From the IMG/VR virus record IMGVR_UViG_3300049914_000028, positions 1-50,793 of that record: a stretch of 50,793 nt of DNA. One strand, written 5' to 3'. Positions 1 through 50,793 of the stretch are shown piece by piece. This DNA comes from a virus. The stretch's first letter is position 1. Each line of letters begins with the position of its first letter. The notes below the pieces were generated by a model. That model worked only from the letters and a program-made list of their open reading frames with translations. It was not told the origin of the DNA and did no database searches. Both the position numbers and the translations under genes were made by a program.

Positions 1-1950
1 ATGCAACAGATATCCAAACTTGAAGATTTGCAGAACAGACAACCACCCCTTAAAACAGGCGTCGAAAGAAGGATACCGAGTGACGAGGAGCGCCGTTTAA
101 TCAAACAGGTCGAGGAGGCCAAAAGAAAATACGGGATTCAGAGTGTTGACCCGGCAACTCAGCTTAAATCCTCGTTGGATTCGATCAAGACCAGACTGAC
201 AAATCAGATTGCAGATTTGGAGTCTCAGATTGCCTCCCGCGAGAAGATTGTTAAGGTAAAGTCTAAAATTGCCTATGACGCAGAGGCGAATGCGCTAAAG
301 GCTAAGCGCGATAGCCTGAAGAAACAATATGATTTGATCTTTGAAGGGCCAAAGAAAACCCCGGAACAGATTGCCCTACAGTCGTTAAAAACACGACTGA
401 AGAACGAGGAAACGAAACTCATTGATAAACTCAAAAACCTCGACTTCTCTAAAAAAGACAAACAGGTGATCGAACTCGACCCGGAAGCCGCGAAACTGAA
501 AGCCGCGCATGAACGAGCGAAAGAAAACTATAACGTAGTGGCGAAGGCATCCGGGACGGTAACGAAAGAGGAAGCCGCGACTATCGTTGAATTGTCCAAG
601 GCAACCGCAGAAGCAAGAACGGCAATGGAACAGGGTGGCGACAGGTTGGCCTATGGTGCGGCAAGGGTGGCATTTGAGAAGTATGCCGATAGTCTTAAAA
701 ACGGAAAGCAGACGATTCCGCAGATGATAAAAAGCAGGGTGTTGGAAGCCAAAGCAACCTTCGGGGAAAATAAAGCAAAAGCAGTCATGGACTTATTCAA
801 AGATACCATTACTACCATATCGGACAATGCCATTTCAATCGTGGCATCGGTTGATGATAGTTTCCTTGGCAGACAGGGACTGAACACGTTGATGACACAT
901 CCCTCTGTATGGGGTCCGGCTGCCAAGGCATCTTTTGTGGATATTTATAAAACGATGGTAAGTAAACACGGGGGAGAAGCGGTACGAGATTCCCTGTTGG
1001 CCGATGCGTATTCAAGGCCGAATTACCTGAATGGAAGTTATACCATAGCCAAACTTATTCCTAAAACAGAGGAACAGTTTCCGACTTCATTACCCGAAAG
1101 ATTGCCGTTAGGTGTCGGAAGGGTATTCAAAGCATCCGAAAACGCCTTCTTAAACAGTGGTGTTCGGATGAGGATCAACATGTTTGATCTTATTCAAGAG
1201 ACAGCCAAGAAACAGGGGAAGGATGTTACGGATAAGGTTTGGATCAAAGACGTGGGTACGCTTATTAATTCGGTAACGGCGCGCGGCGACTTAGGTAAGT
1301 TAGGTCAGGGTGGGGCGATTAGACTGGTTTTGTGGGCACCCAAAATGCTGAAAGGTAACTGGGATGTTTTGACGGCACATACCGGGGGAACAGGGTTGCA
1401 AACACCATTCGCCAGAAATCAGGCAAGGACCAATCTGCTGAAAATAGTGGGCGAAACTGCGGCAATTGTAGCGGTGGCTAATGCTTTAAGTCCCGGAAGT
1501 GCAGAGACAGACCCACGCAGTTCTGATTTTCTTAAAATAAAAGTAGGAAACACCAGATTCGATATATCCGGTGGCAAGGGGTCAATTATAACCCTATTGG
1601 CACGGGCAATAACATTGAAGTCAAAAAGTACAGTGACGGGGAAAACGACCCCATTAAACTCCGGCAAATATGGTGCCAAAACACTATTCGACGTTGGTAT
1701 AGATTTCCTGGTCAATAAAACGACTCCTCTTGCGAGGACGGCGGTTGAAATATCCAAAGGGAAGACTTATGCGGGTACAAAGCCAACAGTGGGCAGTGTT
1801 GCTTATGGATTAACCACGCCCATCAGTATTCAGAACTTTGTCCAAAACTTCTACGGACCGGACAAAGACGGATCAGTGGCGGCAGTTGTGGGTAGCATTG
1901 TCGATATTGTTGGAATAAACGCGAATACATACGGTCCACGGAAAAAGTAA
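1..1950 (+). CDS. C-terminal half of giant virion/polyvalent-type protein (continues from 48607)
   Basis: This is not a separate gene: it has no ribosome-binding site at base 1, and the reading frame of the last gene in the window enters base 1 without a break. Joined, the protein is about 1378 residues (729 plus 649). This half begins with a charged helical stretch (roughly residues 1-150 here) containing the segment PLKTGVERR..PSDEERRLI, which I recognise from very large phage proteins of the polyvalent/ejection type. Long Lys/Glu-rich helices follow, then a more hydrophobic C-terminal third ending GPRKK. It sits after two large low-complexity virion genes and before the fibre genes, so delivery with the DNA is the likeliest role. 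A terminator-like element follows the stop. No catalytic motif was seen. Confidence 0.85.
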   Translation: MQQISKLEDLQNRQPPLKTGVERRIPSDEERRLIKQVEEAKRKYGIQSVDPATQLKSSLDSIKTRLTNQIADLESQIASREKIVKVKSKIAYDAEANALKAKRDSLKKQYDLIFEGPKKTPEQIALQSLKTRLKNEETKLIDKLKNLDFSKKDKQVIELDPEAAKLKAAHERAKENYNVVAKASGTVTKEEAATIVELSKATAEARTAMEQGGDRLAYGAARVAFEKYADSLKNGKQTIPQMIKSRVLEAKATFGENKAKAVMDLFKDTITTISDNAISIVASVDDSFLGRQGLNTLMTHPSVWGPAAKASFVDIYKTMVSKHGGEAVRDSLLADAYSRPNYLNGSYTIAKLIPKTEEQFPTSLPERLPLGVGRVFKASENAFLNSGVRMRINMFDLIQETAKKQGKDVTDKVWIKDVGTLINSVTARGDLGKLGQGGAIRLVLWAPKMLKGNWDVLTAHTGGTGLQTPFARNQARTNLLKIVGETAAIVAVANALSPGSAETDPRSSDFLKIKVGNTRFDISGGKGSIITLLARAITLKSKSTVTGKTTPLNSGKYGAKTLFDVGIDFLVNKTTPLARTAVEISKGKTYAGTKPTVGSVAYGLTTPISIQNFVQNFYGPDKDGSVAAVVGSIVDIVGINANTYGPRKK

Positions 1951-1956
1951 ATAGAT

Positions 1957-2040
1957 AGCGGTTAATTTCAGAACCTGATTTCAGGAGCTTTGAAGCCCGT
2001 GTTGAGAGTCAAGAGACTTTCGCACGGGCTTTTTGTTTTA
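1957..2040 (+). terminator. Conserved double-hairpin element, copy A (terminator-like)
   Basis: The element starts with AGCGGTTA, then a small hairpin CCTGA-TT-TCAGG, an 8-base linker, and a long hairpin AGCCCGTG...CACGGGCT (1994-2001 with 2023-2030) whose loop holds an inner stem AGTC-AAGA-GACT. It ends in TTTTTGTTTT. Two more copies at 32841 and 35975 keep the architecture while stem bases change in pairs. It lies directly after the giant virion gene and before the fibre genes, so it probably ends or processes the late transcript. Confidence 0.8.
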
Positions 2041-2102
2041 TGGAAAGGAGGACAAGAACCATCAGTTAGGCAACAACGAAAATAGAACAAAGGAGGTCTT
2101 AG

Positions 2103-2294
2103 ATGACGGTACAACTGGTCAACGACAAAAGGGAGTTCATTTGGTTATCTACGGACACCAAACCGACTATTGCTTCGTTCAATCGCGGTGCTAAGGGCAC
2201 TTCGACGGATACGGGTGAAAGGTGGATTTACGACGGTGCGGATTGGGTAGAAGACCTTGAACTGATTTACGCACTTTCACAGGTATTAGAATAG
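2103..2294 (+). CDS. Small virion-associated protein, unknown
   Basis: A 63-residue protein preceded by a strong ribosome-binding site (AAAGGAGG) about 8 bases before ATG. It has no membrane segment or cysteine motif. The sequence has alternating polar/hydrophobic, beta-like character with the segment GERWIYDGADWVED. It is the first gene after the double-hairpin element and lies 12 bases before another structural-type gene, with a tight shared spacing, so it probably belongs to the fibre/tail-tip block. I do not recognise a family. Confidence 0.75.
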   Translation: MTVQLVNDKREFIWLSTDTKPTIASFNRGAKGTSTDTGERWIYDGADWVEDLELIYALSQVLE

Positions 2295-2306
2295 GAGGAT
2301 TGAAAA

Positions 2307-2900
2307 ATGTTAGTTAGTGGAACGAGTAAAACAACCGGAAGTCCCGTTGGGTTGCAAACGGATGATTCAAGGAATCTTTACGTTTCCGCTTACGGTGGAA
2401 AGTATGCACAGGCTGCGTTAGAGGGCAGACTGTTCTCTGCATGTAATTCTACAAAAGTAGCAACCACGGCCGGTGTTACTGGTGCATGGACGGGGCTTTG
2501 CATATCAAATCTGGTAGGTAGTGGTAAGAAGGTTATCGTTCACGAGTTTGCATGGGGTCTGATGATTGCTTCTGACGCGGCTGGTAACGTTGGACTTATG
2601 ACAGGCTCGATTGCGGCGCCAGCAGCAGGAGTTACGGTACATAACTGCCTTGATGGCGAAAGTGCTTCGCTTGCTGTTTATGCAGATGATGGAGCGACTA
2701 TCGTTACTCCATTACAGGTAAGAACGTATGGAGAATACGGTACAGGGGCCACTAATCTCTTTTCAACTGTCGGACCTCACATTATTAATCTCAATGGTAG
2801 TCTTGTGCTTCCTGCGGGGCGTACTGTGGCTACGTTCACTACGTTAGCAACGACAGCCTGTTTCCAATTCCACTTTTTATGGGAGGAAGTCGCAGCGTAG
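2307..2900 (+). CDS. Beta-rich virion structural protein, probable tail/fibre component
   Basis: The protein has 197 residues, rich in Gly, Ala, Thr and Val, with no charged helices or membrane anchor. This is typical of beta-sandwich virion or fibre-associated proteins. GGAGG lies 6 bases before its ATG. It is sandwiched between a 63-residue gene and the tail fibre gene, which supports a role at the tail tip or fibre attachment. The C-terminus ends FLWEEVAA. No family was recognised with certainty; a decoration or trimeric fibre-base protein is equally possible. Confidence 0.75.
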   Translation: MLVSGTSKTTGSPVGLQTDDSRNLYVSAYGGKYAQAALEGRLFSACNSTKVATTAGVTGAWTGLCISNLVGSGKKVIVHEFAWGLMIASDAAGNVGLMTGSIAAPAAGVTVHNCLDGESASLAVYADDGATIVTPLQVRTYGEYGTGATNLFSTVGPHIINLNGSLVLPAGRTVATFTTLATTACFQFHFLWEEVAA

Positions 2901-2914
2901 TATCAGTAACCAAC

Positions 2915-2940
2915 GGGTCTGCCTCTTCGGGGGCAGGCCC
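2915..2940 (+). terminator. C(UUCG)G-capped GC-rich hairpin between virion genes
   Basis: GGG-T-CTGCC pairs with GGCAG-G-CCC around a canonical C(TTCG)G tetraloop. No T-run follows, so it may be an mRNA-stabilising or pausing hairpin rather than a true intrinsic terminator. It fills most of the gap between the 197-residue gene and the tail fibre gene. Confidence 0.6.
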
Positions 2941-2956
2941 ATCCATTGAGGATTAG

Positions 2957-5197
2957 ATGGAAGATACATACCGAATAACTGCCCTTGAAGATAAGTATTT
3001 CCGCGTTCCCTGGTATGTGACCGTCACAGCCGGGACGACAGGGACGATTACGCCTCCCACGGGCGGGACGATTGTGATGAACCAGTGGGGGGGCAGTGTT
3101 ACGGCAAAGTCAAGCACAATTACAATAAAGGAAAGGCCGACCGGGATTCCGGCAAAGAACGCTGGCGGGGTCGATATAACCGTCACCATGAGCATCACGG
3201 GCGCATGGGCGTTATCAGATACGCCATCCGCCTATCCCATTGCAATCATCTATTATTACGATGTCAAATTGTTTAATTTCGATAGGAATTATTCTCTCGA
3301 TACGGTTACATCCCCAAGTATTCATGCCGTTGGCGACAGCATCGCCGCCTCTATCTCCGACGCCGACACAACTCATTCCCCTGACGGAAATTCAGTCTTT
3401 GATGCCTTGGCGCTTAAGGCTCCTCTTGCAAGTCCTGTCTTTACGACGCAGATCACCACGCCGCAGATTGTTGCCCCTGCTGCATCCCTGATTATTAAAC
3501 CGACCACAGATGGTACGACGGCCATTCAGATTACTGACAAGGATGGGAATGCAATTCTGGATGTTGACACAACGAATAACAGGATATGGATTCATGGTTC
3601 GGGTAGTACTTTCATTGTTACATCTGATGGAAGTGTTAATAATCTGATTGGTAACTTTGAGTTAAATAACGGAGCGGATGCTGCGATAGGTTTTCAATAC
3701 TATGGTTATCCGGCATCCTACGCAACTGATTACTTAAAAAGCACGGTAGCAATTTATGGAAGTAATGTGGCTGCTTATCTTAATATTATAGCGGGCGGCA
3801 CTGCGGCCATTAGATTTTTAATTGGCGGGTGGAATGCTGTTACTTATGAAAAGATGCGAATTACTTCCGGCGGCAAAATCGGCATGTCCGGTTTCACCGC
3901 CCCACTCTCCGACCTCTGCGTTGATAGTCTTCATGTAGGCAGCGAAACCGATGCAGGGGCAAACAATCTCCTGGTGGATGGGACAATCAACAAGGTAACG
4001 GTCACGGCCCCTGCTACTTCAGCCACTCTTACCGTTGCCGATGGCAAAGAATTACATGTCGAAGACACCACTCATGTCAATCAAGACTTGACCACTGACG
4101 CACAGCCGACATTCGCGCAACTTGCAGGACTTGGCGCACCTGACGCCAACGGTGAGGCTATCCGACAGACGGCGAAGATCACAGAGGCATTGCTTGAAAG
4201 TGCGACGGATTTGAAGCACGCCATTGCAACGGTCTCCGCGCCCATCTCCGTAACAGGCCAGGCCCTTTCCCTCGTCAACGACGCAGCGGCAGCCGTGACG
4301 GAAATCGACACCGGCGCGCTGGCGAACTCAGATACGGTTGTTCCGACGAGTAAGGCGGTGCTAAGCAATCTACCTCATAGGAACATCATCATCAATGGCG
4401 GTTTCACTATCAATCAACGTGCCTATGTTTCTGCTGCCGCTCTTGCGGCAGGAGTCTATGGACATGATAGATGGAAGGGTGGCGCAGGTGGCGGAACTTA
4501 TTCCTTTACTCAACTTGCAGGCCCTACAACTATAACCATTGCCGCCAACAAGACACTCATTCAAGTAATCGAAGATGTTAATGTTTATGGTGGAAGTTAT
4601 GTGCTGAGTTGGACCGGAACCTGTCAGGCACGTTACGCCATAAATAGTGCAACGCCCGCAGGTGCCTATGCCGCCAGTCCTATCGTAATCACAGGGCAAA
4701 CAGCGGGAACAACCATGTCTGTCGAGTTTGGGAATGGTGCTGCTTCGGGAACCCTTGGATTAGTACAACTTGAACTCAGCCCGGTTGTAACACCCTTTGA
4801 GTTTAGACTTTACCCGCAAGAATTGGCATTGTGTCAGAGGTATTGCCAGTTGTTAAAGCCGGGGAATGCCGCAATACAGGGATTTAAGTACGCAACAAAA
4901 TACATAGATGCGATATTAACCATCTCGCCCATGAGAGCCAACCCAACTTTAGTCGGTAATGACATTTTAGCATGGAAAGGCGCAGCTAATCCCGCACTTG
5001 GCGAAATAAATGCTTACAGTATTCTTGGGAGTGCATATTTAACCATAACCGGAGCTTTAACTGTCTCAATACAATTTGTTAGTACAACTTCATTTATATT
5101 TAGATGTGTGGCAGCAACATCGTTTACTGGAACGGATGGTGACTTGGTACTAATGAACGCTTATTCTGCCACCGCCGTACTAAGTGCCGAATTATAA
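2957..5197 (+). CDS. Tail fibre / receptor-binding protein
   Basis: The protein has 746 residues. The N-terminal third (about 1-110) is a beta-rich head likely to attach to the tail. The middle carries fibre-shaft-like repeats and phrases typical of phage fibres, such as MRITSGGKIGMSG near residue 300 and a region around 340-390 rich in TVTAP/LTV. The C-terminal domain, from about residue 475, starts NIIINGGFTINQRAY, and near residue 615 has FEFRLYPQELALCQRY. This is a C-terminal fibre domain I recognise from many tailed phages, thought to bind surface glycans. It sits between structural genes and the lysis block. The start follows GAGG rather weakly. Host range is probably decided here. Confidence 0.85.
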   Translation: MEDTYRITALEDKYFRVPWYVTVTAGTTGTITPPTGGTIVMNQWGGSVTAKSSTITIKERPTGIPAKNAGGVDITVTMSITGAWALSDTPSAYPIAIIYYYDVKLFNFDRNYSLDTVTSPSIHAVGDSIAASISDADTTHSPDGNSVFDALALKAPLASPVFTTQITTPQIVAPAASLIIKPTTDGTTAIQITDKDGNAILDVDTTNNRIWIHGSGSTFIVTSDGSVNNLIGNFELNNGADAAIGFQYYGYPASYATDYLKSTVAIYGSNVAAYLNIIAGGTAAIRFLIGGWNAVTYEKMRITSGGKIGMSGFTAPLSDLCVDSLHVGSETDAGANNLLVDGTINKVTVTAPATSATLTVADGKELHVEDTTHVNQDLTTDAQPTFAQLAGLGAPDANGEAIRQTAKITEALLESATDLKHAIATVSAPISVTGQALSLVNDAAAAVTEIDTGALANSDTVVPTSKAVLSNLPHRNIIINGGFTINQRAYVSAAALAAGVYGHDRWKGGAGGGTYSFTQLAGPTTITIAANKTLIQVIEDVNVYGGSYVLSWTGTCQARYAINSATPAGAYAASPIVITGQTAGTTMSVEFGNGAASGTLGLVQLELSPVVTPFEFRLYPQELALCQRYCQLLKPGNAAIQGFKYATKYIDAILTISPMRANPTLVGNDILAWKGAANPALGEINAYSILGSAYLTITGALTVSIQFVSTTSFIFRCVAATSFTGTDGDLVLMNAYSATAVLSAEL

Positions 5198-5231
5198 GGA
5201 TTTCCGCCAATACGCGTGAAGGAGAAGGCAA

Positions 5232-5492
5232 ATGACAACAGGTGACAGTGGAAACAGTTCTCGGTTTGTATCGGTTAAACTCCTGATTACGATTCTATTG
5301 GCCGTTGTCTTTGCGGCAACAAGTCTGATCCTTAGCGACACGCGATCCAGCGTTTCAAGCGCGCAGGCGGAGTTGAAATCAATCCAACTCTTAAAACTGG
5401 ACAAGGATCAGTATTACCGGGACATGGCGGACGTTAAGGATGTTCTGCAACGGATGGATGTGAAACTTGACAGACTGACCGGGAGAAAGTAA
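5232..5492 (+). CDS. Small membrane protein with coiled coil, lysis-associated
   Basis: The protein has 86 residues. One membrane segment (about residues 14-34, VKLLITILLAVVFAATSLIL) is followed by a heptad-like helical tail ending in DVKDVLQRMDVKLDRLTGRK. This resembles haemolysin XhlA-type or holin-accessory proteins of lysis cassettes. It has a good GGAG site and its stop overlaps the next start (TAATG). Position before the endolysin supports a lysis role; the exact function is unproven. Confidence 0.75.
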   Translation: MTTGDSGNSSRFVSVKLLITILLAVVFAATSLILSDTRSSVSSAQAELKSIQLLKLDKDQYYRDMADVKDVLQRMDVKLDRLTGRK

Positions 5493-5683
5493 TGAAAAAA
5501 TACCTCCTACTCATTGCATTATTGATCGGATTTAAAGACGGGTCAACACTTGCTATTGACGGCTTTCCCCGCGTATTTGTCTCGATACCCACAATGGAAT
5601 TTTTTGTAGAGGGTTTATCTGTCCCCATCCCTATGGCGGATGTTGTGGTTTGGGGATACTGGCCTGATAATCTGGTGATGTAA
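5492..5683 (+). CDS. Small secreted/periplasmic protein, unknown
   Basis: The protein has 63 residues, with a classic signal peptide (MKKYLLLIALLIGF) and then a short hydrophobic mature part containing several prolines and aromatic residues. It overlaps the preceding gene by one base and ends three bases before the endolysin start, so the three are translated together. The role in lysis is inferred from position only. Confidence 0.6.
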   Translation: MKKYLLLIALLIGFKDGSTLAIDGFPRVFVSIPTMEFFVEGLSVPIPMADVVVWGYWPDNLVM

Positions 5684-5685
5684 GA

Positions 5686-6198
5686 ATGAAAGAGAATTTT
5701 GAACAATCTTTGAACTTTGTTCTTGCCAGTGAGGGCGGATACTCAGACGATTCTGCCGATAAGGGTGGAGAGACTAACTTTGGCATTTCCAAAAAGTCGC
5801 ATCCAGACGAAGACATAGCGAACATGACTCTTGAACGGGCCGCAGAGATATACCAAAAAGACTATTGGATGCCCATCAGAGGCGATGATCTTCCCTCCGG
5901 CGTGGATTATGTGACCTTTGATTCAGCGGTGAATCATGGCCCCGGAAATGCCGGACGATTCTTACAACGGGCATCTAACAGGCAAATTGGGACGCTGACC
6001 ACGGATGGCGTTATTGGTCCTATGACGATTGAGAAAGTGGCAAGGTGTGAACCGCGAGGTCTTATCTGCGACATCCTGCGGGAAAGGGACATCTTCTATC
6101 GCAAGATAGTTGCGCGGGACATTTCACAGTCGAAGTTTATGCGCGGGTGGCTGGCCCGATTAGCAACAGTAGCGGTGAATGTGCGGAATTTTGAGTGA
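5686..6198 (+). CDS. Endolysin, glycoside hydrolase 108-type muramidase
   Basis: The 170-residue enzyme matches the N-acetylmuramidase family with a C-terminal peptidoglycan-binding domain. The N-terminal EGGYSDDSADKGGETNFGIS carries the family's catalytic Glu in EGGY and the GG-TN-GI signature. The second domain (about residues 85-165) has TDGVIGPMT and a WLARL helix typical of the family. No signal peptide or membrane anchor is visible, so it needs a holin to reach the wall. Its length is normal for the family. It is flanked by small membrane-protein genes on both sides, forming the lysis cassette. Confidence 0.93.
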   Translation: MKENFEQSLNFVLASEGGYSDDSADKGGETNFGISKKSHPDEDIANMTLERAAEIYQKDYWMPIRGDDLPSGVDYVTFDSAVNHGPGNAGRFLQRASNRQIGTLTTDGVIGPMTIEKVARCEPRGLICDILRERDIFYRKIVARDISQSKFMRGWLARLATVAVNVRNFE

Positions 6199-6297
6199 AG
6201 GGAAGGATAAATGAACCGGAAACGAAAAGGGTAACATATCACGCAAACTATTAGAAATACTAAATGAGAACGGACATGAATAAGGAACTGATTATTG

Positions 6298-6522
6298 ATG
6301 ATGACGAGCCTCCTAATCTTTGGAGCCAACTTCTTAACAGATGTTTTGGCCGTGTCTTTCGTTCAACAGGTAATGCAGGGTCACGCTCTATGGGCGAGTC
6401 TTGTTTCCGTCGCATTGGTAGGTCTATCGGGTTTTTCAATGATAACGATTGTGAGGCGTCCCGTTACTATCTTGTGTGCTATGGCGGGAGCTTTTTGTGG
6501 ATGTTATGTAATGATAATGTGA
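6298..6522 (+). CDS. Holin-like multi-span membrane protein
   Basis: About 74 residues, almost entirely hydrophobic, with three likely membrane spans separated by short polar turns (FGANFLTDVLAVSFVQQV, LWASLVSVALVGLSGF, and a Cys-rich last span). A site AAGGAA precedes the doubled ATG; the upstream in-frame TTG is less likely. Size, span number and position after the endolysin fit a class I holin. It could instead be another small lysis-associated membrane protein. Confidence 0.65.
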   Translation: MMTSLLIFGANFLTDVLAVSFVQQVMQGHALWASLVSVALVGLSGFSMITIVRRPVTILCAMAGAFCGCYVMIM

Positions 6523-6535
6523 GGCGTAAAAAAAC

Positions 6536-6592
6536 ATGGCTCTACTGATTCCCATTATTGTTGCAACGATTCTTTACTTGGCGGGTGTGTGA
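6536..6592 (+). CDS. 18-residue transmembrane micro-protein
   Basis: The whole product is one membrane helix, MALLIPIIVATILYLAGV. Its stop TGA overlaps the next gene's start (TGATG), so it is translationally coupled to it. No strong ribosome-binding site is visible. The perfect hydrophobic segment and the coupling support a real micro-gene, but it is too short to be sure. Confidence 0.5.
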   Translation: MALLIPIIVATILYLAGV

Positions 6593-6897
6593 TGAAAGAA
6601 TTTTTCCTTAAAATGCTTTCCGCAGTCGATCCGTCTATATCGTCGGGACGGTTCCTTTCCGTGACTACCGTGCTGACCATCCTCTATACCTGGATGTGGG
6701 TGAGCATCTATACGCGGACGATCCAGGACATCCCGATTGGGGTTTATACCTTCGCCGGGTTGGTGATTGCGGGTAAGACGGTCGGGATGTTCGCGGAGAG
6801 GCCCAGGGAAGGTGTGACGACAACAACCGAAACAGCGACTAAAACCGTGACAGGAGATACGAAAGATGAAAATCGGCCCGTACGAAATCGCAAATAA
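6592..6897 (+). CDS. Two-span membrane protein, holin candidate
   Basis: The protein has 101 residues. Two hydrophobic segments (about residues 22-40, LSVTTVLTILYTWMWVSIY, and 47-66) are followed by a hydrophilic Thr-rich charged tail ending in RPVRNRK. This matches class II holins or holin-like proteins carried next to endolysins. It starts by TGATG coupling with the 18-residue membrane peptide, and its end overlaps the next gene by about 30 bases in another frame. With the other membrane protein at 6298 it could form a holin/antiholin pair; which one forms the hole cannot be read from sequence. Confidence 0.7.
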   Translation: MKEFFLKMLSAVDPSISSGRFLSVTTVLTILYTWMWVSIYTRTIQDIPIGVYTFAGLVIAGKTVGMFAERPREGVTTTTETATKTVTGDTKDENRPVRNRK

Positions 6898-7231
6898 GTG
6901 GCTTGCCGTGGGAGGCGCAATATTGGCGGGAATCCTTGTGCTGGCAATTATCTCAATCCCGTCCTGTAGCAAGCCGCCCGATACCACGGCGGCAATCGCC
7001 GCCATGAAGGTTGAACTCGAAAAGCAATACCAGTCTCAGATCACCGAGAAGGATACGCAGATCACAGACTATAAATCGCGCCTTACGCTCTCAGAAGGGA
7101 AATACAAGGTGCTGGTTTCGCAGTATGTCGATCTGGAAAGGAGAAAAAAGGATGTCAAGCCGCCGACAACGAATAAAGAACTTCGGAATCGTTTTACTGC
7201 TCTCGGTTATCCTCCTCTGGCCTCTAAATAG
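6866..7231 (+). CDS. i-spanin-like (Rz-like) membrane coiled-coil protein
   Basis: The protein has 121 residues. An N-terminal membrane segment (about residues 13-33) precedes a predicted periplasmic coiled coil (AAMKVELEKQYQSQITEKDTQ and beyond), the topology of the inner-membrane spanin Rz. It overlaps the next gene out of frame, which is the usual Rz/Rz1 arrangement. Family identity is inferred from topology and position, not from a diagnostic motif. Confidence 0.65.
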   Translation: MKIGPYEIANKWLAVGGAILAGILVLAIISIPSCSKPPDTTAAIAAMKVELEKQYQSQITEKDTQITDYKSRLTLSEGKYKVLVSQYVDLERRKKDVKPPTTNKELRNRFTALGYPPLASK

Positions 7232-7619
7232 TTTCGGCCAGGAGGTGTGTAAGACTGATGGGTTGCCTCTGTACACAACGGAAACGGTTTGCTTCGATGC
7301 GGAAACGGCCGGGCAGATGGTCGTGGCATTGGAGCAAGCGAAGATCACAGAACAGATGCTTGTAAATCAGGCTGGGGGTAATGCAGAGCTCCAGCAACAG
7401 GTTGACATCCTCAGGGGCACGATCAAACTCTATGAGGATCAGATAACAGCTTACAAGAATATGTCTGACATGGCTCAGAAGATGAGCGACATGAAGGACA
7501 AGGCTTATCAGGATCAACTAAAGGCCGCAAAGCCTACCTTTATGGATAATCTAAAAAGTAATTTCCTCGCCGGGGGGATAGGGGCAATTATAGCAGTCGT
7601 AGCAATACTTTTGATATAG
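7152..7619 (+). CDS. Secreted coiled-coil membrane protein, possible spanin partner
   Basis: The protein has 155 residues. The start is chosen at the ATG after AAAGGAG; the longer upstream reading lies inside the preceding gene. An N-terminal signal segment (FGIVLLLSVILLWPL) ends near a signal-peptidase-like site. A long Gln/Met-rich helical region with heptads follows, and a C-terminal membrane span (FLAGGIGAIIAVVAILLI) closes it. The typical lipobox of an o-spanin is absent, so it may be a unimolecular spanin-type or other lysis protein. It is the last rightward late gene; convergent leftward genes begin just after. Confidence 0.65.
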   Translation: MSSRRQRIKNFGIVLLLSVILLWPLNSFGQEVCKTDGLPLYTTETVCFDAETAGQMVVALEQAKITEQMLVNQAGGNAELQQQVDILRGTIKLYEDQITAYKNMSDMAQKMSDMKDKAYQDQLKAAKPTFMDNLKSNFLAGGIGAIIAVVAILLI

Positions 7620-7642
7620 GAATTTCCCCTCCATGCGGGAGA

Positions 7643-7942
7643 CTATGTGGATAGTTTTATCCTAAACCAATAATGTCCGCCGCGTTCGCTTTTAATCCAA
7701 TATAGTGTCCAGAAAATAAAATTGTTTTTCAATGCTCCGACGATTGTCTCGTTTCCCGACCATCCAGCGGTTGACAGGCGTAATCTTAAAACCTTTTTCC
7801 CTTTAAGATCAAAGAAACCACAATCGGCATACAACCATCGATCACGGATATAATCAATAAGACCCGAAACGCCCTTTTTAACAATATCCCATTCGGAAAT
7901 TATTTTCAATTCTTCTCTGGTCGGATAACCATCCAGATCCAT
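7643..7942 (-). CDS. Conserved phage hypothetical (MDLDGYPTREE family)
   Basis: The protein has 99 residues. The start was set at the ATG preceded by AAAGGAGGG; the longer frame adds an upstream part without such a site. The N-terminus MDLDGYPTREEL followed by a helical region and W-rich beta strands is a pattern I recall from small phage and mobile-element proteins of unknown function. It is the last gene of the leftward operon and converges on the lysis cassette. No catalytic motif is visible. Confidence 0.7.
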   Translation of the reverse strand: MDLDGYPTREELKIISEWDIVKKGVSGLIDYIRDRWLYADCGFFDLKGKKVLRLRLSTAGWSGNETIVGALKNNFIFWTLYWIKSERGGHYWFRIKLST

Positions 7943-8025
7943 AGTCCCTCCTTTCAAATGTACAAGGTGTGTGACATATATCCGCCAAAATTGGGGTTTG
8001 ATTTCATTCAATAAATGGCGGAAAC

Positions 8026-8205
8026 TTAGGCGTCTTTCCATCCATTTAAGCTAAGATTTTTGTGGATATACCTCTCCGCCTCTTCTTTAGTTGAAAATTC
8101 TAAGATGGTCGGACTTCCCCAAAAACTTTTATACCCCCCGAATTTGGTTTGCTGAATCCTGAAAACTTCCCCGTCGGTTATAACCTTAAAACATCCTTCT
8201 TTCAT
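8026..8205 (-). CDS. Small hypothetical protein
   Basis: A 59-residue protein starting at the ATG after AGGAGGA. It is soluble, with an amphipathic helix near its end (STKEEAERYIHKNL) that resembles short phage proteins pairing a beta hairpin with a helix. It lies between the attachment core and the preceding leftward gene. Function unknown. Confidence 0.65.
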   Translation of the reverse strand: MKEGCFKVITDGEVFRIQQTKFGGYKSFWGSPTILEFSTKEEAERYIHKNLSLNGWKDA

Positions 8206-8282
8206 AAATCCTCCTTTTCTCCTCATGTGAGAGGTATGTCCCTATATTTTGGAAAAATAACATCAATAGTTTCAATAATAAT

Positions 8283-8309
8283 TGGCGGAAGTGCATGGGA
8301 ATCGAACCC
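8283..8309 (-). other. Attachment-site core: 3' end of a selenocysteine tRNA gene (attP)
   Basis: On the minus strand the sequence GGGTTCGATTCCC followed by ATGCACTTCC and GCCA is a tRNA 3' end with T-loop TTCGATT, discriminator G and CCA. Between T-loop and discriminator there are 13 bases (5 T-stem plus 8 acceptor), the signature of tRNA-Sec; ordinary tRNAs have 12. The bases 5' of GGG (CGC) cannot pair with ATG, and no D-arm or anticodon arm exists upstream. It is therefore only a fragment, as expected for a phage attP that restores selC on integration. It lies near the integrase remnant. Confidence 0.85.
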
Positions 8310-8356
8310 GCGCACCACGTTTATTTATCAATCATTACAATCCTTTGCATTGCTCA

Positions 8357-8533
8357 TTATCGAAAAGTACCATACGTGTCACTATTTCCCCTAACGACCT
8401 TCCAAACTATCTTTTTGATTATGTTACAGTATTCGGGATGATTTTGACACATTTCGGGATCAACACCAGAGCATCCAATTTCTTGACAGATTTTCTTTAT
8501 TTTATCTAACTGCTCTTCGGTAATTCCAGTCAT
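8357..8533 (-). CDS. Small Cys-containing protein coupled to the integrase remnant
   Basis: The protein has 58 residues. ATG overlaps the TGA of the integrase frame (ATGA), indicating coupled translation. It contains Cys residues spaced through KKICQEIGCSG and EMCQNHPEYC, suggesting a small metal-binding or disulfide fold. Its stop lies just before the selC fragment. The position between integrase and attP would suit an excisionase, but there is no sequence evidence for that. Confidence 0.6.
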   Translation of the reverse strand: MTGITEEQLDKIKKICQEIGCSGVDPEMCQNHPEYCNIIKKIVWKVVRGNSDTYGTFR

Positions 8534-9131
8534 TCGTTCTCCACCTTACTTTTCATCTTAATCACCTTCCCCTGAATCCTTCGCTTTGCCTCAAGCCTGA
8601 TCTCCGTGTAACGCATTACCGAGTCGCGCCGTGCGTGATCCGTGAGCATTTGAAGTTCATCCACGCTGCCCCCCTGCTCGTTTATGAACGCCGTGCAGGA
8701 TGAATGTTTCAGACCGGCGTACATTCGTATATTCTCTCCAAGTCGCTTACACGCATTATTCCAGCAGTCCACGAGATAGTCGTGTTGGTATCGCTTTCCG
8801 TCAAGCCGGGAAGATTCGTGGGTAAAGTAATAAGGGCTGACGCAAAGGTGCCGAACCTGCGCCCGTTGCTTAAATTCAGGGTGACAGGGAATTGTATGGA
8901 TACGGTGCGTTTTGGTGTGATTCTTGCCTCCTCTACTTCTTCTCTTTCGATCTCTCGGAAAGGGTTGGTCTCCTTCTTGACTGCGGTAATTAAAGAGATA
9001 ACCCCATTTATCTCTGCCCGATGTCCGCAATAAGAAAGTCTTTGAATTACAGATGTTCCCATACTTAATCCATAATCAGGCCACAGATTGGAAGCGACTC
9101 CACACACAGGACAGATGGCGACGTTACTCAT
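8530..9131 (-). pseudogene. Tyrosine recombinase (integrase) remnant, frame-disrupted and N-terminally truncated
   Basis: From about 8955 down to 8530, one frame encodes the C-terminal part of a tyrosine recombinase catalytic domain. It shows a THRIHTIP strand, THESSRLDGKRY, YAGLKHSSC at the HxxR box position (with K and non-His variants), LTDHARRDS at the second His box, and RYTEI with the nucleophile Tyr. There is no plausible start in that frame (only a TTG without a ribosome site). The well-placed ATG at 9131, with AAGGAGG, opens a different frame encoding CPVCG...YCGH, a zinc-ribbon-like start, which would have to shift by -1 near 8950. The core-binding domain and first catalytic Arg are absent. 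Probably inactive; a sequencing error cannot be excluded. Confidence 0.7.
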
Positions 9132-9486
9132 CTTTGGCCTCCTTTAAGAACGCCAGAGCCGCATCCCGGAGTTTTCCGGGGATGAGGATGAAGTCAATGT
9201 TTATACAGTATTTCATGGGTCTTGTACCCTCTTTAAGAGTTCCTAAATCTTTATCCAAAAAGAAACAGCCAAAGTCCTCCCTCTTCATCATCTCCCTCAG
9301 CAGGAGATGGATGCCGTCGGGGGTGGTGAAATCGGGATTGATAGCCCACCGCTGCCCACATTTTTTACAGGTATCGTATGAATCTATCCATTTTTTTCCA
9401 CCTGGTGTTGTCCGTCGCATCTTATGAAATTCCGATTCATGCCAGCACAGCCCCAACCGCAAACAGAGTTCCTTATTCTTGTCCAT
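9124..9486 (-). CDS. Zinc-ribbon phage protein, unknown
   Basis: A 120-residue protein starting at MDKNKELCLR, whose ATG is preceded by AAGGAGGCCAAAG; the longer frame lacks this site. It has a CWHESEFH patch and a CKKCGQRW half-ribbon, then helices predicted by LLLREMMKREDFG. The C-terminal codons for KEAKDE also form the ribosome-binding site of the next start at 9131. I recall related proteins in phages of diverse proteobacteria but no function. Confidence 0.7.
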   Translation of the reverse strand: MDKNKELCLRLGLCWHESEFHKMRRTTPGGKKWIDSYDTCKKCGQRWAINPDFTTPDGIHLLLREMMKREDFGCFFLDKDLGTLKEGTRPMKYCINIDFILIPGKLRDAALAFLKEAKDE

Positions 9487-9949
9487 CTTTGGCCTCCTTG
9501 AGAGCGTCATTAGCTACCTGCGGAGTATCGCACCCATAATCACATATTCCTGTAAATGTTCCGTCACTATGACACCCATACTTTCTAATTATTTTTAACG
9601 CCTCCCGCAGCCGTTCGTTCTCGGCGGTCAGTCTTTCGCATTCAAATACCTTCTTTGCAAACAGGTCTCCCTTGCGCTTCTCGTCTGCGGTCTTGTATTC
9701 ACGCAGTTCTGTATTGATGGCCGTCAGGGCGGCGATCTGCTCATTCCTTTTTTTGGCTTCGTATATCGTCAGCAAGCCCCATCCGTCTCCATAAAGAGCC
9801 TTCAGCAAATCTTCGAGAAATCTTGAATGATCTTTTTCTGTTTCCAGCTCTGCACCCGCCGCTTCGAGGGTGGCAAGGTGGTCGGATTTCAGAACAAATT
9901 TTCCATCTCCACCATCAACATATTGTCCTTTAGAATCAAATGTCTCCAT
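9473..9949 (-). CDS. Coiled-coil protein, unknown
   Basis: The protein has 158 residues and GGAGGAG before ATG. The N-terminus contains GKFVLKSDHLATLEAAG. The centre is a long coiled coil (around residues 35-115), and four cysteines near the end (KYGCHS, GICDYGC) may bind a metal. The C-terminus KEAKDGQE is encoded by the same 16-base stretch that supplies the ribosome-binding site and ATG of the next gene. Such proteins are common in phage early operons, with no known role. Confidence 0.7.
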   Translation of the reverse strand: METFDSKGQYVDGGDGKFVLKSDHLATLEAAGAELETEKDHSRFLEDLLKALYGDGWGLLTIYEAKKRNEQIAALTAINTELREYKTADEKRKGDLFAKKVFECERLTAENERLREALKIIRKYGCHSDGTFTGICDYGCDTPQVANDALKEAKDGQE

Positions 9950-9974
9950 CTTCTCCTCCTTATCACTCGTTGTC

Positions 9975-10139
9975 TTATGTTTCCTCTCCGCTCAGAGTAA
10001 TTACCTTCTCGGAATATCCAATATCAAAAGTGTCAACGTCATAATGAATAAACATTTCTTGCTTATAACTAAAGGCTGCAAACCTGACATCAAAATCAGG
10101 ATTCTCTAATAGTATTTCTGCCAGTTCTTTTGATTTCAT
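9975..10139 (-). CDS. Small acidic protein, unknown
   Basis: A 54-residue protein starting MKSKELAEILLENPDFDV, a helix-then-strand opening shared by many small phage proteins. A strong AAAGGAGG lies upstream (17 bases, somewhat far) and the ATG overlaps the stop of a possible 31-codon gene (ATGA). It is followed by GGAGGAG for the next gene. Confidence 0.7.
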   Translation of the reverse strand: MKSKELAEILLENPDFDVRFAAFSYKQEMFIHYDVDTFDIGYSEKVITLSGEET

Positions 10140-10231
10140 TTCCCTTCCCTCACCTCCTTTTTATATGGGTTTGCAATAACCATTTCAAAGAAGGTCACGG
10201 CTTTCAGGTCGCTCAGGATGAAAGAGGCCAT
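10136..10231 (-). CDS. Possible 31-residue peptide gene
   Basis: A short frame (MASFILSDLKAVTFFEMVIA...) ends in an ATGA overlap with the next gene, and its own last codons carry that gene's AAAGGAGG. No good ribosome-binding site precedes its ATG. It may serve as a coupling leader rather than a functional product. Confidence 0.35.
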   Translation of the reverse strand: MASFILSDLKAVTFFEMVIANPYKKEVREGK

Positions 10232-10253
10232 CGCGGAGGTCAACCCTTAAAGG

Positions 10254-10430
10254 TCATGGCCGGGCTTGAGTACCGGCTACGGTCCTGCTATTCCACCACC
10301 CTTTAGGTTTCGCGTCTCCGTAATCTCCAAGGGTTTCGGAGAATGCGTGTCCATCCACGCCGCATGACAACCTTTCCTTTTCGCAAATCCTATCTGTGCA
10401 TTTGGCGCACAACACATTCTTGAAAATCAT
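10254..10430 (-). CDS. Small cysteine-containing protein, unknown
   Basis: The protein has 58 residues. The chosen start gives MIFKNVLCAKCTDRIC, with a CxxC and further Cys residues, suggesting a small zinc-binding fold. A longer frame reaching into the upstream gene is possible but starts inside that gene. No clear ribosome-binding site was seen, so the start is uncertain. Confidence 0.5.
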   Translation of the reverse strand: MIFKNVLCAKCTDRICEKERLSCGVDGHAFSETLGDYGDAKPKGWWNSRTVAGTQARP

Positions 10431-10488
10431 GTCCCCGAAGTGGTGAAACGAGGACAACGGATCAGGGGGCCGCGATGGGTCGGGGGCT

Positions 10489-11457
10489 TCATGCCGCCTT
10501 CGCCTCGCCCGCTGCCCATTTACAAAGTTCATCATAGTCTGATCGCAGAATGTCGGCGGTATGTTCAATTCCCATCTTCCCTAAGTGCGCCTTGATTTCC
10601 TCGGCGGAAAATTCAGTCCCCCGCGCAATCGCCCAAAGTCGTTTTTTCTGAGCTTCGGAAATTTTCATTTTGTCTATCGGAGGGGGAGCCTTTTCAACCG
10701 TTTCGGTCTTTTCAGCATCCGTTGAAATGGGGGGTTCGGGTGAAACATCCTCGATGGTGGTTTCAACAATCGGCGGTTCGTTCTTCTTTAACAGGTGCGG
10801 GGGCAAATCCTCAACGTCCTGGGTGAATAAATCCGACGCCGCCGTACATGTCAACGTAGCGTCAACGTGCGCCCTTTTCTTCGCCATCTTCAGGATGGTA
10901 TTGTAATAATCAGCGGGATCTTCGTATTCCGTTTTCCCCGCAGCTTGGTTCGTAATGGATGGATCATCCGATTTGAATTTCTCTCCGCATCCCCCCTTCT
11001 TCTTGAAGCAAATGAATCCCCCTCCGTATTCCGCCTTCCCGGTTATAATCGCCTCTTTCCCGCACTTCGGGCAAATCCTTTCGGCCTTGCGGTATCGGTA
11101 TTTACTTTCCATTGTGGAGGCGGAACCCACTCCCTGACCGAAGATAGCGCCGGTGGGGATATGGGTAAGGGTACAGGTCAACCGATACTCCCGGTGTCCG
11201 TTAGATAGACTCTTTTCCGTGATGTCATAGGACGGGGCAAGGCGGAACGTGGTGGAGAGCTTTTCTGCTCCGGGTTTCAGTAGGGTTGGTTTGTCGCCGC
11301 ATCCGGGGATTTTCCCGTAGTGCTCCCCCTCGCGCATGACGGATTTCATTACGTCCTGGATGAGTTCAACCTGTTTGACGATTCTCTCGGGGGTCATGGC
11401 GTAATCTTCGTAATTTATGACTGCCCTGTTCTCAATAACCGCTACCGCGTTTTCCAT
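10489..11457 (-). CDS. Conserved zinc-ribbon phage protein, probable recombination/ssDNA-associated
   Basis: The protein has 322 residues. The core phrase GEHYGKIPGCGDKPTLLKPG followed by AEKL and a YRLTCTLTHIPTG strand region is a pattern I recognise in many phages and prophages, usually beside a PD-(D/E)XK exonuclease, as here (13285). A four-Cys zinc ribbon (CPKCG...CFKKKGGC) lies at about residues 129-165. A Pro/Glu-rich linker (about 220-265) leads to a C-terminal helical module resembling small DNA-binding or RuvC-associated helices. The start has GGAGGC upstream. The gene pairing suggests phage recombination or replication, but no activity can be read directly from the sequence. Confidence 0.75.
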   Translation of the reverse strand: MENAVAVIENRAVINYEDYAMTPERIVKQVELIQDVMKSVMREGEHYGKIPGCGDKPTLLKPGAEKLSTTFRLAPSYDITEKSLSNGHREYRLTCTLTHIPTGAIFGQGVGSASTMESKYRYRKAERICPKCGKEAIITGKAEYGGGFICFKKKGGCGEKFKSDDPSITNQAAGKTEYEDPADYYNTILKMAKKRAHVDATLTCTAASDLFTQDVEDLPPHLLKKNEPPIVETTIEDVSPEPPISTDAEKTETVEKAPPPIDKMKISEAQKKRLWAIARGTEFSAEEIKAHLGKMGIEHTADILRSDYDELCKWAAGEAKAA

Positions 11458-11473
11458 TCTTTATGCCTCCTTT

Positions 11474-12091
11474 TTAAATTCCGTCAGATTCAACTAACGG
11501 TATTTCCTGTATTATTTTCTTTTTTCTTCCGCCTCTTGCGCCGTAATATCTGGCTGAATAACAGGTCAAAATCTTCATAATATCTTCGGCCAATTCTTCT
11601 TCATATTTCTTTTCTTTTGTTTCGATTATTTCCACAGTCACTTCAAGGTTTGTAAAAATAGCATCAAGATATTCATAACCGAAACGGGCAAGCCGATCTT
11701 TGTATTCAATTAAAACCCTTTCAACCTTACCTTCAAAGCACATTTTGATTAATTTATGGATTCCAGCCCGTTTTTCATTTATCCCACTGGCTATTTCATC
11801 AATCAAAGCGTATTTATACCCCTTACTTTCCGCATATTTACGAAGTCTATCCTTTTGCCGTTCAAGATTTTCTTTCTGTTTTGCAGTGGAGCATCTGGCA
11901 TAAATCATTGTTAGTTTTTCTTGTTTAACCTTTTCAACGCCCATATAGGAATCTAAATCCTCTTGACGGAAACGCCTATGCTTTCCAGTCGTGCTAAATG
12001 ATTTGATTTTGCCGTTATTCGCAAGTGTTTTTAGTGAGTTAATCGAAACACCAATATATGCACTTGCTTCTGTAATTTTGTAGATTTTCAT
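11474..12091 (-). CDS. IS607-type serine recombinase (TnpA-like), orphan
   Basis: The 205-residue protein has the full IS607 TnpA layout. An N-terminal MerR-like helix-turn-helix (YKITEASAYIGVSINSLKTL, with the GKHRRFRQEDL wing) is followed by a small serine resolvase domain beginning MIYARCSTAKQKENLERQ. The catalytic Ser lies in ARCS and the motif RLARFGYE is intact. Length is normal. The usual partner tnpB is absent on either side, and no element ends were recognised. The ATG overlaps the stop of the methyltransferase gene (ATGA), so it is expressed as part of that operon. It may be domesticated, for example as a site-specific recombinase, or a stranded transposase. Confidence 0.9.
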   Translation of the reverse strand: MKIYKITEASAYIGVSINSLKTLANNGKIKSFSTTGKHRRFRQEDLDSYMGVEKVKQEKLTMIYARCSTAKQKENLERQKDRLRKYAESKGYKYALIDEIASGINEKRAGIHKLIKMCFEGKVERVLIEYKDRLARFGYEYLDAIFTNLEVTVEIIETKEKKYEEELAEDIMKILTCYSARYYGARGGRKKKIIQEIPLVESDGI

Positions 12092-12660
12092 TTAATACCC
12101 CACTGTTCAACCATTGCTCTGGCCACGCCAGCGAAAGTAACACTTCTATCCCTTTTTCGTGTCGGACTTGGACCCATTTTCCATATCCGATGTTCACGAC
12201 CTGAGGCTTTATTAGTTGGTTGCAATTTCGGAAGATTGTGGAGTGCAAATCCTGTTTTCTTGGTTTCCCCATGACCAAAATCATACGGTTGAATATATTG
12301 CACATTGGGAAGATACTTAAAAATAACGCTTGTAGGATTTTCCAAAGCAATTTTATCGCTATGTTCGATTGCTAAATCCCAAAGATCGCAAGTCCATTTT
12401 ATTGCCTGCTGTCGCTTGCTATTTAATGGCATTCCCTTCCCGTACCACCTATTTCCACTCAATGACATTGCGGTACAATCAGGGTGGAGGATGATTAAAT
12501 CCCATTTGCGATGGGGGATTACAGTCATAATATCATCTTGAAAGTGCCAATCAGGATTACCGCGAGTAGGGAGTAAATCGCAGGAATAAGCCTCATGGCC
12601 CTTATCACGGAAAGCCTTGCAAACTACCTGGCTTTCCTCACATCCAACCAGAACGATCAT
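12088..12660 (-). CDS. Phage DNA cytosine methyltransferase-like protein
   Basis: The protein has 190 residues. The N-terminal MIVLVGCEESQVVCKAFRDK with GHEAYSCDLLPTRG forms the AdoMet-binding motif region, and the HPDCTAMSLSGNRWY stretch matches the catalytic Cys motif (HPxCT) of short phage methylases. KIALENPTS is the ENV-like motif. It is shorter than classic Dcm enzymes but of normal size for this phage family. The target-recognition part near the end contains SGREHRIWKMGPSPTRKRDRS. It lies between a 51-residue gene and a serine recombinase in ATGA overlaps on both sides, so all three are one unit. The likely role is self-modification of phage DNA. Confidence 0.85.
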   Translation of the reverse strand: MIVLVGCEESQVVCKAFRDKGHEAYSCDLLPTRGNPDWHFQDDIMTVIPHRKWDLIILHPDCTAMSLSGNRWYGKGMPLNSKRQQAIKWTCDLWDLAIEHSDKIALENPTSVIFKYLPNVQYIQPYDFGHGETKKTGFALHNLPKLQPTNKASGREHRIWKMGPSPTRKRDRSVTFAGVARAMVEQWGIK

Positions 12661-12812
12661 TTTCCCCCCATTAATTTTTTAATAAATTTTTCATTAGCAT
12701 CCATAATTTTTTGCATATCTTCAACCGATATGACTTTTTCCAGTGGTTCAAAAAAGTAAATTTTCTCGTTTTCTGTTTCAAAATATTCCTTCGTAACCTT
12801 AATGATCTTCAT
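12657..12812 (-). CDS. Small lysine-rich protein, first gene of methyltransferase operon
   Basis: The protein has 51 residues (MKIIKVTKEYFETENEKIYF...), rich in Lys/Glu and helical. It starts 16 bases downstream of a strong promoter and its stop overlaps the methyltransferase start. AAAGGGG lies before the ATG. It could be a regulator of the operon, but it contains no recognisable DNA-binding motif. Confidence 0.65.
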   Translation of the reverse strand: MKIIKVTKEYFETENEKIYFFEPLEKVISVEDMQKIMDANEKFIKKLMGGK

Positions 12813-12827
12813 GTCTTATTCCCCTTT

Positions 12828-12862
12828 AATATAACAATTATTCACCTGAAAGTCAAGTGAAT
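12828..12862 (-). promoter_or_regulatory. Sigma-70 promoter with overlapping palindromic operator
   Basis: On the minus strand, TTGACT and TATATT are separated by exactly 17 bases. A 23-base imperfect palindrome (ATTCACTTGA, centre CTT, TCAGGTGAAT; + strand 12840-12862) covers the -35 box, as an operator would. It drives the three-gene methyltransferase/recombinase unit from inside the larger leftward operon, so this unit can be expressed on its own. The repressor is unknown. Confidence 0.8.
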
Positions 12863-12895
12863 TTAACCGATTTATAATGTATTTGTTGAAATTAA

Positions 12896-13285
12896 TCAAG
12901 CAGTTTCAACCTCCTCCGTTTCGTACTTATTTCCCGACACTAACCCCTCTAAGATTTCCGTAACTACTGCTTCGTGCATGTCGTTTGCCTTATCATCTGC
13001 GTCTATTTCCGATATATACCACGGACTTTCAAAATAAACCTGTCGGTTGACATTGATGTCGTGATAACGCACATCTTCGGGATCGGTGTGAAACGCCATT
13101 GTTTCGTAATACCTCTGATTACCAACAGTTTCAAAACCATTCTTTCCGCTGAATTCCATTAAGCCAACAGTACTTACCACTATCTCAATATCATTATGAT
13201 GCAGTAGGGTATTTCTTCTAAATCTACACCTATTGGCACAGATAAAATGTCCCGCCCATCCCCTTTCTGTGCGTTTAATGTCCAT
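12896..13285 (-). CDS. Conserved phage hypothetical protein
   Basis: A 129-residue protein starting MDIKRTERGWAGHFICANRC; the start is set by overlap with the nuclease stop (TAATG). The segments RGWAGHFI...CRFRRNTL and YETMAFH occur in a phage protein family I recall as conserved and functionally uncharacterised. The C-terminus is acidic. Tight coupling to the PD-(D/E)XK nuclease suggests a shared recombination/replication role. The methyltransferase operon promoter lies just downstream. Confidence 0.75.
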   Translation of the reverse strand: MDIKRTERGWAGHFICANRCRFRRNTLLHHNDIEIVVSTVGLMEFSGKNGFETVGNQRYYETMAFHTDPEDVRYHDINVNRQVYFESPWYISEIDADDKANDMHEAVVTEILEGLVSGNKYETEEVETA

Positions 13286-14061
13286 TATGCCGCCTCCAAT
13301 CCTGTTTTCGCGTACCAGAAATCCACCAGCGCATTGAAGCACTTCCAACCCTTACTTAAATCCTCGTCCGGTATCCAGATAAGTCGTGACTCCGCCGTTA
13401 TAGAGTTTACATAAAGTATTCCGCACTTCTTTACGCCGATATTACATCCCCCAAGTCCGATTTCGTAAGCAGCCAACTGCATCGCGTGTTCATCCCATGT
13501 CTTGAGTGTGGCGATGTCCTTGTCTGTTGTTTTGATGTCGATCAGGTGCGTGTTGCTATGGAGATCGACTTTCCCTCCGTATCTGTCCGTGGCAAAGGAT
13601 TGTTCGCAAATCCAGCTATTTTGACAGCCGCACTCGGCATCAAGGGTCTCGCAGGCGGAGATGTAATAACGAGCCTGTTCTTCATCCCACATTCGTGGTC
13701 CCTCAAATCCCGCCTGCACCCATGCGTGAATCTGCGTCCCCCGTTCTGCGGCCTTCCTTGCCTGTTCCTTTGAATCTGCCTTGATACGCGCCATGAAGTC
13801 CGTGTCGTTCTCCCCTTCGAGCCGTGGCAGGGTAAGGGCGGCCATTATCGCCTGATCTATCATCCAGTTCGTCAGACCGGGAGCGGCGGCGCAACGGATA
13901 ATGCTCGTAACGGATGGGACAAGCCCCTCTTTCCGGGCATCCCGTAGGGTTGTCGGACGTTCCGCACCGTTCTTTCCAATCATTGTATAGGCGGGTTCGC
14001 CAGTTTTCCTATACCAATGACCGGCCTCCTTGCCATGATCTGCGGTTAGAATTTCACTCAT
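13285..14061 (-). CDS. PD-(D/E)XK (RecB/Cas4-like) phage exonuclease
   Basis: The protein has 258 residues. The nuclease core is GGKVDLHSNTHLIDIKTTDK, with the Asp, second acidic residue and Lys (DIKT) of the PD-(D/E)XK fold. The upstream helix with RKAAERGTQIHAWVQ supplies the family's His, and QLAAYEIGL is the downstream QxxxY motif. This pattern marks phage RecB-type exonucleases involved in recombination or DNA end processing. GGGAGGGGGG precedes the ATG. It is in one operon with the zinc-ribbon protein at 10489, a pairing recalled from other phages. Confidence 0.85.
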   Translation of the reverse strand: MSEILTADHGKEAGHWYRKTGEPAYTMIGKNGAERPTTLRDARKEGLVPSVTSIIRCAAAPGLTNWMIDQAIMAALTLPRLEGENDTDFMARIKADSKEQARKAAERGTQIHAWVQAGFEGPRMWDEEQARYYISACETLDAECGCQNSWICEQSFATDRYGGKVDLHSNTHLIDIKTTDKDIATLKTWDEHAMQLAAYEIGLGGCNIGVKKCGILYVNSITAESRLIWIPDEDLSKGWKCFNALVDFWYAKTGLEAA

Positions 14062-14070
14062 ACCCCCCTC

Positions 14071-14274
14071 CTATTCCCACGTTTCATCAATTATTTCGCA
14101 ATCCAAACCCAATCGGGCAATCCAACGTTTTAGGCTAATCTTGGCTTGTTTTTTCGTTGAATAATCCACGTTTGGGTCAATACTTATTTTCTTTCCCCGA
14201 TCTTCAATAATCCAATAGTATGGATTCGCCCATGTTCCATTATATCCGATAGTTGCTTTGTAGGCAGTATTCAT
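14071..14274 (-). CDS. Small basic hypothetical protein
   Basis: A 67-residue protein starting MNTAYKATIGYNGTW, chosen because GGAGGGAAA precedes that ATG. The sequence is beta-rich at first, then has a Lys-rich helix (KKQAKISLKRWIARLG). It lies 9 bases before the nuclease start. Related short proteins occur beside phage recombination genes; function unknown. Confidence 0.65.
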   Translation of the reverse strand: MNTAYKATIGYNGTWANPYYWIIEDRGKKISIDPNVDYSTKKQAKISLKRWIARLGLDCEIIDETWE

Positions 14275-14285
14275 GGCTTTCCCTC

Positions 14286-14423
14286 CTATTCTCCTGCAGC
14301 CTGATATTCCTCCACGTTCCCGACGACGGTCGATTTCCGCACCGGGTTCCTCGATGAGTGATATTTCTTGTGATTCCAAATGATAGTCAACAAAACCCGT
14401 TTACCCCATTTTATTTCGATCAT
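14286..14423 (-). CDS. 45-residue basic protein
   Basis: A short gene (MIEIKWGKRVLLTIIWNHKK...) whose ATG overlaps the preceding stop (ATGA). Its end carries GGAGG-like bases upstream of the next gene. The strand-forming, Lys/Arg-rich sequence suggests nucleic-acid contact, but this is only a guess. Confidence 0.55.
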   Translation of the reverse strand: MIEIKWGKRVLLTIIWNHKKYHSSRNPVRKSTVVGNVEEYQAAGE

Positions 14424-14857
14424 GGTTCAATGTCCTCCTCCCCGAATTGCCCTTCCTGCTCTTTTTGGGAACACGGATGATCTTTCCGTTCCCTTAATAA
14501 ATCCTCATAGTGTTCTGCTTGGGATTTTGATGAATCTGAAAGAACCCGCATATAAGCGTCACCCCAGCACTTTTCACAGGCACCCATCACCTTCTCCTCC
14601 CTTTCTTTTTTCCTCTGCTCTGCGTCCCTAAAACCTTCTGGATCAAGCACGGCGACAATGCTTTTAATATCCGCGATGGCCTTCTGGATGGACCTATCAT
14701 TCTCGGTGTTTTGACGCCATGCACAACACCAATCTGAATCCTTCGGACGGCGGTTCTCCTGCTTATAGACCCGACAGGTCGGCTCCCATCGCTTGCGGCA
14801 GTTGTCGCAGGATTGCAGGCCCATTAGTTTCGCTACGTTAATCGCGGTTAGGGTCAT
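14420..14857 (-). CDS. Cysteine-rich helical protein, unknown
   Basis: The protein has 145 residues from MTLTAINVAKLMG, whose ATG overlaps the upstream stop (ATGA). It holds two Cys clusters, CDNCRKRWEPTC and CEKCW, probably zinc-binding, separated by an acidic helical linker (AIADIKSIVAVLDPEGF). The C-terminal half is highly charged. This looks like a small phage zinc protein. No function can be assigned. Confidence 0.65.
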   Translation of the reverse strand: MTLTAINVAKLMGLQSCDNCRKRWEPTCRVYKQENRRPKDSDWCCAWRQNTENDRSIQKAIADIKSIVAVLDPEGFRDAEQRKKEREEKVMGACEKCWGDAYMRVLSDSSKSQAEHYEDLLRERKDHPCSQKEQEGQFGEEDIEP

Positions 14858-15027
14858 CCCTCCCCCTCCTCCACCCATCCCGCCAGCGCCCGGAAAAGGT
14901 CAACGGGATCGTTCGTGAAGATCGTCTCTTCGTTCTCCAGATAGGGTCGCCCGTTATCGGTCCTGACCGAGAAGCGATCAAAGCCCTTATCGTTTTTCGC
15001 GTCGCGGATAACGAAAGTCCTAATCAT
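14854..15027 (-). CDS. 57-residue hypothetical protein
   Basis: The start at MIRTFVIRDAKNDKG follows GAGG and sits in a TGATG overlap with the small membrane-protein gene; the long upstream extension is the shadow of that gene. An acidic C-terminus ends WVEEGEG. Unknown function. Confidence 0.6.
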   Translation of the reverse strand: MIRTFVIRDAKNDKGFDRFSVRTDNGRPYLENEETIFTNDPVDLFRALAGWVEEGEG

Positions 15028-15167
15028 CAATGTCCTCTCGCATCTGTCATTTTGTACTGGCTCCAGATCCACGGGTCGCACTTCGGCGGCTCCTGAAGTA
15101 TCCAGAGGGTGAAGATCCAAAGGATCGTCAGGAGAATGATCGCAAGTATGAGGGCTATTTTGCGCAT
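15027..15167 (-). CDS. 46-residue single-span membrane protein
   Basis: The N-terminal segment MRKIALILAIILLTILWIFT is one membrane span, followed by a short Trp-rich polar tail. Its ATG lies within the end of the upstream zinc-ribbon gene and its stop overlaps the next start (TGATG). It is too short for many gene finders, but hydrophobicity and coupling support it. Confidence 0.6.
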   Translation of the reverse strand: MRKIALILAIILLTILWIFTLWILQEPPKCDPWIWSQYKMTDARGH

Positions 15168-15436
15168 AGGGCCTTCTCTTCTCCACACATCTCGCAACAT
15201 AGCCGTGCCGCTTCAGGCGGATAGGTGTGCGTCTTTTGGAAATCATGTTCGCCGCCGTTCAAACAGTCGGCCTTTTGCGGCGAATAACTGAAGAGTATTG
15301 ATGTCCAGAAAACAAACGTCTTTTCACACTTAGAGCACTCCTGTTGATGCAGTTCATCTTCGGCATAACCCTGGCCGTCATCATGGTTTATTTCCTGTCC
15401 TTCTCCGCAATATGGGCACTCAACATCGTTTCTCAT
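15155..15436 (-). CDS. Zinc-ribbon phage protein
   Basis: The protein has 93 residues. Three CxxC pairs (CPYCG, CSKCEK, CEMCG) separated by HDDGQGYAEDE and PQKADCLNGGEHD make two probable zinc-binding ribbons. I recognise this N-terminal pattern (MRNDVECPYCG..QEINHDDG) from a widely distributed phage family of unknown role. Its ATG overlaps the stop of a 22-codon gene. Confidence 0.8.
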   Translation of the reverse strand: MRNDVECPYCGEGQEINHDDGQGYAEDELHQQECSKCEKTFVFWTSILFSYSPQKADCLNGGEHDFQKTHTYPPEAARLCCEMCGEEKALCAK

Positions 15437-15501
15437 TTCATCCTTTCAGGCCATGCATCCAGGCCGATGATCGCGGCGAGTAGGGAGAGGCGGCGGATCA
15501 T
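15433..15501 (-). CDS. 22-residue peptide gene in an ATGA chain
   Basis: MIRRLSLLAAIIGLDAWPER then MK. It starts in ATGA overlap with the previous membrane-protein gene and ends in ATGA overlap with the zinc-ribbon gene. The role may only be to keep ribosomes moving between cistrons. Confidence 0.4.
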   Translation of the reverse strand: MIRRLSLLAAIIGLDAWPERMK

Positions 15502-15635
15502 CCCAGCATCCTCCCGGCAAGGAAGCAGCAGACCATGAGGGCCAGTATCACGGCGGTTATAAGAACCTCGTAAAAATGCTCCCTCCGCTTTTTCCGTCTC
15601 AAACGCGCACCATACGACATATCCGGGTAATACAT
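15498..15635 (-). CDS. 45-residue single-span membrane protein
   Basis: A basic N-terminus (RLRRKKRREHFYE) precedes one hydrophobic span (VLITAVILALMVCCFLAG), giving a small inner-membrane protein with cytoplasmic N-terminus by the positive-inside rule. GGAGG lies before the ATG. The stop overlaps the next short gene. Confidence 0.6.
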   Translation of the reverse strand: MYYPDMSYGARLRRKKRREHFYEVLITAVILALMVCCFLAGRMLG

Positions 15636-15644
15636 AGTGGCCTC

Positions 15645-15803
15645 CTATTTTTTCACCTTTCGTTTCACCGCCACCAACCTTTCGGGTTGCCTTGTAAATT
15701 CAATATCCAAATAATTACTTATTGCCCCATAGAGTTCCGCTAAGTATTTTATTTGAATTTCAAGATTTTCAATTTCCCACAATAAATGCCTCTTTGAAAC
15801 CAT
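15645..15803 (-). CDS. 52-residue helical protein
   Basis: A short protein with an amphipathic helix (HLLWEIENLEIQIKYLAELY) and a basic tail ending VKRKVKK. AAGGAGGGGG precedes the ATG. Probably a small coiled-coil or nucleic-acid-binding protein; no family recognised. Confidence 0.55.
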   Translation of the reverse strand: MVSKRHLLWEIENLEIQIKYLAELYGAISNYLDIEFTRQPERLVAVKRKVKK

Positions 15804-15812
15804 GCCCCCTCC

Positions 15813-16181
15813 TTATTCGTGCGGGTTCGCAAAAGTCGGGTCCGCGAACCTCAGCACTTCCAAGACCTCATGCCCGAGCGTTTCAGTAGAATCCACCCGG
15901 ACGCCCTTTTCATCTCTGTACCCCGTCAGCCAGATTTGAGGCGGATCGGTGTTTTTCGCATAGCCGCCGTAATTCCGCGCTGCTGGTCCTGAATTGAAAT
16001 TCCTTGCCGGTGGATAATCGTACATGGTGCGATCCCCGACGACGTGGATTTGAAAAGTTACCGTCTGGACGTAGTGGCCCGTCCGGTCATAATGGGCGCA
16101 ACCGTAAAGGCTAATCCAGTACGCAATCGCTATGACCACGATGCCGATCCAGATCAGAGTATGTTTCAGGTTGCGATCCAT
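15813..16181 (-). CDS. Membrane-anchored or lipoprotein-like protein with metallopeptidase-like motif
   Basis: The protein has 122 residues. The N-terminal hydrophobic segment (LIWIGIVVIAIAYWISLYGC) could be a signal anchor with a lipobox-like Cys. The C-terminal part has TLGHEVLEVLRFADPTFANP, recalling the HE..H helix of small zinc peptidases, but the second His is missing (HEVLE). It is therefore probably a non-catalytic or divergent relative. It starts just after the pentapeptide protein gene. Confidence 0.6.
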   Translation of the reverse strand: MDRNLKHTLIWIGIVVIAIAYWISLYGCAHYDRTGHYVQTVTFQIHVVGDRTMYDYPPARNFNSGPAARNYGGYAKNTDPPQIWLTGYRDEKGVRVDSTETLGHEVLEVLRFADPTFANPHE

Positions 16182-16850
16182 TTATTTTATCAATCCAATC
16201 TCTTTCAAATCCTTCTCACCGACGACCTTGCAACGATGGACGCGAAACTTTCCATCCGTTGCTATCGGGATCGCCGCTATATCTTTAGCGGTAAACTCAA
16301 CGATCAGAATCCGATATCCTTCCCGCCATTCCTTCATGCACCAATCAAGCGTTGAAATGTTTATACCAGCGGCGCATTGTTGCGTGTCGTCCGTGTTGGC
16401 ATTGTCCACGCTGGCAATTTTACCCTTTTCGTATTTCACCCCGCCGTTGTATGGCCCCTCCATGTCGTAATTTACGAGTTTATAGGCGCGGATTTTACCG
16501 GGTTGATCCATGAGGATAAGTAACGGCGTACAGCGATTTTTATTGATGCTGTCCGCCCTGGAGAGGTCCGCCCCGGAGAGGTCCGCCCCGGAGAGGTTCG
16601 CCCTGGAGAGGTTCGCCCTGGAGAGGTTCGCCCTGGAGAGGTTCGCCCCGGAGAGGTTCGCCCCGGAGAGGTTCGCCCCGGAGAGGTTCGCCCCGGAGAG
16701 GTTCGCCCTGGAGAGGTCCGCCCCGGAGAGGTTCGCCCTGGAGAGGTTCGCCCCGGCTTTCCATGCCGCCTCAACGCATAACTTCATTGATTCCGTTTCC
16801 AGCGAGAAAATTACCCGTCCATTGAATCTGTTTTTAATCTCAAATTTCAT
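16182..16850 (-). CDS. Pentapeptide-repeat protein
   Basis: The protein has 222 residues from [15 protein letters not shown]; the longer frame is discarded because it overlaps the upstream gene out of frame. Residues about 36-105 are some fourteen A(N/D)LS(R/G) pentapeptides, which fold as a right-handed quadrilateral beta helix. A C-terminal domain (from about residue 110) with [14 protein letters not shown] and [16 protein letters not shown] matches a domain often following such repeats in phage proteins. Some pentapeptide proteins mimic DNA and bind gyrase; this one's target is unknown. The repeats are nearly identical at DNA level (15-base units), so copy number may vary between isolates. 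Confidence 0.85.
16551..16755. repeat. 15-base tandem repeat array within pentapeptide gene
   Basis: About thirteen to fourteen 15-base units of the form GAGAGGTTCGCCC(C/T)G, on the + strand, encode the A-(N/D)-L-S-(R/G) repeat on the minus strand. Units differ mainly at two positions, indicating recent expansion or ongoing homogenisation. Confidence 0.9.
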
Positions 16851-16852
16851 GG

Positions 16853-17050
16853 TCACAGCCCCTTCTCCCGCGCTAATTCGTTCATCTTCCCAATGTATGC
16901 CCGGTTCCAACGGGCGAACCAGGCAGCCCTTGCCGCTTCGTTGCCGCCCGAAAAGCGGATCCGCTCCTTTTTGTTTGCGTATTTTTCGGCAAGAGGGATC
17001 AGCTTGTTCCGGGCATGTGCATAATCTTTGTCGATGTCGTCGTCTGTCAT
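16853..17050 (-). CDS. Small helical protein, unknown
   Basis: A 65-residue, strongly charged helical protein ([20 protein letters not shown]...) ending REKGL. Its ATG overlaps the stop of the preceding gene (ATGA), and its end is two bases before the pentapeptide gene start. No motif of known function. Confidence 0.65.
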
Positions 17051-17331
17051 GCGGCATCCTCATCTTTTTCTTTCCTTATTTTCCCCCGATAAGGCATAAA
17101 CGGGAAAAGGGAACACATTGGCGTCTCGCATGAAAATTTCCCATCGACGTAATATCCCATGCAATCACAACAATGACTTTTGATTGCTCCATCCCTTGTC
17201 AATGTATCTCCACAGAGGTATTTGAGCAGTTTTGTCTTGCCGGACGATGCAGGAGCCGTCTCAAGAGCATCAATTCTCTGGGATGCCAGTTTTTGGGGTA
17301 TAGGGGACTTAGAAACGGACCTTTTAACCAT
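17047..17331 (-). CDS. Cysteine-cluster phage protein
   Basis: The protein has 94 residues from [18 protein letters not shown], chosen for the AAAGGAGG upstream. The C-terminal half has [20 protein letters not shown] then SLFPFMPYR, a pattern seen in a family of short phage proteins where the Cys group is followed by C-P/S-L-(Y/F)-P-F. Probably zinc-binding, function unknown. It overlaps the next gene by ATGA. Confidence 0.7.
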
Positions 17332-17420
17332 TGTGCAACCTCCTTTTGTGATCGCCGACCCGGTGGTTTGCCCGACCATCTCGGCAAGGGAGCCTCTCAG
17401 CGAATCGGCGACCAGGTAAA

Positions 17421-17510
17421 TTACTTCTTTTTCTTCGGTTTGAACTTCTTGTCGGGGTACTTGGTCTCAATCTTGTCCTTCTTCGGTGGAACCTTCTTCT
17501 TCGCTGGCAC
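17421..17510 (-). CDS. 29-residue lysine-rich peptide
   Basis: GTG start with AGGAGG at ideal distance; the product begins MPAKKKVPPKKDKIETKYPD and ends in a Lys run. Nearly half is Lys, so nucleic-acid binding is likely. A longer reading of the same frame exists but lacks a ribosome-binding site. Confidence 0.5.
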   Translation of the reverse strand: MPAKKKVPPKKDKIETKYPDKKFKPKKKK

Positions 17511-17721
17511 AGTCTCCCTCCTTTTGTAGTTTAATGCCGGATTCCAGGTCGCTGGCCTTTCGATGCGCTTCCCAGAGATCACCTTTCGGCGTCCGGTAAG
17601 GATCGCGTACAGCAGACTTGCTGCCACGCCACGTTATCCGCCTCGTAATACGTCTTGTGACGCAACCCCCTCGATGATCCGGCAAGTTTAAAAGATCGTT
17701 ACCTGTTCGCTGCCACCCCAC
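17467..17721 (-). CDS. Possible first gene of leftward operon
   Basis: An 84-codon frame starting at GTG (MGWQRTGNDLLNLPD...) with a helical, charged C-terminal half (DLWEAHRKASDLESGIKLQK). It overlaps the Lys-rich peptide gene in another frame. The ribosome-binding site is weak (AAGGGTGGG), so this is a tentative call. Confidence 0.35.
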   Translation of the reverse strand: MGWQRTGNDLLNLPDHRGGCVTRRITRRITWRGSKSAVRDPYRTPKGDLWEAHRKASDLESGIKLQKEGDCASEEEGSTEEGQD

Positions 17722-17914
17722 CCTTTCGGGTTTACACGATGGGCCGATGGTTTTCTGAGGACTGCGGTTGATTATTCCTAAAGGATCTCAACGCGCTTTT
17801 CCTCAACCTGTCGCACCCTCAAGCTATGGGGTACTGCTGCCCTCCGATTTTGGTGGTCACGGCCCCGAAGAGCTACACCTGACGGGAGGGGTTTTTCATC
17901 TTGCGGCCCTATAC

Positions 17915-18020
17915 TGCGCCTTATTCTCCGGCTTGTCAAGATATTTCTTTGATTATTTTTCAACGGATATTTGGGGGATAAATCTCCCCTTGACATTAAT
18001 TCAAAAAGGGCGCAAGATAT
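17915..18020. promoter_or_regulatory. Divergent promoter/operator region (putative lysis-lysogeny switch)
   Basis: Two TTGACA boxes face away from each other: minus strand at 17934-17939 toward the leftward operon (followed by AGTATA-like bases 18 positions on), and plus strand at 17990-17995 toward the XRE gene (AGATAT-like -10 near 18015). Between them an imperfect palindrome GGGGGAT-AA-ATCTCCCC (about 17973-17989) abuts the rightward -35 and could be an operator. From 17722 to 17910 I see no convincing gene; it is probably the leader of the leftward transcript. Confidence 0.55.
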
Positions 18021-18025
18021 CAATC

Positions 18026-18223
18026 ATGCTGAAAATACATATCGAAAAAATGGAACGGGAACGGGAACGGCTCGGCCTGTCGAAAGCGGAAATTGAGCGC
18101 CGCGCAAAGCTGAAACCTTCAGGATATAGCAAGGTTTTGGTTCGGCGCGTGACATCAATATCCACTTTGAACCGGATTGCCGATGCTCTGTACCTTGACC
18201 CGAAAGACCTTCTTACAAATTAG
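18026..18223 (+). CDS. XRE-family HTH regulator (putative repressor/Cro-like)
   Basis: A 65-residue single-domain protein: MERERERLGLSKAEIERRA is the first helix and start of the HTH, KLKPSGYSKVL the recognition region, and TLNRIADALYLDPKDLL the closing helices of the Cro/C1 fold. It has no peptidase or oligomerisation domain, so it is Cro-sized. The ATG has no ribosome-binding site and lies about 6 bases after the putative -10, implying a leaderless or near-leaderless mRNA. The longer in-frame extension upstream crosses the promoter and is rejected. It probably acts on the adjacent palindrome. Confidence 0.8.
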   Translation: MLKIHIEKMERERERLGLSKAEIERRAKLKPSGYSKVLVRRVTSISTLNRIADALYLDPKDLLTN

Positions 18224-18231
18224 GAGGCTCC

Positions 18232-18990
18232 ATGAATGATCTATTAGCGATCGAAACTATCCCCGGGAAAATATGCTCGAAGTGCGGAGTATTGAAACCT
18301 GACGATGAATTTTATTTTGACAAAACGGGGATACGTGGAAGGCGTTCCGCATGCAAGGTGTGTCGGGGCGTCGTAGACGCACAATATAGGAAAAACAATC
18401 GCGAAAGAATTGCAGAGAAAAACAAAAAGTGGTTTTCGGAACATTCTGAATACCTTAAAGAATACGGCAAGCAATGGAGGGCAGTTAATAAAGAACGACG
18501 TAAGTATCAAAATAAACGCTGGTGTCAGGAAAACAAAGAGCGTAAGAATGAAATGGATCGGAAATGGCACAAGGAGAACAGAGAAAGAACACTCCTTGCG
18601 GCACGGAAATCATCTCGAAAGCAATACAATACTCCCCAAGGGAAAATAAACTCCAGCATCCGCCGCCTCATGCTCCTCTCTCTGCAAGGTAAATCAAAAA
18701 ATAGAAGCCACTGGGAAGATTTGGTTGGATTTACCGCAGATCAATTAAAGACCCATCTTGAAAAGAGATTTAAACCAGGCATGACATGGGAAAACTATGG
18801 GAGAAATGGATGGCACATTGACCACAAAATTCCCATTGCGGCCTTTAATTATGAAATACCCGGAGATATTGATTTTAAGCGTTGCTGGTCATTAAAAAAC
18901 CTATCCCCCTTAGAATCATCAAAAAATTGCAGCAAGGGGGCAAGAATTGACAAACCGTTTCAGCCATCTTTAGCAATAGGAGTTAATTAA
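18232..18990 (+). CDS. HNH homing-type endonuclease with zinc-ribbon N-terminus
   Basis: The protein has 252 residues. An N-terminal four-Cys ribbon (CSKCGVLKPDDEF...CKVC) is followed by a long basic, Arg/Lys-rich helical linker (about residues 50-140). The nuclease domain contains WHIDHKIPIAAFN and, after a spacer, WSLKNLSPLESSKNCSKG, matching the His and Asn/His positions of HNH enzymes seen in phage homing endonucleases. GGAGG precedes the ATG. It sits as an insert between the regulator and a second HNH gene, whose GTG follows its stop directly. Likely a selfish free-standing endonuclease. Confidence 0.85.
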   Translation: MNDLLAIETIPGKICSKCGVLKPDDEFYFDKTGIRGRRSACKVCRGVVDAQYRKNNRERIAEKNKKWFSEHSEYLKEYGKQWRAVNKERRKYQNKRWCQENKERKNEMDRKWHKENRERTLLAARKSSRKQYNTPQGKINSSIRRLMLLSLQGKSKNRSHWEDLVGFTADQLKTHLEKRFKPGMTWENYGRNGWHIDHKIPIAAFNYEIPGDIDFKRCWSLKNLSPLESSKNCSKGARIDKPFQPSLAIGVN

Positions 18991-19308
18991 GTGGGGAAAA
19001 AATCACTCTCAACACCCCGAAGCCAAGTAAGAGCCGCTTTGCGGAGACTCAGTTTAAGATCCCGTGAAAGGGCTTCCTGCCTCAAACGCGATCATTATAC
19101 ATGCCAGCAGTGCGGAGCCAAACAGAGCCGGGCAAAGGGCTTCGAGGTTTATGTGGAGGCCCACCATAAGAACCCCCCGCAATGGGATGTTCTCATAGAT
19201 ACCGTTTATGAGATGCTTTTGTGCCACAGCGACGATCTGACCACGCTTTGTAAATCCTGCCATCAGCGCGAGACGGACGGGGAAATAATCAAGGAGATAG
19301 GGATATGA
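18991..19308 (+). CDS. HNH endonuclease-like protein
   Basis: The protein has 105 residues, GTG start immediately after the preceding stop. CLKRDHYTCQQCG with the later AHHKNPPQWD and LTTLCKSCHQRET form a complete Cys4-HNH motif (His-His, Asn, and LCxxCH). Proteins of this layout are common in phage early and packaging regions and can nick DNA. The next gene overlaps by ATGA. Confidence 0.85.
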   Translation: MGKKSLSTPRSQVRAALRRLSLRSRERASCLKRDHYTCQQCGAKQSRAKGFEVYVEAHHKNPPQWDVLIDTVYEMLLCHSDDLTTLCKSCHQRETDGEIIKEIGI

Positions 19309-19556
19309 AAACATCGGCGAAAAGATCGGCAAAACGGAAGATTAAAGACTTGCCGGGAAACCCAAATCTCCGGGGGGTTAAATTCCATGATCCCAAAACA
19401 GGCACAACGGGTTACTGGTTTTCTCAGTGGGGATACGAGGACGGCAAGGCGGGGATATGGTGGAAGAAAGATATGAAATCCGATGCCATTTTCCCGTTAT
19501 TTCTGGATGATCTTAAAGAGGCCCTTGAATTTGAGGTGGTGGAGGTGAGGACATGA
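19305..19556 (+). CDS. Small hypothetical protein
   Basis: The protein has 83 residues in ATGA overlap with both neighbours. A basic N-terminus (KTSAKRSAKRKIKD) leads to a beta-rich, aromatic middle (TTGYWFSQWGYEDGKAGIWW) and an acidic end. The form suggests a small nucleic-acid or protein-binding fold. No family recognised. Confidence 0.7.
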   Translation: MKTSAKRSAKRKIKDLPGNPNLRGVKFHDPKTGTTGYWFSQWGYEDGKAGIWWKKDMKSDAIFPLFLDDLKEALEFEVVEVRT

Positions 19557-19801
19557 GAGAATCAATCTTGGGTTGCGAGTATGAGGTGGCCGGAGAATTG
19601 GCGCAAGCCGCTGTTGATGCGGCGCAAAAGAAGTTGGAAAAAATAGCGAACAAGACCGGAGACGAGGCGGCATTTTGGGGGTTTCGCGTGACACTGGATT
19701 TTGTCCATCTTGCTGATAAATATTCAAAAATCTCACAAAAAATTCGGGTAACGGAAATCCTGAACTGGAATTACCCGGAAAAACAGGAGCTGAACTCATG
19801 A
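19553..19801 (+). CDS. Small helical protein
   Basis: An 82-residue helical protein (GELAQAAVDAAQKKLEKIAN...) without Cys or membrane segments. It is in an ATGA chain with genes on both sides, indicating strong translational coupling in the early rightward operon. Unknown function. Confidence 0.7.
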   Translation: MRESILGCEYEVAGELAQAAVDAAQKKLEKIANKTGDEAAFWGFRVTLDFVHLADKYSKISQKIRVTEILNWNYPEKQELNS

Positions 19802-20061
19802 AAACCTACGAACTTAACGGCGCGTCGGCAACATCGGCAATGCTCTGGTTTTTGAGGCATGAAAGGTTGCGACATTACCAGGACATTGAAGCGATAGAGA
19901 GGGATATCGAAGGACTGTTAGCGATGAAAGTCAAACTCCCGGACCATCCGCCGCTTGATACCTTCATCACCATACCAGGCGACCATACAACTGTATGTCA
20001 GGACCATATTGCTGACGTCACGGAAATGGTCTATCTGCCGATCTCGAAAGGGCAAACATGA
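19798..20061 (+). CDS. Small hypothetical protein
   Basis: An 87-residue protein (MKTYELNGASATSAMLWFL...) coupled by ATGA on both sides. The first half is a helix with basic residues (RHERLRHYQDIEAIERDIEG); the second is strand-rich. No motif recognised. Confidence 0.7.
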   Translation: MKTYELNGASATSAMLWFLRHERLRHYQDIEAIERDIEGLLAMKVKLPDHPPLDTFITIPGDHTTVCQDHIADVTEMVYLPISKGQT

Positions 20062-20387
20062 GACGAAAACGTGCGTATATTGCAGGACCATATTCAGGGG
20101 GAGATATTATCACAATTTTGCACAATATCCGGCAGGGAATAAATAAAGCCGCCATGCTCATGCGTGAGGGATACGCGGTTTTTTGCCCTTTTCTCGATTT
20201 CTTAATTGCCCTGATGCCGGGCGAACCCATAGACAAAGCGGTTTATCAGGCCAACAGCATGGCATGGGTTGAGTGCTGCGACGTGATGTACGTTTTGCCG
20301 GGATGGGAAACATCAAACGGCACAAAGCGGGAAATTGCAAGGGCGGAAGAGTTGAATATTCCTGTATTGTATGAGGGGAAAACATGA
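20058..20387 (+). CDS. Nucleoside 2-deoxyribosyltransferase-like (DUF4406-type) protein
   Basis: The protein has 109 residues. YIAGPYSGG starts a Rossmann-like fold, followed by GYAVFCPFLDF, the conserved WVECCDVMYVLPGWETSNG, and KREIARAEELNIPVLYE. These are the hallmark blocks of the short deoxyribosyltransferase-like/DUF4406 family found in many phages. It may act on nucleotides or nucleosides, but catalytic activity in this family is largely untested. ATGA overlaps at both ends. Confidence 0.85.
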   Translation: MRRKRAYIAGPYSGGDIITILHNIRQGINKAAMLMREGYAVFCPFLDFLIALMPGEPIDKAVYQANSMAWVECCDVMYVLPGWETSNGTKREIARAEELNIPVLYEGKT

Positions 20388-20710
20388 AGATACCTGACCT
20401 TACAAAAGTGGGGGCAAACGATGTTGCTGTTCAGTATTCTAATGATCTAAAGGATAAAGACGGCGATCATATATTTGGTCTTGCTACCCCCTGGATGAAT
20501 CTGATTGAATTATCAACGCATTATCAAGGCCAAGCATTACCAGAAGGGACGATAACGGATACATATTTCCATGAAATAACGCATATTATCAATGCAACAT
20601 ACGGTTTAGAATTAGAAGAACATCAGATCATTGGATTGACGGGTGCATGGCTTCAGGTCATCCGCGATAACGACCTTGATTTCAGGGGAGATAAAAATGA
20701 CATCAAATGA
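20384..20710 (+). CDS. Small zinc metallopeptidase-like protein
   Basis: The protein has 108 residues. TYFHEITHIINATYG contains a full HExxH zinc motif, and EEHQIIGLTGAWLQVIRDN follows as in short phage SprT/peptidase-like proteins, where the downstream Glu can be a third ligand. It has no signal peptide, so it acts inside the cell. It is coupled to the deoxyribosyltransferase-like gene and to a small Cys protein gene. The substrate is unknown. Confidence 0.75.
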   Translation: MKIPDLTKVGANDVAVQYSNDLKDKDGDHIFGLATPWMNLIELSTHYQGQALPEGTITDTYFHEITHIINATYGLELEEHQIIGLTGAWLQVIRDNDLDFRGDKNDIK

Positions 20711-20873
20711 CGCGATAAACCCATCATGCCCCATCTGCCAGGACACAGGATTTACAAAAGGCAAGCTGTGTTTTTGCATAACCGGCGAGAAGCCTTACGA
20801 TTTGCCGGACGGATGGGAGGACATTTTCGGGGACATTTTGCGCGGTAAGAAGGATGAAAAAAGGGGGAAGTAG
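20697..20873 (+). CDS. Small cysteine-rich protein
   Basis: A 58-residue protein starting MTSNDAINPSCPICQDTGF; GGGGAG lies before this ATG and the gene overlaps the preceding one by 14 bases. CPIC...LCFC may bind zinc. It resembles the isolated Cys-rich domain of DnaJ-like or DnaC-associated zinc motifs. Function unknown. Confidence 0.65.
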   Translation: MTSNDAINPSCPICQDTGFTKGKLCFCITGEKPYDLPDGWEDIFGDILRGKKDEKRGK

Positions 20874-21223
20874 TGGATAAAAATACCAGCAATGGTCAAG
20901 AATTGCAGGCAAAATCGGAAAAATGCCGACGTTATGTTCCGGTGGGCCTGATTGAGCAATTCATTTTGAATTACAAGGCTGTTCCTCCAGAGTTCGGCGA
21001 AGTAGGGAATGAATGGAGAAACTACCGGATCGAATACGGGGGCCATGCTCAATCATGTTTTATGGAGAAGGTGATTTATCTGCCGAGATATGGTGATTCT
21101 TATGTGATCGAACTGCTTTTCGACTTCTGGCAGGCCGAAGGAAGAAGGAAACGACGGAAGATACTGGCCGATATTATAAACGAACTTGCGAGGGATCTGG
21201 ATGACAAAAACCGAAATAGTTAA
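20873..21223 (+). CDS. Hypothetical early protein
   Basis: A 116-residue protein with a GTG start overlapping the previous stop (TAGTG) and GGGGAAG upstream. It is mostly helical with a basic C-terminus (EGRRKRRKILADIINELARD). It overlaps the phosphoesterase gene. No motif recognised. Confidence 0.65.
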   Translation: MDKNTSNGQELQAKSEKCRRYVPVGLIEQFILNYKAVPPEFGEVGNEWRNYRIEYGGHAQSCFMEKVIYLPRYGDSYVIELLFDFWQAEGRRKRRKILADIINELARDLDDKNRNS

Positions 21224-22169
21224 AGATGCAATACGGCGGTTTGAGCATTTGCCGACGCGGACGATTGCCCGTTACATTCTGCACAATTACGGGCCGCTAT
21301 TTGATGGGAATCTTGAAAAGATTCGGTCAAATATCCGTTACCATGTTGGGGCAGGAGGAGACAAAAACCGAAAAGATTTGAAACAAAAGATTTCTCATTC
21401 TCCTCAACCCCTCCCCGCCACGTGGCGCAAGACGCGAAATGCTTACAAGCTCCCCCCTGGCCTTTGGCTCATTCTCTCCGATCTCCATATCCCCTTCCAT
21501 GAACCCAAACCTATAGAGGCCGCTGTAAAATTCGGTCAGGCTGAAAAGGTGACGGGAATTCTTTTCAACGGGGATCTACAGGACTGCGCCTCAATATCAT
21601 ATTGGCCGTCAGGCCGGAAACGGGACTTCGATAAAGAAGTGGAAATATTTATAGATTTCCTTGATTTCATAGAAAATGAGTTACCGGGCACGAAAAAGGT
21701 TTATAAACCCGGGAACCATGAATATCGACTACCCCGCTACTACCAGGCAAAAGCCCCAGAGCTGATCGGCCTACCCCTTCAAGCAGTTGACGACATTCTC
21801 GGCCTCGAATACCGGGGGATTGAATTTCTTGATTACTTTCAAATGGTAATGGCTGGCAAGTTGCCAATTTTCCACGGCCATGAATTTCAAAACATATCCA
21901 GAGCGGTCAACCCGGCGCGTGGTCTTTTCCTTAGAACAAAGACCTGGGCTGCCTGCTCGCATTGTCATTCGACATCAGAACACACACCCAAGAATGTTTT
22001 CGGAACCCTACTCACAACATGGTCATTTGGATGTCTCTGTGACCTAAACCCTGACTATAACCCATTTGGGAACGACTGGAACCACGGCTTCGCCCTTGTA
22101 AATGTTGAGAAAAATGGTGATTTTGAGGTTCAGAACCGGAGGATACTACCGAATGGGAAGGTGGTTTGA
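21201..22169 (+). CDS. Calcineurin-like metallophosphoesterase
   Basis: The 322-residue protein has the ordered metal-binding motifs of the family: SDLHIPFH, NGDLQD, GNHEYR and a late GHEF with further His residues (HCHSTSEH, NHGFALV). An N-terminal helical domain (about residues 1-80; HLPTRTIARYILHNYG) looks like a DNA-binding helix-turn-helix fused to the enzyme. Such fusions occur in phages beside replication genes and may process nucleic acids or nucleotides. The start is at MTKTEIV, preceded by GAGGG. Between its stop and the next gene lies a long hairpin. Confidence 0.88.
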   Translation: MTKTEIVKDAIRRFEHLPTRTIARYILHNYGPLFDGNLEKIRSNIRYHVGAGGDKNRKDLKQKISHSPQPLPATWRKTRNAYKLPPGLWLILSDLHIPFHEPKPIEAAVKFGQAEKVTGILFNGDLQDCASISYWPSGRKRDFDKEVEIFIDFLDFIENELPGTKKVYKPGNHEYRLPRYYQAKAPELIGLPLQAVDDILGLEYRGIEFLDYFQMVMAGKLPIFHGHEFQNISRAVNPARGLFLRTKTWAACSHCHSTSEHTPKNVFGTLLTTWSFGCLCDLNPDYNPFGNDWNHGFALVNVEKNGDFEVQNRRILPNGKVV

Positions 22170-22228
22170 GTTTATTTTAGTCGCGTTTTGTGGCCTTGTG
22201 GTGCACGAAACACGCACAAAATCAAACT

Positions 22229-22278
22229 ATTTTACACGCCATAAATAGGCCCCACAGCCTACAAACGGCATGTAAAAT
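22229..22278 (+). promoter_or_regulatory. Nested inverted repeat before the replication initiator gene
   Basis: ATTTTACA (with CGCC) pairs with (GGC-A-) TGTAAAAT, enclosing a second stem TAGGC...GCCTA. The 50-base structure ends 15 bases before the initiator ATG. It can serve as an operator, an mRNA control hairpin or part of an initiator-binding site. No T-tract follows. Confidence 0.6.
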
Positions 22279-22293
22279 ATAAAAGGCGCAAAA

Positions 22294-23064
22294 ATGAAAT
22301 GGTTCCGATTTTGGAATGACACGATAAACGATGTAAAGATTCTCCAATTATCTGATTATGAGTATCGGATTTGGACCTATCTGTTATCTTACGCATCGGC
22401 CACGGATTCACTTTCAGGACACTTTCAAATCACTTTCAAACTACTTTCACTTCACTTTCACCAGCGTTTCAACTTGTTTTCACGTGCGATTGAAACGTTT
22501 CAAAGGGTGGGTTTAATCACTGTTGATGAAGATGGATATATCACAATAACAAATTGGAATAAAAGACAGTTTGCTTCTGATAATGCTTATGAACGGGTAA
22601 AGAAACACCGGGAAGTCACACTAAAAAGAAACGTTTCTGTAACGGCACCAGAAGCAGATACAGAAACAGATACAGATAAGAAGAAGAAGAAAACACCTCC
22701 TCGTAAAAAATTAACAGACGAAGAATGGATTGAAAGCCTGAAGTCCAATCCTGCTTATATCGGTTTAGATATACAGGTTATCAAGGGGAAGTGTGAGGCG
22801 TGGTGTTTTAATAAAGGGAAAATGTTTACCAGAGCGCGATTACTGAACTGGTTAAACCGAGAAGAACGGCCAATGGGAGGCGACGGCAATGGATCAGGAG
22901 CTTATCGACGCCCAGGCGCGTCTTTTGAAAAAGCGGGAAGAGGAAAAGATGACGGTGCAAGAGGAGATCGGCTACCAAAAGAATACATCCCCGAAACCCT
23001 ACCAGACATTACCGAGGAGGAAAGACAGCGGAACCTCGAACGCCTCAAAGAGCTTACGGGATGA
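22294..23064 (+). CDS. Replication initiator / replisome organiser-like protein
   Basis: The protein has 256 residues. The N-terminal winged-helix domain (about residues 1-105: WFRFWNDTINDVKILQLSDY, FKLLSLHF, GLITVDEDGYITITNWNKRQ) matches phage replisome organisers of the DnaD/O type. A Lys-rich linker with a KKKKK run follows. The C-terminal region (DEEWIESLKSNPAYIGLDI, CEAWCFNKGKMFTRARLLNWL) fits the usual helicase-loader partner segment. No helicase or primase gene was seen in the window, so it probably recruits the host DnaB helicase. A structured inverted repeat precedes the gene. Confidence 0.8.
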   Translation: MKWFRFWNDTINDVKILQLSDYEYRIWTYLLSYASATDSLSGHFQITFKLLSLHFHQRFNLFSRAIETFQRVGLITVDEDGYITITNWNKRQFASDNAYERVKKHREVTLKRNVSVTAPEADTETDTDKKKKKTPPRKKLTDEEWIESLKSNPAYIGLDIQVIKGKCEAWCFNKGKMFTRARLLNWLNREERPMGGDGNGSGAYRRPGASFEKAGRGKDDGARGDRLPKEYIPETLPDITEEERQRNLERLKELTG

Positions 23065-23065
23065 T

Positions 23066-23176
23066 ATGGTGCGCATTACCTACATAAGAGGGATTTCACG
23101 AGACCTGACCCATAAAGTAAGGCGTGATATTGCAGAGGATCTTATCAAACACGGATGGGCGCGAGAGGGATATTGA
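23066..23176 (+). CDS. 36-residue basic peptide gene
   Basis: MVRITYIRGISRDLTHKVRR then a short helix ending WAREGY; the stop overlaps the next start (TGATG). The same frame is open upstream to 22889 inside the initiator gene (MDQELIDAQARLLKKREEEK...), so a longer 95-residue overlapping product is possible. Confidence 0.45.
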   Translation: MVRITYIRGISRDLTHKVRRDIAEDLIKHGWAREGY

Positions 23177-23526
23177 TGGATTGCTCCAAATGTGAAAAAT
23201 GGAATAAAGGCCGAGGTCAGAAGGAATGTACCACGAGCTGTAAGCAATACCGTGATTTTCAGCGAAATTCGGTCAAACGTGAATCGATCAGGACGGAGCA
23301 TATCCCCCAAGCGATTCTGGAAAATATAGCAGATCCGCGCACGCGCACTTTGTTAAATCTTATCCAACAATTACCGCCGATTTATTCCGTGCCGCTGATG
23401 ATGAGATCCTTGCTCAACATGTCATACGAGGAGATAGCTTTGTATCATCACGTTTCCCGGTCGCCGATGCAGAGGAGGATCAGCCACGCGATTGTGATAC
23501 TCAAAAAGTCGCTGCTTGATGGGTGA
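23176..23526 (+). CDS. Sigma-70 region 4-like transcription regulator with zinc motif
   Basis: The protein has 116 residues from MDCSKCEKWNKG; the ATG overlaps the preceding stop. Two Cys pairs at the N-terminus (CSKCEKW...CTTSC) suggest a zinc site. The C-terminal half (LLNLIQQLPPIYSVPLMMRS, MSYEEIALYHHVSRSPMQRR) has the helix-turn-helix spacing of sigma region 4, with the YEEIA turn. It is last in the rightward early operon, where phages often place a late-gene activator. No sigma region 2 is present. A convergent terminator lies beyond it. Confidence 0.75.
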   Translation: MDCSKCEKWNKGRGQKECTTSCKQYRDFQRNSVKRESIRTEHIPQAILENIADPRTRTLLNLIQQLPPIYSVPLMMRSLLNMSYEEIALYHHVSRSPMQRRISHAIVILKKSLLDG

Positions 23527-23583
23527 ACCGCCGGAAGGGGTGATTGTTCATCCTGGCGCAAATTAGACCATAAAAAAGGCAAT

Positions 23584-23609
23584 AAAAAAGGGGAGCCGAA
23601 GCCCCCCTT
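23584..23609 (-). terminator. Intrinsic terminator of the leftward 23.6-26.0 kb operon
   Basis: On the minus strand AAGGGGGGC-TTCG-GCTCCCCTT forms a nine-pair stem (one G-T pair) with a TTCG loop and is followed by TTTTTT. It also faces the rightward early operon ending at 23526, where a T-run is less clear. Confidence 0.85.
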
Positions 23610-23647
23610 CCCTTCCATTTCCCTCCCTTCTGTTTTATCGGCGGTCG

Positions 23648-23830
23648 TTATCTAAATCTCATATCTCGATCAATATAGTGATCGAGTTTTTCGGCGTAAA
23701 TGGTATCCACCCGGACCCATTGCCGATCATTGTTTGAGTAGCAAGGGATTTTCTCCCGCTTGCAATATGCGCGGAGAATCTTAGTTTCATCAACACTATT
23801 CAACAGATATTTGCTTTTATTCTCTCTCAT
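23648..23830 (-). CDS. Small basic protein, unknown
   Basis: A 60-residue protein (MRENKSKYLLNSVDETKILR...) with GGGAGGAAG upstream. It is Arg/Lys-rich with two Cys-containing turns and looks like a small nucleic-acid-binding protein. It is the final gene of the sigma-54-driven operon, just before the terminator. Confidence 0.7.
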   Translation of the reverse strand: MRENKSKYLLNSVDETKILRAYCKREKIPCYSNNDRQWVRVDTIYAEKLDHYIDRDMRFR

Positions 23831-23842
23831 CTTCCTTCCCTC

Positions 23843-24022
23843 CTATTCTGGCCCGGTGGCCAATTTGATTTTATCCGCCTCTTCCTCCAGCGCGGCCTCC
23901 ACGATTGCGCGCGCGCAGTCTGCCAACGTGCGTCGCCGTTCCCTCTTCCTTCTCGCCTCCAATGCCTTCAAAGTCTCGTCGGTCAGGCGCACAAATACGC
24001 GATTGTACTTTTTGGCTGTCAT
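23843..24022 (-). CDS. Ribbon-helix-helix-like DNA-binding protein
   Basis: The protein has 59 residues. The start MTAKKYNRVFVRLTDETLKA is a beta strand followed by a helix, and ERRRTLADCARAIVEAALEE is the second helix. This is the Arc/CopG layout seen in phage regulators and in plasmid copy-control proteins. ATG overlaps the previous stop (ATGA). Likely a repressor; target unknown. Confidence 0.65.
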   Translation of the reverse strand: MTAKKYNRVFVRLTDETLKALEARRKRERRRTLADCARAIVEAALEEEADKIKLATGPE

Positions 24023-24162
24023 ACCTTCCCTCCTTCAACTTGCGTTGTGAACCATTCGTTAAATCCGCCGTCCGTCCCATGCTTTCCAATCCATGCCGTC
24101 CGGTATTTATCATACGCCTCTATCAGTTCCCGAACGATTCTTTGTATTTCTTTCGTTTTCAT
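24019..24162 (-). CDS. 47-residue helical protein
   Basis: MKTKEIQRIVRELIEAYDKY and a short Gly/aromatic tail. Its last codons (EGGKV) supply GGAGGG for the next gene, with which it shares ATGA. Unknown role. Confidence 0.55.
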   Translation of the reverse strand: MKTKEIQRIVRELIEAYDKYRTAWIGKHGTDGGFNEWFTTQVEGGKV

Positions 24163-24207
24163 AACTCCTCTTTCTCCCGGCGCATCCCCGCCGGGTGGGG
24201 TGAAAGG

Positions 24208-24807
24208 TTAGGCTGTTGCCTGTTCTTTTGCCGGTCTGATCCATGATTTATCCACTAACCATGTAAACCCGCGATCAAATTTCACCTTGTAAGATTTCTT
24301 GCAAACTTTTACAATTTCACCATTGCCGCCCGAATAATCAAAGACACGGCTGCCGACGCTGAAAACTTTATCGCTCTCTTCTCTATTGGCTTGCCGTTTC
24401 CGTTCTGCATCCCCAGCCACCCGGACGTTAAGAATATTCTCGGCTTTTTCTCTCATCCCTTTGGCAATGTCCAGCGATTCAAAGGCCCGATCATCCGCTG
24501 CGTTCATCCTGGCGCGTGCTGGTATATGTCCTGGCTGCGTGATGAAAGCCCAATCATGCCGATATTCAGGGTGGCTATTTAGTGCCACCTCCGCCCGTTT
24601 CTCGCGTTTATCCGCCCATTCTTGATAACGTCCGGCTTTACGCTCTGCCTTTTCCGTCCTGAATGCCCGGATCTCGTCAACGGTTTTCGGCTCGCATCCG
24701 GGGCAGAATATCCCCGTGGTTTTCTCATACATTGCCAGCGTTCCAATTTCCAATGCCGCGCCGCACTTGGAACATTCGCCTTGATATTTTACCGTCAATT
24801 GTCGCAT
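24208..24807 (-). CDS. DUF3560-type phage protein with zinc ribbon
   Basis: The protein has 199 residues. An N-terminal zinc ribbon (CSKCGAALEIG...CPGC) is followed by a charged helix, then an AERKRQANREESDK helix, and a C-terminal SH3-like barrel (VGSRVFDYSGGNGEIVKVCK then a strand) that I recognise from DUF3560-like proteins. These occur across phages and plasmids without a proven role, possibly nucleic-acid binding. A strong site precedes the ATG. Confidence 0.8.
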   Translation of the reverse strand: MRQLTVKYQGECSKCGAALEIGTLAMYEKTTGIFCPGCEPKTVDEIRAFRTEKAERKAGRYQEWADKREKRAEVALNSHPEYRHDWAFITQPGHIPARARMNAADDRAFESLDIAKGMREKAENILNVRVAGDAERKRQANREESDKVFSVGSRVFDYSGGNGEIVKVCKKSYKVKFDRGFTWLVDKSWIRPAKEQATA

Positions 24808-24862
24808 GATTAAATCCCTCCTCTCCCCGTCTCTCCGGGGTGCCTCTGGTTAGTTGTTTCGG

Positions 24863-25045
24863 TTAATCTTCTTCCGTAATGAATTGAATGGGTGATCCAT
24901 CTTTTATGTGACATGGTTGTTTTGTCTTTTGATTGATGAAAAACTCCGTACAAACAAGGCTATTATCGCTTTGTTTATATGCTAAAAATCCGACCCCGAC
25001 GTGACAATTAAAAAGTTCACCCGTCTGCTTTTTTGTGATCTTCAT
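24863..25045 (-). CDS. Small hypothetical protein
   Basis: The protein has 60 residues, strand-rich with three Cys (FNCHVG, VCTEFF, PCHIKDG). GGAGGA lies before the ATG. A 48-base hairpin in its leader (25063-25110) ends shortly before the ribosome-binding site, which suggests translational or transcriptional control. Unknown function. Confidence 0.7.
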   Translation of the reverse strand: MKITKKQTGELFNCHVGVGFLAYKQSDNSLVCTEFFINQKTKQPCHIKDGSPIQFITEED

Positions 25046-25062
25046 GGCCTCATCCTCCTATT

Positions 25063-25110
25063 TGATGGTTTATAATGGCCTGGACAATCCAGACTATTAG
25101 CAAACCATCA
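25063..25110 (-). promoter_or_regulatory. Long leader hairpin upstream of the 24863 gene
   Basis: TGATGGTTT...AAACCATCA (nine perfect pairs) encloses TAAT...ATTA and CTGG-ACAAT-CCAG. The leader of the 25153 gene shares blocks with it (GCAGAC, ATGGTTT, ATAGGAGG) but lacks the long stem and instead has TAGTGC...GCACTA. No T-run follows, so control of translation or RNase III processing is likelier than termination. Confidence 0.7.
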
Positions 25111-25152
25111 AGGTCTGCTGACTAATGGCCTATACAGTACGCCGGATGGGGT

Positions 25153-25668
25153 TTAAGCTGCTGCATTGTTCTGGAGGTCGAATAGCATGACCTTCAATTT
25201 CGTGACTTCGGCGGACAGTGACATTCTTTCCTGAATTACTTCCCGGTGTTCACGGCGTACATCCGCGAGCGCTTCGCTCAGTTCATGGATGTAATCTTCC
25301 TTCAAACCGATCGTTTTGTCCCGCTTGTCAATCTCGGCTTTCGCTAAAATCTTCAAATCTTCCTTATCCTTATTCAGCAGGTTAATCGAGGTTCGGGCTG
25401 TCTGAAGGTCGGCGCTCAAGTTCCGGTTGTTTTCCATCTCCGCTTGATATTCCATGAAAAGGTCGGCGCTGAAATCATCCCGCACTTTCCCATTAAACCA
25501 TTCCACCAGATTTTCGGTGAACAGCATGGAAAGGTATGTCTGCGTACCCTTGAAACGGTTCGTGATACGGTTAAGGATTTCGATCTCTTCACTCTTCCCG
25601 GTCTGTGAATTAATCCCGCTCGGCGCTTCGATGGTTACTTCAATGATGCTCTCGTTAGTTTTTTTCAT
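25153..25668 (-). CDS. Coiled-coil early protein
   Basis: The protein has 171 residues. The N-terminal third is mixed (SIIEVTIEAPSGINSQTGKS...), then a long heptad-rich coiled coil (about residues 75-165; MENNRNLSADLQTARTSINL...) without Cys or membrane spans. GGAGGC is near the ATG. It is the second gene of the sigma-54-driven operon. No enzymatic motif; likely a scaffold or oligomeric regulator. Confidence 0.75.
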   Translation of the reverse strand: MKKTNESIIEVTIEAPSGINSQTGKSEEIEILNRITNRFKGTQTYLSMLFTENLVEWFNGKVRDDFSADLFMEYQAEMENNRNLSADLQTARTSINLLNKDKEDLKILAKAEIDKRDKTIGLKEDYIHELSEALADVRREHREVIQERMSLSAEVTKLKVMLFDLQNNAAA

Positions 25669-25760
25669 GGCATGGCCTCCTATTATTTTATTAGTGCAAT
25701 CCGGCGCACTATGTAAACCATTAGTCTGCTTAGTGAGATCAGCAATGCTCCGGTAAAGGG

Positions 25761-25970
25761 TTAAAATCCGTTATATCCTGCACAATATCCAGCTACGTAA
25801 GCATTTCGATTCTCGGACAGTTTCAAACTTCCCGGATTACATTTGTTCCCATGTTTCGCGGCACGTTTCCCATCATCATAATAACCGACGGTGTCAATTG
25901 TCTCCGGCGGCAATGGGCGGTATTTCATCCGACGTGCTATCCGTTCAAGGTCTTTTGCGCGTGGTCCCAT
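25761..25970 (-). CDS. Small conserved-looking protein, first gene of sigma-54 operon
   Basis: The protein has 69 residues. LPPETIDTVGYYDDGKRAA and AYVAGYCAGYNGF form a compact Gly/Tyr pattern seen in small phage proteins. The start may be ATG at 25970 or the internal Met at 25928. It lies about 150 bases downstream of the sigma-54 promoter. Confidence 0.65.
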   Translation of the reverse strand: MGPRAKDLERIARRMKYRPLPPETIDTVGYYDDGKRAAKHGNKCNPGSLKLSENRNAYVAGYCAGYNGF

Positions 25971-26129
25971 GATCCACCTGCTTTCTGGAGCATTACAAAT
26001 CCCACTAAGTTTTCCCTCTGCTATCCGCCCCGCCGTCTCTCCTCAGACTAACCCTAAGTGCTCCCGGTCAGGTGGTTCTGGTCTCTATATTTAGTTTTCA
26101 GTGAGCTTTGTTTCCTTTGTCATATATAA

Positions 26130-26146
26130 AGCAATGCCCGTGCCAA
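26130..26146 (-). promoter_or_regulatory. Sigma-54 (RpoN) promoter
   Basis: The minus strand reads TTGGCACGGGCATTGCT: TGGCAC, five bases, TTGCT, with GG and GC exactly ten bases apart, a full match to the -24/-12 consensus. It points at the seven-gene leftward operon (25970 to 23648). Three dyads 100-160 bases upstream are where an activator would bind. Transcription should start near 26119. Confidence 0.8.
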
Positions 26147-26241
26147 AGGTAGCGACAGATGATAATAAATCGTAAACCGGCGATATGCAAAGGAATTATA
26201 TTGTTTTGTCGCCCAGCTATCAACACGAGAAAACATGAACT

Positions 26242-26302
26242 GGATACTAAGTATCTGGATACTGGATACAATGTATCCGAAAATGGTGGATAGAAAGTAT
26301 CC
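26242..26302. promoter_or_regulatory. Array of three GGATAC-N3-GTATCC dyads (operator/UAS)
   Basis: Three 15-base dyads: 26242-26256 (last base T for C), 26264-26278 (perfect) and 26288-26302 (GGATAG), plus an extra GGATAC at 26257. Centres are 22 and 24 bases apart, near two helical turns. They lie upstream of the sigma-54 promoter and between two divergent operons. The remainder of 25971-26481 shows no convincing gene. Confidence 0.85.
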
Positions 26303-26481
26303 ACTTTTAGTTTACATAATGTCTGGAATTATGGGACATGCCTATTTGGCACACCATTGCACCTCACGCCCAAAAGGGGCGGGTCAAAATAAATCTTTAG
26401 TCGTGATATTAAGAGGATGCACCCGCTAATCAGCGTTTTAGGGGTCGCGAAATGTTGTAACGAAGTAAGGGGGATAATTTT

Positions 26482-26898
26482 ATGAAGGGTTGGAAAAGGT
26501 CATTCTATGCAATCCCGGTTAAATCAAATGAAGCTGATTTGTGTGTCCTATATCCACACTTTCCAAGCGAGTTCGACATTCAAACAGAGCTGTACGGGGA
26601 ATTGTCTTTCCTTTGTTATAGCCTGGACAATAAGACCGAGATCAAAAGCGAAGTAACTGCTTTTTATGACAAGATAAAATCAAGATTTGATTTGATGATA
26701 TTCAAGGATCGCATTCCTATTTGTGCAATCGAAGTTAAACGCTATCAAGACAAATCAGAAAATCAAGAGCATCAACAATACAAACAAAAGATCAGATATG
26801 AAATGTTTGCAAGGGCCTCAGGCATCCCTGTCTTGTATTGTACGGGAATGAAAGACGTGAGGGGTATTGTTGAAAAGGTCAAGGACATAATCATTTGA
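26482..26898 (+). CDS. PD-(D/E)XK-type nuclease-like protein
   Basis: The protein has 138 residues. SRFDLMIFKDRIPICAIEVK has the Asp, strand and (E)xK of the PD-(D/E)XK fold, as in restriction-like or HsdR N-terminal domains. LYCTGMKDVRGIVEKVKD follows. It is short and has no helicase domain, so a small nuclease with a phage role (repair or host DNA attack) is likely. GGGGG precedes ATG only loosely; the stop overlaps the next start. Confidence 0.75.
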   Translation: MKGWKRSFYAIPVKSNEADLCVLYPHFPSEFDIQTELYGELSFLCYSLDNKTEIKSEVTAFYDKIKSRFDLMIFKDRIPICAIEVKRYQDKSENQEHQQYKQKIRYEMFARASGIPVLYCTGMKDVRGIVEKVKDIII

Positions 26899-27335
26899 AT
26901 CATACCAATCAACTATGGAAACCCTCAGCAGCCCCGAAGCGAGTGCGTCGCCCTGGCCTTATAGTCTATCCAAAAGACGGTCATGACCTGGCTGTGTGTG
27001 CAAGCTGCGCGAATAAAGGCCATTGTGAAAACCCTTGCAGCCCTTTGAAATGGATCAACGGCGACAAACCGTTAAAAGAGAAGATCCTCGATGAACCGAT
27101 GGATGATTTTGAACGCCCCGACTATAACATTGTCCTACATGAACTATCTCAAACCCCTACATCATCAGACAGAATAGAGGAAATCATAAAGGTTCGGGAT
27201 TACCGGCGACGTGCCATCTGTTCGATGCTCGCCGTTCAGATCCCACGGGCCAACATCGCCGCTCTGCTCGGGATCACACGCCAACATCTACATAGATTGA
27301 TCGAACCCATGTTACATGGCAAAAACGGCGATTGA
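26895..27335 (+). CDS. Zinc-motif HTH protein, possible late regulator
   Basis: The protein has 146 residues, TTG start overlapping the previous TGA (TTGA). Cys residues CASCANKGHCENPC near residue 35 suggest a zinc site. The C-terminal end is a helix-turn-helix (RRAICSMLAVQIPRANIAAL, GITRQHLHRLI). Located just before the terminase genes, it could control late transcription, though this is inferred. Confidence 0.65.
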   Translation: MNHTNQLWKPSAAPKRVRRPGLIVYPKDGHDLAVCASCANKGHCENPCSPLKWINGDKPLKEKILDEPMDDFERPDYNIVLHELSQTPTSSDRIEEIIKVRDYRRRAICSMLAVQIPRANIAALLGITRQHLHRLIEPMLHGKNGD

Positions 27336-27608
27336 TTAGCATTATTATACCCCTTACAGAGATTTCAGCAGAATAAATGTTACATCCTAACCATATATAA
27401 AGGGCAGAAGATAGTACCGCTCTGCCGAAGGCTGATCTCCAAAGCGTACGCCGTGAGGCGATAGCGCAAGAGGAACGAAAGAGAAACCTAAACCCCAGGC
27501 CAAACAGCCCAGGGCGATAACAGAACGGGTCCAGAAGCTAACTTAATCAGCGGCCACTGGCTACATGCCGACCGACAAAACTAAACAAGCCACGGACCCA
27601 AATAAACT
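27336..27608 (+). other. Structured non-coding region upstream of small terminase gene
   Basis: No gene is apparent in these 273 bases. Several inverted repeats are present: GGCAGA...TCTGCC (27413-27426 region), GCG-TAC-GCC-GTGA-GGC-GATAG-CGC with a GNRA-type loop (about 27445-27468), and GGGTCC...GGACCC (about 27527-27600). The position before terS suits a packaging (pac) site or a structured leader RNA. TATATAAAGG at about 27393 may be part of a promoter, but I find no matching -35. Confidence 0.5.
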
Positions 27609-28145
27609 ATGACACCAGCTCAAACCGCAATAGCAACAGCTTGCAACCTTAAAGGCGAATCAATATATGAGATCGCTCCCAAGCTCGGCTGTCACCCTTC
27701 CACGGTATATCGTAATCTCAACCGCCCCGAGATCAAAGCCATCATCGAACGAGAAGCAGCCGAAATCATCAACCGAGGCCTCAAACCAGCCCGCAGGACG
27801 CTGACCAGGCTCGCAGCCATCGGCAATACCAAGGACGCAGACAAGGATATGCTCAAACTCTCCTTAGATGCATCAAAGCACATTACCAGCATGGCCGGGC
27901 TCTCAGGAAACGCCCCAGGTACGATCATCAACGCACTGATACAGGTTCACCAAGCCCCAGAACAAACAAGAGAGCTGGACGGCATAGCAGCGTTTCTATC
28001 AGCCCACTGGCAAAGTAACACGATCCAGGACAATCGTGACACGATACAAATGACAGGTATTGAGGCATCACACACACCCATCCAGGATGCGGAGGTGATT
28101 GACATCGAGGCGCAGGATAGCAAGTCAGATCCTGTGGATAACTGA
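27609..28145 (+). CDS. Small terminase subunit-like protein
   Basis: The protein has 178 residues. The N-terminal helix-turn-helix (ATACNLKGESIYEIAPKLGC then HPSTVYRNLNRPEIK) is typical of TerS DNA-binding domains and of transposase-like HTHs. A helical middle (REAAEIINRGLKPARRTLTR) suits oligomerisation, and the C-terminus is acidic. Location just before terL (with one small gene between) supports TerS. No ribosome-binding site is obvious. An HTH regulator remains the alternative. Confidence 0.7.
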   Translation: MTPAQTAIATACNLKGESIYEIAPKLGCHPSTVYRNLNRPEIKAIIEREAAEIINRGLKPARRTLTRLAAIGNTKDADKDMLKLSLDASKHITSMAGLSGNAPGTIINALIQVHQAPEQTRELDGIAAFLSAHWQSNTIQDNRDTIQMTGIEASHTPIQDAEVIDIEAQDSKSDPVDN

Positions 28146-28255
28146 GTTATCAACCCAAGGCATGGCTGTTGATAACTGTAATGGTAATGATAACAGTAAG
28201 ATACGGTCAAGCAATAGACGCATAAGAAGTATTATGTCAACTACCCTGTGGATAA
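28133..28255 (+). other. DnaA-box cluster, candidate replication origin
   Basis: Two perfect TGTGGATAA boxes (28133-28141, 28247-28255), a one-mismatch TGTTGATAA (28167-28175), a reversed TTATCAACC (28148-28156) and further TGATAA motifs lie within 123 bases. GTTATCAA and TTGATAAC pair as an inverted repeat. The rest of the terS-terL gap (28146-28391) is otherwise empty except for a G-rich run at 28264-28287 and GCCGG...CCGGC at about 28288-28305. Confidence 0.6.
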
Positions 28256-28391
28256 CCAATAGGTGGGGGAGGTAGGGGTGGGGAGGGAGCCGGGATCGGT
28301 CCGGCGCTAACGATATCTAACCAGGTAGCACACAAAAGGTAAAAAAGTGAAGTTCCCGGAACACAAAAGGGGAGAAATTAGGGAGGGGGAT

Positions 28392-28544
28392 ATGCCGGTA
28401 AGGATTAGGAAGGTTGGAGGAAAATATCAGGTTTCGACGCCGAATGGGACCAAATCGAAGGGGACCACATTGAAGAAGGCCAAGGCGCAGGAGAGGCTTT
28501 TGAATGCGGTAGATCATGGTTGGCGACCCCGGAAGAAGAAATAA
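28392..28544 (+). CDS. Small basic conserved phage protein
   Basis: A 50-residue basic protein MPVRIRKVGGKYQVSTPNG... with AGGGAGGGGG before the ATG. Such short Lys/Arg-rich proteins often sit next to terL in phages. Its stop overlaps the terL start (TAATG). Function unknown. Confidence 0.75.
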   Translation: MPVRIRKVGGKYQVSTPNGTKSKGTTLKKAKAQERLLNAVDHGWRPRKKK

Positions 28545-30100
28545 TGCCTGACCCGGTAGAGCAGTACGCGAAGTATTTGAATTTGATTTCGATCAAGATG
28601 CACCCGGTGGCACTTGAGTATATCAAGTCTGAGGCGCAGACGAGGGCGATAATTAAGGGGAATCAAGGTGGGGGGACGCTCTTTTCGGCCTACGATGCGA
28701 CGTTAAGGCTCCTTGGCATACATCCGATCCCGAGAAGGAATGTTTTGAATAAACCCCTGAGGTTTGTTTCCAAGTGCCTTCCGAAGAGTGACACGGATGA
28801 AGAGAACCAGCAGTACGTTGAGTTGAAGCGGCTTTTTCCTGCTGAGTTTATCAGACCACACGGAGACGTGACGGCGCGATGTTCGATTATGAAGGTACGC
28901 GATCCACGAGGCGGAGCTGACCGGAAGGTCGAATTCATGTCGTCCTCGCAGGAACTGGACGCATTTATGTCGGTTCAAAGATCGGCCTACTACCAGGACG
29001 AGGAGATTGAGAAGGTCAAATGGGATGAATCTCATGTCCGACTATTAAAGGAGGGTGGGGATTCGACGATTACCTTAACGCCGGTTCGGGGGATGGATTG
29101 GACGTTTGATTCGATCTGGAAGAAAGCGCGAAAGATACATCGGTCGGGGACGATCTGTCGGAAATTCGGGTTCCCGGCACTGGAAACGACCGATCAGAAG
29201 GCGGATATAGATGTTTTCTGCTGGGCCACGGATGACAATCCGGTGATGGACAAGGCGACGATTGACCGAATCTTTGCCGACATAGACGACCCGGACGAGC
29301 TGGCGATGCGGCGTTATGGGGTATTCCGGCAGGTTTCGGGGCGGATTTACAAGTCATTTGACGAGAAGATTCACAAACAACCGTTTGACAAGGTGTTTGA
29401 TGCCGCTCTTTTCAGGACGTACTGGAATTTCAGGGTGATAGATTTTCATACCAGCAAACCGTGGGATGTTTCGTTTGTCGTCGTGACGCCTCGGAACGAG
29501 TGGATAGTGTGGAATGAACTACACCAGACACATGACAACCGGACGACGCTTGAGTTGAGAGATGAACTAAAAGAGGAGTCTGTATGCGATGAAGATGAGG
29601 AGATGAACAGGGCCACATTGATTGATCCTCTTAGTAAACAAAAACAGGGCAATACCGGATTTTCCGTGTTTGACGACTTGGGGATGGGGGAAAACGGGTT
29701 GCGTCGGATGACTCCTGCGGATACAAAAAATTCTCCCAATGGTGGCCGGATGAATATCAAGATGAGGTTGAAAAATTCCCTGATTTGCGGGGTGCCGGGG
29801 AACAATCTCAACAAGACCGACCTTTCGGAAACGCGGTACGGCCCTTATCTGCCGACACTCTGGTTCTTAGATAATTGCCGGGGGCATATCGAGCATTTCA
29901 AGAGTTGGCGGTATGTGGATTGGAAGCAGGAACACGTGAAGGCGGTGCGGACGGTGAAACGGGAATCGGAGAAATACAGCGACTACTGCCGGAACCTTGA
30001 ATTTCTCGGGGCGCTCAACCCTGCTTTTTACGAGCGCAAACATGATTTTTACGAACCATCGAAACTGTTTCAAGGACGGAAAGCGGCGGGATGGAGATAG
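28544..30100 (+). CDS. Terminase large subunit (ATPase/nuclease)
   Basis: The protein has about 518 residues from MPDPVEQYAKY; the upstream TTG adds only 8. The ATPase domain has KGNQGGGTLFSAYD at the Walker A position, where the usual Lys before Thr is Gly, then SAYYQDEEI as Walker B, and TLTPVRGMDWTFDSIW downstream. The nuclease domain has VIDFHTSKPWDVSFV with the first Asp, a middle ATLIDPLSK with the second Asp, and late acidic residues. It translocates DNA into the capsid with TerS and the portal. The circular genome fits headful packaging, but this is not shown. Confidence 0.93.
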   Translation: MPDPVEQYAKYLNLISIKMHPVALEYIKSEAQTRAIIKGNQGGGTLFSAYDATLRLLGIHPIPRRNVLNKPLRFVSKCLPKSDTDEENQQYVELKRLFPAEFIRPHGDVTARCSIMKVRDPRGGADRKVEFMSSSQELDAFMSVQRSAYYQDEEIEKVKWDESHVRLLKEGGDSTITLTPVRGMDWTFDSIWKKARKIHRSGTICRKFGFPALETTDQKADIDVFCWATDDNPVMDKATIDRIFADIDDPDELAMRRYGVFRQVSGRIYKSFDEKIHKQPFDKVFDAALFRTYWNFRVIDFHTSKPWDVSFVVVTPRNEWIVWNELHQTHDNRTTLELRDELKEESVCDEDEEMNRATLIDPLSKQKQGNTGFSVFDDLGMGENGLRRMTPADTKNSPNGGRMNIKMRLKNSLICGVPGNNLNKTDLSETRYGPYLPTLWFLDNCRGHIEHFKSWRYVDWKQEHVKAVRTVKRESEKYSDYCRNLEFLGALNPAFYERKHDFYEPSKLFQGRKAAGWR

Positions 30101-30103
30101 GTA

Positions 30104-32098
30104 ATGGCTAAATCCAAAAAAAATAAAGAAGTAAAATCCGATTGGAATGTTTCGGAAGAGATCCAACAGGCCCTTCTTTCCCATGTGAGTGAAGAACTGA
30201 AGGTTGCAGAACAGAACAGCGAAAAGGCCATTCAGGATTTCAATGCCTATTACGACATGCTGCATGGCGTCCGGGAGGCGAAAACTAACGACTGGGAATC
30301 GGATATCTTCCTTCCTGAATTTGAATCCCGGCTTCTGACACAGGTTGGAAACTTCGTGGCGCAGTATTTTGGCAGTACGGATTACGTTGACACGGCAATG
30401 GAGTCCGAGGATCCCAAAGACGTGGCCGAAGCCAAGGCGTCAAAGAAACTCCTCAACAAACTCCTAAACGACAAGGAGGCTTATTATTATTACAAGATTG
30501 TTCGCAACATCATGTATGTATTCACCTGCGGCCAAGGGATCATAAAGGGTGGGTATAATCAGCGAATCGCCAGCGAATTGTCGCACTATAATCAGGAATC
30601 GGAATATATCACGGACCCGTTAACGGGCGATTACCTTGCTGAAGATGGACAACCCTATACTGATCCCACAATCCAGAAACCCGCCTTCCAAACGGTACAG
30701 AAACCCATGATGATGGATAAGGTTCAGATCGACAAACCCGTTTTTGATGTTTACCCGATCACGAACGTCCATACGTCCCCGGAGTATTGTTACAGTCTGA
30801 ACGACAAGGAATACGTCATTTTTGAGACGGAAAAGACCCTCGACGCCTTAAAGATAGAAGCGGATGAGATGGGATACTTTAATCTCAATTTTCTGGAGGA
30901 GGAAGAACCGGAAGGGCAACGTGGGGAGAAGACCTACGACAAAGATGCGGAATTGGTCCAGCAACCGCGCCCACCCCTGAAAACCTTTGTGGTCATGGAA
31001 CGATGGGGGAAATATCCTGTTGTCGAAAAGGACGGGAAGTTCATTCCCGGATTTGACCCGGACGGCAGTTTTTCTAAAGATGCGGCAAACGAGGAGTGCA
31101 TTGTCCACTATGTCAAACAACGGGAAAAAGACGAACCGGAACGGATCATTGGATTCCGAAAATCAAAGCATTCAAAACGGCCGATGGTCCGATTCCTCTG
31201 CTATGTGGACATGATTAAAGATTGCGGGTTTGGGGATGGGGAGGTCAACCGGGAACTTCAGAAGGCGATTAACGACAATTATAATTTGATGAATTACCGG
31301 ACCAAACTGGCGATCACCCCGGCATTCAAGGGTAAGAGATTCGCCGTTGACGAGAATGTCAAGATCACCCCCGAAAAGGTTATCCTACTTGAAGATCCCG
31401 AGAACGATCTAAAGGAAATCATCATTCAGGACAACATCCAGGGTGGCATCGTACACCAGAACCTTCTTTCGTCCCGGATGGATTATTGCATGGCGACCGC
31501 GCCACAGACGATGGGGGCGTCTCCTGAACGTGCGGAAACCGCAACGATGGCCTCCATCGTCAACCAGAGGGCCAATGTCCGAATCGGTATGAAGTCCATG
31601 AACCTTGAGTTCATCGGATTTACGGAATTTTACGACATGCTTCTGACCCTCTGCAATGACTTCATGCTCCCGGAGACCCTTGAAGAATTGATCGGCAAGG
31701 AAGATGCTGCGGCCTACAACCCAAAACGGAAAGATAAATTCCGGCCTGTTTCGCAAGCCCTTGAAACAGAAGAGAGTAAACAATTCAAGATAAAGTCATG
31801 GCAGGGCATATTGCAGATGGTTGGCGGGATGCAAAACCCAAAGACTCCGATGGTAGTCAATTACATAATCGGTCAAGTGCTTGAACTGATGGGCGGTGGC
31901 TTCAAGACGTTCAAGAAATATATGTTTGAAGAAGATCCGACTACGATGGTTTTGTATCAGTTAGCGACAGGGGGGAAGGGGCAAGGATCGGCTCCGGCGG
32001 GACCACCTCCGGGAATGCCCCCGCAAAACCAGCAAGGGAATCCACAGAGACCGCCGGAACAACAGACGAGGGCGCAAGCCCCGCAACAGGCCGCATAG
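30104..32098 (+). CDS. Portal protein
   Basis: The protein has 664 residues, the size of podovirus/P22-type portals. The N-terminal charged helix is followed by WESDIFLPEFESRLLTQVGN and TDYVDTAMESEDP, conserved in such portals. The core has YYYYKIVRNIMYVFTCGQGI, YPITNVHTSPEY and a long helical C-terminal crown, ending in a low-complexity Pro/Gln-rich tail (from about residue 615). It follows terL by three bases and is followed by small head genes. It makes the dodecameric ring for DNA passage. Confidence 0.9.
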   Translation: MAKSKKNKEVKSDWNVSEEIQQALLSHVSEELKVAEQNSEKAIQDFNAYYDMLHGVREAKTNDWESDIFLPEFESRLLTQVGNFVAQYFGSTDYVDTAMESEDPKDVAEAKASKKLLNKLLNDKEAYYYYKIVRNIMYVFTCGQGIIKGGYNQRIASELSHYNQESEYITDPLTGDYLAEDGQPYTDPTIQKPAFQTVQKPMMMDKVQIDKPVFDVYPITNVHTSPEYCYSLNDKEYVIFETEKTLDALKIEADEMGYFNLNFLEEEEPEGQRGEKTYDKDAELVQQPRPPLKTFVVMERWGKYPVVEKDGKFIPGFDPDGSFSKDAANEECIVHYVKQREKDEPERIIGFRKSKHSKRPMVRFLCYVDMIKDCGFGDGEVNRELQKAINDNYNLMNYRTKLAITPAFKGKRFAVDENVKITPEKVILLEDPENDLKEIIIQDNIQGGIVHQNLLSSRMDYCMATAPQTMGASPERAETATMASIVNQRANVRIGMKSMNLEFIGFTEFYDMLLTLCNDFMLPETLEELIGKEDAAAYNPKRKDKFRPVSQALETEESKQFKIKSWQGILQMVGGMQNPKTPMVVNYIIGQVLELMGGGFKTFKKYMFEEDPTTMVLYQLATGGKGQGSAPAGPPPGMPPQNQQGNPQRPPEQQTRAQAPQQAA

Positions 32099-32107
32099 GA
32101 GTAATGA

Positions 32108-32434
32108 ATGAAGGAATGGACGAATCAAGACCTGATCGAGTACGTCAGCAAGTTCAAGGATGTTCAGAGAGAGTACGTCCTGAAACAGATCCTTGAAAAT
32201 GATTTGCTGGCGAAGTTTTTGGGGACGACTGAGGGACGACTGATTTTGGGTAATGTCGTCGATGCGATCACTTCAGATACAATGTTGATGGTCCGATTGT
32301 GCGTTGAGGGGGATAAAAAGGGGGAAATATCCCAGGCTGCTCTCAGGATAAGCACCGCCTACAATTTCATGTATTCTATTGCGAAGATGGCCGGAGACGG
32401 TCAGGAACACGTGGAGAAGATGAAAAAGAAATGA
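32108..32434 (+). CDS. Small head-region protein, unknown
   Basis: A 108-residue helical protein (MKEWTNQDLIEYVSKFKDVQ...) ending in Lys residues. It follows the portal gene with AGGAGTA before ATG and overlaps the next gene by ATGA. The hydrophobic central helix (LMVRLCVEGDKKGEIS..ALR) is not a clear membrane span. Unknown role in capsid assembly. Confidence 0.7.
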   Translation: MKEWTNQDLIEYVSKFKDVQREYVLKQILENDLLAKFLGTTEGRLILGNVVDAITSDTMLMVRLCVEGDKKGEISQAALRISTAYNFMYSIAKMAGDGQEHVEKMKKK

Positions 32435-32610
32435 CGGCATACAAGCAGACCTTTGAAGAGGCGATAAAACAATGGGGATTCAAGAAGGTGCTTGCAGAAC
32501 TCCTCAATGTTGCCAAGTTGACGGATGAAAAGACGGTTGGACAGTTCACCGCAAACCTTAACAGCGGAGGGGTGACAGACGCATTTATAAATAAGAAGAT
32601 TCAGCAGTAG
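32431..32610 (+). CDS. 59-residue small protein in head region
   Basis: MTAYKQTFEEAIKQWGFKKV...; coupled to the preceding gene by ATGA. It is helical and probably soluble. Too small to assign; a minor head or packaging accessory protein is plausible. Confidence 0.65.
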   Translation: MTAYKQTFEEAIKQWGFKKVLAELLNVAKLTDEKTVGQFTANLNSGGVTDAFINKKIQQ

Positions 32611-32662
32611 CGACGGTTGTTTCAAAACCAATAATGGAACTTTGAAATTCGGGAGGTGAAAA

Positions 32663-32830
32663 ATGGAGTGGTTAAGAAAAAGGATTGTGGCTTGGTTGAG
32701 GGTTCCGACAGAAGTAGATATGTATTACATTCAGAATTGCATGTTCTACCGCGAATCGCCGGAAGATAAACCATATCTTAAAAAAGTTGGAACTGTGGTG
32801 AAGGAACATATAAGTAAAAAGAAAAAATAA
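32663..32830 (+). CDS. 55-residue basic protein
   Basis: Starts MEWLRKRIVAWLRVPTEVDM with GGGAGG upstream; ends in Lys-rich VVKEHISKKKK. A membrane-binding amphipathic N-terminal helix is possible. It precedes the double-hairpin element and the scaffold gene. Unknown function. Confidence 0.6.
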   Translation: MEWLRKRIVAWLRVPTEVDMYYIQNCMFYRESPEDKPYLKKVGTVVKEHISKKKK

Positions 32831-32840
32831 CATAGAAAAA

Positions 32841-32919
32841 AGCGGTTAGTCTAAAACCCGCAAGGGAACTTTGGAACCCGTGTCGAAAGAGCAATCTTTC
32901 TTCACGGGTTTTTGTTTTT
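32841..32919 (+). terminator. Conserved double-hairpin element, copy B (upstream of scaffold)
   Basis: AGCGGTTAG, hairpin CCC-GCAA-GGG, an 8-base linker, then AACCCGTG...CACGGGTT with inner stem AAAGA-GCAA-TCTTT and TTTTTGTTTTT. Relative to copies A and C, both stems change in matched pairs (AACCCGTG/CACGGGTT here against AGCCCGTG/CACGGGCT). It sits about 26 bases before the scaffold ATG and 11 bases after the previous stop. Confidence 0.85.
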
Positions 32920-32944
32920 GGACAACTTAACAGGAGGATTTGAC

Positions 32945-33745
32945 ATGGCAGAGATCGACACTCCTACACCCCCCGCGCCTGCGGGACAGGCACCGGAGCC
33001 GACACCAGAACCAGAAGTACAAACGCAATCAGGATGGATCGAGGAGCCGACCCCGGAACCGGAGCCAGTTCCCGAACCCGTGCCGGAACCAACCCCGCAA
33101 CCGCAACTAACCCCGGACCAGATCATAGAGCAGTCGTCCGAACGAGCCTTTCAGAAAATAGCATCGTGGCAGGGACGGAGAGACAAAGACCTCTTCGACA
33201 ACCTCGGGAATCTGATCGACAGTCGGATGAGGACGCAGATCCCTCCTCCGCAACCTCCCTCGACTGACCCCGCCACGATGCTTGAAAATCCAGACGGATG
33301 GGCAAGAACGGTAGTGCCCCGGATTCTCGACGAAGAAATTTCCCGACGGTCAAAAGCCGATCAGAATTTCAATACCGAACTGATCCGCGAGGCGGCGACC
33401 ATAATGGATGGCGACCCTTTGTTCAAGGACAAAAACCTTGGGGATGCGGTGGTTGCGGAGATTCAGCAGAATTTCAACAATGTCAACCGTCAACTCCATC
33501 CGTCGGTTGCCGCGCAACTTCTCGTGCAGGGAGGTCTGGCGAATGTAGTTCGCAGAGTCGCGGCGACGAAAACAAACGCCTTTGCCGATCACAAACCCGT
33601 TGCGGGACCGATGGGGACCGTGACCCCGCCGCCTCCAAAACCAGCCAAAGCCAAGCCGGTGAAACTTTCCGAATCCGCAGCGGCATTAGCTAAACGGTGG
33701 AATTACAGCGCGGAAGATATAGCAAAGGTATTTGGGGAACAATAA
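32945..33745 (+). CDS. Probable scaffolding protein
   Basis: The protein has 266 residues from MAEIDTPTPPAPAG; AGGAGG lies 7 bases upstream. The N-terminal 55 residues are a Pro/Glu-rich disordered tract (TPEPEPVPEPVPEPTPQP). The centre is helical and acidic (ERAFQKIASWQGRRDKDLFD), and the C-terminus is basic with a helix (ESAAALAKRWNYSAEDI), typical of phage scaffold proteins. The order scaffold, two small genes, capsid is classic. A head protease is not seen. Confidence 0.8.
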   Translation: MAEIDTPTPPAPAGQAPEPTPEPEVQTQSGWIEEPTPEPEPVPEPVPEPTPQPQLTPDQIIEQSSERAFQKIASWQGRRDKDLFDNLGNLIDSRMRTQIPPPQPPSTDPATMLENPDGWARTVVPRILDEEISRRSKADQNFNTELIREAATIMDGDPLFKDKNLGDAVVAEIQQNFNNVNRQLHPSVAAQLLVQGGLANVVRRVAATKTNAFADHKPVAGPMGTVTPPPPKPAKAKPVKLSESAAALAKRWNYSAEDIAKVFGEQ

Positions 33746-34230
33746 TGAGCGTTTCGGAGTCATTGGTAGCCAAGAATCGGGAATACTACACCTATCGGTG
33801 CAAACAATGCGGATTTGAGTGCCGCAAGAAGGTCATTCCCGGTTCAAGTGTACCCGTGACAGCAAAGGGTAATTACGGAAGCGAAGGGACTCCAACCCCT
33901 GAGTCATTTGCAGATGAGATTTACGAAGCCACCACCATAGGGTTCGTGGCCGCCGTGACAGGCGTAACCCCGGCATATTTAACGGATAGTGCGTACCTGT
34001 TTGGCGTGAAGAATTTCAAGTCTGGAATGACGATCAGGATAGCTGGCAGTACTTCAAACGATAAGGATTGCACCATCGCAACAGGCGGCGTTTCACGAGG
34101 CGAGATACTTCTGAGTGATTCAGACAGTCTCACTACTGAAGGTGCGGGCGATACGGTGACAATCTCACAGATTCTTTACAGTCCAAATATAGTTTCCGGG
34201 TGCCCTTTCTGCGGCTCTCGGAATTCATAA
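33745..34230 (+). CDS. Zinc-ribbon-flanked head protein
   Basis: The protein has 161 residues from MSVSESLVAKNREYY, start overlapping the scaffold stop (TAATG). CKQCGFEC near the N-terminus and CPFCGSRN at the very end could together form one split zinc ribbon that brings the two ends together. The middle is beta-rich. Its place between scaffold and capsid suggests a capsid-associated or assembly protein. Confidence 0.7.
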   Translation: MSVSESLVAKNREYYTYRCKQCGFECRKKVIPGSSVPVTAKGNYGSEGTPTPESFADEIYEATTIGFVAAVTGVTPAYLTDSAYLFGVKNFKSGMTIRIAGSTSNDKDCTIATGGVSRGEILLSDSDSLTTEGAGDTVTISQILYSPNIVSGCPFCGSRNS

Positions 34231-34245
34231 AGAAGGAGGCCAATT

Positions 34246-35022
34246 ATGGCTTTTGAATATGCGGGAGACCTTCGCGGGGGAACCCCCGTAGTAAGGAAAT
34301 TTCAAATTGGAGCATCGGTGTACCAGGGCCAGCTTGCGATGATTGATGAAGGTGCCGCAACCGGCGGGTATATCGTCAAGGCTCCAGTGGCGGCAGCGGG
34401 ACCGGATACGGCGACCCACATTCTCGGGATTATCTCCGGCATTGTGACGAGTCCGACCTATACCGCTGGTTATTACAATGGTGACTTGGGAACCTATTCA
34501 GCAGTACAGGCGACGATTGCGGCTTATGACCCTCCCGGCCCCTGTATGGCGGAAGTGGTCCTTATCACCGATACGACACTCATCAAAGCCCCCCTGTGGC
34601 ATACGACCCCCGGTGTCGCACCGCATTGCCTTGCGGCAACGACTGCGGTGGCTGCGGGAACGACCTATGTAACTTCCGGGTTTGATGCGGCTGTGGACGC
34701 TTTTTCAACGTCTTACTGCCGTTCCGGGGCAAATGCCGGTCAGTACCGCAAGGGTGACGGAACCGGGACGACAACGCAGACGGTGGTTATTCCCTTCACC
34801 TACGGCGTCGGTATCGGAGACAAATTCGTATGCGTGAACGTGGTTGAGGGATACGCCCACATCGATTTCGTTGGAACCTATCTGAACGGAATCGACTCTT
34901 CGGCGGCGTTGTCCAGTTACTACAAAGTCTATGTCCATGAACTCAACCTTAAAGAAGCAGGCAGAGAGTACGCAGTATTTAGTTTCTGCGACTGCCATCT
35001 GATGCTCGGACAGGGGGTGTAA
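34246..35022 (+). CDS. Probable capsid decoration/structural protein
   Basis: The protein has 258 residues, beta-rich with many Ala, Gly, Thr and no long helix, starting MAFEYAGDLRGGTPVVRKFQ. AGGAGG is 7 bases upstream. Location between the zinc protein and the capsid gene, and a composition like phage head-decoration proteins, support this call. No family was recognised with certainty. Confidence 0.65.
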   Translation: MAFEYAGDLRGGTPVVRKFQIGASVYQGQLAMIDEGAATGGYIVKAPVAAAGPDTATHILGIISGIVTSPTYTAGYYNGDLGTYSAVQATIAAYDPPGPCMAEVVLITDTTLIKAPLWHTTPGVAPHCLAATTAVAAGTTYVTSGFDAAVDAFSTSYCRSGANAGQYRKGDGTGTTTQTVVIPFTYGVGIGDKFVCVNVVEGYAHIDFVGTYLNGIDSSAALSSYYKVYVHELNLKEAGREYAVFSFCDCHLMLGQGV

Positions 35023-35023
35023 T

Positions 35024-35947
35024 ATGAGTAACCCATTAACCGACAAACAATTCGTGCGGCTCCTGGACGATAGACTTACCAAAGTCTTTGTCAACCAGTA
35101 CAAGGGTCTCCCATCCATCAAGGAGAAGTTTTATTCAATCAAGAAATCCAAGAAGGCGTCGGAGGAATATTTCAGCGTCGGGTCCGTGCCTGATCCTGAA
35201 GCGTTTAACGGGATCATCCAGTATCAGGGCGTTGCTCCCGGATACCATACCAAGATCACCCCGGCGGAATACGCGGGCGGCATCACGATCCAGAGAAGGC
35301 TTCTGGATACGGATCGTTATGACGTGATCGAAGGTCTGGCAAAGGGACTCGGAACCGCTGCAAGACGGAAACAGAATAAGATCGCCCATGAAGTTTTCAC
35401 GAACTTCGATTCTACGGCGTTCGACTTCGTTGTTTCCGAGGAAGGCGTTGCCCTGTGTTCCAATTCCCATCTGACCAAGGCCCCGAATGTCTCTACCGCT
35501 TCCGGTTTTGACAACCTTTCCACTCTTGGTTTTGATGCGGTTAACCTCGAAGCACTTCGGATTCAGGGTCTTGGATTCCGGGATGACATCGGAGAACGGA
35601 TCGAAACGAACTTCGATACCATCGTCCACGGAACCAACCTCGAAGCCGATGTGTGGACGGTACTGAACTCTCAGGGCGCCACCGGCGACAATCTCAACGA
35701 CGCCAATTTCCAGAAAGGCCGTTGGAAGGCGATCTGCCTTCCCCTACTCGATGACTACGATACGAACGATTGGTTCATCGTGGATTCTTCGGCCATGAAA
35801 GATGCTCTGATCTGGATCGACAGCATTCCGTTGGAGTTTGGTTCCACGACCGACTTCGACACTATGGTAAGAAAATACAGTTCTTACATGGTTTGTGGTT
35901 GGGGATTTGTTGATTGGCGCTGGATTGTAGGGTCGAGCGTGAGTTAG
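35024..35947 (+). CDS. Major capsid protein, Mu gpT-like (HK97 fold)
   Basis: The protein has 307 residues. The segments DDRLTKVFVNQYKG, EEYFSVGSVPDPEAFNG and ERIETNFDTIVHGTNL resemble the Mu gpT-type major head subunit family. The later region has DANFQKGRWKAICLPLLDDY and WFIVDSSAMKDAL, and it ends with YMVCGWGFVDWRWIVGSSVS, the conserved aromatic close of this family. No N-terminal delta domain precedes it, and the scaffold is a separate gene. Length is normal for the family. The 3' side is closed by the third double-hairpin element. Confidence 0.88.
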   Translation: MSNPLTDKQFVRLLDDRLTKVFVNQYKGLPSIKEKFYSIKKSKKASEEYFSVGSVPDPEAFNGIIQYQGVAPGYHTKITPAEYAGGITIQRRLLDTDRYDVIEGLAKGLGTAARRKQNKIAHEVFTNFDSTAFDFVVSEEGVALCSNSHLTKAPNVSTASGFDNLSTLGFDAVNLEALRIQGLGFRDDIGERIETNFDTIVHGTNLEADVWTVLNSQGATGDNLNDANFQKGRWKAICLPLLDDYDTNDWFIVDSSAMKDALIWIDSIPLEFGSTTDFDTMVRKYSSYMVCGWGFVDWRWIVGSSVS

Positions 35948-35974
35948 GCCCCGTAACAATGGTGTGTAAGTAAC

Positions 35975-36050
35975 AGCGGTTAGTTTGTAACCCTTAGGGG
36001 ATCTACGAAGCCCGTGTTGAGTCGAAAGACTTGGCACGGGCTTTTTTGTT
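35975..36050 (+). terminator. Conserved double-hairpin element, copy C (downstream of capsid gene)
   Basis: AGCGGTTAG, small hairpin CCC-TTA-GGG, 8-base linker ATCTACGA, then AGCCCGTG...CACGGGCT with inner stem AGTC-GAAA-GACT (a GNRA loop) and TTTTTTGTTT. It is nearly identical to copy A in the large stem. It directly follows the capsid gene, so it may end or stabilise the capsid mRNA. Confidence 0.85.
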
Positions 36051-36093
36051 TGTCCCTCCCTGAGTGACGCGGGTCGCTCTTAACCTGTCCTCC

Positions 36094-36125
36094 CCTCTTC
36101 GTTATCGGGATGAAGGGGGGAGGAT
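36094..36125 (+). promoter_or_regulatory. Long GC-rich hairpin in leader of 36180 gene
   Basis: TCCTCCCCTCTTC pairs with GAAGGGGGGAGGA around a ten-base loop, with no T-tract after it. It lies between the double-hairpin element and the 36180 gene; the remaining leader shows no gene. It may protect the 5' end or control translation. Confidence 0.65.
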
Positions 36126-36179
36126 CTTAACCCTCTCAATGCTTGTCCGATTCGGGTGTGAGAGAAAAGGAGAATTAAA

Positions 36180-37178
36180 ATGAGTGTAACAAGAGAAATG
36201 AGGGCGCAGGTTGCCAACATTGTTGGCCCCGGCTATGGCGAGATTTATTGCCTTGTTGCAGATCGGGATGATGCCTATGGCAAACTGCTTCGGAAGAGGG
36301 GTGTTACGTTAGGTTCGATTTTCACCACTTTGGCAGAGGCGGAAGATAAGATGGTGACGGATCAGAACGATACCCTTCTTGTATTTCCGGGGAATCATGC
36401 GGTTACGGCTTCGATTCTGTGGGACAAGGATGCCACAAACATCATCGGTGTCGGTAGTCCCAATCAGGGGTATCAGCCATCGACCCTAACCAATGGTGGT
36501 GTTAGGATTAAGTGTGACACTGCCACGGTTGCGGAAATCCTTGACATAACTGGCAACTACGTTTCGATTTACGGTATCGGCACACAGAACACGGCAAACG
36601 ACTCGACGAATGTTTGCGATCTTCGGATCAGAGGCAAGAACACCTACCTGAAACTTTGCGCCCTTCGTGGTGGAACGGGTGCTGCACAGGTCGCGGCTGA
36701 GGGGTCAGGTCTGCCAATCTACGTTGACCAGGATCAAAATGCCGGTGCCGGTAATGCGTTGTGGGTTGATACGTGTCAGTTGGGAAGTTCCGGTAATACT
36801 GCCCGGACGGTTGGAACCAGTTGCTTGATGTCACATTCGGCTTCGGGTGCCTATGCGGGTGGTTTTGGTATGCACTTCACCGATTGCGTATTTTCAATGA
36901 TAAGTTCTACCGCCGGTGTTTTCTGTGTAAACTTCCCACATCCGTTCTCGATTGATCGGGATGCGTATTTCAAAAGATGTCTGTTTTACTGCTATGGCAC
37001 TGCCGCAGCCGTAGATTACGTGTTCAATACCGGATCGAACAACACGGATGTTGTTCTTGATAGTTGCGTCTATCACAATTTCGATTATTGGGCTGCTGCG
37101 GGATCGCATGTTTATGTTGCTTGTGGCCCGGCAAACATCGGTCCTGGTGGTAAATCGGTTGTGTGTGCCAACTCATAG
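36180..37178 (+). CDS. Beta-helix/pectin-lyase-like virion protein
   Basis: The protein has 332 residues. Repeated strand phrases typical of right-handed beta helices, such as GNYVSIYGIGTQNT, LRIRGKNTYLKLCALRGG and FTDCVFSMISSTAGVFCVNF, run from about residue 90 to the end. The N-terminal 70 residues are helical (an attachment region). GGAG lies upstream of ATG. Position next to the capsid gene suggests a head-fibre or decoration protein rather than a tailspike. No catalytic triad was seen. Confidence 0.7.
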   Translation: MSVTREMRAQVANIVGPGYGEIYCLVADRDDAYGKLLRKRGVTLGSIFTTLAEAEDKMVTDQNDTLLVFPGNHAVTASILWDKDATNIIGVGSPNQGYQPSTLTNGGVRIKCDTATVAEILDITGNYVSIYGIGTQNTANDSTNVCDLRIRGKNTYLKLCALRGGTGAAQVAAEGSGLPIYVDQDQNAGAGNALWVDTCQLGSSGNTARTVGTSCLMSHSASGAYAGGFGMHFTDCVFSMISSTAGVFCVNFPHPFSIDRDAYFKRCLFYCYGTAAAVDYVFNTGSNNTDVVLDSCVYHNFDYWAAAGSHVYVACGPANIGPGGKSVVCANS

Positions 37179-37188
37179 GAGGTAAACC

Positions 37189-37404
37189 ATGCCAGTAGCG
37201 ACTTATGGAATTTTGGAATGCATTGATAATGCGGAATATGCCGCGTTAAGTGCGGATAACAAAATTCTTGTCAACACTCTATTGGGTTGCAGTTTGCTTG
37301 ATATGTCAACGGGATCGAAAGCCAAGACTCTGTTGCTTGCGATATTTCCCGAAGGAACGGCAACCAATACGGCCATTGGTCAACTCATTGGGGACAGTAA
37401 TTAA
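37189..37404 (+). CDS. Small virion-region protein
   Basis: A 71-residue protein (MPVATYGILECIDNAEYAAL...) with GGAGG upstream of ATG. It is helical and neutral. It follows the beta-helix gene by 10 bases and may be a partner of it. A nested inverted repeat follows its stop. Unknown function. Confidence 0.65.
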   Translation: MPVATYGILECIDNAEYAALSADNKILVNTLLGCSLLDMSTGSKAKTLLLAIFPEGTATNTAIGQLIGDSN

Positions 37405-37411
37405 CCATTAA

Positions 37412-37452
37412 CCCCGACGGGCAGCGGGTAAACTGCCCACCATTAACCGGGG
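37412..37452 (+). terminator. Nested hairpin after 37189 gene
   Basis: CCCCG...CGGGG encloses GGGCAG-CGGGTAAA-CTGCCC. There is no T-run, so it may be a processing or stabilising hairpin. CCATTAACC occurs twice, on both sides. Confidence 0.55.
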
Positions 37453-37487
37453 ATACGTCTAACGCCCCCACAACAAAGGAGAGATTT

Positions 37488-37994
37488 ATGGCAGCAAATC
37501 AAGGGTATATCATCATCAAAGACGGAGAGAAAAACAGGAGAAGCACTTACCGGGAATTCTATGGTCCGTTAGACAAGGGATCGGCCAAGCCTTCCTTCTG
37601 CTATCCGAAACGCAAAGAGGCATTGAAGGAAGAAGTGGCGAAAATGGAACGGGTTCTGGATCAGGGCCATATCGCAAAAGAGCATGAAATGAAAGCGCGT
37701 GTCACCCTGAAAACCAAAAAGGACCGCCTGAAGGCCATTGAAACACAGGAAGGCGAGGCCGCGAAACTGTTCACCGACAACAAGGATTCATGGATGAAAC
37801 GGCGTGAGGCATTGAAGGAAGAAATCCGGGAATCCATGCCGACACAGGAAGCAGCCCGAAAACGAAAGGTGAATCCGCACAAGGTTTTGAAGGACGAGAA
37901 GGCCGGACTTGAGGACAAGAAGAGGGAATATATCGTTCTGAGTCGGTTGGCGGGTGAAGATTCTAATGTCAGTTTCCTCCAAAAGGAGAAGTAA
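37488..37994 (+). CDS. Charged coiled-coil virion-region protein
   Basis: The protein has 168 residues. After a short start (MAANQGYIIIKDGEKNRRST) it is Lys/Glu-rich and helical almost throughout, with strong coiled-coil periodicity (residues 50-150; KEEVAKMERVLDQGHIAKEH...). AGGAG lies upstream. It precedes the connector gene without a gap. It could be an assembly chaperone or minor head protein. Confidence 0.65.
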   Translation: MAANQGYIIIKDGEKNRRSTYREFYGPLDKGSAKPSFCYPKRKEALKEEVAKMERVLDQGHIAKEHEMKARVTLKTKKDRLKAIETQEGEAAKLFTDNKDSWMKRREALKEEIRESMPTQEAARKRKVNPHKVLKDEKAGLEDKKREYIVLSRLAGEDSNVSFLQKEK

Positions 37995-38849
37995 ATGAGC
38001 CTTGTATCAACGGTTTTGACGGCTGTGGGGTATCGTCTCGGCGGCGGGATCACGATTTCCGCCACTTCGGACCCGTCGCTTGCGGCGTGTCTGCAATGGC
38101 TGAATGAAACCGCCTTGTGGATCACGGGGATTTGCGCGGAACAGAACTCGGATTTGGGCCGTACAATAGGGACCATAACCACGGTCCATGCGGACATTAC
38201 CGCCGCAGACAAATCCGCCGCGTGCGCCATAACCGCCGCGAGTCATGGTCTGATTTCATCGGGAACTTGTGAGGTTCTTGTCAAGGATGTTGTCGGCATG
38301 ACGGAACTTAATGACCACGAATATACCTTCACCTTTGTCAGTACAAGTGCCGGGACGCTTAACGTGGCCTCTACCGCGTACACGACCTACACTTCCGGCG
38401 GTCATGTGATGAAGCGGAAATTCAGCGACCTTGCCACGACCATCTACACGCCATGCCAACAGGGATGGATTGTCGATACCAATTCCCGGACGCCTATACA
38501 ACTCGTTTCGGAGAAATCCCTGCTGGATTACGATCCCGTGGAGGCGACCGAACCATCCGAATTTTACGTTGATGGGTCAAATAATGTTTGTTTCCCCTCA
38601 TACCCGGATGATGCCTACACGATCAAGATTCCTTATTACACGATTCCAACGGCGTTGACGGCTGTTGGCGACACCATGCCGTTCCTGGGCCTCATGGACA
38701 ACGTGTTCATCGAGGACGTGACGATTCGGTCGCAAAACAGGGATGAGTACGACACGGGTGTGGAAATGAAATGGAGATCATTTTTGCATGAAAGAGCAAC
38801 CAGAGTAATTGCCATGAGGAAAAAGATGTCTATCGGAGTGTCCCTATAA
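37995..38849 (+). CDS. Head-tail connector/adaptor with inserted FCCH-like domain
   Basis: The protein has 284 residues. An N-terminal helical part (residues 1-55; CLQWLNETALWITGICAEQN) and C-terminal helical part (from about 225; LMDNVFIEDVTIRSQNRDEY) fit small podovirus connector proteins. Between them, about residues 57-130 (AACAITAASHGLISSGTCEV, MTELNDHEYTFTFVS) is a beta domain resembling the E1-FCCH-like Ig repeat found in other phage virion proteins. The C-terminus is KKMSIGVSL, and the stop overlaps the GIY-YIG gene (TAATG), whose own end resembles it. Confidence 0.7.
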   Translation: MSLVSTVLTAVGYRLGGGITISATSDPSLAACLQWLNETALWITGICAEQNSDLGRTIGTITTVHADITAADKSAACAITAASHGLISSGTCEVLVKDVVGMTELNDHEYTFTFVSTSAGTLNVASTAYTTYTSGGHVMKRKFSDLATTIYTPCQQGWIVDTNSRTPIQLVSEKSLLDYDPVEATEPSEFYVDGSNNVCFPSYPDDAYTIKIPYYTIPTALTAVGDTMPFLGLMDNVFIEDVTIRSQNRDEYDTGVEMKWRSFLHERATRVIAMRKKMSIGVSL

Positions 38850-39643
38850 TGAAAGTTTCGGGAATCTATAAGATAGAAAACGCCATTGATGGGAAAGTTT
38901 ATGTCGGTAGCGCCGTTAATCTTGCGAAAAGGAGACGCGATCATTTTGCGGCGTTGGCGATTAATAAACACATAAATTATCACCTACAACGAGCATGGAA
39001 TAAATACGGCGCGGAAAACTTCTTATTTGTTGAACTTGAACTGTGCACCCGCGATCAACTCATCACCCGCGAACAGTATTACCTTGATACGCTTAATGCG
39101 TGCGCGTTTGGGTACAATATTGCTCCCACAGCGGGAAGTAGTCTGGGACGGGTACACTCCGAAGATACGAAGAAGAAAATATCCGGTAAGGCAATAGGAA
39201 GAATTACCGGCCCATGTTCTGATGAAAGAAGGAAAAATATATCCTTGGGCCATATCGGGAAAAAACAAACAGAAGAGCATAACCGTAAGGCTATTGAGGG
39301 AAGATTACGCAATGGTGGCTATCACCATACCGCCGAATCAAGAAAAAAAATATCAGAAGCACAAAAGGGAAAAGTAAAACCAGCAGGAATGGGTGAGAAG
39401 GTGTCGATGGCCCTTACTGGAAGACCAAAATCACCAGAGCACAGACAACATTTATCTGAATCAAAAATAGGAAAACCCGGAACGCCGCACACAGCGGAAT
39501 GGAAACGCAAAATGTCCGAGTCGCACAAGGGAGTCGTTTTATCCTTTGAGTCTATCCAGAAAATGCGCGAGACGAAACGAAGGAACTTCTTGTTGAAAAA
39601 ACAAATACAGGATCAACAAACTGGAATTTCGGTGGGGTTGTAA
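38849..39643 (+). CDS. GIY-YIG homing endonuclease with NUMOD3-type tail
   Basis: The protein has 264 residues. GIYKIENAIDGKVYVGSA is the GIY-YIG motif, followed by RRDHF (Arg), REQYYLDTL (Glu) and GYNIAPTAGSSLG at the end of the catalytic domain. The C-terminal half has repeats of the type HSEDTKKKISGKAIGR and HTAESRKKISEAQKGK, the NUMOD3 DNA-binding modules of homing endonucleases. The start overlaps the connector stop. Its last residues, TGISVGL, resemble the connector's KMSIGVSL, and the next gene starts one base after its stop. Confidence 0.92.
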   Translation: MKVSGIYKIENAIDGKVYVGSAVNLAKRRRDHFAALAINKHINYHLQRAWNKYGAENFLFVELELCTRDQLITREQYYLDTLNACAFGYNIAPTAGSSLGRVHSEDTKKKISGKAIGRITGPCSDERRKNISLGHIGKKQTEEHNRKAIEGRLRNGGYHHTAESRKKISEAQKGKVKPAGMGEKVSMALTGRPKSPEHRQHLSESKIGKPGTPHTAEWKRKMSESHKGVVLSFESIQKMRETKRRNFLLKKQIQDQQTGISVGL

Positions 39644-39644
39644 C

Positions 39645-41846
39645 GTGGCCCAATGGTCAACTAAACATGGAAAACGTGAGCAGAACTTCCCTATCCAGTC
39701 TTTTCCCGACGGATTGAATCAGGAGATTTCTCCGCCGTTTTTGCCGGTCACGGCCCTGTCCCGCTGCAAGAACATGAAGTATGCCTATAACGAATCTGTT
39801 GATGGCAGCAGGGTTGTTACGCTCAAAAAGCGCCAGGGTACGCAGGTAATCACGACAACCGCCCATAGTGCGGCGATTCTGGCCGCAACCTATTATGTTG
39901 CGGATGCCAAATACATTGTTGCAACCGCGACAACGATACATGAGTTGAATGACGGCACAACGACGTTTGCCCCGTCCGCGAGTTTGGGAACCCTGTCCGG
40001 CACCCCTACCTTCACGGAGTTTCACGGGAAACTGATTATCCATGATTCCGGGGTGACAAAGGCGTGGAATGGGACGGACTTTGAATCCCTGAACTGCCTC
40101 TATAAGAATGAAATTATAGGCACGGGTAACGGTGCGACGGTTGACTTTGCCGGGACCGGGACGCTGGATCATCTCGTTCATCCGGCGGTAAAACCTTCAT
40201 CTTTAATTATTACCTACACTTCCGGGGCAGTCGCCAAGACAATCACCTCCAATGCGGCGGGAACGCTATTGGGCGATGTTGCCACCTTTGAATTGATGCC
40301 GAATCAGGTTGACCGTGATTTCTCCGGGGCGAGTGCGTGGTCGAAGGAAACCATGAACTCCTATGACGAGTCAACTGATCTGACCATTACGGCCAATGCC
40401 GCCGGTCAGTATTGCACCTGTCCGGTTCTGAGTGCGCCGACGACAGCGGGGAAACGGTATCGCATGACCTTCTCGGTCGCCAACTTAGTCGCTACATGGA
40501 CGATCAAGTCATTTGACGGGACGCAGACAATAGGCACTGTTTCGACGACTGGGGCGCAATCGTTCGACTGGACGGCAACTACCTCGGGGGGATACCGGAT
40601 CGTGTCCGTAGCGACGAATTCAAGCGGGGATTTTGACAATTTCACGCTGACCACGAATTGCATTGACTACACGACCGGGGTTTACAGTTTCCGCGCCTCC
40701 GGTGCGCCCGACAATACGACCCCTGTTTATGCAGAATATGAGAAGGTGGCAGGAGCGCCGAAGTCAAAGGGGGGATTCGTAAGGGCGAGTCGCCTCTATG
40801 TGTGGGGCGATTCGGATAACCCTTCCCGCCTCTGGTACACCGGGCCAAACGACGAGGATGCTTGGGATGTTTCCAGCAGCGGCGGGTACATCGACATTGA
40901 CCCTCTGGACGGGTATTCCCTGACATCCTGTTTGAACTTCTTCCAGTCGATAATGACGATCAAGGGGAATTCGATCAACCGGATAGACAATTTCCCCGGC
41001 GACAATACTTTTGATGCCGTCCCGTTGGTCAAGGATACGGGCAGTACGGCTTGGCGATCCTGCACAAACGAGGGTAATGTTGTTTCCTATCTTTCGGCCA
41101 AAAAGGGTTGGATTGCCCTTAATCCGGCGGCGACTTTTGGCGACGTGTCTCAGGAAACGGATTTGTCGAAGTATTTCAGGACCGATGCAATCAGGTTCAC
41201 AACGGCGAATTGTTACACCGAATTCAATAAGATCGACAATCAGTTATGGCTTACGATGTACACGGCCACGGTACAGAATCCGACTATCTATGTTGTGAAT
41301 CTTGAAACGGGTGGACAACTGAGCCGGTATCAATTCGCCTTTGGACATACCTGTTACCAGTTTGTCAATAGTGAAATGCTTATCGGGGGAAGCAACGGCC
41401 ACCTTTACCGGCTTTTGGGGGACAATTCCAAGTTCACCGACAATGGTGTTTCGTATGCCGATGATACCTACGTTCGGGGTCCAATGACGAACTTTGGTGC
41501 CCCGTTGCACCGAAAGCACAACAAGAAGATTTATCTTCACCTGTACGGCAAGGCAGGAATGACTGCAACGTTCAACGTCTATACGGATGGTGATTACGAT
41601 AACCCTATCTTTACTAAGGCAATCACTCTTCATGGTGGTACGCAATACATCAACCCGGACGGAAAAGACATTTATATTTACGACATGACCATGCCTATTG
41701 GTTATGAAACCATTGCCGAACGGGATGACAAGATAGACAAGAAGTTCAATTATCGGGAATTGATGTTTGAATTGACGGATATTCACGGGCCGCAGGGCGC
41801 GGAGTTTTTTGGTGTGGAATTCGCGGGAGCAATCCTCGGCGACTAA
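39645..41846 (+). CDS. Large tail/packaged-DNA stabilisation-type protein
   Basis: The protein has 733 residues with GTG start (MAQWSTKHGKREQNFPIQSF). The N-terminal phrase FPDGLNQEISPPFLPVTALS with CKNMKYAYNESVDGS is typical of phage stabilisation/tail-hub beta-propeller proteins (P22 gp10-like role). A carbohydrate-binding-like insert (RYRMTFSVANLVATWTIKSF ... TSGGYRIVSVATN) lies at about residues 265-345. The middle has further strands (RLYVWGDSDNPSRLWY, FFQSIMTIKGNSINRID). It likely forms the tail hub that closes the portal. Assignment to a named P22 gene is only by analogy. Confidence 0.7.
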   Translation: MAQWSTKHGKREQNFPIQSFPDGLNQEISPPFLPVTALSRCKNMKYAYNESVDGSRVVTLKKRQGTQVITTTAHSAAILAATYYVADAKYIVATATTIHELNDGTTTFAPSASLGTLSGTPTFTEFHGKLIIHDSGVTKAWNGTDFESLNCLYKNEIIGTGNGATVDFAGTGTLDHLVHPAVKPSSLIITYTSGAVAKTITSNAAGTLLGDVATFELMPNQVDRDFSGASAWSKETMNSYDESTDLTITANAAGQYCTCPVLSAPTTAGKRYRMTFSVANLVATWTIKSFDGTQTIGTVSTTGAQSFDWTATTSGGYRIVSVATNSSGDFDNFTLTTNCIDYTTGVYSFRASGAPDNTTPVYAEYEKVAGAPKSKGGFVRASRLYVWGDSDNPSRLWYTGPNDEDAWDVSSSGGYIDIDPLDGYSLTSCLNFFQSIMTIKGNSINRIDNFPGDNTFDAVPLVKDTGSTAWRSCTNEGNVVSYLSAKKGWIALNPAATFGDVSQETDLSKYFRTDAIRFTTANCYTEFNKIDNQLWLTMYTATVQNPTIYVVNLETGGQLSRYQFAFGHTCYQFVNSEMLIGGSNGHLYRLLGDNSKFTDNGVSYADDTYVRGPMTNFGAPLHRKHNKKIYLHLYGKAGMTATFNVYTDGDYDNPIFTKAITLHGGTQYINPDGKDIYIYDMTMPIGYETIAERDDKIDKKFNYRELMFELTDIHGPQGAEFFGVEFAGAILGD

Positions 41847-41855
41847 GGGGGCAAT

Positions 41856-42329
41856 ATGACAGCAAGATTCGGAGTAATCAACACGGCGGACCAGGGCGAC
41901 ACATATTACGCCGGGATGGTCAAGGATGCCGCGAATTGGGCCATCATGGAGACGGACAAGAGGACTGTTTCAATTCAGATTTACGCCGGAACGACCTCGT
42001 GCGCGACGGGCAACGGACAGGCATATTTCCGTGTTCCCTCGGCCCTTAATGGCATGAATCTTGTCAGTGTTGCGGCGGCTGTTGTCACAGCAGGAACTAC
42101 CGGCACGATGGATATTCAGATTGCCAACGTGACGGATGCCGTTGACATGCTTTCAACGAAACTTACGATTGATTCAGCAGAAACGGATTCGAGTACGGCG
42201 ACGGCGGCTGTTATTGATACCACAAAAGACGACGTTGCGACGGGCGATATGTTGCGAATAGACATTGACGCTATTCATTCAGGCACGGCGGCAAAGGGTC
42301 TTGTCGTAGAACTTCAATTCTGGACGTAA
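41856..42329 (+). CDS. Virion structural protein, beta-rich
   Basis: A 157-residue protein of alternating hydrophobic/Thr residues (YFRVPSALNGMNLVSVAAAV ...), with no helices or Cys ligands. GGGG is upstream of ATG. It lies between the tail-hub gene and the TIG-domain gene in one direction, so a tail component is likely. No family recognised. Confidence 0.7.
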   Translation: MTARFGVINTADQGDTYYAGMVKDAANWAIMETDKRTVSIQIYAGTTSCATGNGQAYFRVPSALNGMNLVSVAAAVVTAGTTGTMDIQIANVTDAVDMLSTKLTIDSAETDSSTATAAVIDTTKDDVATGDMLRIDIDAIHSGTAAKGLVVELQFWT

Positions 42330-42332
42330 GAT

Positions 42333-43130
42333 ATGTCAATAACGGTATATCCAGCGGCAAATGCCGACGACTCTTTTGGTGATCGCCAAAACGGTGCATT
42401 TTATCCGGCTGATTTCTATTGGGCGCGTTCACTGATCGAAAATTACAAGGACGGGGTATGTCGTTTTCCAAATGTGACCATTCCGCAAGGTGCTCTTCTG
42501 GACGTGGCTACAATTACACTGACCCCCAAGGGTTCGATAGACTATAATTGCTCCACGAATGTCTTTGCCGTGGACGAGAATAATGCGGACGCTCCAACCG
42601 ATTATACTACGTTTGCCGCGCTGACTTTAACGACGGCATATACCACCGGAACTCTTATTAAGGATGCCGTTACAACAATAAGCTGTATTGATGCAGCACA
42701 GGAGGTAATAAGTCGAGCAGGATGGGCGAGTGGAAACGCACTTACTTTAATCTTTAGAGTCAATCATTCGGGGGGGCTGCCGTGTTACCGGGGATATTCT
42801 TATAATGATGCAGATGCGGCGAAATACCCTAAACTGATTATTGGTCAGGCCACAATCACGATCAGTTCTTTCACCCCTTCCAGCGGTCCATTTGGTACTC
42901 GAATTACGATTACGGGAACAAATTACAGCACGACTACGACAGACAATACAGTCAAGGTTGGTGGTGTTGCGATGACGGTTATAAGCAGTACGACTACGGA
43001 AATAGTGGCAAGTGTGCCGCCAAATGCCGTTTCGGGTGCCATAACAGTTGACAGAACAGGATACGCACAGGGTGTATCCGCGACAAACTTTACGGTAACG
43101 TATATTCCTTATGTAATGACTATTAGGTGA
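42333..43130 (+). CDS. Virion protein with C-terminal IPT/TIG domain
   Basis: The protein has 265 residues. The N-terminal half is a jelly-roll-like region (YWARSLIENYKDGVCRFPNV, ALLDVATITLTPKGS). The C-terminal 85 residues are an IPT/TIG fold: ISSFTPSSGPFGTRITITGT, VKVGGVAMTVISSTTTEIVA and GAITVDRTG. Such Ig-like domains decorate many phage virions and help surface adhesion. It starts 4 bases after the preceding stop and is followed directly by a large low-complexity protein. Confidence 0.8.
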   Translation: MSITVYPAANADDSFGDRQNGAFYPADFYWARSLIENYKDGVCRFPNVTIPQGALLDVATITLTPKGSIDYNCSTNVFAVDENNADAPTDYTTFAALTLTTAYTTGTLIKDAVTTISCIDAAQEVISRAGWASGNALTLIFRVNHSGGLPCYRGYSYNDADAAKYPKLIIGQATITISSFTPSSGPFGTRITITGTNYSTTTTDNTVKVGGVAMTVISSTTTEIVASVPPNAVSGAITVDRTGYAQGVSATNFTVTYIPYVMTIR

Positions 43131-43134
43131 AACC

Positions 43135-44961
43135 ATGAAACGCAAAACGACAGTGAAACATCCAGACGGAACGACAATCACGAAGGAAGAACACGACGAG
43201 GCCCCCGCGATGCACATGAGCAAGGCGAAAGCAGCGGCAACGGCTGCGGAAGGACAACGGGGCGATACTCAACTCGCCCACGTGAACCAATGGGAAGAAG
43301 AACTGCTGAAAAGGCTTGGCGGAGCCGGGACGCGGAACCCACATACGGGACTCAAGCAGTTCTATACCGGAACAGATGAATGGAATACATGGAACATCCA
43401 ACCTGAATCGTGGATGAAGTTTGACAGTACCCCCGCACCGGCAGGTTACGAATACCGTTACAACCCGCAGACAAATGAACGGAAATCGGTTAAGTCTTGC
43501 GACCCACAGATAGGGGGTGTTCACGTTTGGGGGGCAGGTGCTCCGACTGTTACCGGGACCGGCACTAATCCTGATCCTCGATTCCAAACCACAGCGGGAG
43601 GGGGTACTGGCGGGAATACCGGGACAACCCAAGTGCCAATCAGTCCAACCCCTGCCAGTCCATTATCGACCCCCGGTCAACTTACTTCGGCATCCCTCCT
43701 CGGTGGCGATCCAACCGCAAGGACATACTCCCCGCCGGGTACGTCAACTGACTTTGGGGCCAATAGCAATATTCTCAGTCCCGGGCAACTCAATTCTTTA
43801 TCCCTCCTCGCTGGCGGTGGTTCCCAATCGGGTACGGGCGTTGGTTCTGCTAATCGATTAGCGAATACCGGCCTTCCGGTTCAGGGGGGAAACGGCAATG
43901 GGGTATCGTACCAACCTATTGATCCGGCCACAGGGCTACCAAAGGTGAACTATCAAGTCACGGATCAAGGCGGTGCTCCTGTCCCCATGACTCAAGGTCC
44001 AGGTAACGGTAATCCGAATATTGACATGACCACGGGGCAACCGATTGCGGCGGCGGCAACGGGCGGAACTACAGGCACTACCGGAACGACTGCTCCGCCT
44101 CAAATAAACTCTGCTGCGAATCCCTATCCTAACTCGACTATTGCCCAGGACTTTGCAAGTTATTTCAGTACAGCTCAACCGGGTTCGGTAATCGCTTTCG
44201 GAAACGGGACACTTACGATGGGGGCAAACGGTCAGGCAACCTATACTAACCCTACCACGGGCGAAACGTATAGTTTCGCTGCCAACACCCCTTTGAGTAC
44301 CATATACGCAAGTTCGCCGGGAATCAAGGCCGCGTTTGATAATGTTTACGGTCCCAAGACGTCAGGCGGCCCGACATACGACGCATACGGGAATGTTGTT
44401 AATACTGGCGGAACAACGGGTACGACCGCGACATCAGGTACGACTCCGGCAACAGGAGCGGGAACCACTCCAACGGCGACTGCGGCGACTACGGGTGCGG
44501 ATGATTTCTTTAATCTTCCCCTTGACATCATGCCGACTTCATACTCCGGTTTGCCACAGACCTATCAGGATCAGTTGCTGGCATCGCTTATGCCTCAATT
44601 AAACTCTGCCGTTACCAACATGCCGGGGAACATTGACAAGTACACCAACGAAGCCCTTGGTAGTTACCAACAGATGATGCAGAATGCCCTGAGACAGAAC
44701 ATTCCCGAAGCGTTGAGGGGTCTCGCAAACAGAGGGATTCTCAATTCTACAGAAGGGCAGAATGTTCTCGGAAATGTCATGTCCACTGCGGCGACAGACG
44801 CTTCCACTAAGGGATATACGACGGCGATGCAGGCGGCACTGTTAAAAGCCAATATGCCGACCATTCTGGCTCAAATTGCCGACCTTGGTAAATCAAGTAC
44901 TTCACAAGATCCAACGCAAATGTACAAAACTATGGCCGATCTTATAAAAGCTATGATGTAG
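43135..44961 (+). CDS. Large low-complexity virion protein, probable internal/ejection protein
   Basis: The protein has 608 residues. The first 130 residues contain KHPDGTTITKEEHDEAPAMH and helices. From about 135 to 460 it is a Gly/Thr/Pro/Asn-rich low-complexity region. The C-terminal 140 residues are helical (LASLMPQLNSAVTNMPGNID, YQQMMQNALRQNIPEALRGL, RGILNSTEGQNVLGNVMST) and resemble short tape-measure or ejection proteins. The end is TMADLIKAMM. A GIY-YIG gene follows, whose end repeats this tail. The role in genome ejection is inferred from position and composition. Confidence 0.65.
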   Translation: MKRKTTVKHPDGTTITKEEHDEAPAMHMSKAKAAATAAEGQRGDTQLAHVNQWEEELLKRLGGAGTRNPHTGLKQFYTGTDEWNTWNIQPESWMKFDSTPAPAGYEYRYNPQTNERKSVKSCDPQIGGVHVWGAGAPTVTGTGTNPDPRFQTTAGGGTGGNTGTTQVPISPTPASPLSTPGQLTSASLLGGDPTARTYSPPGTSTDFGANSNILSPGQLNSLSLLAGGGSQSGTGVGSANRLANTGLPVQGGNGNGVSYQPIDPATGLPKVNYQVTDQGGAPVPMTQGPGNGNPNIDMTTGQPIAAAATGGTTGTTGTTAPPQINSAANPYPNSTIAQDFASYFSTAQPGSVIAFGNGTLTMGANGQATYTNPTTGETYSFAANTPLSTIYASSPGIKAAFDNVYGPKTSGGPTYDAYGNVVNTGGTTGTTATSGTTPATGAGTTPTATAATTGADDFFNLPLDIMPTSYSGLPQTYQDQLLASLMPQLNSAVTNMPGNIDKYTNEALGSYQQMMQNALRQNIPEALRGLANRGILNSTEGQNVLGNVMSTAATDASTKGYTTAMQAALLKANMPTILAQIADLGKSSTSQDPTQMYKTMADLIKAMM

Positions 44962-44965
44962 GTAT

Positions 44966-45616
44966 ATGAAAACATACGAAAATACCGGAATCTACAAAAT
45001 TGAAAATTTGGTCAATGGAAAGATTTATATTGGCAGTTCTGTAGATATTAAAAACAGGTGGAGACAACACCTTGGATATTTTTCAAGGGGCAAACATGGG
45101 AATGTGTATCTGCAAAGGGCATGGGATAAATACGGTTCTGAAAATTTCAAGTTTGACATAATCGAGAAATGCGATACCGGGATACTTGCGGAAAGAGAAC
45201 AATACTATATAGATTTATTTGATGCCTGTAAGTTCGGGTATAATCTTTCGCCGACAGCAGGAAGTAATTTAGGGATGATTCACTCGGAAGAATTCAGGAA
45301 GAAGATTTCTTTGGCGCAAATGGGTAAAAAACGTGGACCTCATTCCGAAGAACACAAAAGGAAAATATCCCTATCGGAAACCGGAAAAAAGAAAAGACCG
45401 CATACCGAAGAAGAAAAAAAGAAGTTATCATTATTAATGAAAGGCAGACCATGTCCCGCAAACAGGAAACCATCTCCTTTCAAAGGAAAACCCGGAAGAA
45501 AACATACAGAAGAAGAAAAGTTAAAAATTAGTCAAAATCAAGTAACGCAAAGGAAATTACGGTTGATTACTAAAACCGAACCAATGATGGCTGACCTCAT
45601 CGCTAAGATGATGTAA
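44966..45616 (+). CDS. GIY-YIG homing endonuclease with NUMOD3-type tail
   Basis: The protein has 216 residues: GIYKIENLVNGKIYIGSS, RWRQHLG, LQRAWDKYGSENFKF, AEREQYYIDLFDACK and GYNLSPTAGSNLG give a full GIY-YIG domain. Three or more NUMOD3-like repeats follow (HSEEFRKKISLAQMGKK, HSEEHKRKISLSETGKK, HTEEEKKKLSLLMKGR). It is a paralogue of the 38849 protein. Its C-terminus PMMADLIAKMM matches the upstream gene's TMADLIKAMM with different codons. GGAGG for the next gene follows its stop. Confidence 0.93.
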   Translation: MKTYENTGIYKIENLVNGKIYIGSSVDIKNRWRQHLGYFSRGKHGNVYLQRAWDKYGSENFKFDIIEKCDTGILAEREQYYIDLFDACKFGYNLSPTAGSNLGMIHSEEFRKKISLAQMGKKRGPHSEEHKRKISLSETGKKKRPHTEEEKKKLSLLMKGRPCPANRKPSPFKGKPGRKHTEEEKLKISQNQVTQRKLRLITKTEPMMADLIAKMM

Positions 45617-45623
45617 GGAGGAC

Positions 45624-47321
45624 ATGATGGCAATAACTAAACCACAACTTGACAGATTGAATTCGATGACAGCAGGAGAACGAAATCTTGTCAAAAATAT
45701 GAACCCCGGACTATACGCAGCAGCAGAAAAATATCTCGGACCGGCTCCTACGGTCAGTCTGGAATACGGGGTGAGACAAGCGGGAAGAGTGGGTGAACCC
45801 ATCCCCTATGAAGAGCCGACAAAACTGACATCTATGACGGATATGGCGTTGTTTGATCCAAATATCGTTGCAATCCGGCCAGCAGGGAGAGGCAACGGAA
45901 GTGAATCACAAATTTATTACAAGGATGGTACATCGAAGTTTATTTCAAAAGAACAGGGCGGTGGTTTTCTGTATTATTTAAGTCCTGATTTAGTGAGAGC
46001 TGAACAGGGCGGAAGTGACACCGATACATTTTACTTTGCGGATGGTACGACAGCAGAAGCACTAAATCCAAGTTCGCAACATAGTGGAAACTTTTTCGAT
46101 GACCAAAATTGGTGTCCCTATTTGATAGGAGGAGCTTACGCAGCTGTCGCTGCATACGTCGCAGTTCCATACGTGTTAGGGGCGGCGGCAGGTGCCGCTG
46201 AAGGAGGTCTTGACGCTGCAATGGCGGCAAGCGCAGCATCTTCAGCGGGAGAATTGGGTGCTATGGGGGGTGCCGGAGCTGGAGCAGCTGGTGCCGGTAC
46301 TGCTGGTTTAACAACGGGATTAAGTGAGACTGCCGGAATGACCGCAGCAGAAATCGCGGCTGAGGGTGCGCCATACGGTTATGGTGCGGCGCAGGCTGTT
46401 ACGCAGGCGGCAGCACAATCCGGCGTTACTTTAACCGCAGAACAGGCGGCGGCGGCAACTACACAGGTGGCAACAGGGGCGGCTGGCGCTGGCGCGGGCG
46501 GTGCGGGAGCGGCGGGTGCATGGACTGCCGGACAGTATCTACAAGCAGCTAACCTCGCAATCACCGCCGTAACTACCGGGGCGGCAATGCTCGGCGGCGG
46601 AGATAAGACTGCAACGGCAACGACGACAACGACCCCTACGGGACCGGGTTCAAATCCGATGCCGGGCGGAGGGGGGGGGACAGCGGGGGCTGCTACATTT
46701 GAGGATTACATAAACGACTTCTATGGACTCGCGGGCGACAAGAGCGTTAAAACGAGGACTTCAGAGGATCAAGTCGCATTGGAAGGGTATCAGAAGGCAC
46801 TCTTAGACTCACTTACTGGACTTGACACTAAACATCTTGCAGACACAAGGGCCGCTGTATTGCCTTATCAGAACCAACTGACCGATATTGGCAATCAATT
46901 AGCCGGTAACACCGGACTGGGGAAACAGGTTGCTTTTGGGTTCGGCGGGAAGCAAATGGCAAGTTTTGTTCCCAAAACCAACCGAGACCTTGCAAATCAA
47001 CTTCTTGGAATTGGCCGGGAAGGGTCGCAAATCAACACCGGACTGGTGGACATGGGGTATAAATCAGGAACGGATTTGGCAACGAGACAGTTCGGATTTA
47101 ACTCTGAAAATCTTCCGAATAAAGCGGCGGATACATATTCTGCCAAGTTGGAAGCGTTGATGAAATATCTCAATCCGAATAGTGGATCGACCTCGACAAC
47201 TACCGGGACGGTTCCCGGCGTTCCGTGGTACACCACGCTTTTGCAGGGACTTAATACAGGCGTGAATCTGTGGTCTGCTATCGAGAACCCGCGCACGAAC
47301 ACGAGCACCAGCACAAAGTAG
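45624..47321 (+). CDS. Large Ala/Gly-rich virion protein, probable internal/ejection protein
   Basis: The protein has 565 residues. The N-terminus is mixed (DRLNSMTAGERNLVKNMNPG), with a beta-rich part to residue 165. A long Ala/Gly-rich hydrophobic stretch (about 170-325; VLGAAAGAAEGGLDAAMAAS ...) could insert into membranes. The C-terminal part is helical (GLDTKHLADTRAAVLPYQNQ, TDIGNQLAGN), ending in Ser/Thr-rich sequence. GGAGG is upstream. The hydrophobic stretch fits proteins that form or line the DNA ejection channel. Confidence 0.65.
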   Translation: MMAITKPQLDRLNSMTAGERNLVKNMNPGLYAAAEKYLGPAPTVSLEYGVRQAGRVGEPIPYEEPTKLTSMTDMALFDPNIVAIRPAGRGNGSESQIYYKDGTSKFISKEQGGGFLYYLSPDLVRAEQGGSDTDTFYFADGTTAEALNPSSQHSGNFFDDQNWCPYLIGGAYAAVAAYVAVPYVLGAAAGAAEGGLDAAMAASAASSAGELGAMGGAGAGAAGAGTAGLTTGLSETAGMTAAEIAAEGAPYGYGAAQAVTQAAAQSGVTLTAEQAAAATTQVATGAAGAGAGGAGAAGAWTAGQYLQAANLAITAVTTGAAMLGGGDKTATATTTTTPTGPGSNPMPGGGGGTAGAATFEDYINDFYGLAGDKSVKTRTSEDQVALEGYQKALLDSLTGLDTKHLADTRAAVLPYQNQLTDIGNQLAGNTGLGKQVAFGFGGKQMASFVPKTNRDLANQLLGIGREGSQINTGLVDMGYKSGTDLATRQFGFNSENLPNKAADTYSAKLEALMKYLNPNSGSTSTTTGTVPGVPWYTTLLQGLNTGVNLWSAIENPRTNTSTSTK

Positions 47322-47330
47322 GAGGCTAAC

Positions 47331-48605
47331 ATGCCCGACATTAGTTATCAGCAACGATTACTTGCGGCGATGCAAGACCCGAATTCCGAAAGTTCTCCTA
47401 TGGGCGCATTGCGGGCGCTTGGCGGTTCAATCGGAAACGCATGGCAGGGGTATCAGGGAAGGACCGACGAACAGGATGCGACAAAGTTCTTTATAGATAA
47501 TCCCGCTACCCCGGAGACTATTCAACAATTCGGCGCAGCCCACCCGCAGATGCCGATGGTGGATGTTTATAGAATTGCCGGGTTGATTAAAACCCAAAAG
47601 AAGGCGCAACAGGCAAAAGATATGTTCAAGGCCCTCGATAGTGCTGTTGCAAACGGGGTGGAACTTGACGAAAAGAAACTTGCGGAAATTCATGCACAGT
47701 ACCCGGACGTTCCTCAAACAGATGTAATGCAGTTAATGGAACTCAAACAAAAGGTTGGTCACGGGTTTGATGAAGCGAAGAAACTCAGAGACGAGAATAC
47801 TCGTCAAGTGGGGTTGAGTAAGGAACTCGATAAAATGACTTCTCCTTATCAGGTTGTGGAAGGGGTTGAATCGCAACCCGTTACTGACCCTAATGCCACG
47901 ATGGGCGGAGAAACAAGTTATCCAGCACTTAAAATGAAAACCGTCACGCCGAAAGTAACGGCGGCGGAACTATACCGGGCGGTTATACCTTATTTAGACG
48001 CTAAAGATGCCGCGACATTGGTTGGTAAAATGGCGGAAACTGAAAGAAAAGATCAAGGTCTTACTATAAAGGATGTCTTTGAACATGGGTATAAATATAC
48101 TCCCGAATCCTTAAAGGTATTTAGTAAGTCGTTTGATGTAGGCGATTTGGTGCCGATAGAAAAAGTAACGACCCCGCAAATCCGTTCCGTTGATCGTGGG
48201 GATGTGGTTGACATTTACGAAAATGGCGTGAAGGTTAGGACGGAAAAGAAGGGTATGACGCCAAATCAGGCGGCGAAACCCGAGGAAGGTCCGACCTCTG
48301 CCGACCTGAAACGGTTGGGTGAGATGATAACGGCGGCAACCAATAGTGGAAAAGAAGACCCGAGCGCAAACGACAAAGCACTTATTACAAAGGCCGCGAA
48401 TATGGCCGGATATGACTTTGTAAATACCAAAGGTTCGACTCCGGGTGTTCTGTGGGGCACTAATCCGACAAGTACGTGGGATTTGGTTCCGAAAGTGGCG
48501 ACGACGATTTCCAAGACGGGTGGGAACGGCAAGAAACAAATCGGAACCAAGGGTGGAAAGCCGGTTTATGACCTTGGCAACGGGCAATGGCAGGTAGGGG
48601 ATTAG
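47331..48605 (+). CDS. Virion-associated protein, probable ejection component
   Basis: The protein has 424 residues, helical for its first 170 (AAMQDPNSESSPMGALRALG, NAWQGYQGRTDEQDATKFF, MELKQKVGHGFDEAKKLRDE) and mixed afterwards with a basic, Gly-rich C-terminus. GGAGG precedes the ATG. It directly precedes the giant gene, with only one base between its stop and that gene's GTG. Ejection-type function is inferred from position. Confidence 0.65.
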   Translation: MPDISYQQRLLAAMQDPNSESSPMGALRALGGSIGNAWQGYQGRTDEQDATKFFIDNPATPETIQQFGAAHPQMPMVDVYRIAGLIKTQKKAQQAKDMFKALDSAVANGVELDEKKLAEIHAQYPDVPQTDVMQLMELKQKVGHGFDEAKKLRDENTRQVGLSKELDKMTSPYQVVEGVESQPVTDPNATMGGETSYPALKMKTVTPKVTAAELYRAVIPYLDAKDAATLVGKMAETERKDQGLTIKDVFEHGYKYTPESLKVFSKSFDVGDLVPIEKVTTPQIRSVDRGDVVDIYENGVKVRTEKKGMTPNQAAKPEEGPTSADLKRLGEMITAATNSGKEDPSANDKALITKAANMAGYDFVNTKGSTPGVLWGTNPTSTWDLVPKVATTISKTGGNGKKQIGTKGGKPVYDLGNGQWQVGD

Positions 48606-48606
48606 G

Positions 48607-50793
48607 GTGGAAATAGTTCAGGCGGATTCCATAGAACTTGATAAGGGGTCAAACATCTTCGCTGCTGGTTCGTTTGAACTGGACGCGCCGAAGTCGAACC
48701 TTGCGCCGTTTGATATTGCCCTGTCTGAGGGGGAGAATCCTACGGAAACTGCCAAGAAGATTGTTGTTGGTGGCGGCAATATAGTCCCTGCCGGATCGTT
48801 GAAACTGGATGAAGGAAACTCTATTGTCGATCAAACCGCAGGTTACGCGCATACCACGAGAGCCATTGCCGAAACTGGCGCGGGACTGGCGACCGGATTC
48901 ATTGCATTCCCCGTTTCGCAACTACGTGGATTATGGGAATACGCGATAACATTAGGTGATAAAAAAGCCGCTGCCGCCGCAGAAGAAGCATGGGCCAAAG
49001 CAATTCAGTTTGAACCGACCACAAAAGAAGCTCAAGGTGTAATGCAGACGGTCAGTATGGCTATTGGACCAATATTCAATACCCTAAAGCAGATGGGGGA
49101 ATCTTCTCCTGCTGGATATCCGGGTGGCGTTGCTGCTCAATTAGGGGGAGCGGTTTTACTCGGAAAGGCCGGAAGGGTCATCAAGGGTGAGATAAAAGGG
49201 GGCATTGCCGACGTAAAGGAATCCCTACGCAGTACGGAAGAGGCGTTGAAGTTTGGAGAGGAACCTATTCCCCGCGCGTTGCCTCCGGCGGAGATCCCCA
49301 TTGAGAGAGGAAAGATTGTCGCCCTTGAGTCCATTAAACTGGACGAGGTTACACCAAAAACACTTGTAGCCGAGACTTTACCGTCCCCCTCCCCCCTGCC
49401 GGAAGTGGGGGCAAAGGGTGAACCATATTGGCCGAAGTCCGATGAGGCAAGATTCGCTTTTGATGAAATGAAAAGTCAACTTGAAGCAGGCGCGCCAAGA
49501 GGCGTCAACGAAATTGAAGGCGAAACTTTTGCGTTTGGTTCGTCTTATCCGCAGTGGTTTAGAGATATTTCTAAAAAGCATGATATGAAGGCAAAAGATA
49601 CCATTTCATTTATCAATAAATATCTGTTAGGAACGGAACCTGTTCCCCGTACATTCAAGGGGCAACTTACCGATAGACAAGGGGCAATATATGATGATAT
49701 AATTAAGGCCGCAAAAAAGGAGGCAGAACCTTATGGCAGAATCCAAGAAGACATTGACGCCCTCGCAGGAGCGGATAAAGAAAGTGTTAAAAATGCGTTT
49801 CTTGAAGAAATTGAAGCAGAAGAGGGACTTACAGAATCAGAACTCGTCTTCGCCGCACGAGACGCAGAAGAGTTCTTAACTCCAAAGAAACCACTCTTCA
49901 CGAATAAAACCGGTGAAGGTAGAGTAACCAAGGCCGCAAACGACATCAATAAGGCGATGGTCGAAAAGGGTTTTGAAGAATTATCCCAAGATCAACTTGC
50001 GATGTATGACCCGATTACAAAAGCGGCGACAACCCAAAAAATTGCAGACATGATGTCTGATACGCAGAAGTCAAAGGATATGGCGGCAGGAAGGGAATCC
50101 TTTCCTTCGGGGACCAATGGAGCAGAAAAACAGGTCTTGTTTAACGCAGTAAAGAAAAAGGCATTCGCAGAGGGCGACGTTGATACAATGATGAATTTGG
50201 CACGGTCGCCGATGGCTACAGAGAGAAGTGTTGCGGCTCAGACCCTGGGAGCATCGGGATGGGATAATAGTCTTGAAGACCCCGTTAAGGTCATGCAGGA
50301 TGTGTCTAAGGCGCGGACGGAACAAATAGCCAAAATAACCGGAAAGAAACCTTCTACGGCGGAAGAAGTGGCAAAACTAAGCCAACATGTGACAGATTTA
50401 GAGGCGGCACTTGCAGAGCGAAGGGCTATCACAACCGTCGAGAAGATAAAAAACGAGGTTGCAAAGGAACAACGCCAGACTAAACGGACATACGCGAAAC
50501 AGGAACTTTCAACCGAATTTGATGGATTGATAAAGGAACTCAATTCTGTCCTCGGCGGTCAATTAAGTATGGGCGTTGACCCGACGGCTGCGTTAATTCT
50601 CGGCAAGATGGCAAAGAACAGAGTCCAGTCGGGTATTATTACAGTCGAAGGGTTAGTGGATTCCATCTATACCGCCGTGAAGAACGCCGGTCTTGATCTG
50701 AGCAAACGCGACATCATGGATGCGATTTCGGGATATGGAAAATATAAGCAACTTTCAAAAGATGAGATATTGGTGCAGTTACGCGACCTCAAA
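48607..50793 (+). CDS. N-terminal half of giant virion/polyvalent-type protein (continues at 1)
   Basis: GTG start one base after the previous stop; GGGGATTAGGG is a weak ribosome site. 729 codons remain open to the last base. The N-terminus contains a repeated phrase (VQADSIELDKGSNIFAAGSF ... IVPAGSLKLDEGNSI), two to three short beta-like repeats. A hydrophobic helix follows (ETGAGLATGFIAFPVSQLRG). The rest is charged and helical, with SIYTAVKNAGLDLSKRDIMD and ISGYGKYKQLSKDEI at the end, which join smoothly to MQQISKLEDLQ at base 1. The joined segment is familiar from giant phage polyvalent proteins. Confidence 0.85.
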   Translation, partial: MEIVQADSIELDKGSNIFAAGSFELDAPKSNLAPFDIALSEGENPTETAKKIVVGGGNIVPAGSLKLDEGNSIVDQTAGYAHTTRAIAETGAGLATGFIAFPVSQLRGLWEYAITLGDKKAAAAAEEAWAKAIQFEPTTKEAQGVMQTVSMAIGPIFNTLKQMGESSPAGYPGGVAAQLGGAVLLGKAGRVIKGEIKGGIADVKESLRSTEEALKFGEEPIPRALPPAEIPIERGKIVALESIKLDEVTPKTLVAETLPSPSPLPEVGAKGEPYWPKSDEARFAFDEMKSQLEAGAPRGVNEIEGETFAFGSSYPQWFRDISKKHDMKAKDTISFINKYLLGTEPVPRTFKGQLTDRQGAIYDDIIKAAKKEAEPYGRIQEDIDALAGADKESVKNAFLEEIEAEEGLTESELVFAARDAEEFLTPKKPLFTNKTGEGRVTKAANDINKAMVEKGFEELSQDQLAMYDPITKAATTQKIADMMSDTQKSKDMAAGRESFPSGTNGAEKQVLFNAVKKKAFAEGDVDTMMNLARSPMATERSVAAQTLGASGWDNSLEDPVKVMQDVSKARTEQIAKITGKKPSTAEEVAKLSQHVTDLEAALAERRAITTVEKIKNEVAKEQRQTKRTYAKQELSTEFDGLIKELNSVLGGQLSMGVDPTAALILGKMAKNRVQSGIITVEGLVDSIYTAVKNAGLDLSKRDIMDAISGYGKYKQLSKDEILVQLRDLK

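Follow-up and report, generated by a model that had tools for sequence, protein, structure and literature searches.

The RAT antiterminators of the BglG/LicT/SacY systems consist of a stem that is broken by asymmetric internal loops and is mutually exclusive with a terminator, and the leaders of the ANTAR (AmiR/NasR) type comprise two hairpins, the second of which is exclusive with the terminator (PMC3369936). In phages, the put RNAs of HK022, about 70 nt long and made up of two stem-loops, act on transcription (PMC9378689).

The stretch of DNA analysed here (the window) corresponds to IMG/VR virus record IMGVR_UViG_3300049914_000028 (50,793 bases), from an uncultured phage. It carries several copies of an RNA element with two asymmetric interruptions (4x2 or 4x1, and 1x3) in its antiterminator-type stem. 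Like the RAT, that stem is exclusive with the terminator, but the element lies between late phage genes, whereas the RAT is found in the leader of sugar operons; the CAT_RBD domain (PF03123) was absent from the seven phage records tested. The element differs from the ANTAR leaders in that its hairpin consists of a single irregular stem and a GNRA-type loop, and no match to the ANTAR domain was obtained above the cut-off in the phage records. By its architecture it may work like the RAT or ANTAR leaders, and membership in either class is not claimed. With the put RNAs it has in common that it is a phage RNA of two stem-loops, but put belongs to early operons and acts at distant terminators, whereas the element contains its own. 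Ordinary phage intrinsic terminators share with it a GC-rich hairpin followed by a T-tract, co-directional with the late genes; what sets the element apart is a conserved 5' domain, which covaries and pairs with the arm of the terminator, together with repeated duplication and half copies that lack the terminator. The preliminary description of the locus had recognised no described class, and a search with all 4227 families of Rfam 15 agreed: no hit was obtained at the gathering threshold on the window and eight related loci, and matches at E up to 5 were at chance level only. The window gave no tRNA hits.

Results

Copies of the element in the window

Three full copies had been reported, at 1957, 32841 and 35975, sharing AGCGGTTA, a small hairpin, a linker of about 8 nt and a long T-tailed hairpin, and all these features were recovered at those places on the + strand (Table 1). 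The AGCGGTTA motif alone was not above chance (34 matches with at most 1 mismatch versus 29.6 expected); the composite pattern AGCGGTTANTNTNNAACC matched exactly the 3 full-copy places, and a reversed control pattern gave 0 matches. Each of the full copies folded better than 200 out of 200 dinucleotide shuffles (z -4.7, -3.8 and -5.1). A covariance model of the 5' domain only (R2) revealed a fourth site, a half element retaining the 1x3 internal loop, an 8-bp P_mid and a P1 of CCA/UGG (helices are described below).

Copy 1 starts 7 nt past the stop codon of a 649-aa ORF (1-1950), copy 2 sits between a small ORF and a scaffold-like gene, and copy 3 begins 28 nt downstream of the point where the major capsid gene stops. 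The half element lies 2 nt past the stop of the gene that we call SP and abuts the Shine-Dalgarno of the small ORF. In the terminator half, copies 1 and 3 share 88% identity, against 69% for copy 2 and its orthologue in the related record L007, which suggests that copying has taken place within the genome.

Table 1 Coordinates of the RNA elements, their helices and the late genes around them
Feature	Position	Strand	Basis and remarks
Copy 1, full element	1957..2035	+	CM 79.7 bits; nascent folds; P_mid UUCAGA/UUUGAA; P1 CCUG/CAGG; terminator stem starts at 1992
Terminase-like gene	28520-30100		Distant tblastn similarity to annotated terminases
Portal-like gene	30104-32098		Position and conservation in relatives
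SP gene	32431..32610	+	59-aa protein ending ..VGQFTANLNSGGVTDAFINKKIQQ
Half element, 5' domain without terminator	32612..32651	+	R2 21.0 bits, E 0.003 (records searched); fold
Small ORF between half element and copy 2	32663..32830	+	55 aa
Copy 2, full element	32841..32914	+	CM R1 80.8 bits, R2 59.2 bits; nascent folds; pair counts
Copy 2, P_out	32842-32845 with 32878-32881		5' strand GCGG; 3' strand CCGU
Copy 2, P_mid	32850-32855 with 32870-32875		UCUAAA with UUUGGA
Copy 2, P1	32857-32866		CCC-GCAA-GGG
Copy 2, terminator stem	32874-32911		Followed by T-tract
Scaffold-like capsid gene downstream of copy 2	32945..33745	+	Position and weak similarity to L007
Major capsid protein gene upstream of copy 3	35024..35947	+	Mu gpT-like; PHROG 371; Pfam Phage_capsid_4
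Copy 3, full element	35975..36048	+	CM 84.2 bits; P_mid UUUGUA/UACGAA; terminator stem 36007-36044

Two further loci of the window, both on the - strand, were recorded. A gene at 16182-17063 encodes a pentapeptide-repeat protein, with 15-nt tandem repeats at 16506-16801 and a C-terminal part resembling RIIB lysis inhibitor profiles, and the region 10489-12091, with a serine-recombinase/transposase-like gene (PHROG 6620) adjoining a phrog_10048 gene, has the look of a phage-borne insertion sequence.

An alternative helix shares an arm of the terminator

Folding of nascent prefixes gave the same picture in each copy: the 5' loop pairs with the supposed 8-base linker, forming a helix (P_mid), and within the P_mid hairpin (hp1) a 1x3 internal loop (A opposite ANC) lies beneath P1, CCC-GNRA-GGG. 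This irregular hairpin is enclosed, across a 4x2 or 4x1 junction, by P_out, in which NCGG pairs with CCGN of the terminator 5' arm. Since P_out shares the CCG of that arm, it and the terminator are mutually exclusive.

The three helices were returned unprompted by RNAalifold on an alignment (A6) of 11 sequences, several of them closely related. On these sequences, from which the structure itself was derived, P_out, P_mid and P1 together left 90.7% of the cells paired versus 79% in shuffles (0-1 of 500 shuffles were as good), with double changes in 7 of the 13 pairs, while slid versions of the structure reached only 17-56%. P_mid alone showed double changes at 5 of its 6 pairs. P_out alone was 100% paired, with 7 out of 500 shuffles as good (permutation p about 0.006), its support coming mainly through the outermost pair, which takes five pair types. 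Moreover, the base following CCCG pairs with the terminator 3' arm in four Watson-Crick types (U-A, G-C, C-G and A-U) and the matching P_out base tracks it (G.U, U.G, G-C and U-A), a three-way covariation that is expected of exclusive folds. Energy by itself is a weak argument for P_out: judged one copy at a time against dinucleotide shuffles (each about 0.1-0.25), there is nothing remarkable in how the exposed CCCG arm pairs with the 5' end, and shuffled 5' domains also tend to capture that arm.

The predicted order along the prefixes was hp1, then P_out (peak probability about 0.9-1.0), then the terminator in 10 out of 10 full copies, and the terminator prevailed in every full-length fold. 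As in intrinsic terminators, the stems of all full copies (about 9-18 bp) end in T-tracts; as in attenuators, a covarying alternative helix uses the terminator 5' arm, a feature resting on one strongly varying pair. Among the relatives, L060, L063 and L066 have two or three mismatches within P_mid, and the diverged L008 and L027 retain a 9-bp P_mid of other sequence, the 1x3 loop and P1, with a very weak P_out of only 2-3 bp.

The compensating stem changes pointed out in the preliminary description were correct and extend to relatives (CCCGGAA/TTCCGGG in L007 versus CCCGTG/CACGGG in copy 2), and its view that there is more here than an ordinary terminator is borne out by a covarying 5' domain kept in other phages. 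Its proposal of two competing folds held as regards the competition, given that P_out versus the terminator covaries, but not as regards the competitor that it named: the GGTT:AACC pairing is possible in nearly all copies, yet it never varies, shows zero covariation and has no support beyond sequence.

Homologues in other virus records

Scans of IMG/VR with capsid and terminase proteins yielded 40 related stretches, and pattern scans with the element detected full homologues in six further records (L060-L063, L065 and L066, two of them near-identical), each with a terminator, which was absent from the search pattern. Full-strength homologues are those of L007, L060-L063, L065 and L066. Their terminator stems differ yet stay self-complementary. 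The preliminary description had named a yield of isolated terminators, lacking the conserved 5' part, as evidence against its reading; the homologues found here do keep that part.

The capsid protein of L007 is 86% identical to that of the window, and its element, found at the copy-2 junction, has a terminator stem that has been rebuilt as CCCGGAA/TTCCGGG. At the copy-3 junction L007 has no element, the capsid stop codon running directly into the next leader, so copy 3 was either gained in the lineage of the window or lost from L007. In L060-L063 and L066 the 5' domain is 78-87% identical to that of copy 2, and tblastn of the late proteins of the window against these five records gave zero matches. 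The 5' domain is thus conserved across two phage groups whose capsid proteins have no detectable similarity.

Ten chance matches in total were rejected, on reading or by model score: L004-L006, from the first strict pattern scan, fell within coding sequence, and L068 and L099-L104, which matched the pattern and had no terminator of the right kind, were used as negative controls (R2, run on L099-L104, gave no score). No match was found with R2 in 395 Desulfobacterota genomes, which is uninformative as a test, or by blastn of the element against 50,697 phage genomes, and the element is absent from Pan3, CBW1004C-Prop1 and Mwe-JY13, whose terminases resemble those of the L061 group. The closest genome hits of the window capsid protein were Desulfobacterales and Syntrophales MAG contigs. 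The relatives that carry the element are few and all uncultured.

Late-gene context

The gene that follows the element is scaffold-like in the window, L007 and L065, and is terS in L060-L063 and L066, where, on contigs of sufficient length, P22-like terL, portal and capsid genes come after it. From the T-tract to the start codon there are about 20-30 nt at both the scaffold junction (about 30 nt after copy 2) and the terS junction (L060 group). No sigma70-like site was found in the two T-tract-to-start regions scanned, nor a consensus promoter site before the element of L075. Such a gap being too short for a separate promoter, the capsid genes must, to judge from the sequence, be transcribed through the terminator.

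Other structured RNAs were seen nearby. Between copy 3 and the gene at 36180, a leader RNA (36088-36172) forms two hairpins with complementary loops (AUCGGG/UCCGAU), a kissing-loop arrangement also found in L007 (3705-3790), L008 (10935-11015), L013 (9869-9966), L018 (10925-11025, where the loops covary to AUAGGG with UCCUAU) and L043 (6714-6816). It sits directly before the Shine-Dalgarno of the gene following the capsid gene and has no match in Rfam. With 98.3% of cells paired, double changes in 15 of 29 pairs and 0 of 500 shuffles reaching that level, it appears to be no less strong than the attenuator-like element itself. At the junction of that element, L011 (1-156) and L022 (4776-4930) have what may be an elaborated form of it, a longer chain of hairpins ahead of the terminator (GGCUUAGAAGCC, CCCCUUCC..GGAAGGGG, CCUC..GAGG), and the related phage L037 (2866-2935) has a terminator with a three-way junction, its stem containing two extra hairpins.

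The SP gene and the half elements

SP homologues are encoded directly ahead of the element in L007, L065, L060-L063 and L066, and in 8 out of 8 records the SP gene (about 45-65 aa) ends 1-11 nt before the first element. The proteins have a conserved motif near the end, GQ..N.GGvT, and the SP of one phage group is homologous to that of the other (34% over 41 residues; E 4e-7, calculated for this one comparison). No family match was found in Pfam, PHROG or NCBIfam, and an assignment to DUF2292/YezD was discarded, as the HMM PF10055 matched nothing in nine records at E values up to 10. The predicted fold, two helices and a beta hairpin (pLDDT 80, pTM 0.50), had no match in the PDB better than E 0.76, and a scan of IMG/VR with the SP alignment returned already-known records only. 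From its position, SP is a candidate trans partner of the RNA element.

L065 also has a half element (179-216; R2 45.8 bits), in the same layout as that of the window. Each half element directly precedes the Shine-Dalgarno of a small ORF, the two ORFs being unrelated. The hp1 fold is preserved in both, one of its pairs having changed in a compensating way (C-G in the window, U-A in L065). The phages themselves are distant: the proteins encoded upstream of their capsid genes are 41% identical. This conservation of hp1 in distant, terminator-less copies argues that it may do something besides termination. Unrelated small ORFs fill the same slot between half and full element (L065 179-600; window 32431-32945), as if the element marked an insertion site for small cassette genes.

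Discussion

With the same element and the same small gene present in phages with unrelated capsids, this looks like an undescribed, exchangeable RNA switch. We lean towards considering it an intercistronic transcription attenuator of the late operon with a RAT-like antiterminator, conditional or partial in its action. In the emerging RNA, the 5' domain would fold first into the irregular hairpin (P_mid, the 1x3 loop and the GNRA-capped P1), and P_out would then close it, seizing the CCG that the intrinsic terminator downstream carries in its 5' arm. Unaided, the terminator (about -22 to -32 kcal/mol) would displace P_out and stop a fraction of the polymerases, and whatever held the P_out/hp1 fold long enough would let the polymerase pass on to the capsid genes. 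We infer this order of folding from the modelled prefixes, and likewise a termination that is partial or conditional and the existence of a trans factor.

In thermodynamic terms the terminator far outweighs P_out, and with no factor to assist it the element might be simply a terminator. A constitutive partial terminator, whose fixed efficiency would set gene dosage in the late operon while the 5' hairpins only tune folding kinetics and no factor takes part, agrees with the outcome of the full-length folds, always won by the terminator, and with the finding of a strong terminator at the corresponding junction in the majority of the relatives examined, including those with a diverged 5' domain. 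We nevertheless think it rather unlikely, as one would not expect a passive spacer to retain CGGUUAG, the 1x3 loop and the P_mid pairing across groups whose capsid proteins are dissimilar, and the 5' domain persists in two half elements that have no terminator. Those half elements (window 32612 and L065 179), with hp1 kept directly before the Shine-Dalgarno of unrelated small ORFs, would suit a protein-binding operator, where a phage protein, SP or another, binds hp1 to control translation or RNA stability and the terminator has been added at some sites; in each of the eight strong-element records, the first element comes directly after the SP gene. SP, however, matches no family and no fold, and most copies carry a terminator whose arm covaries with P_out, which makes an operator of this kind quite improbable to us. 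Finally, a ribosome ending the upstream gene could cover the P_out 5' strand and so choose between P_out and the terminator, the first element of the module having a stop codon 1-11 nt upstream, that is, within the ribosome footprint. The distance from stop codon to element nevertheless varies from 1 to about 47 nt (28 for copy 3, 24 for L065b, about 47 for L075), and we give translation coupling very little credence.

An extension of the attenuator reading would have SP and the RNA form an exchangeable module, in which SP binds hp1/P_out behind its own gene, with terminator readthrough and, before a Shine-Dalgarno, translation as outputs, and which times the capsid genes in phages with unrelated capsids; as a whole we regard this as speculative and unlikely.

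Phages need many capsid subunits and few portal and packaging proteins from one late operon. To our knowledge, little is known of how such protein ratios are set in phages other than the models. An attenuator conserved ahead of scaffold or terminase genes, with a duplicate behind the capsid gene, would, if true, be a concrete and testable ratio-setting device, and the element and its neighbouring SP gene, common to phages with unrelated capsid proteins, may constitute a new RNA-protein pair.
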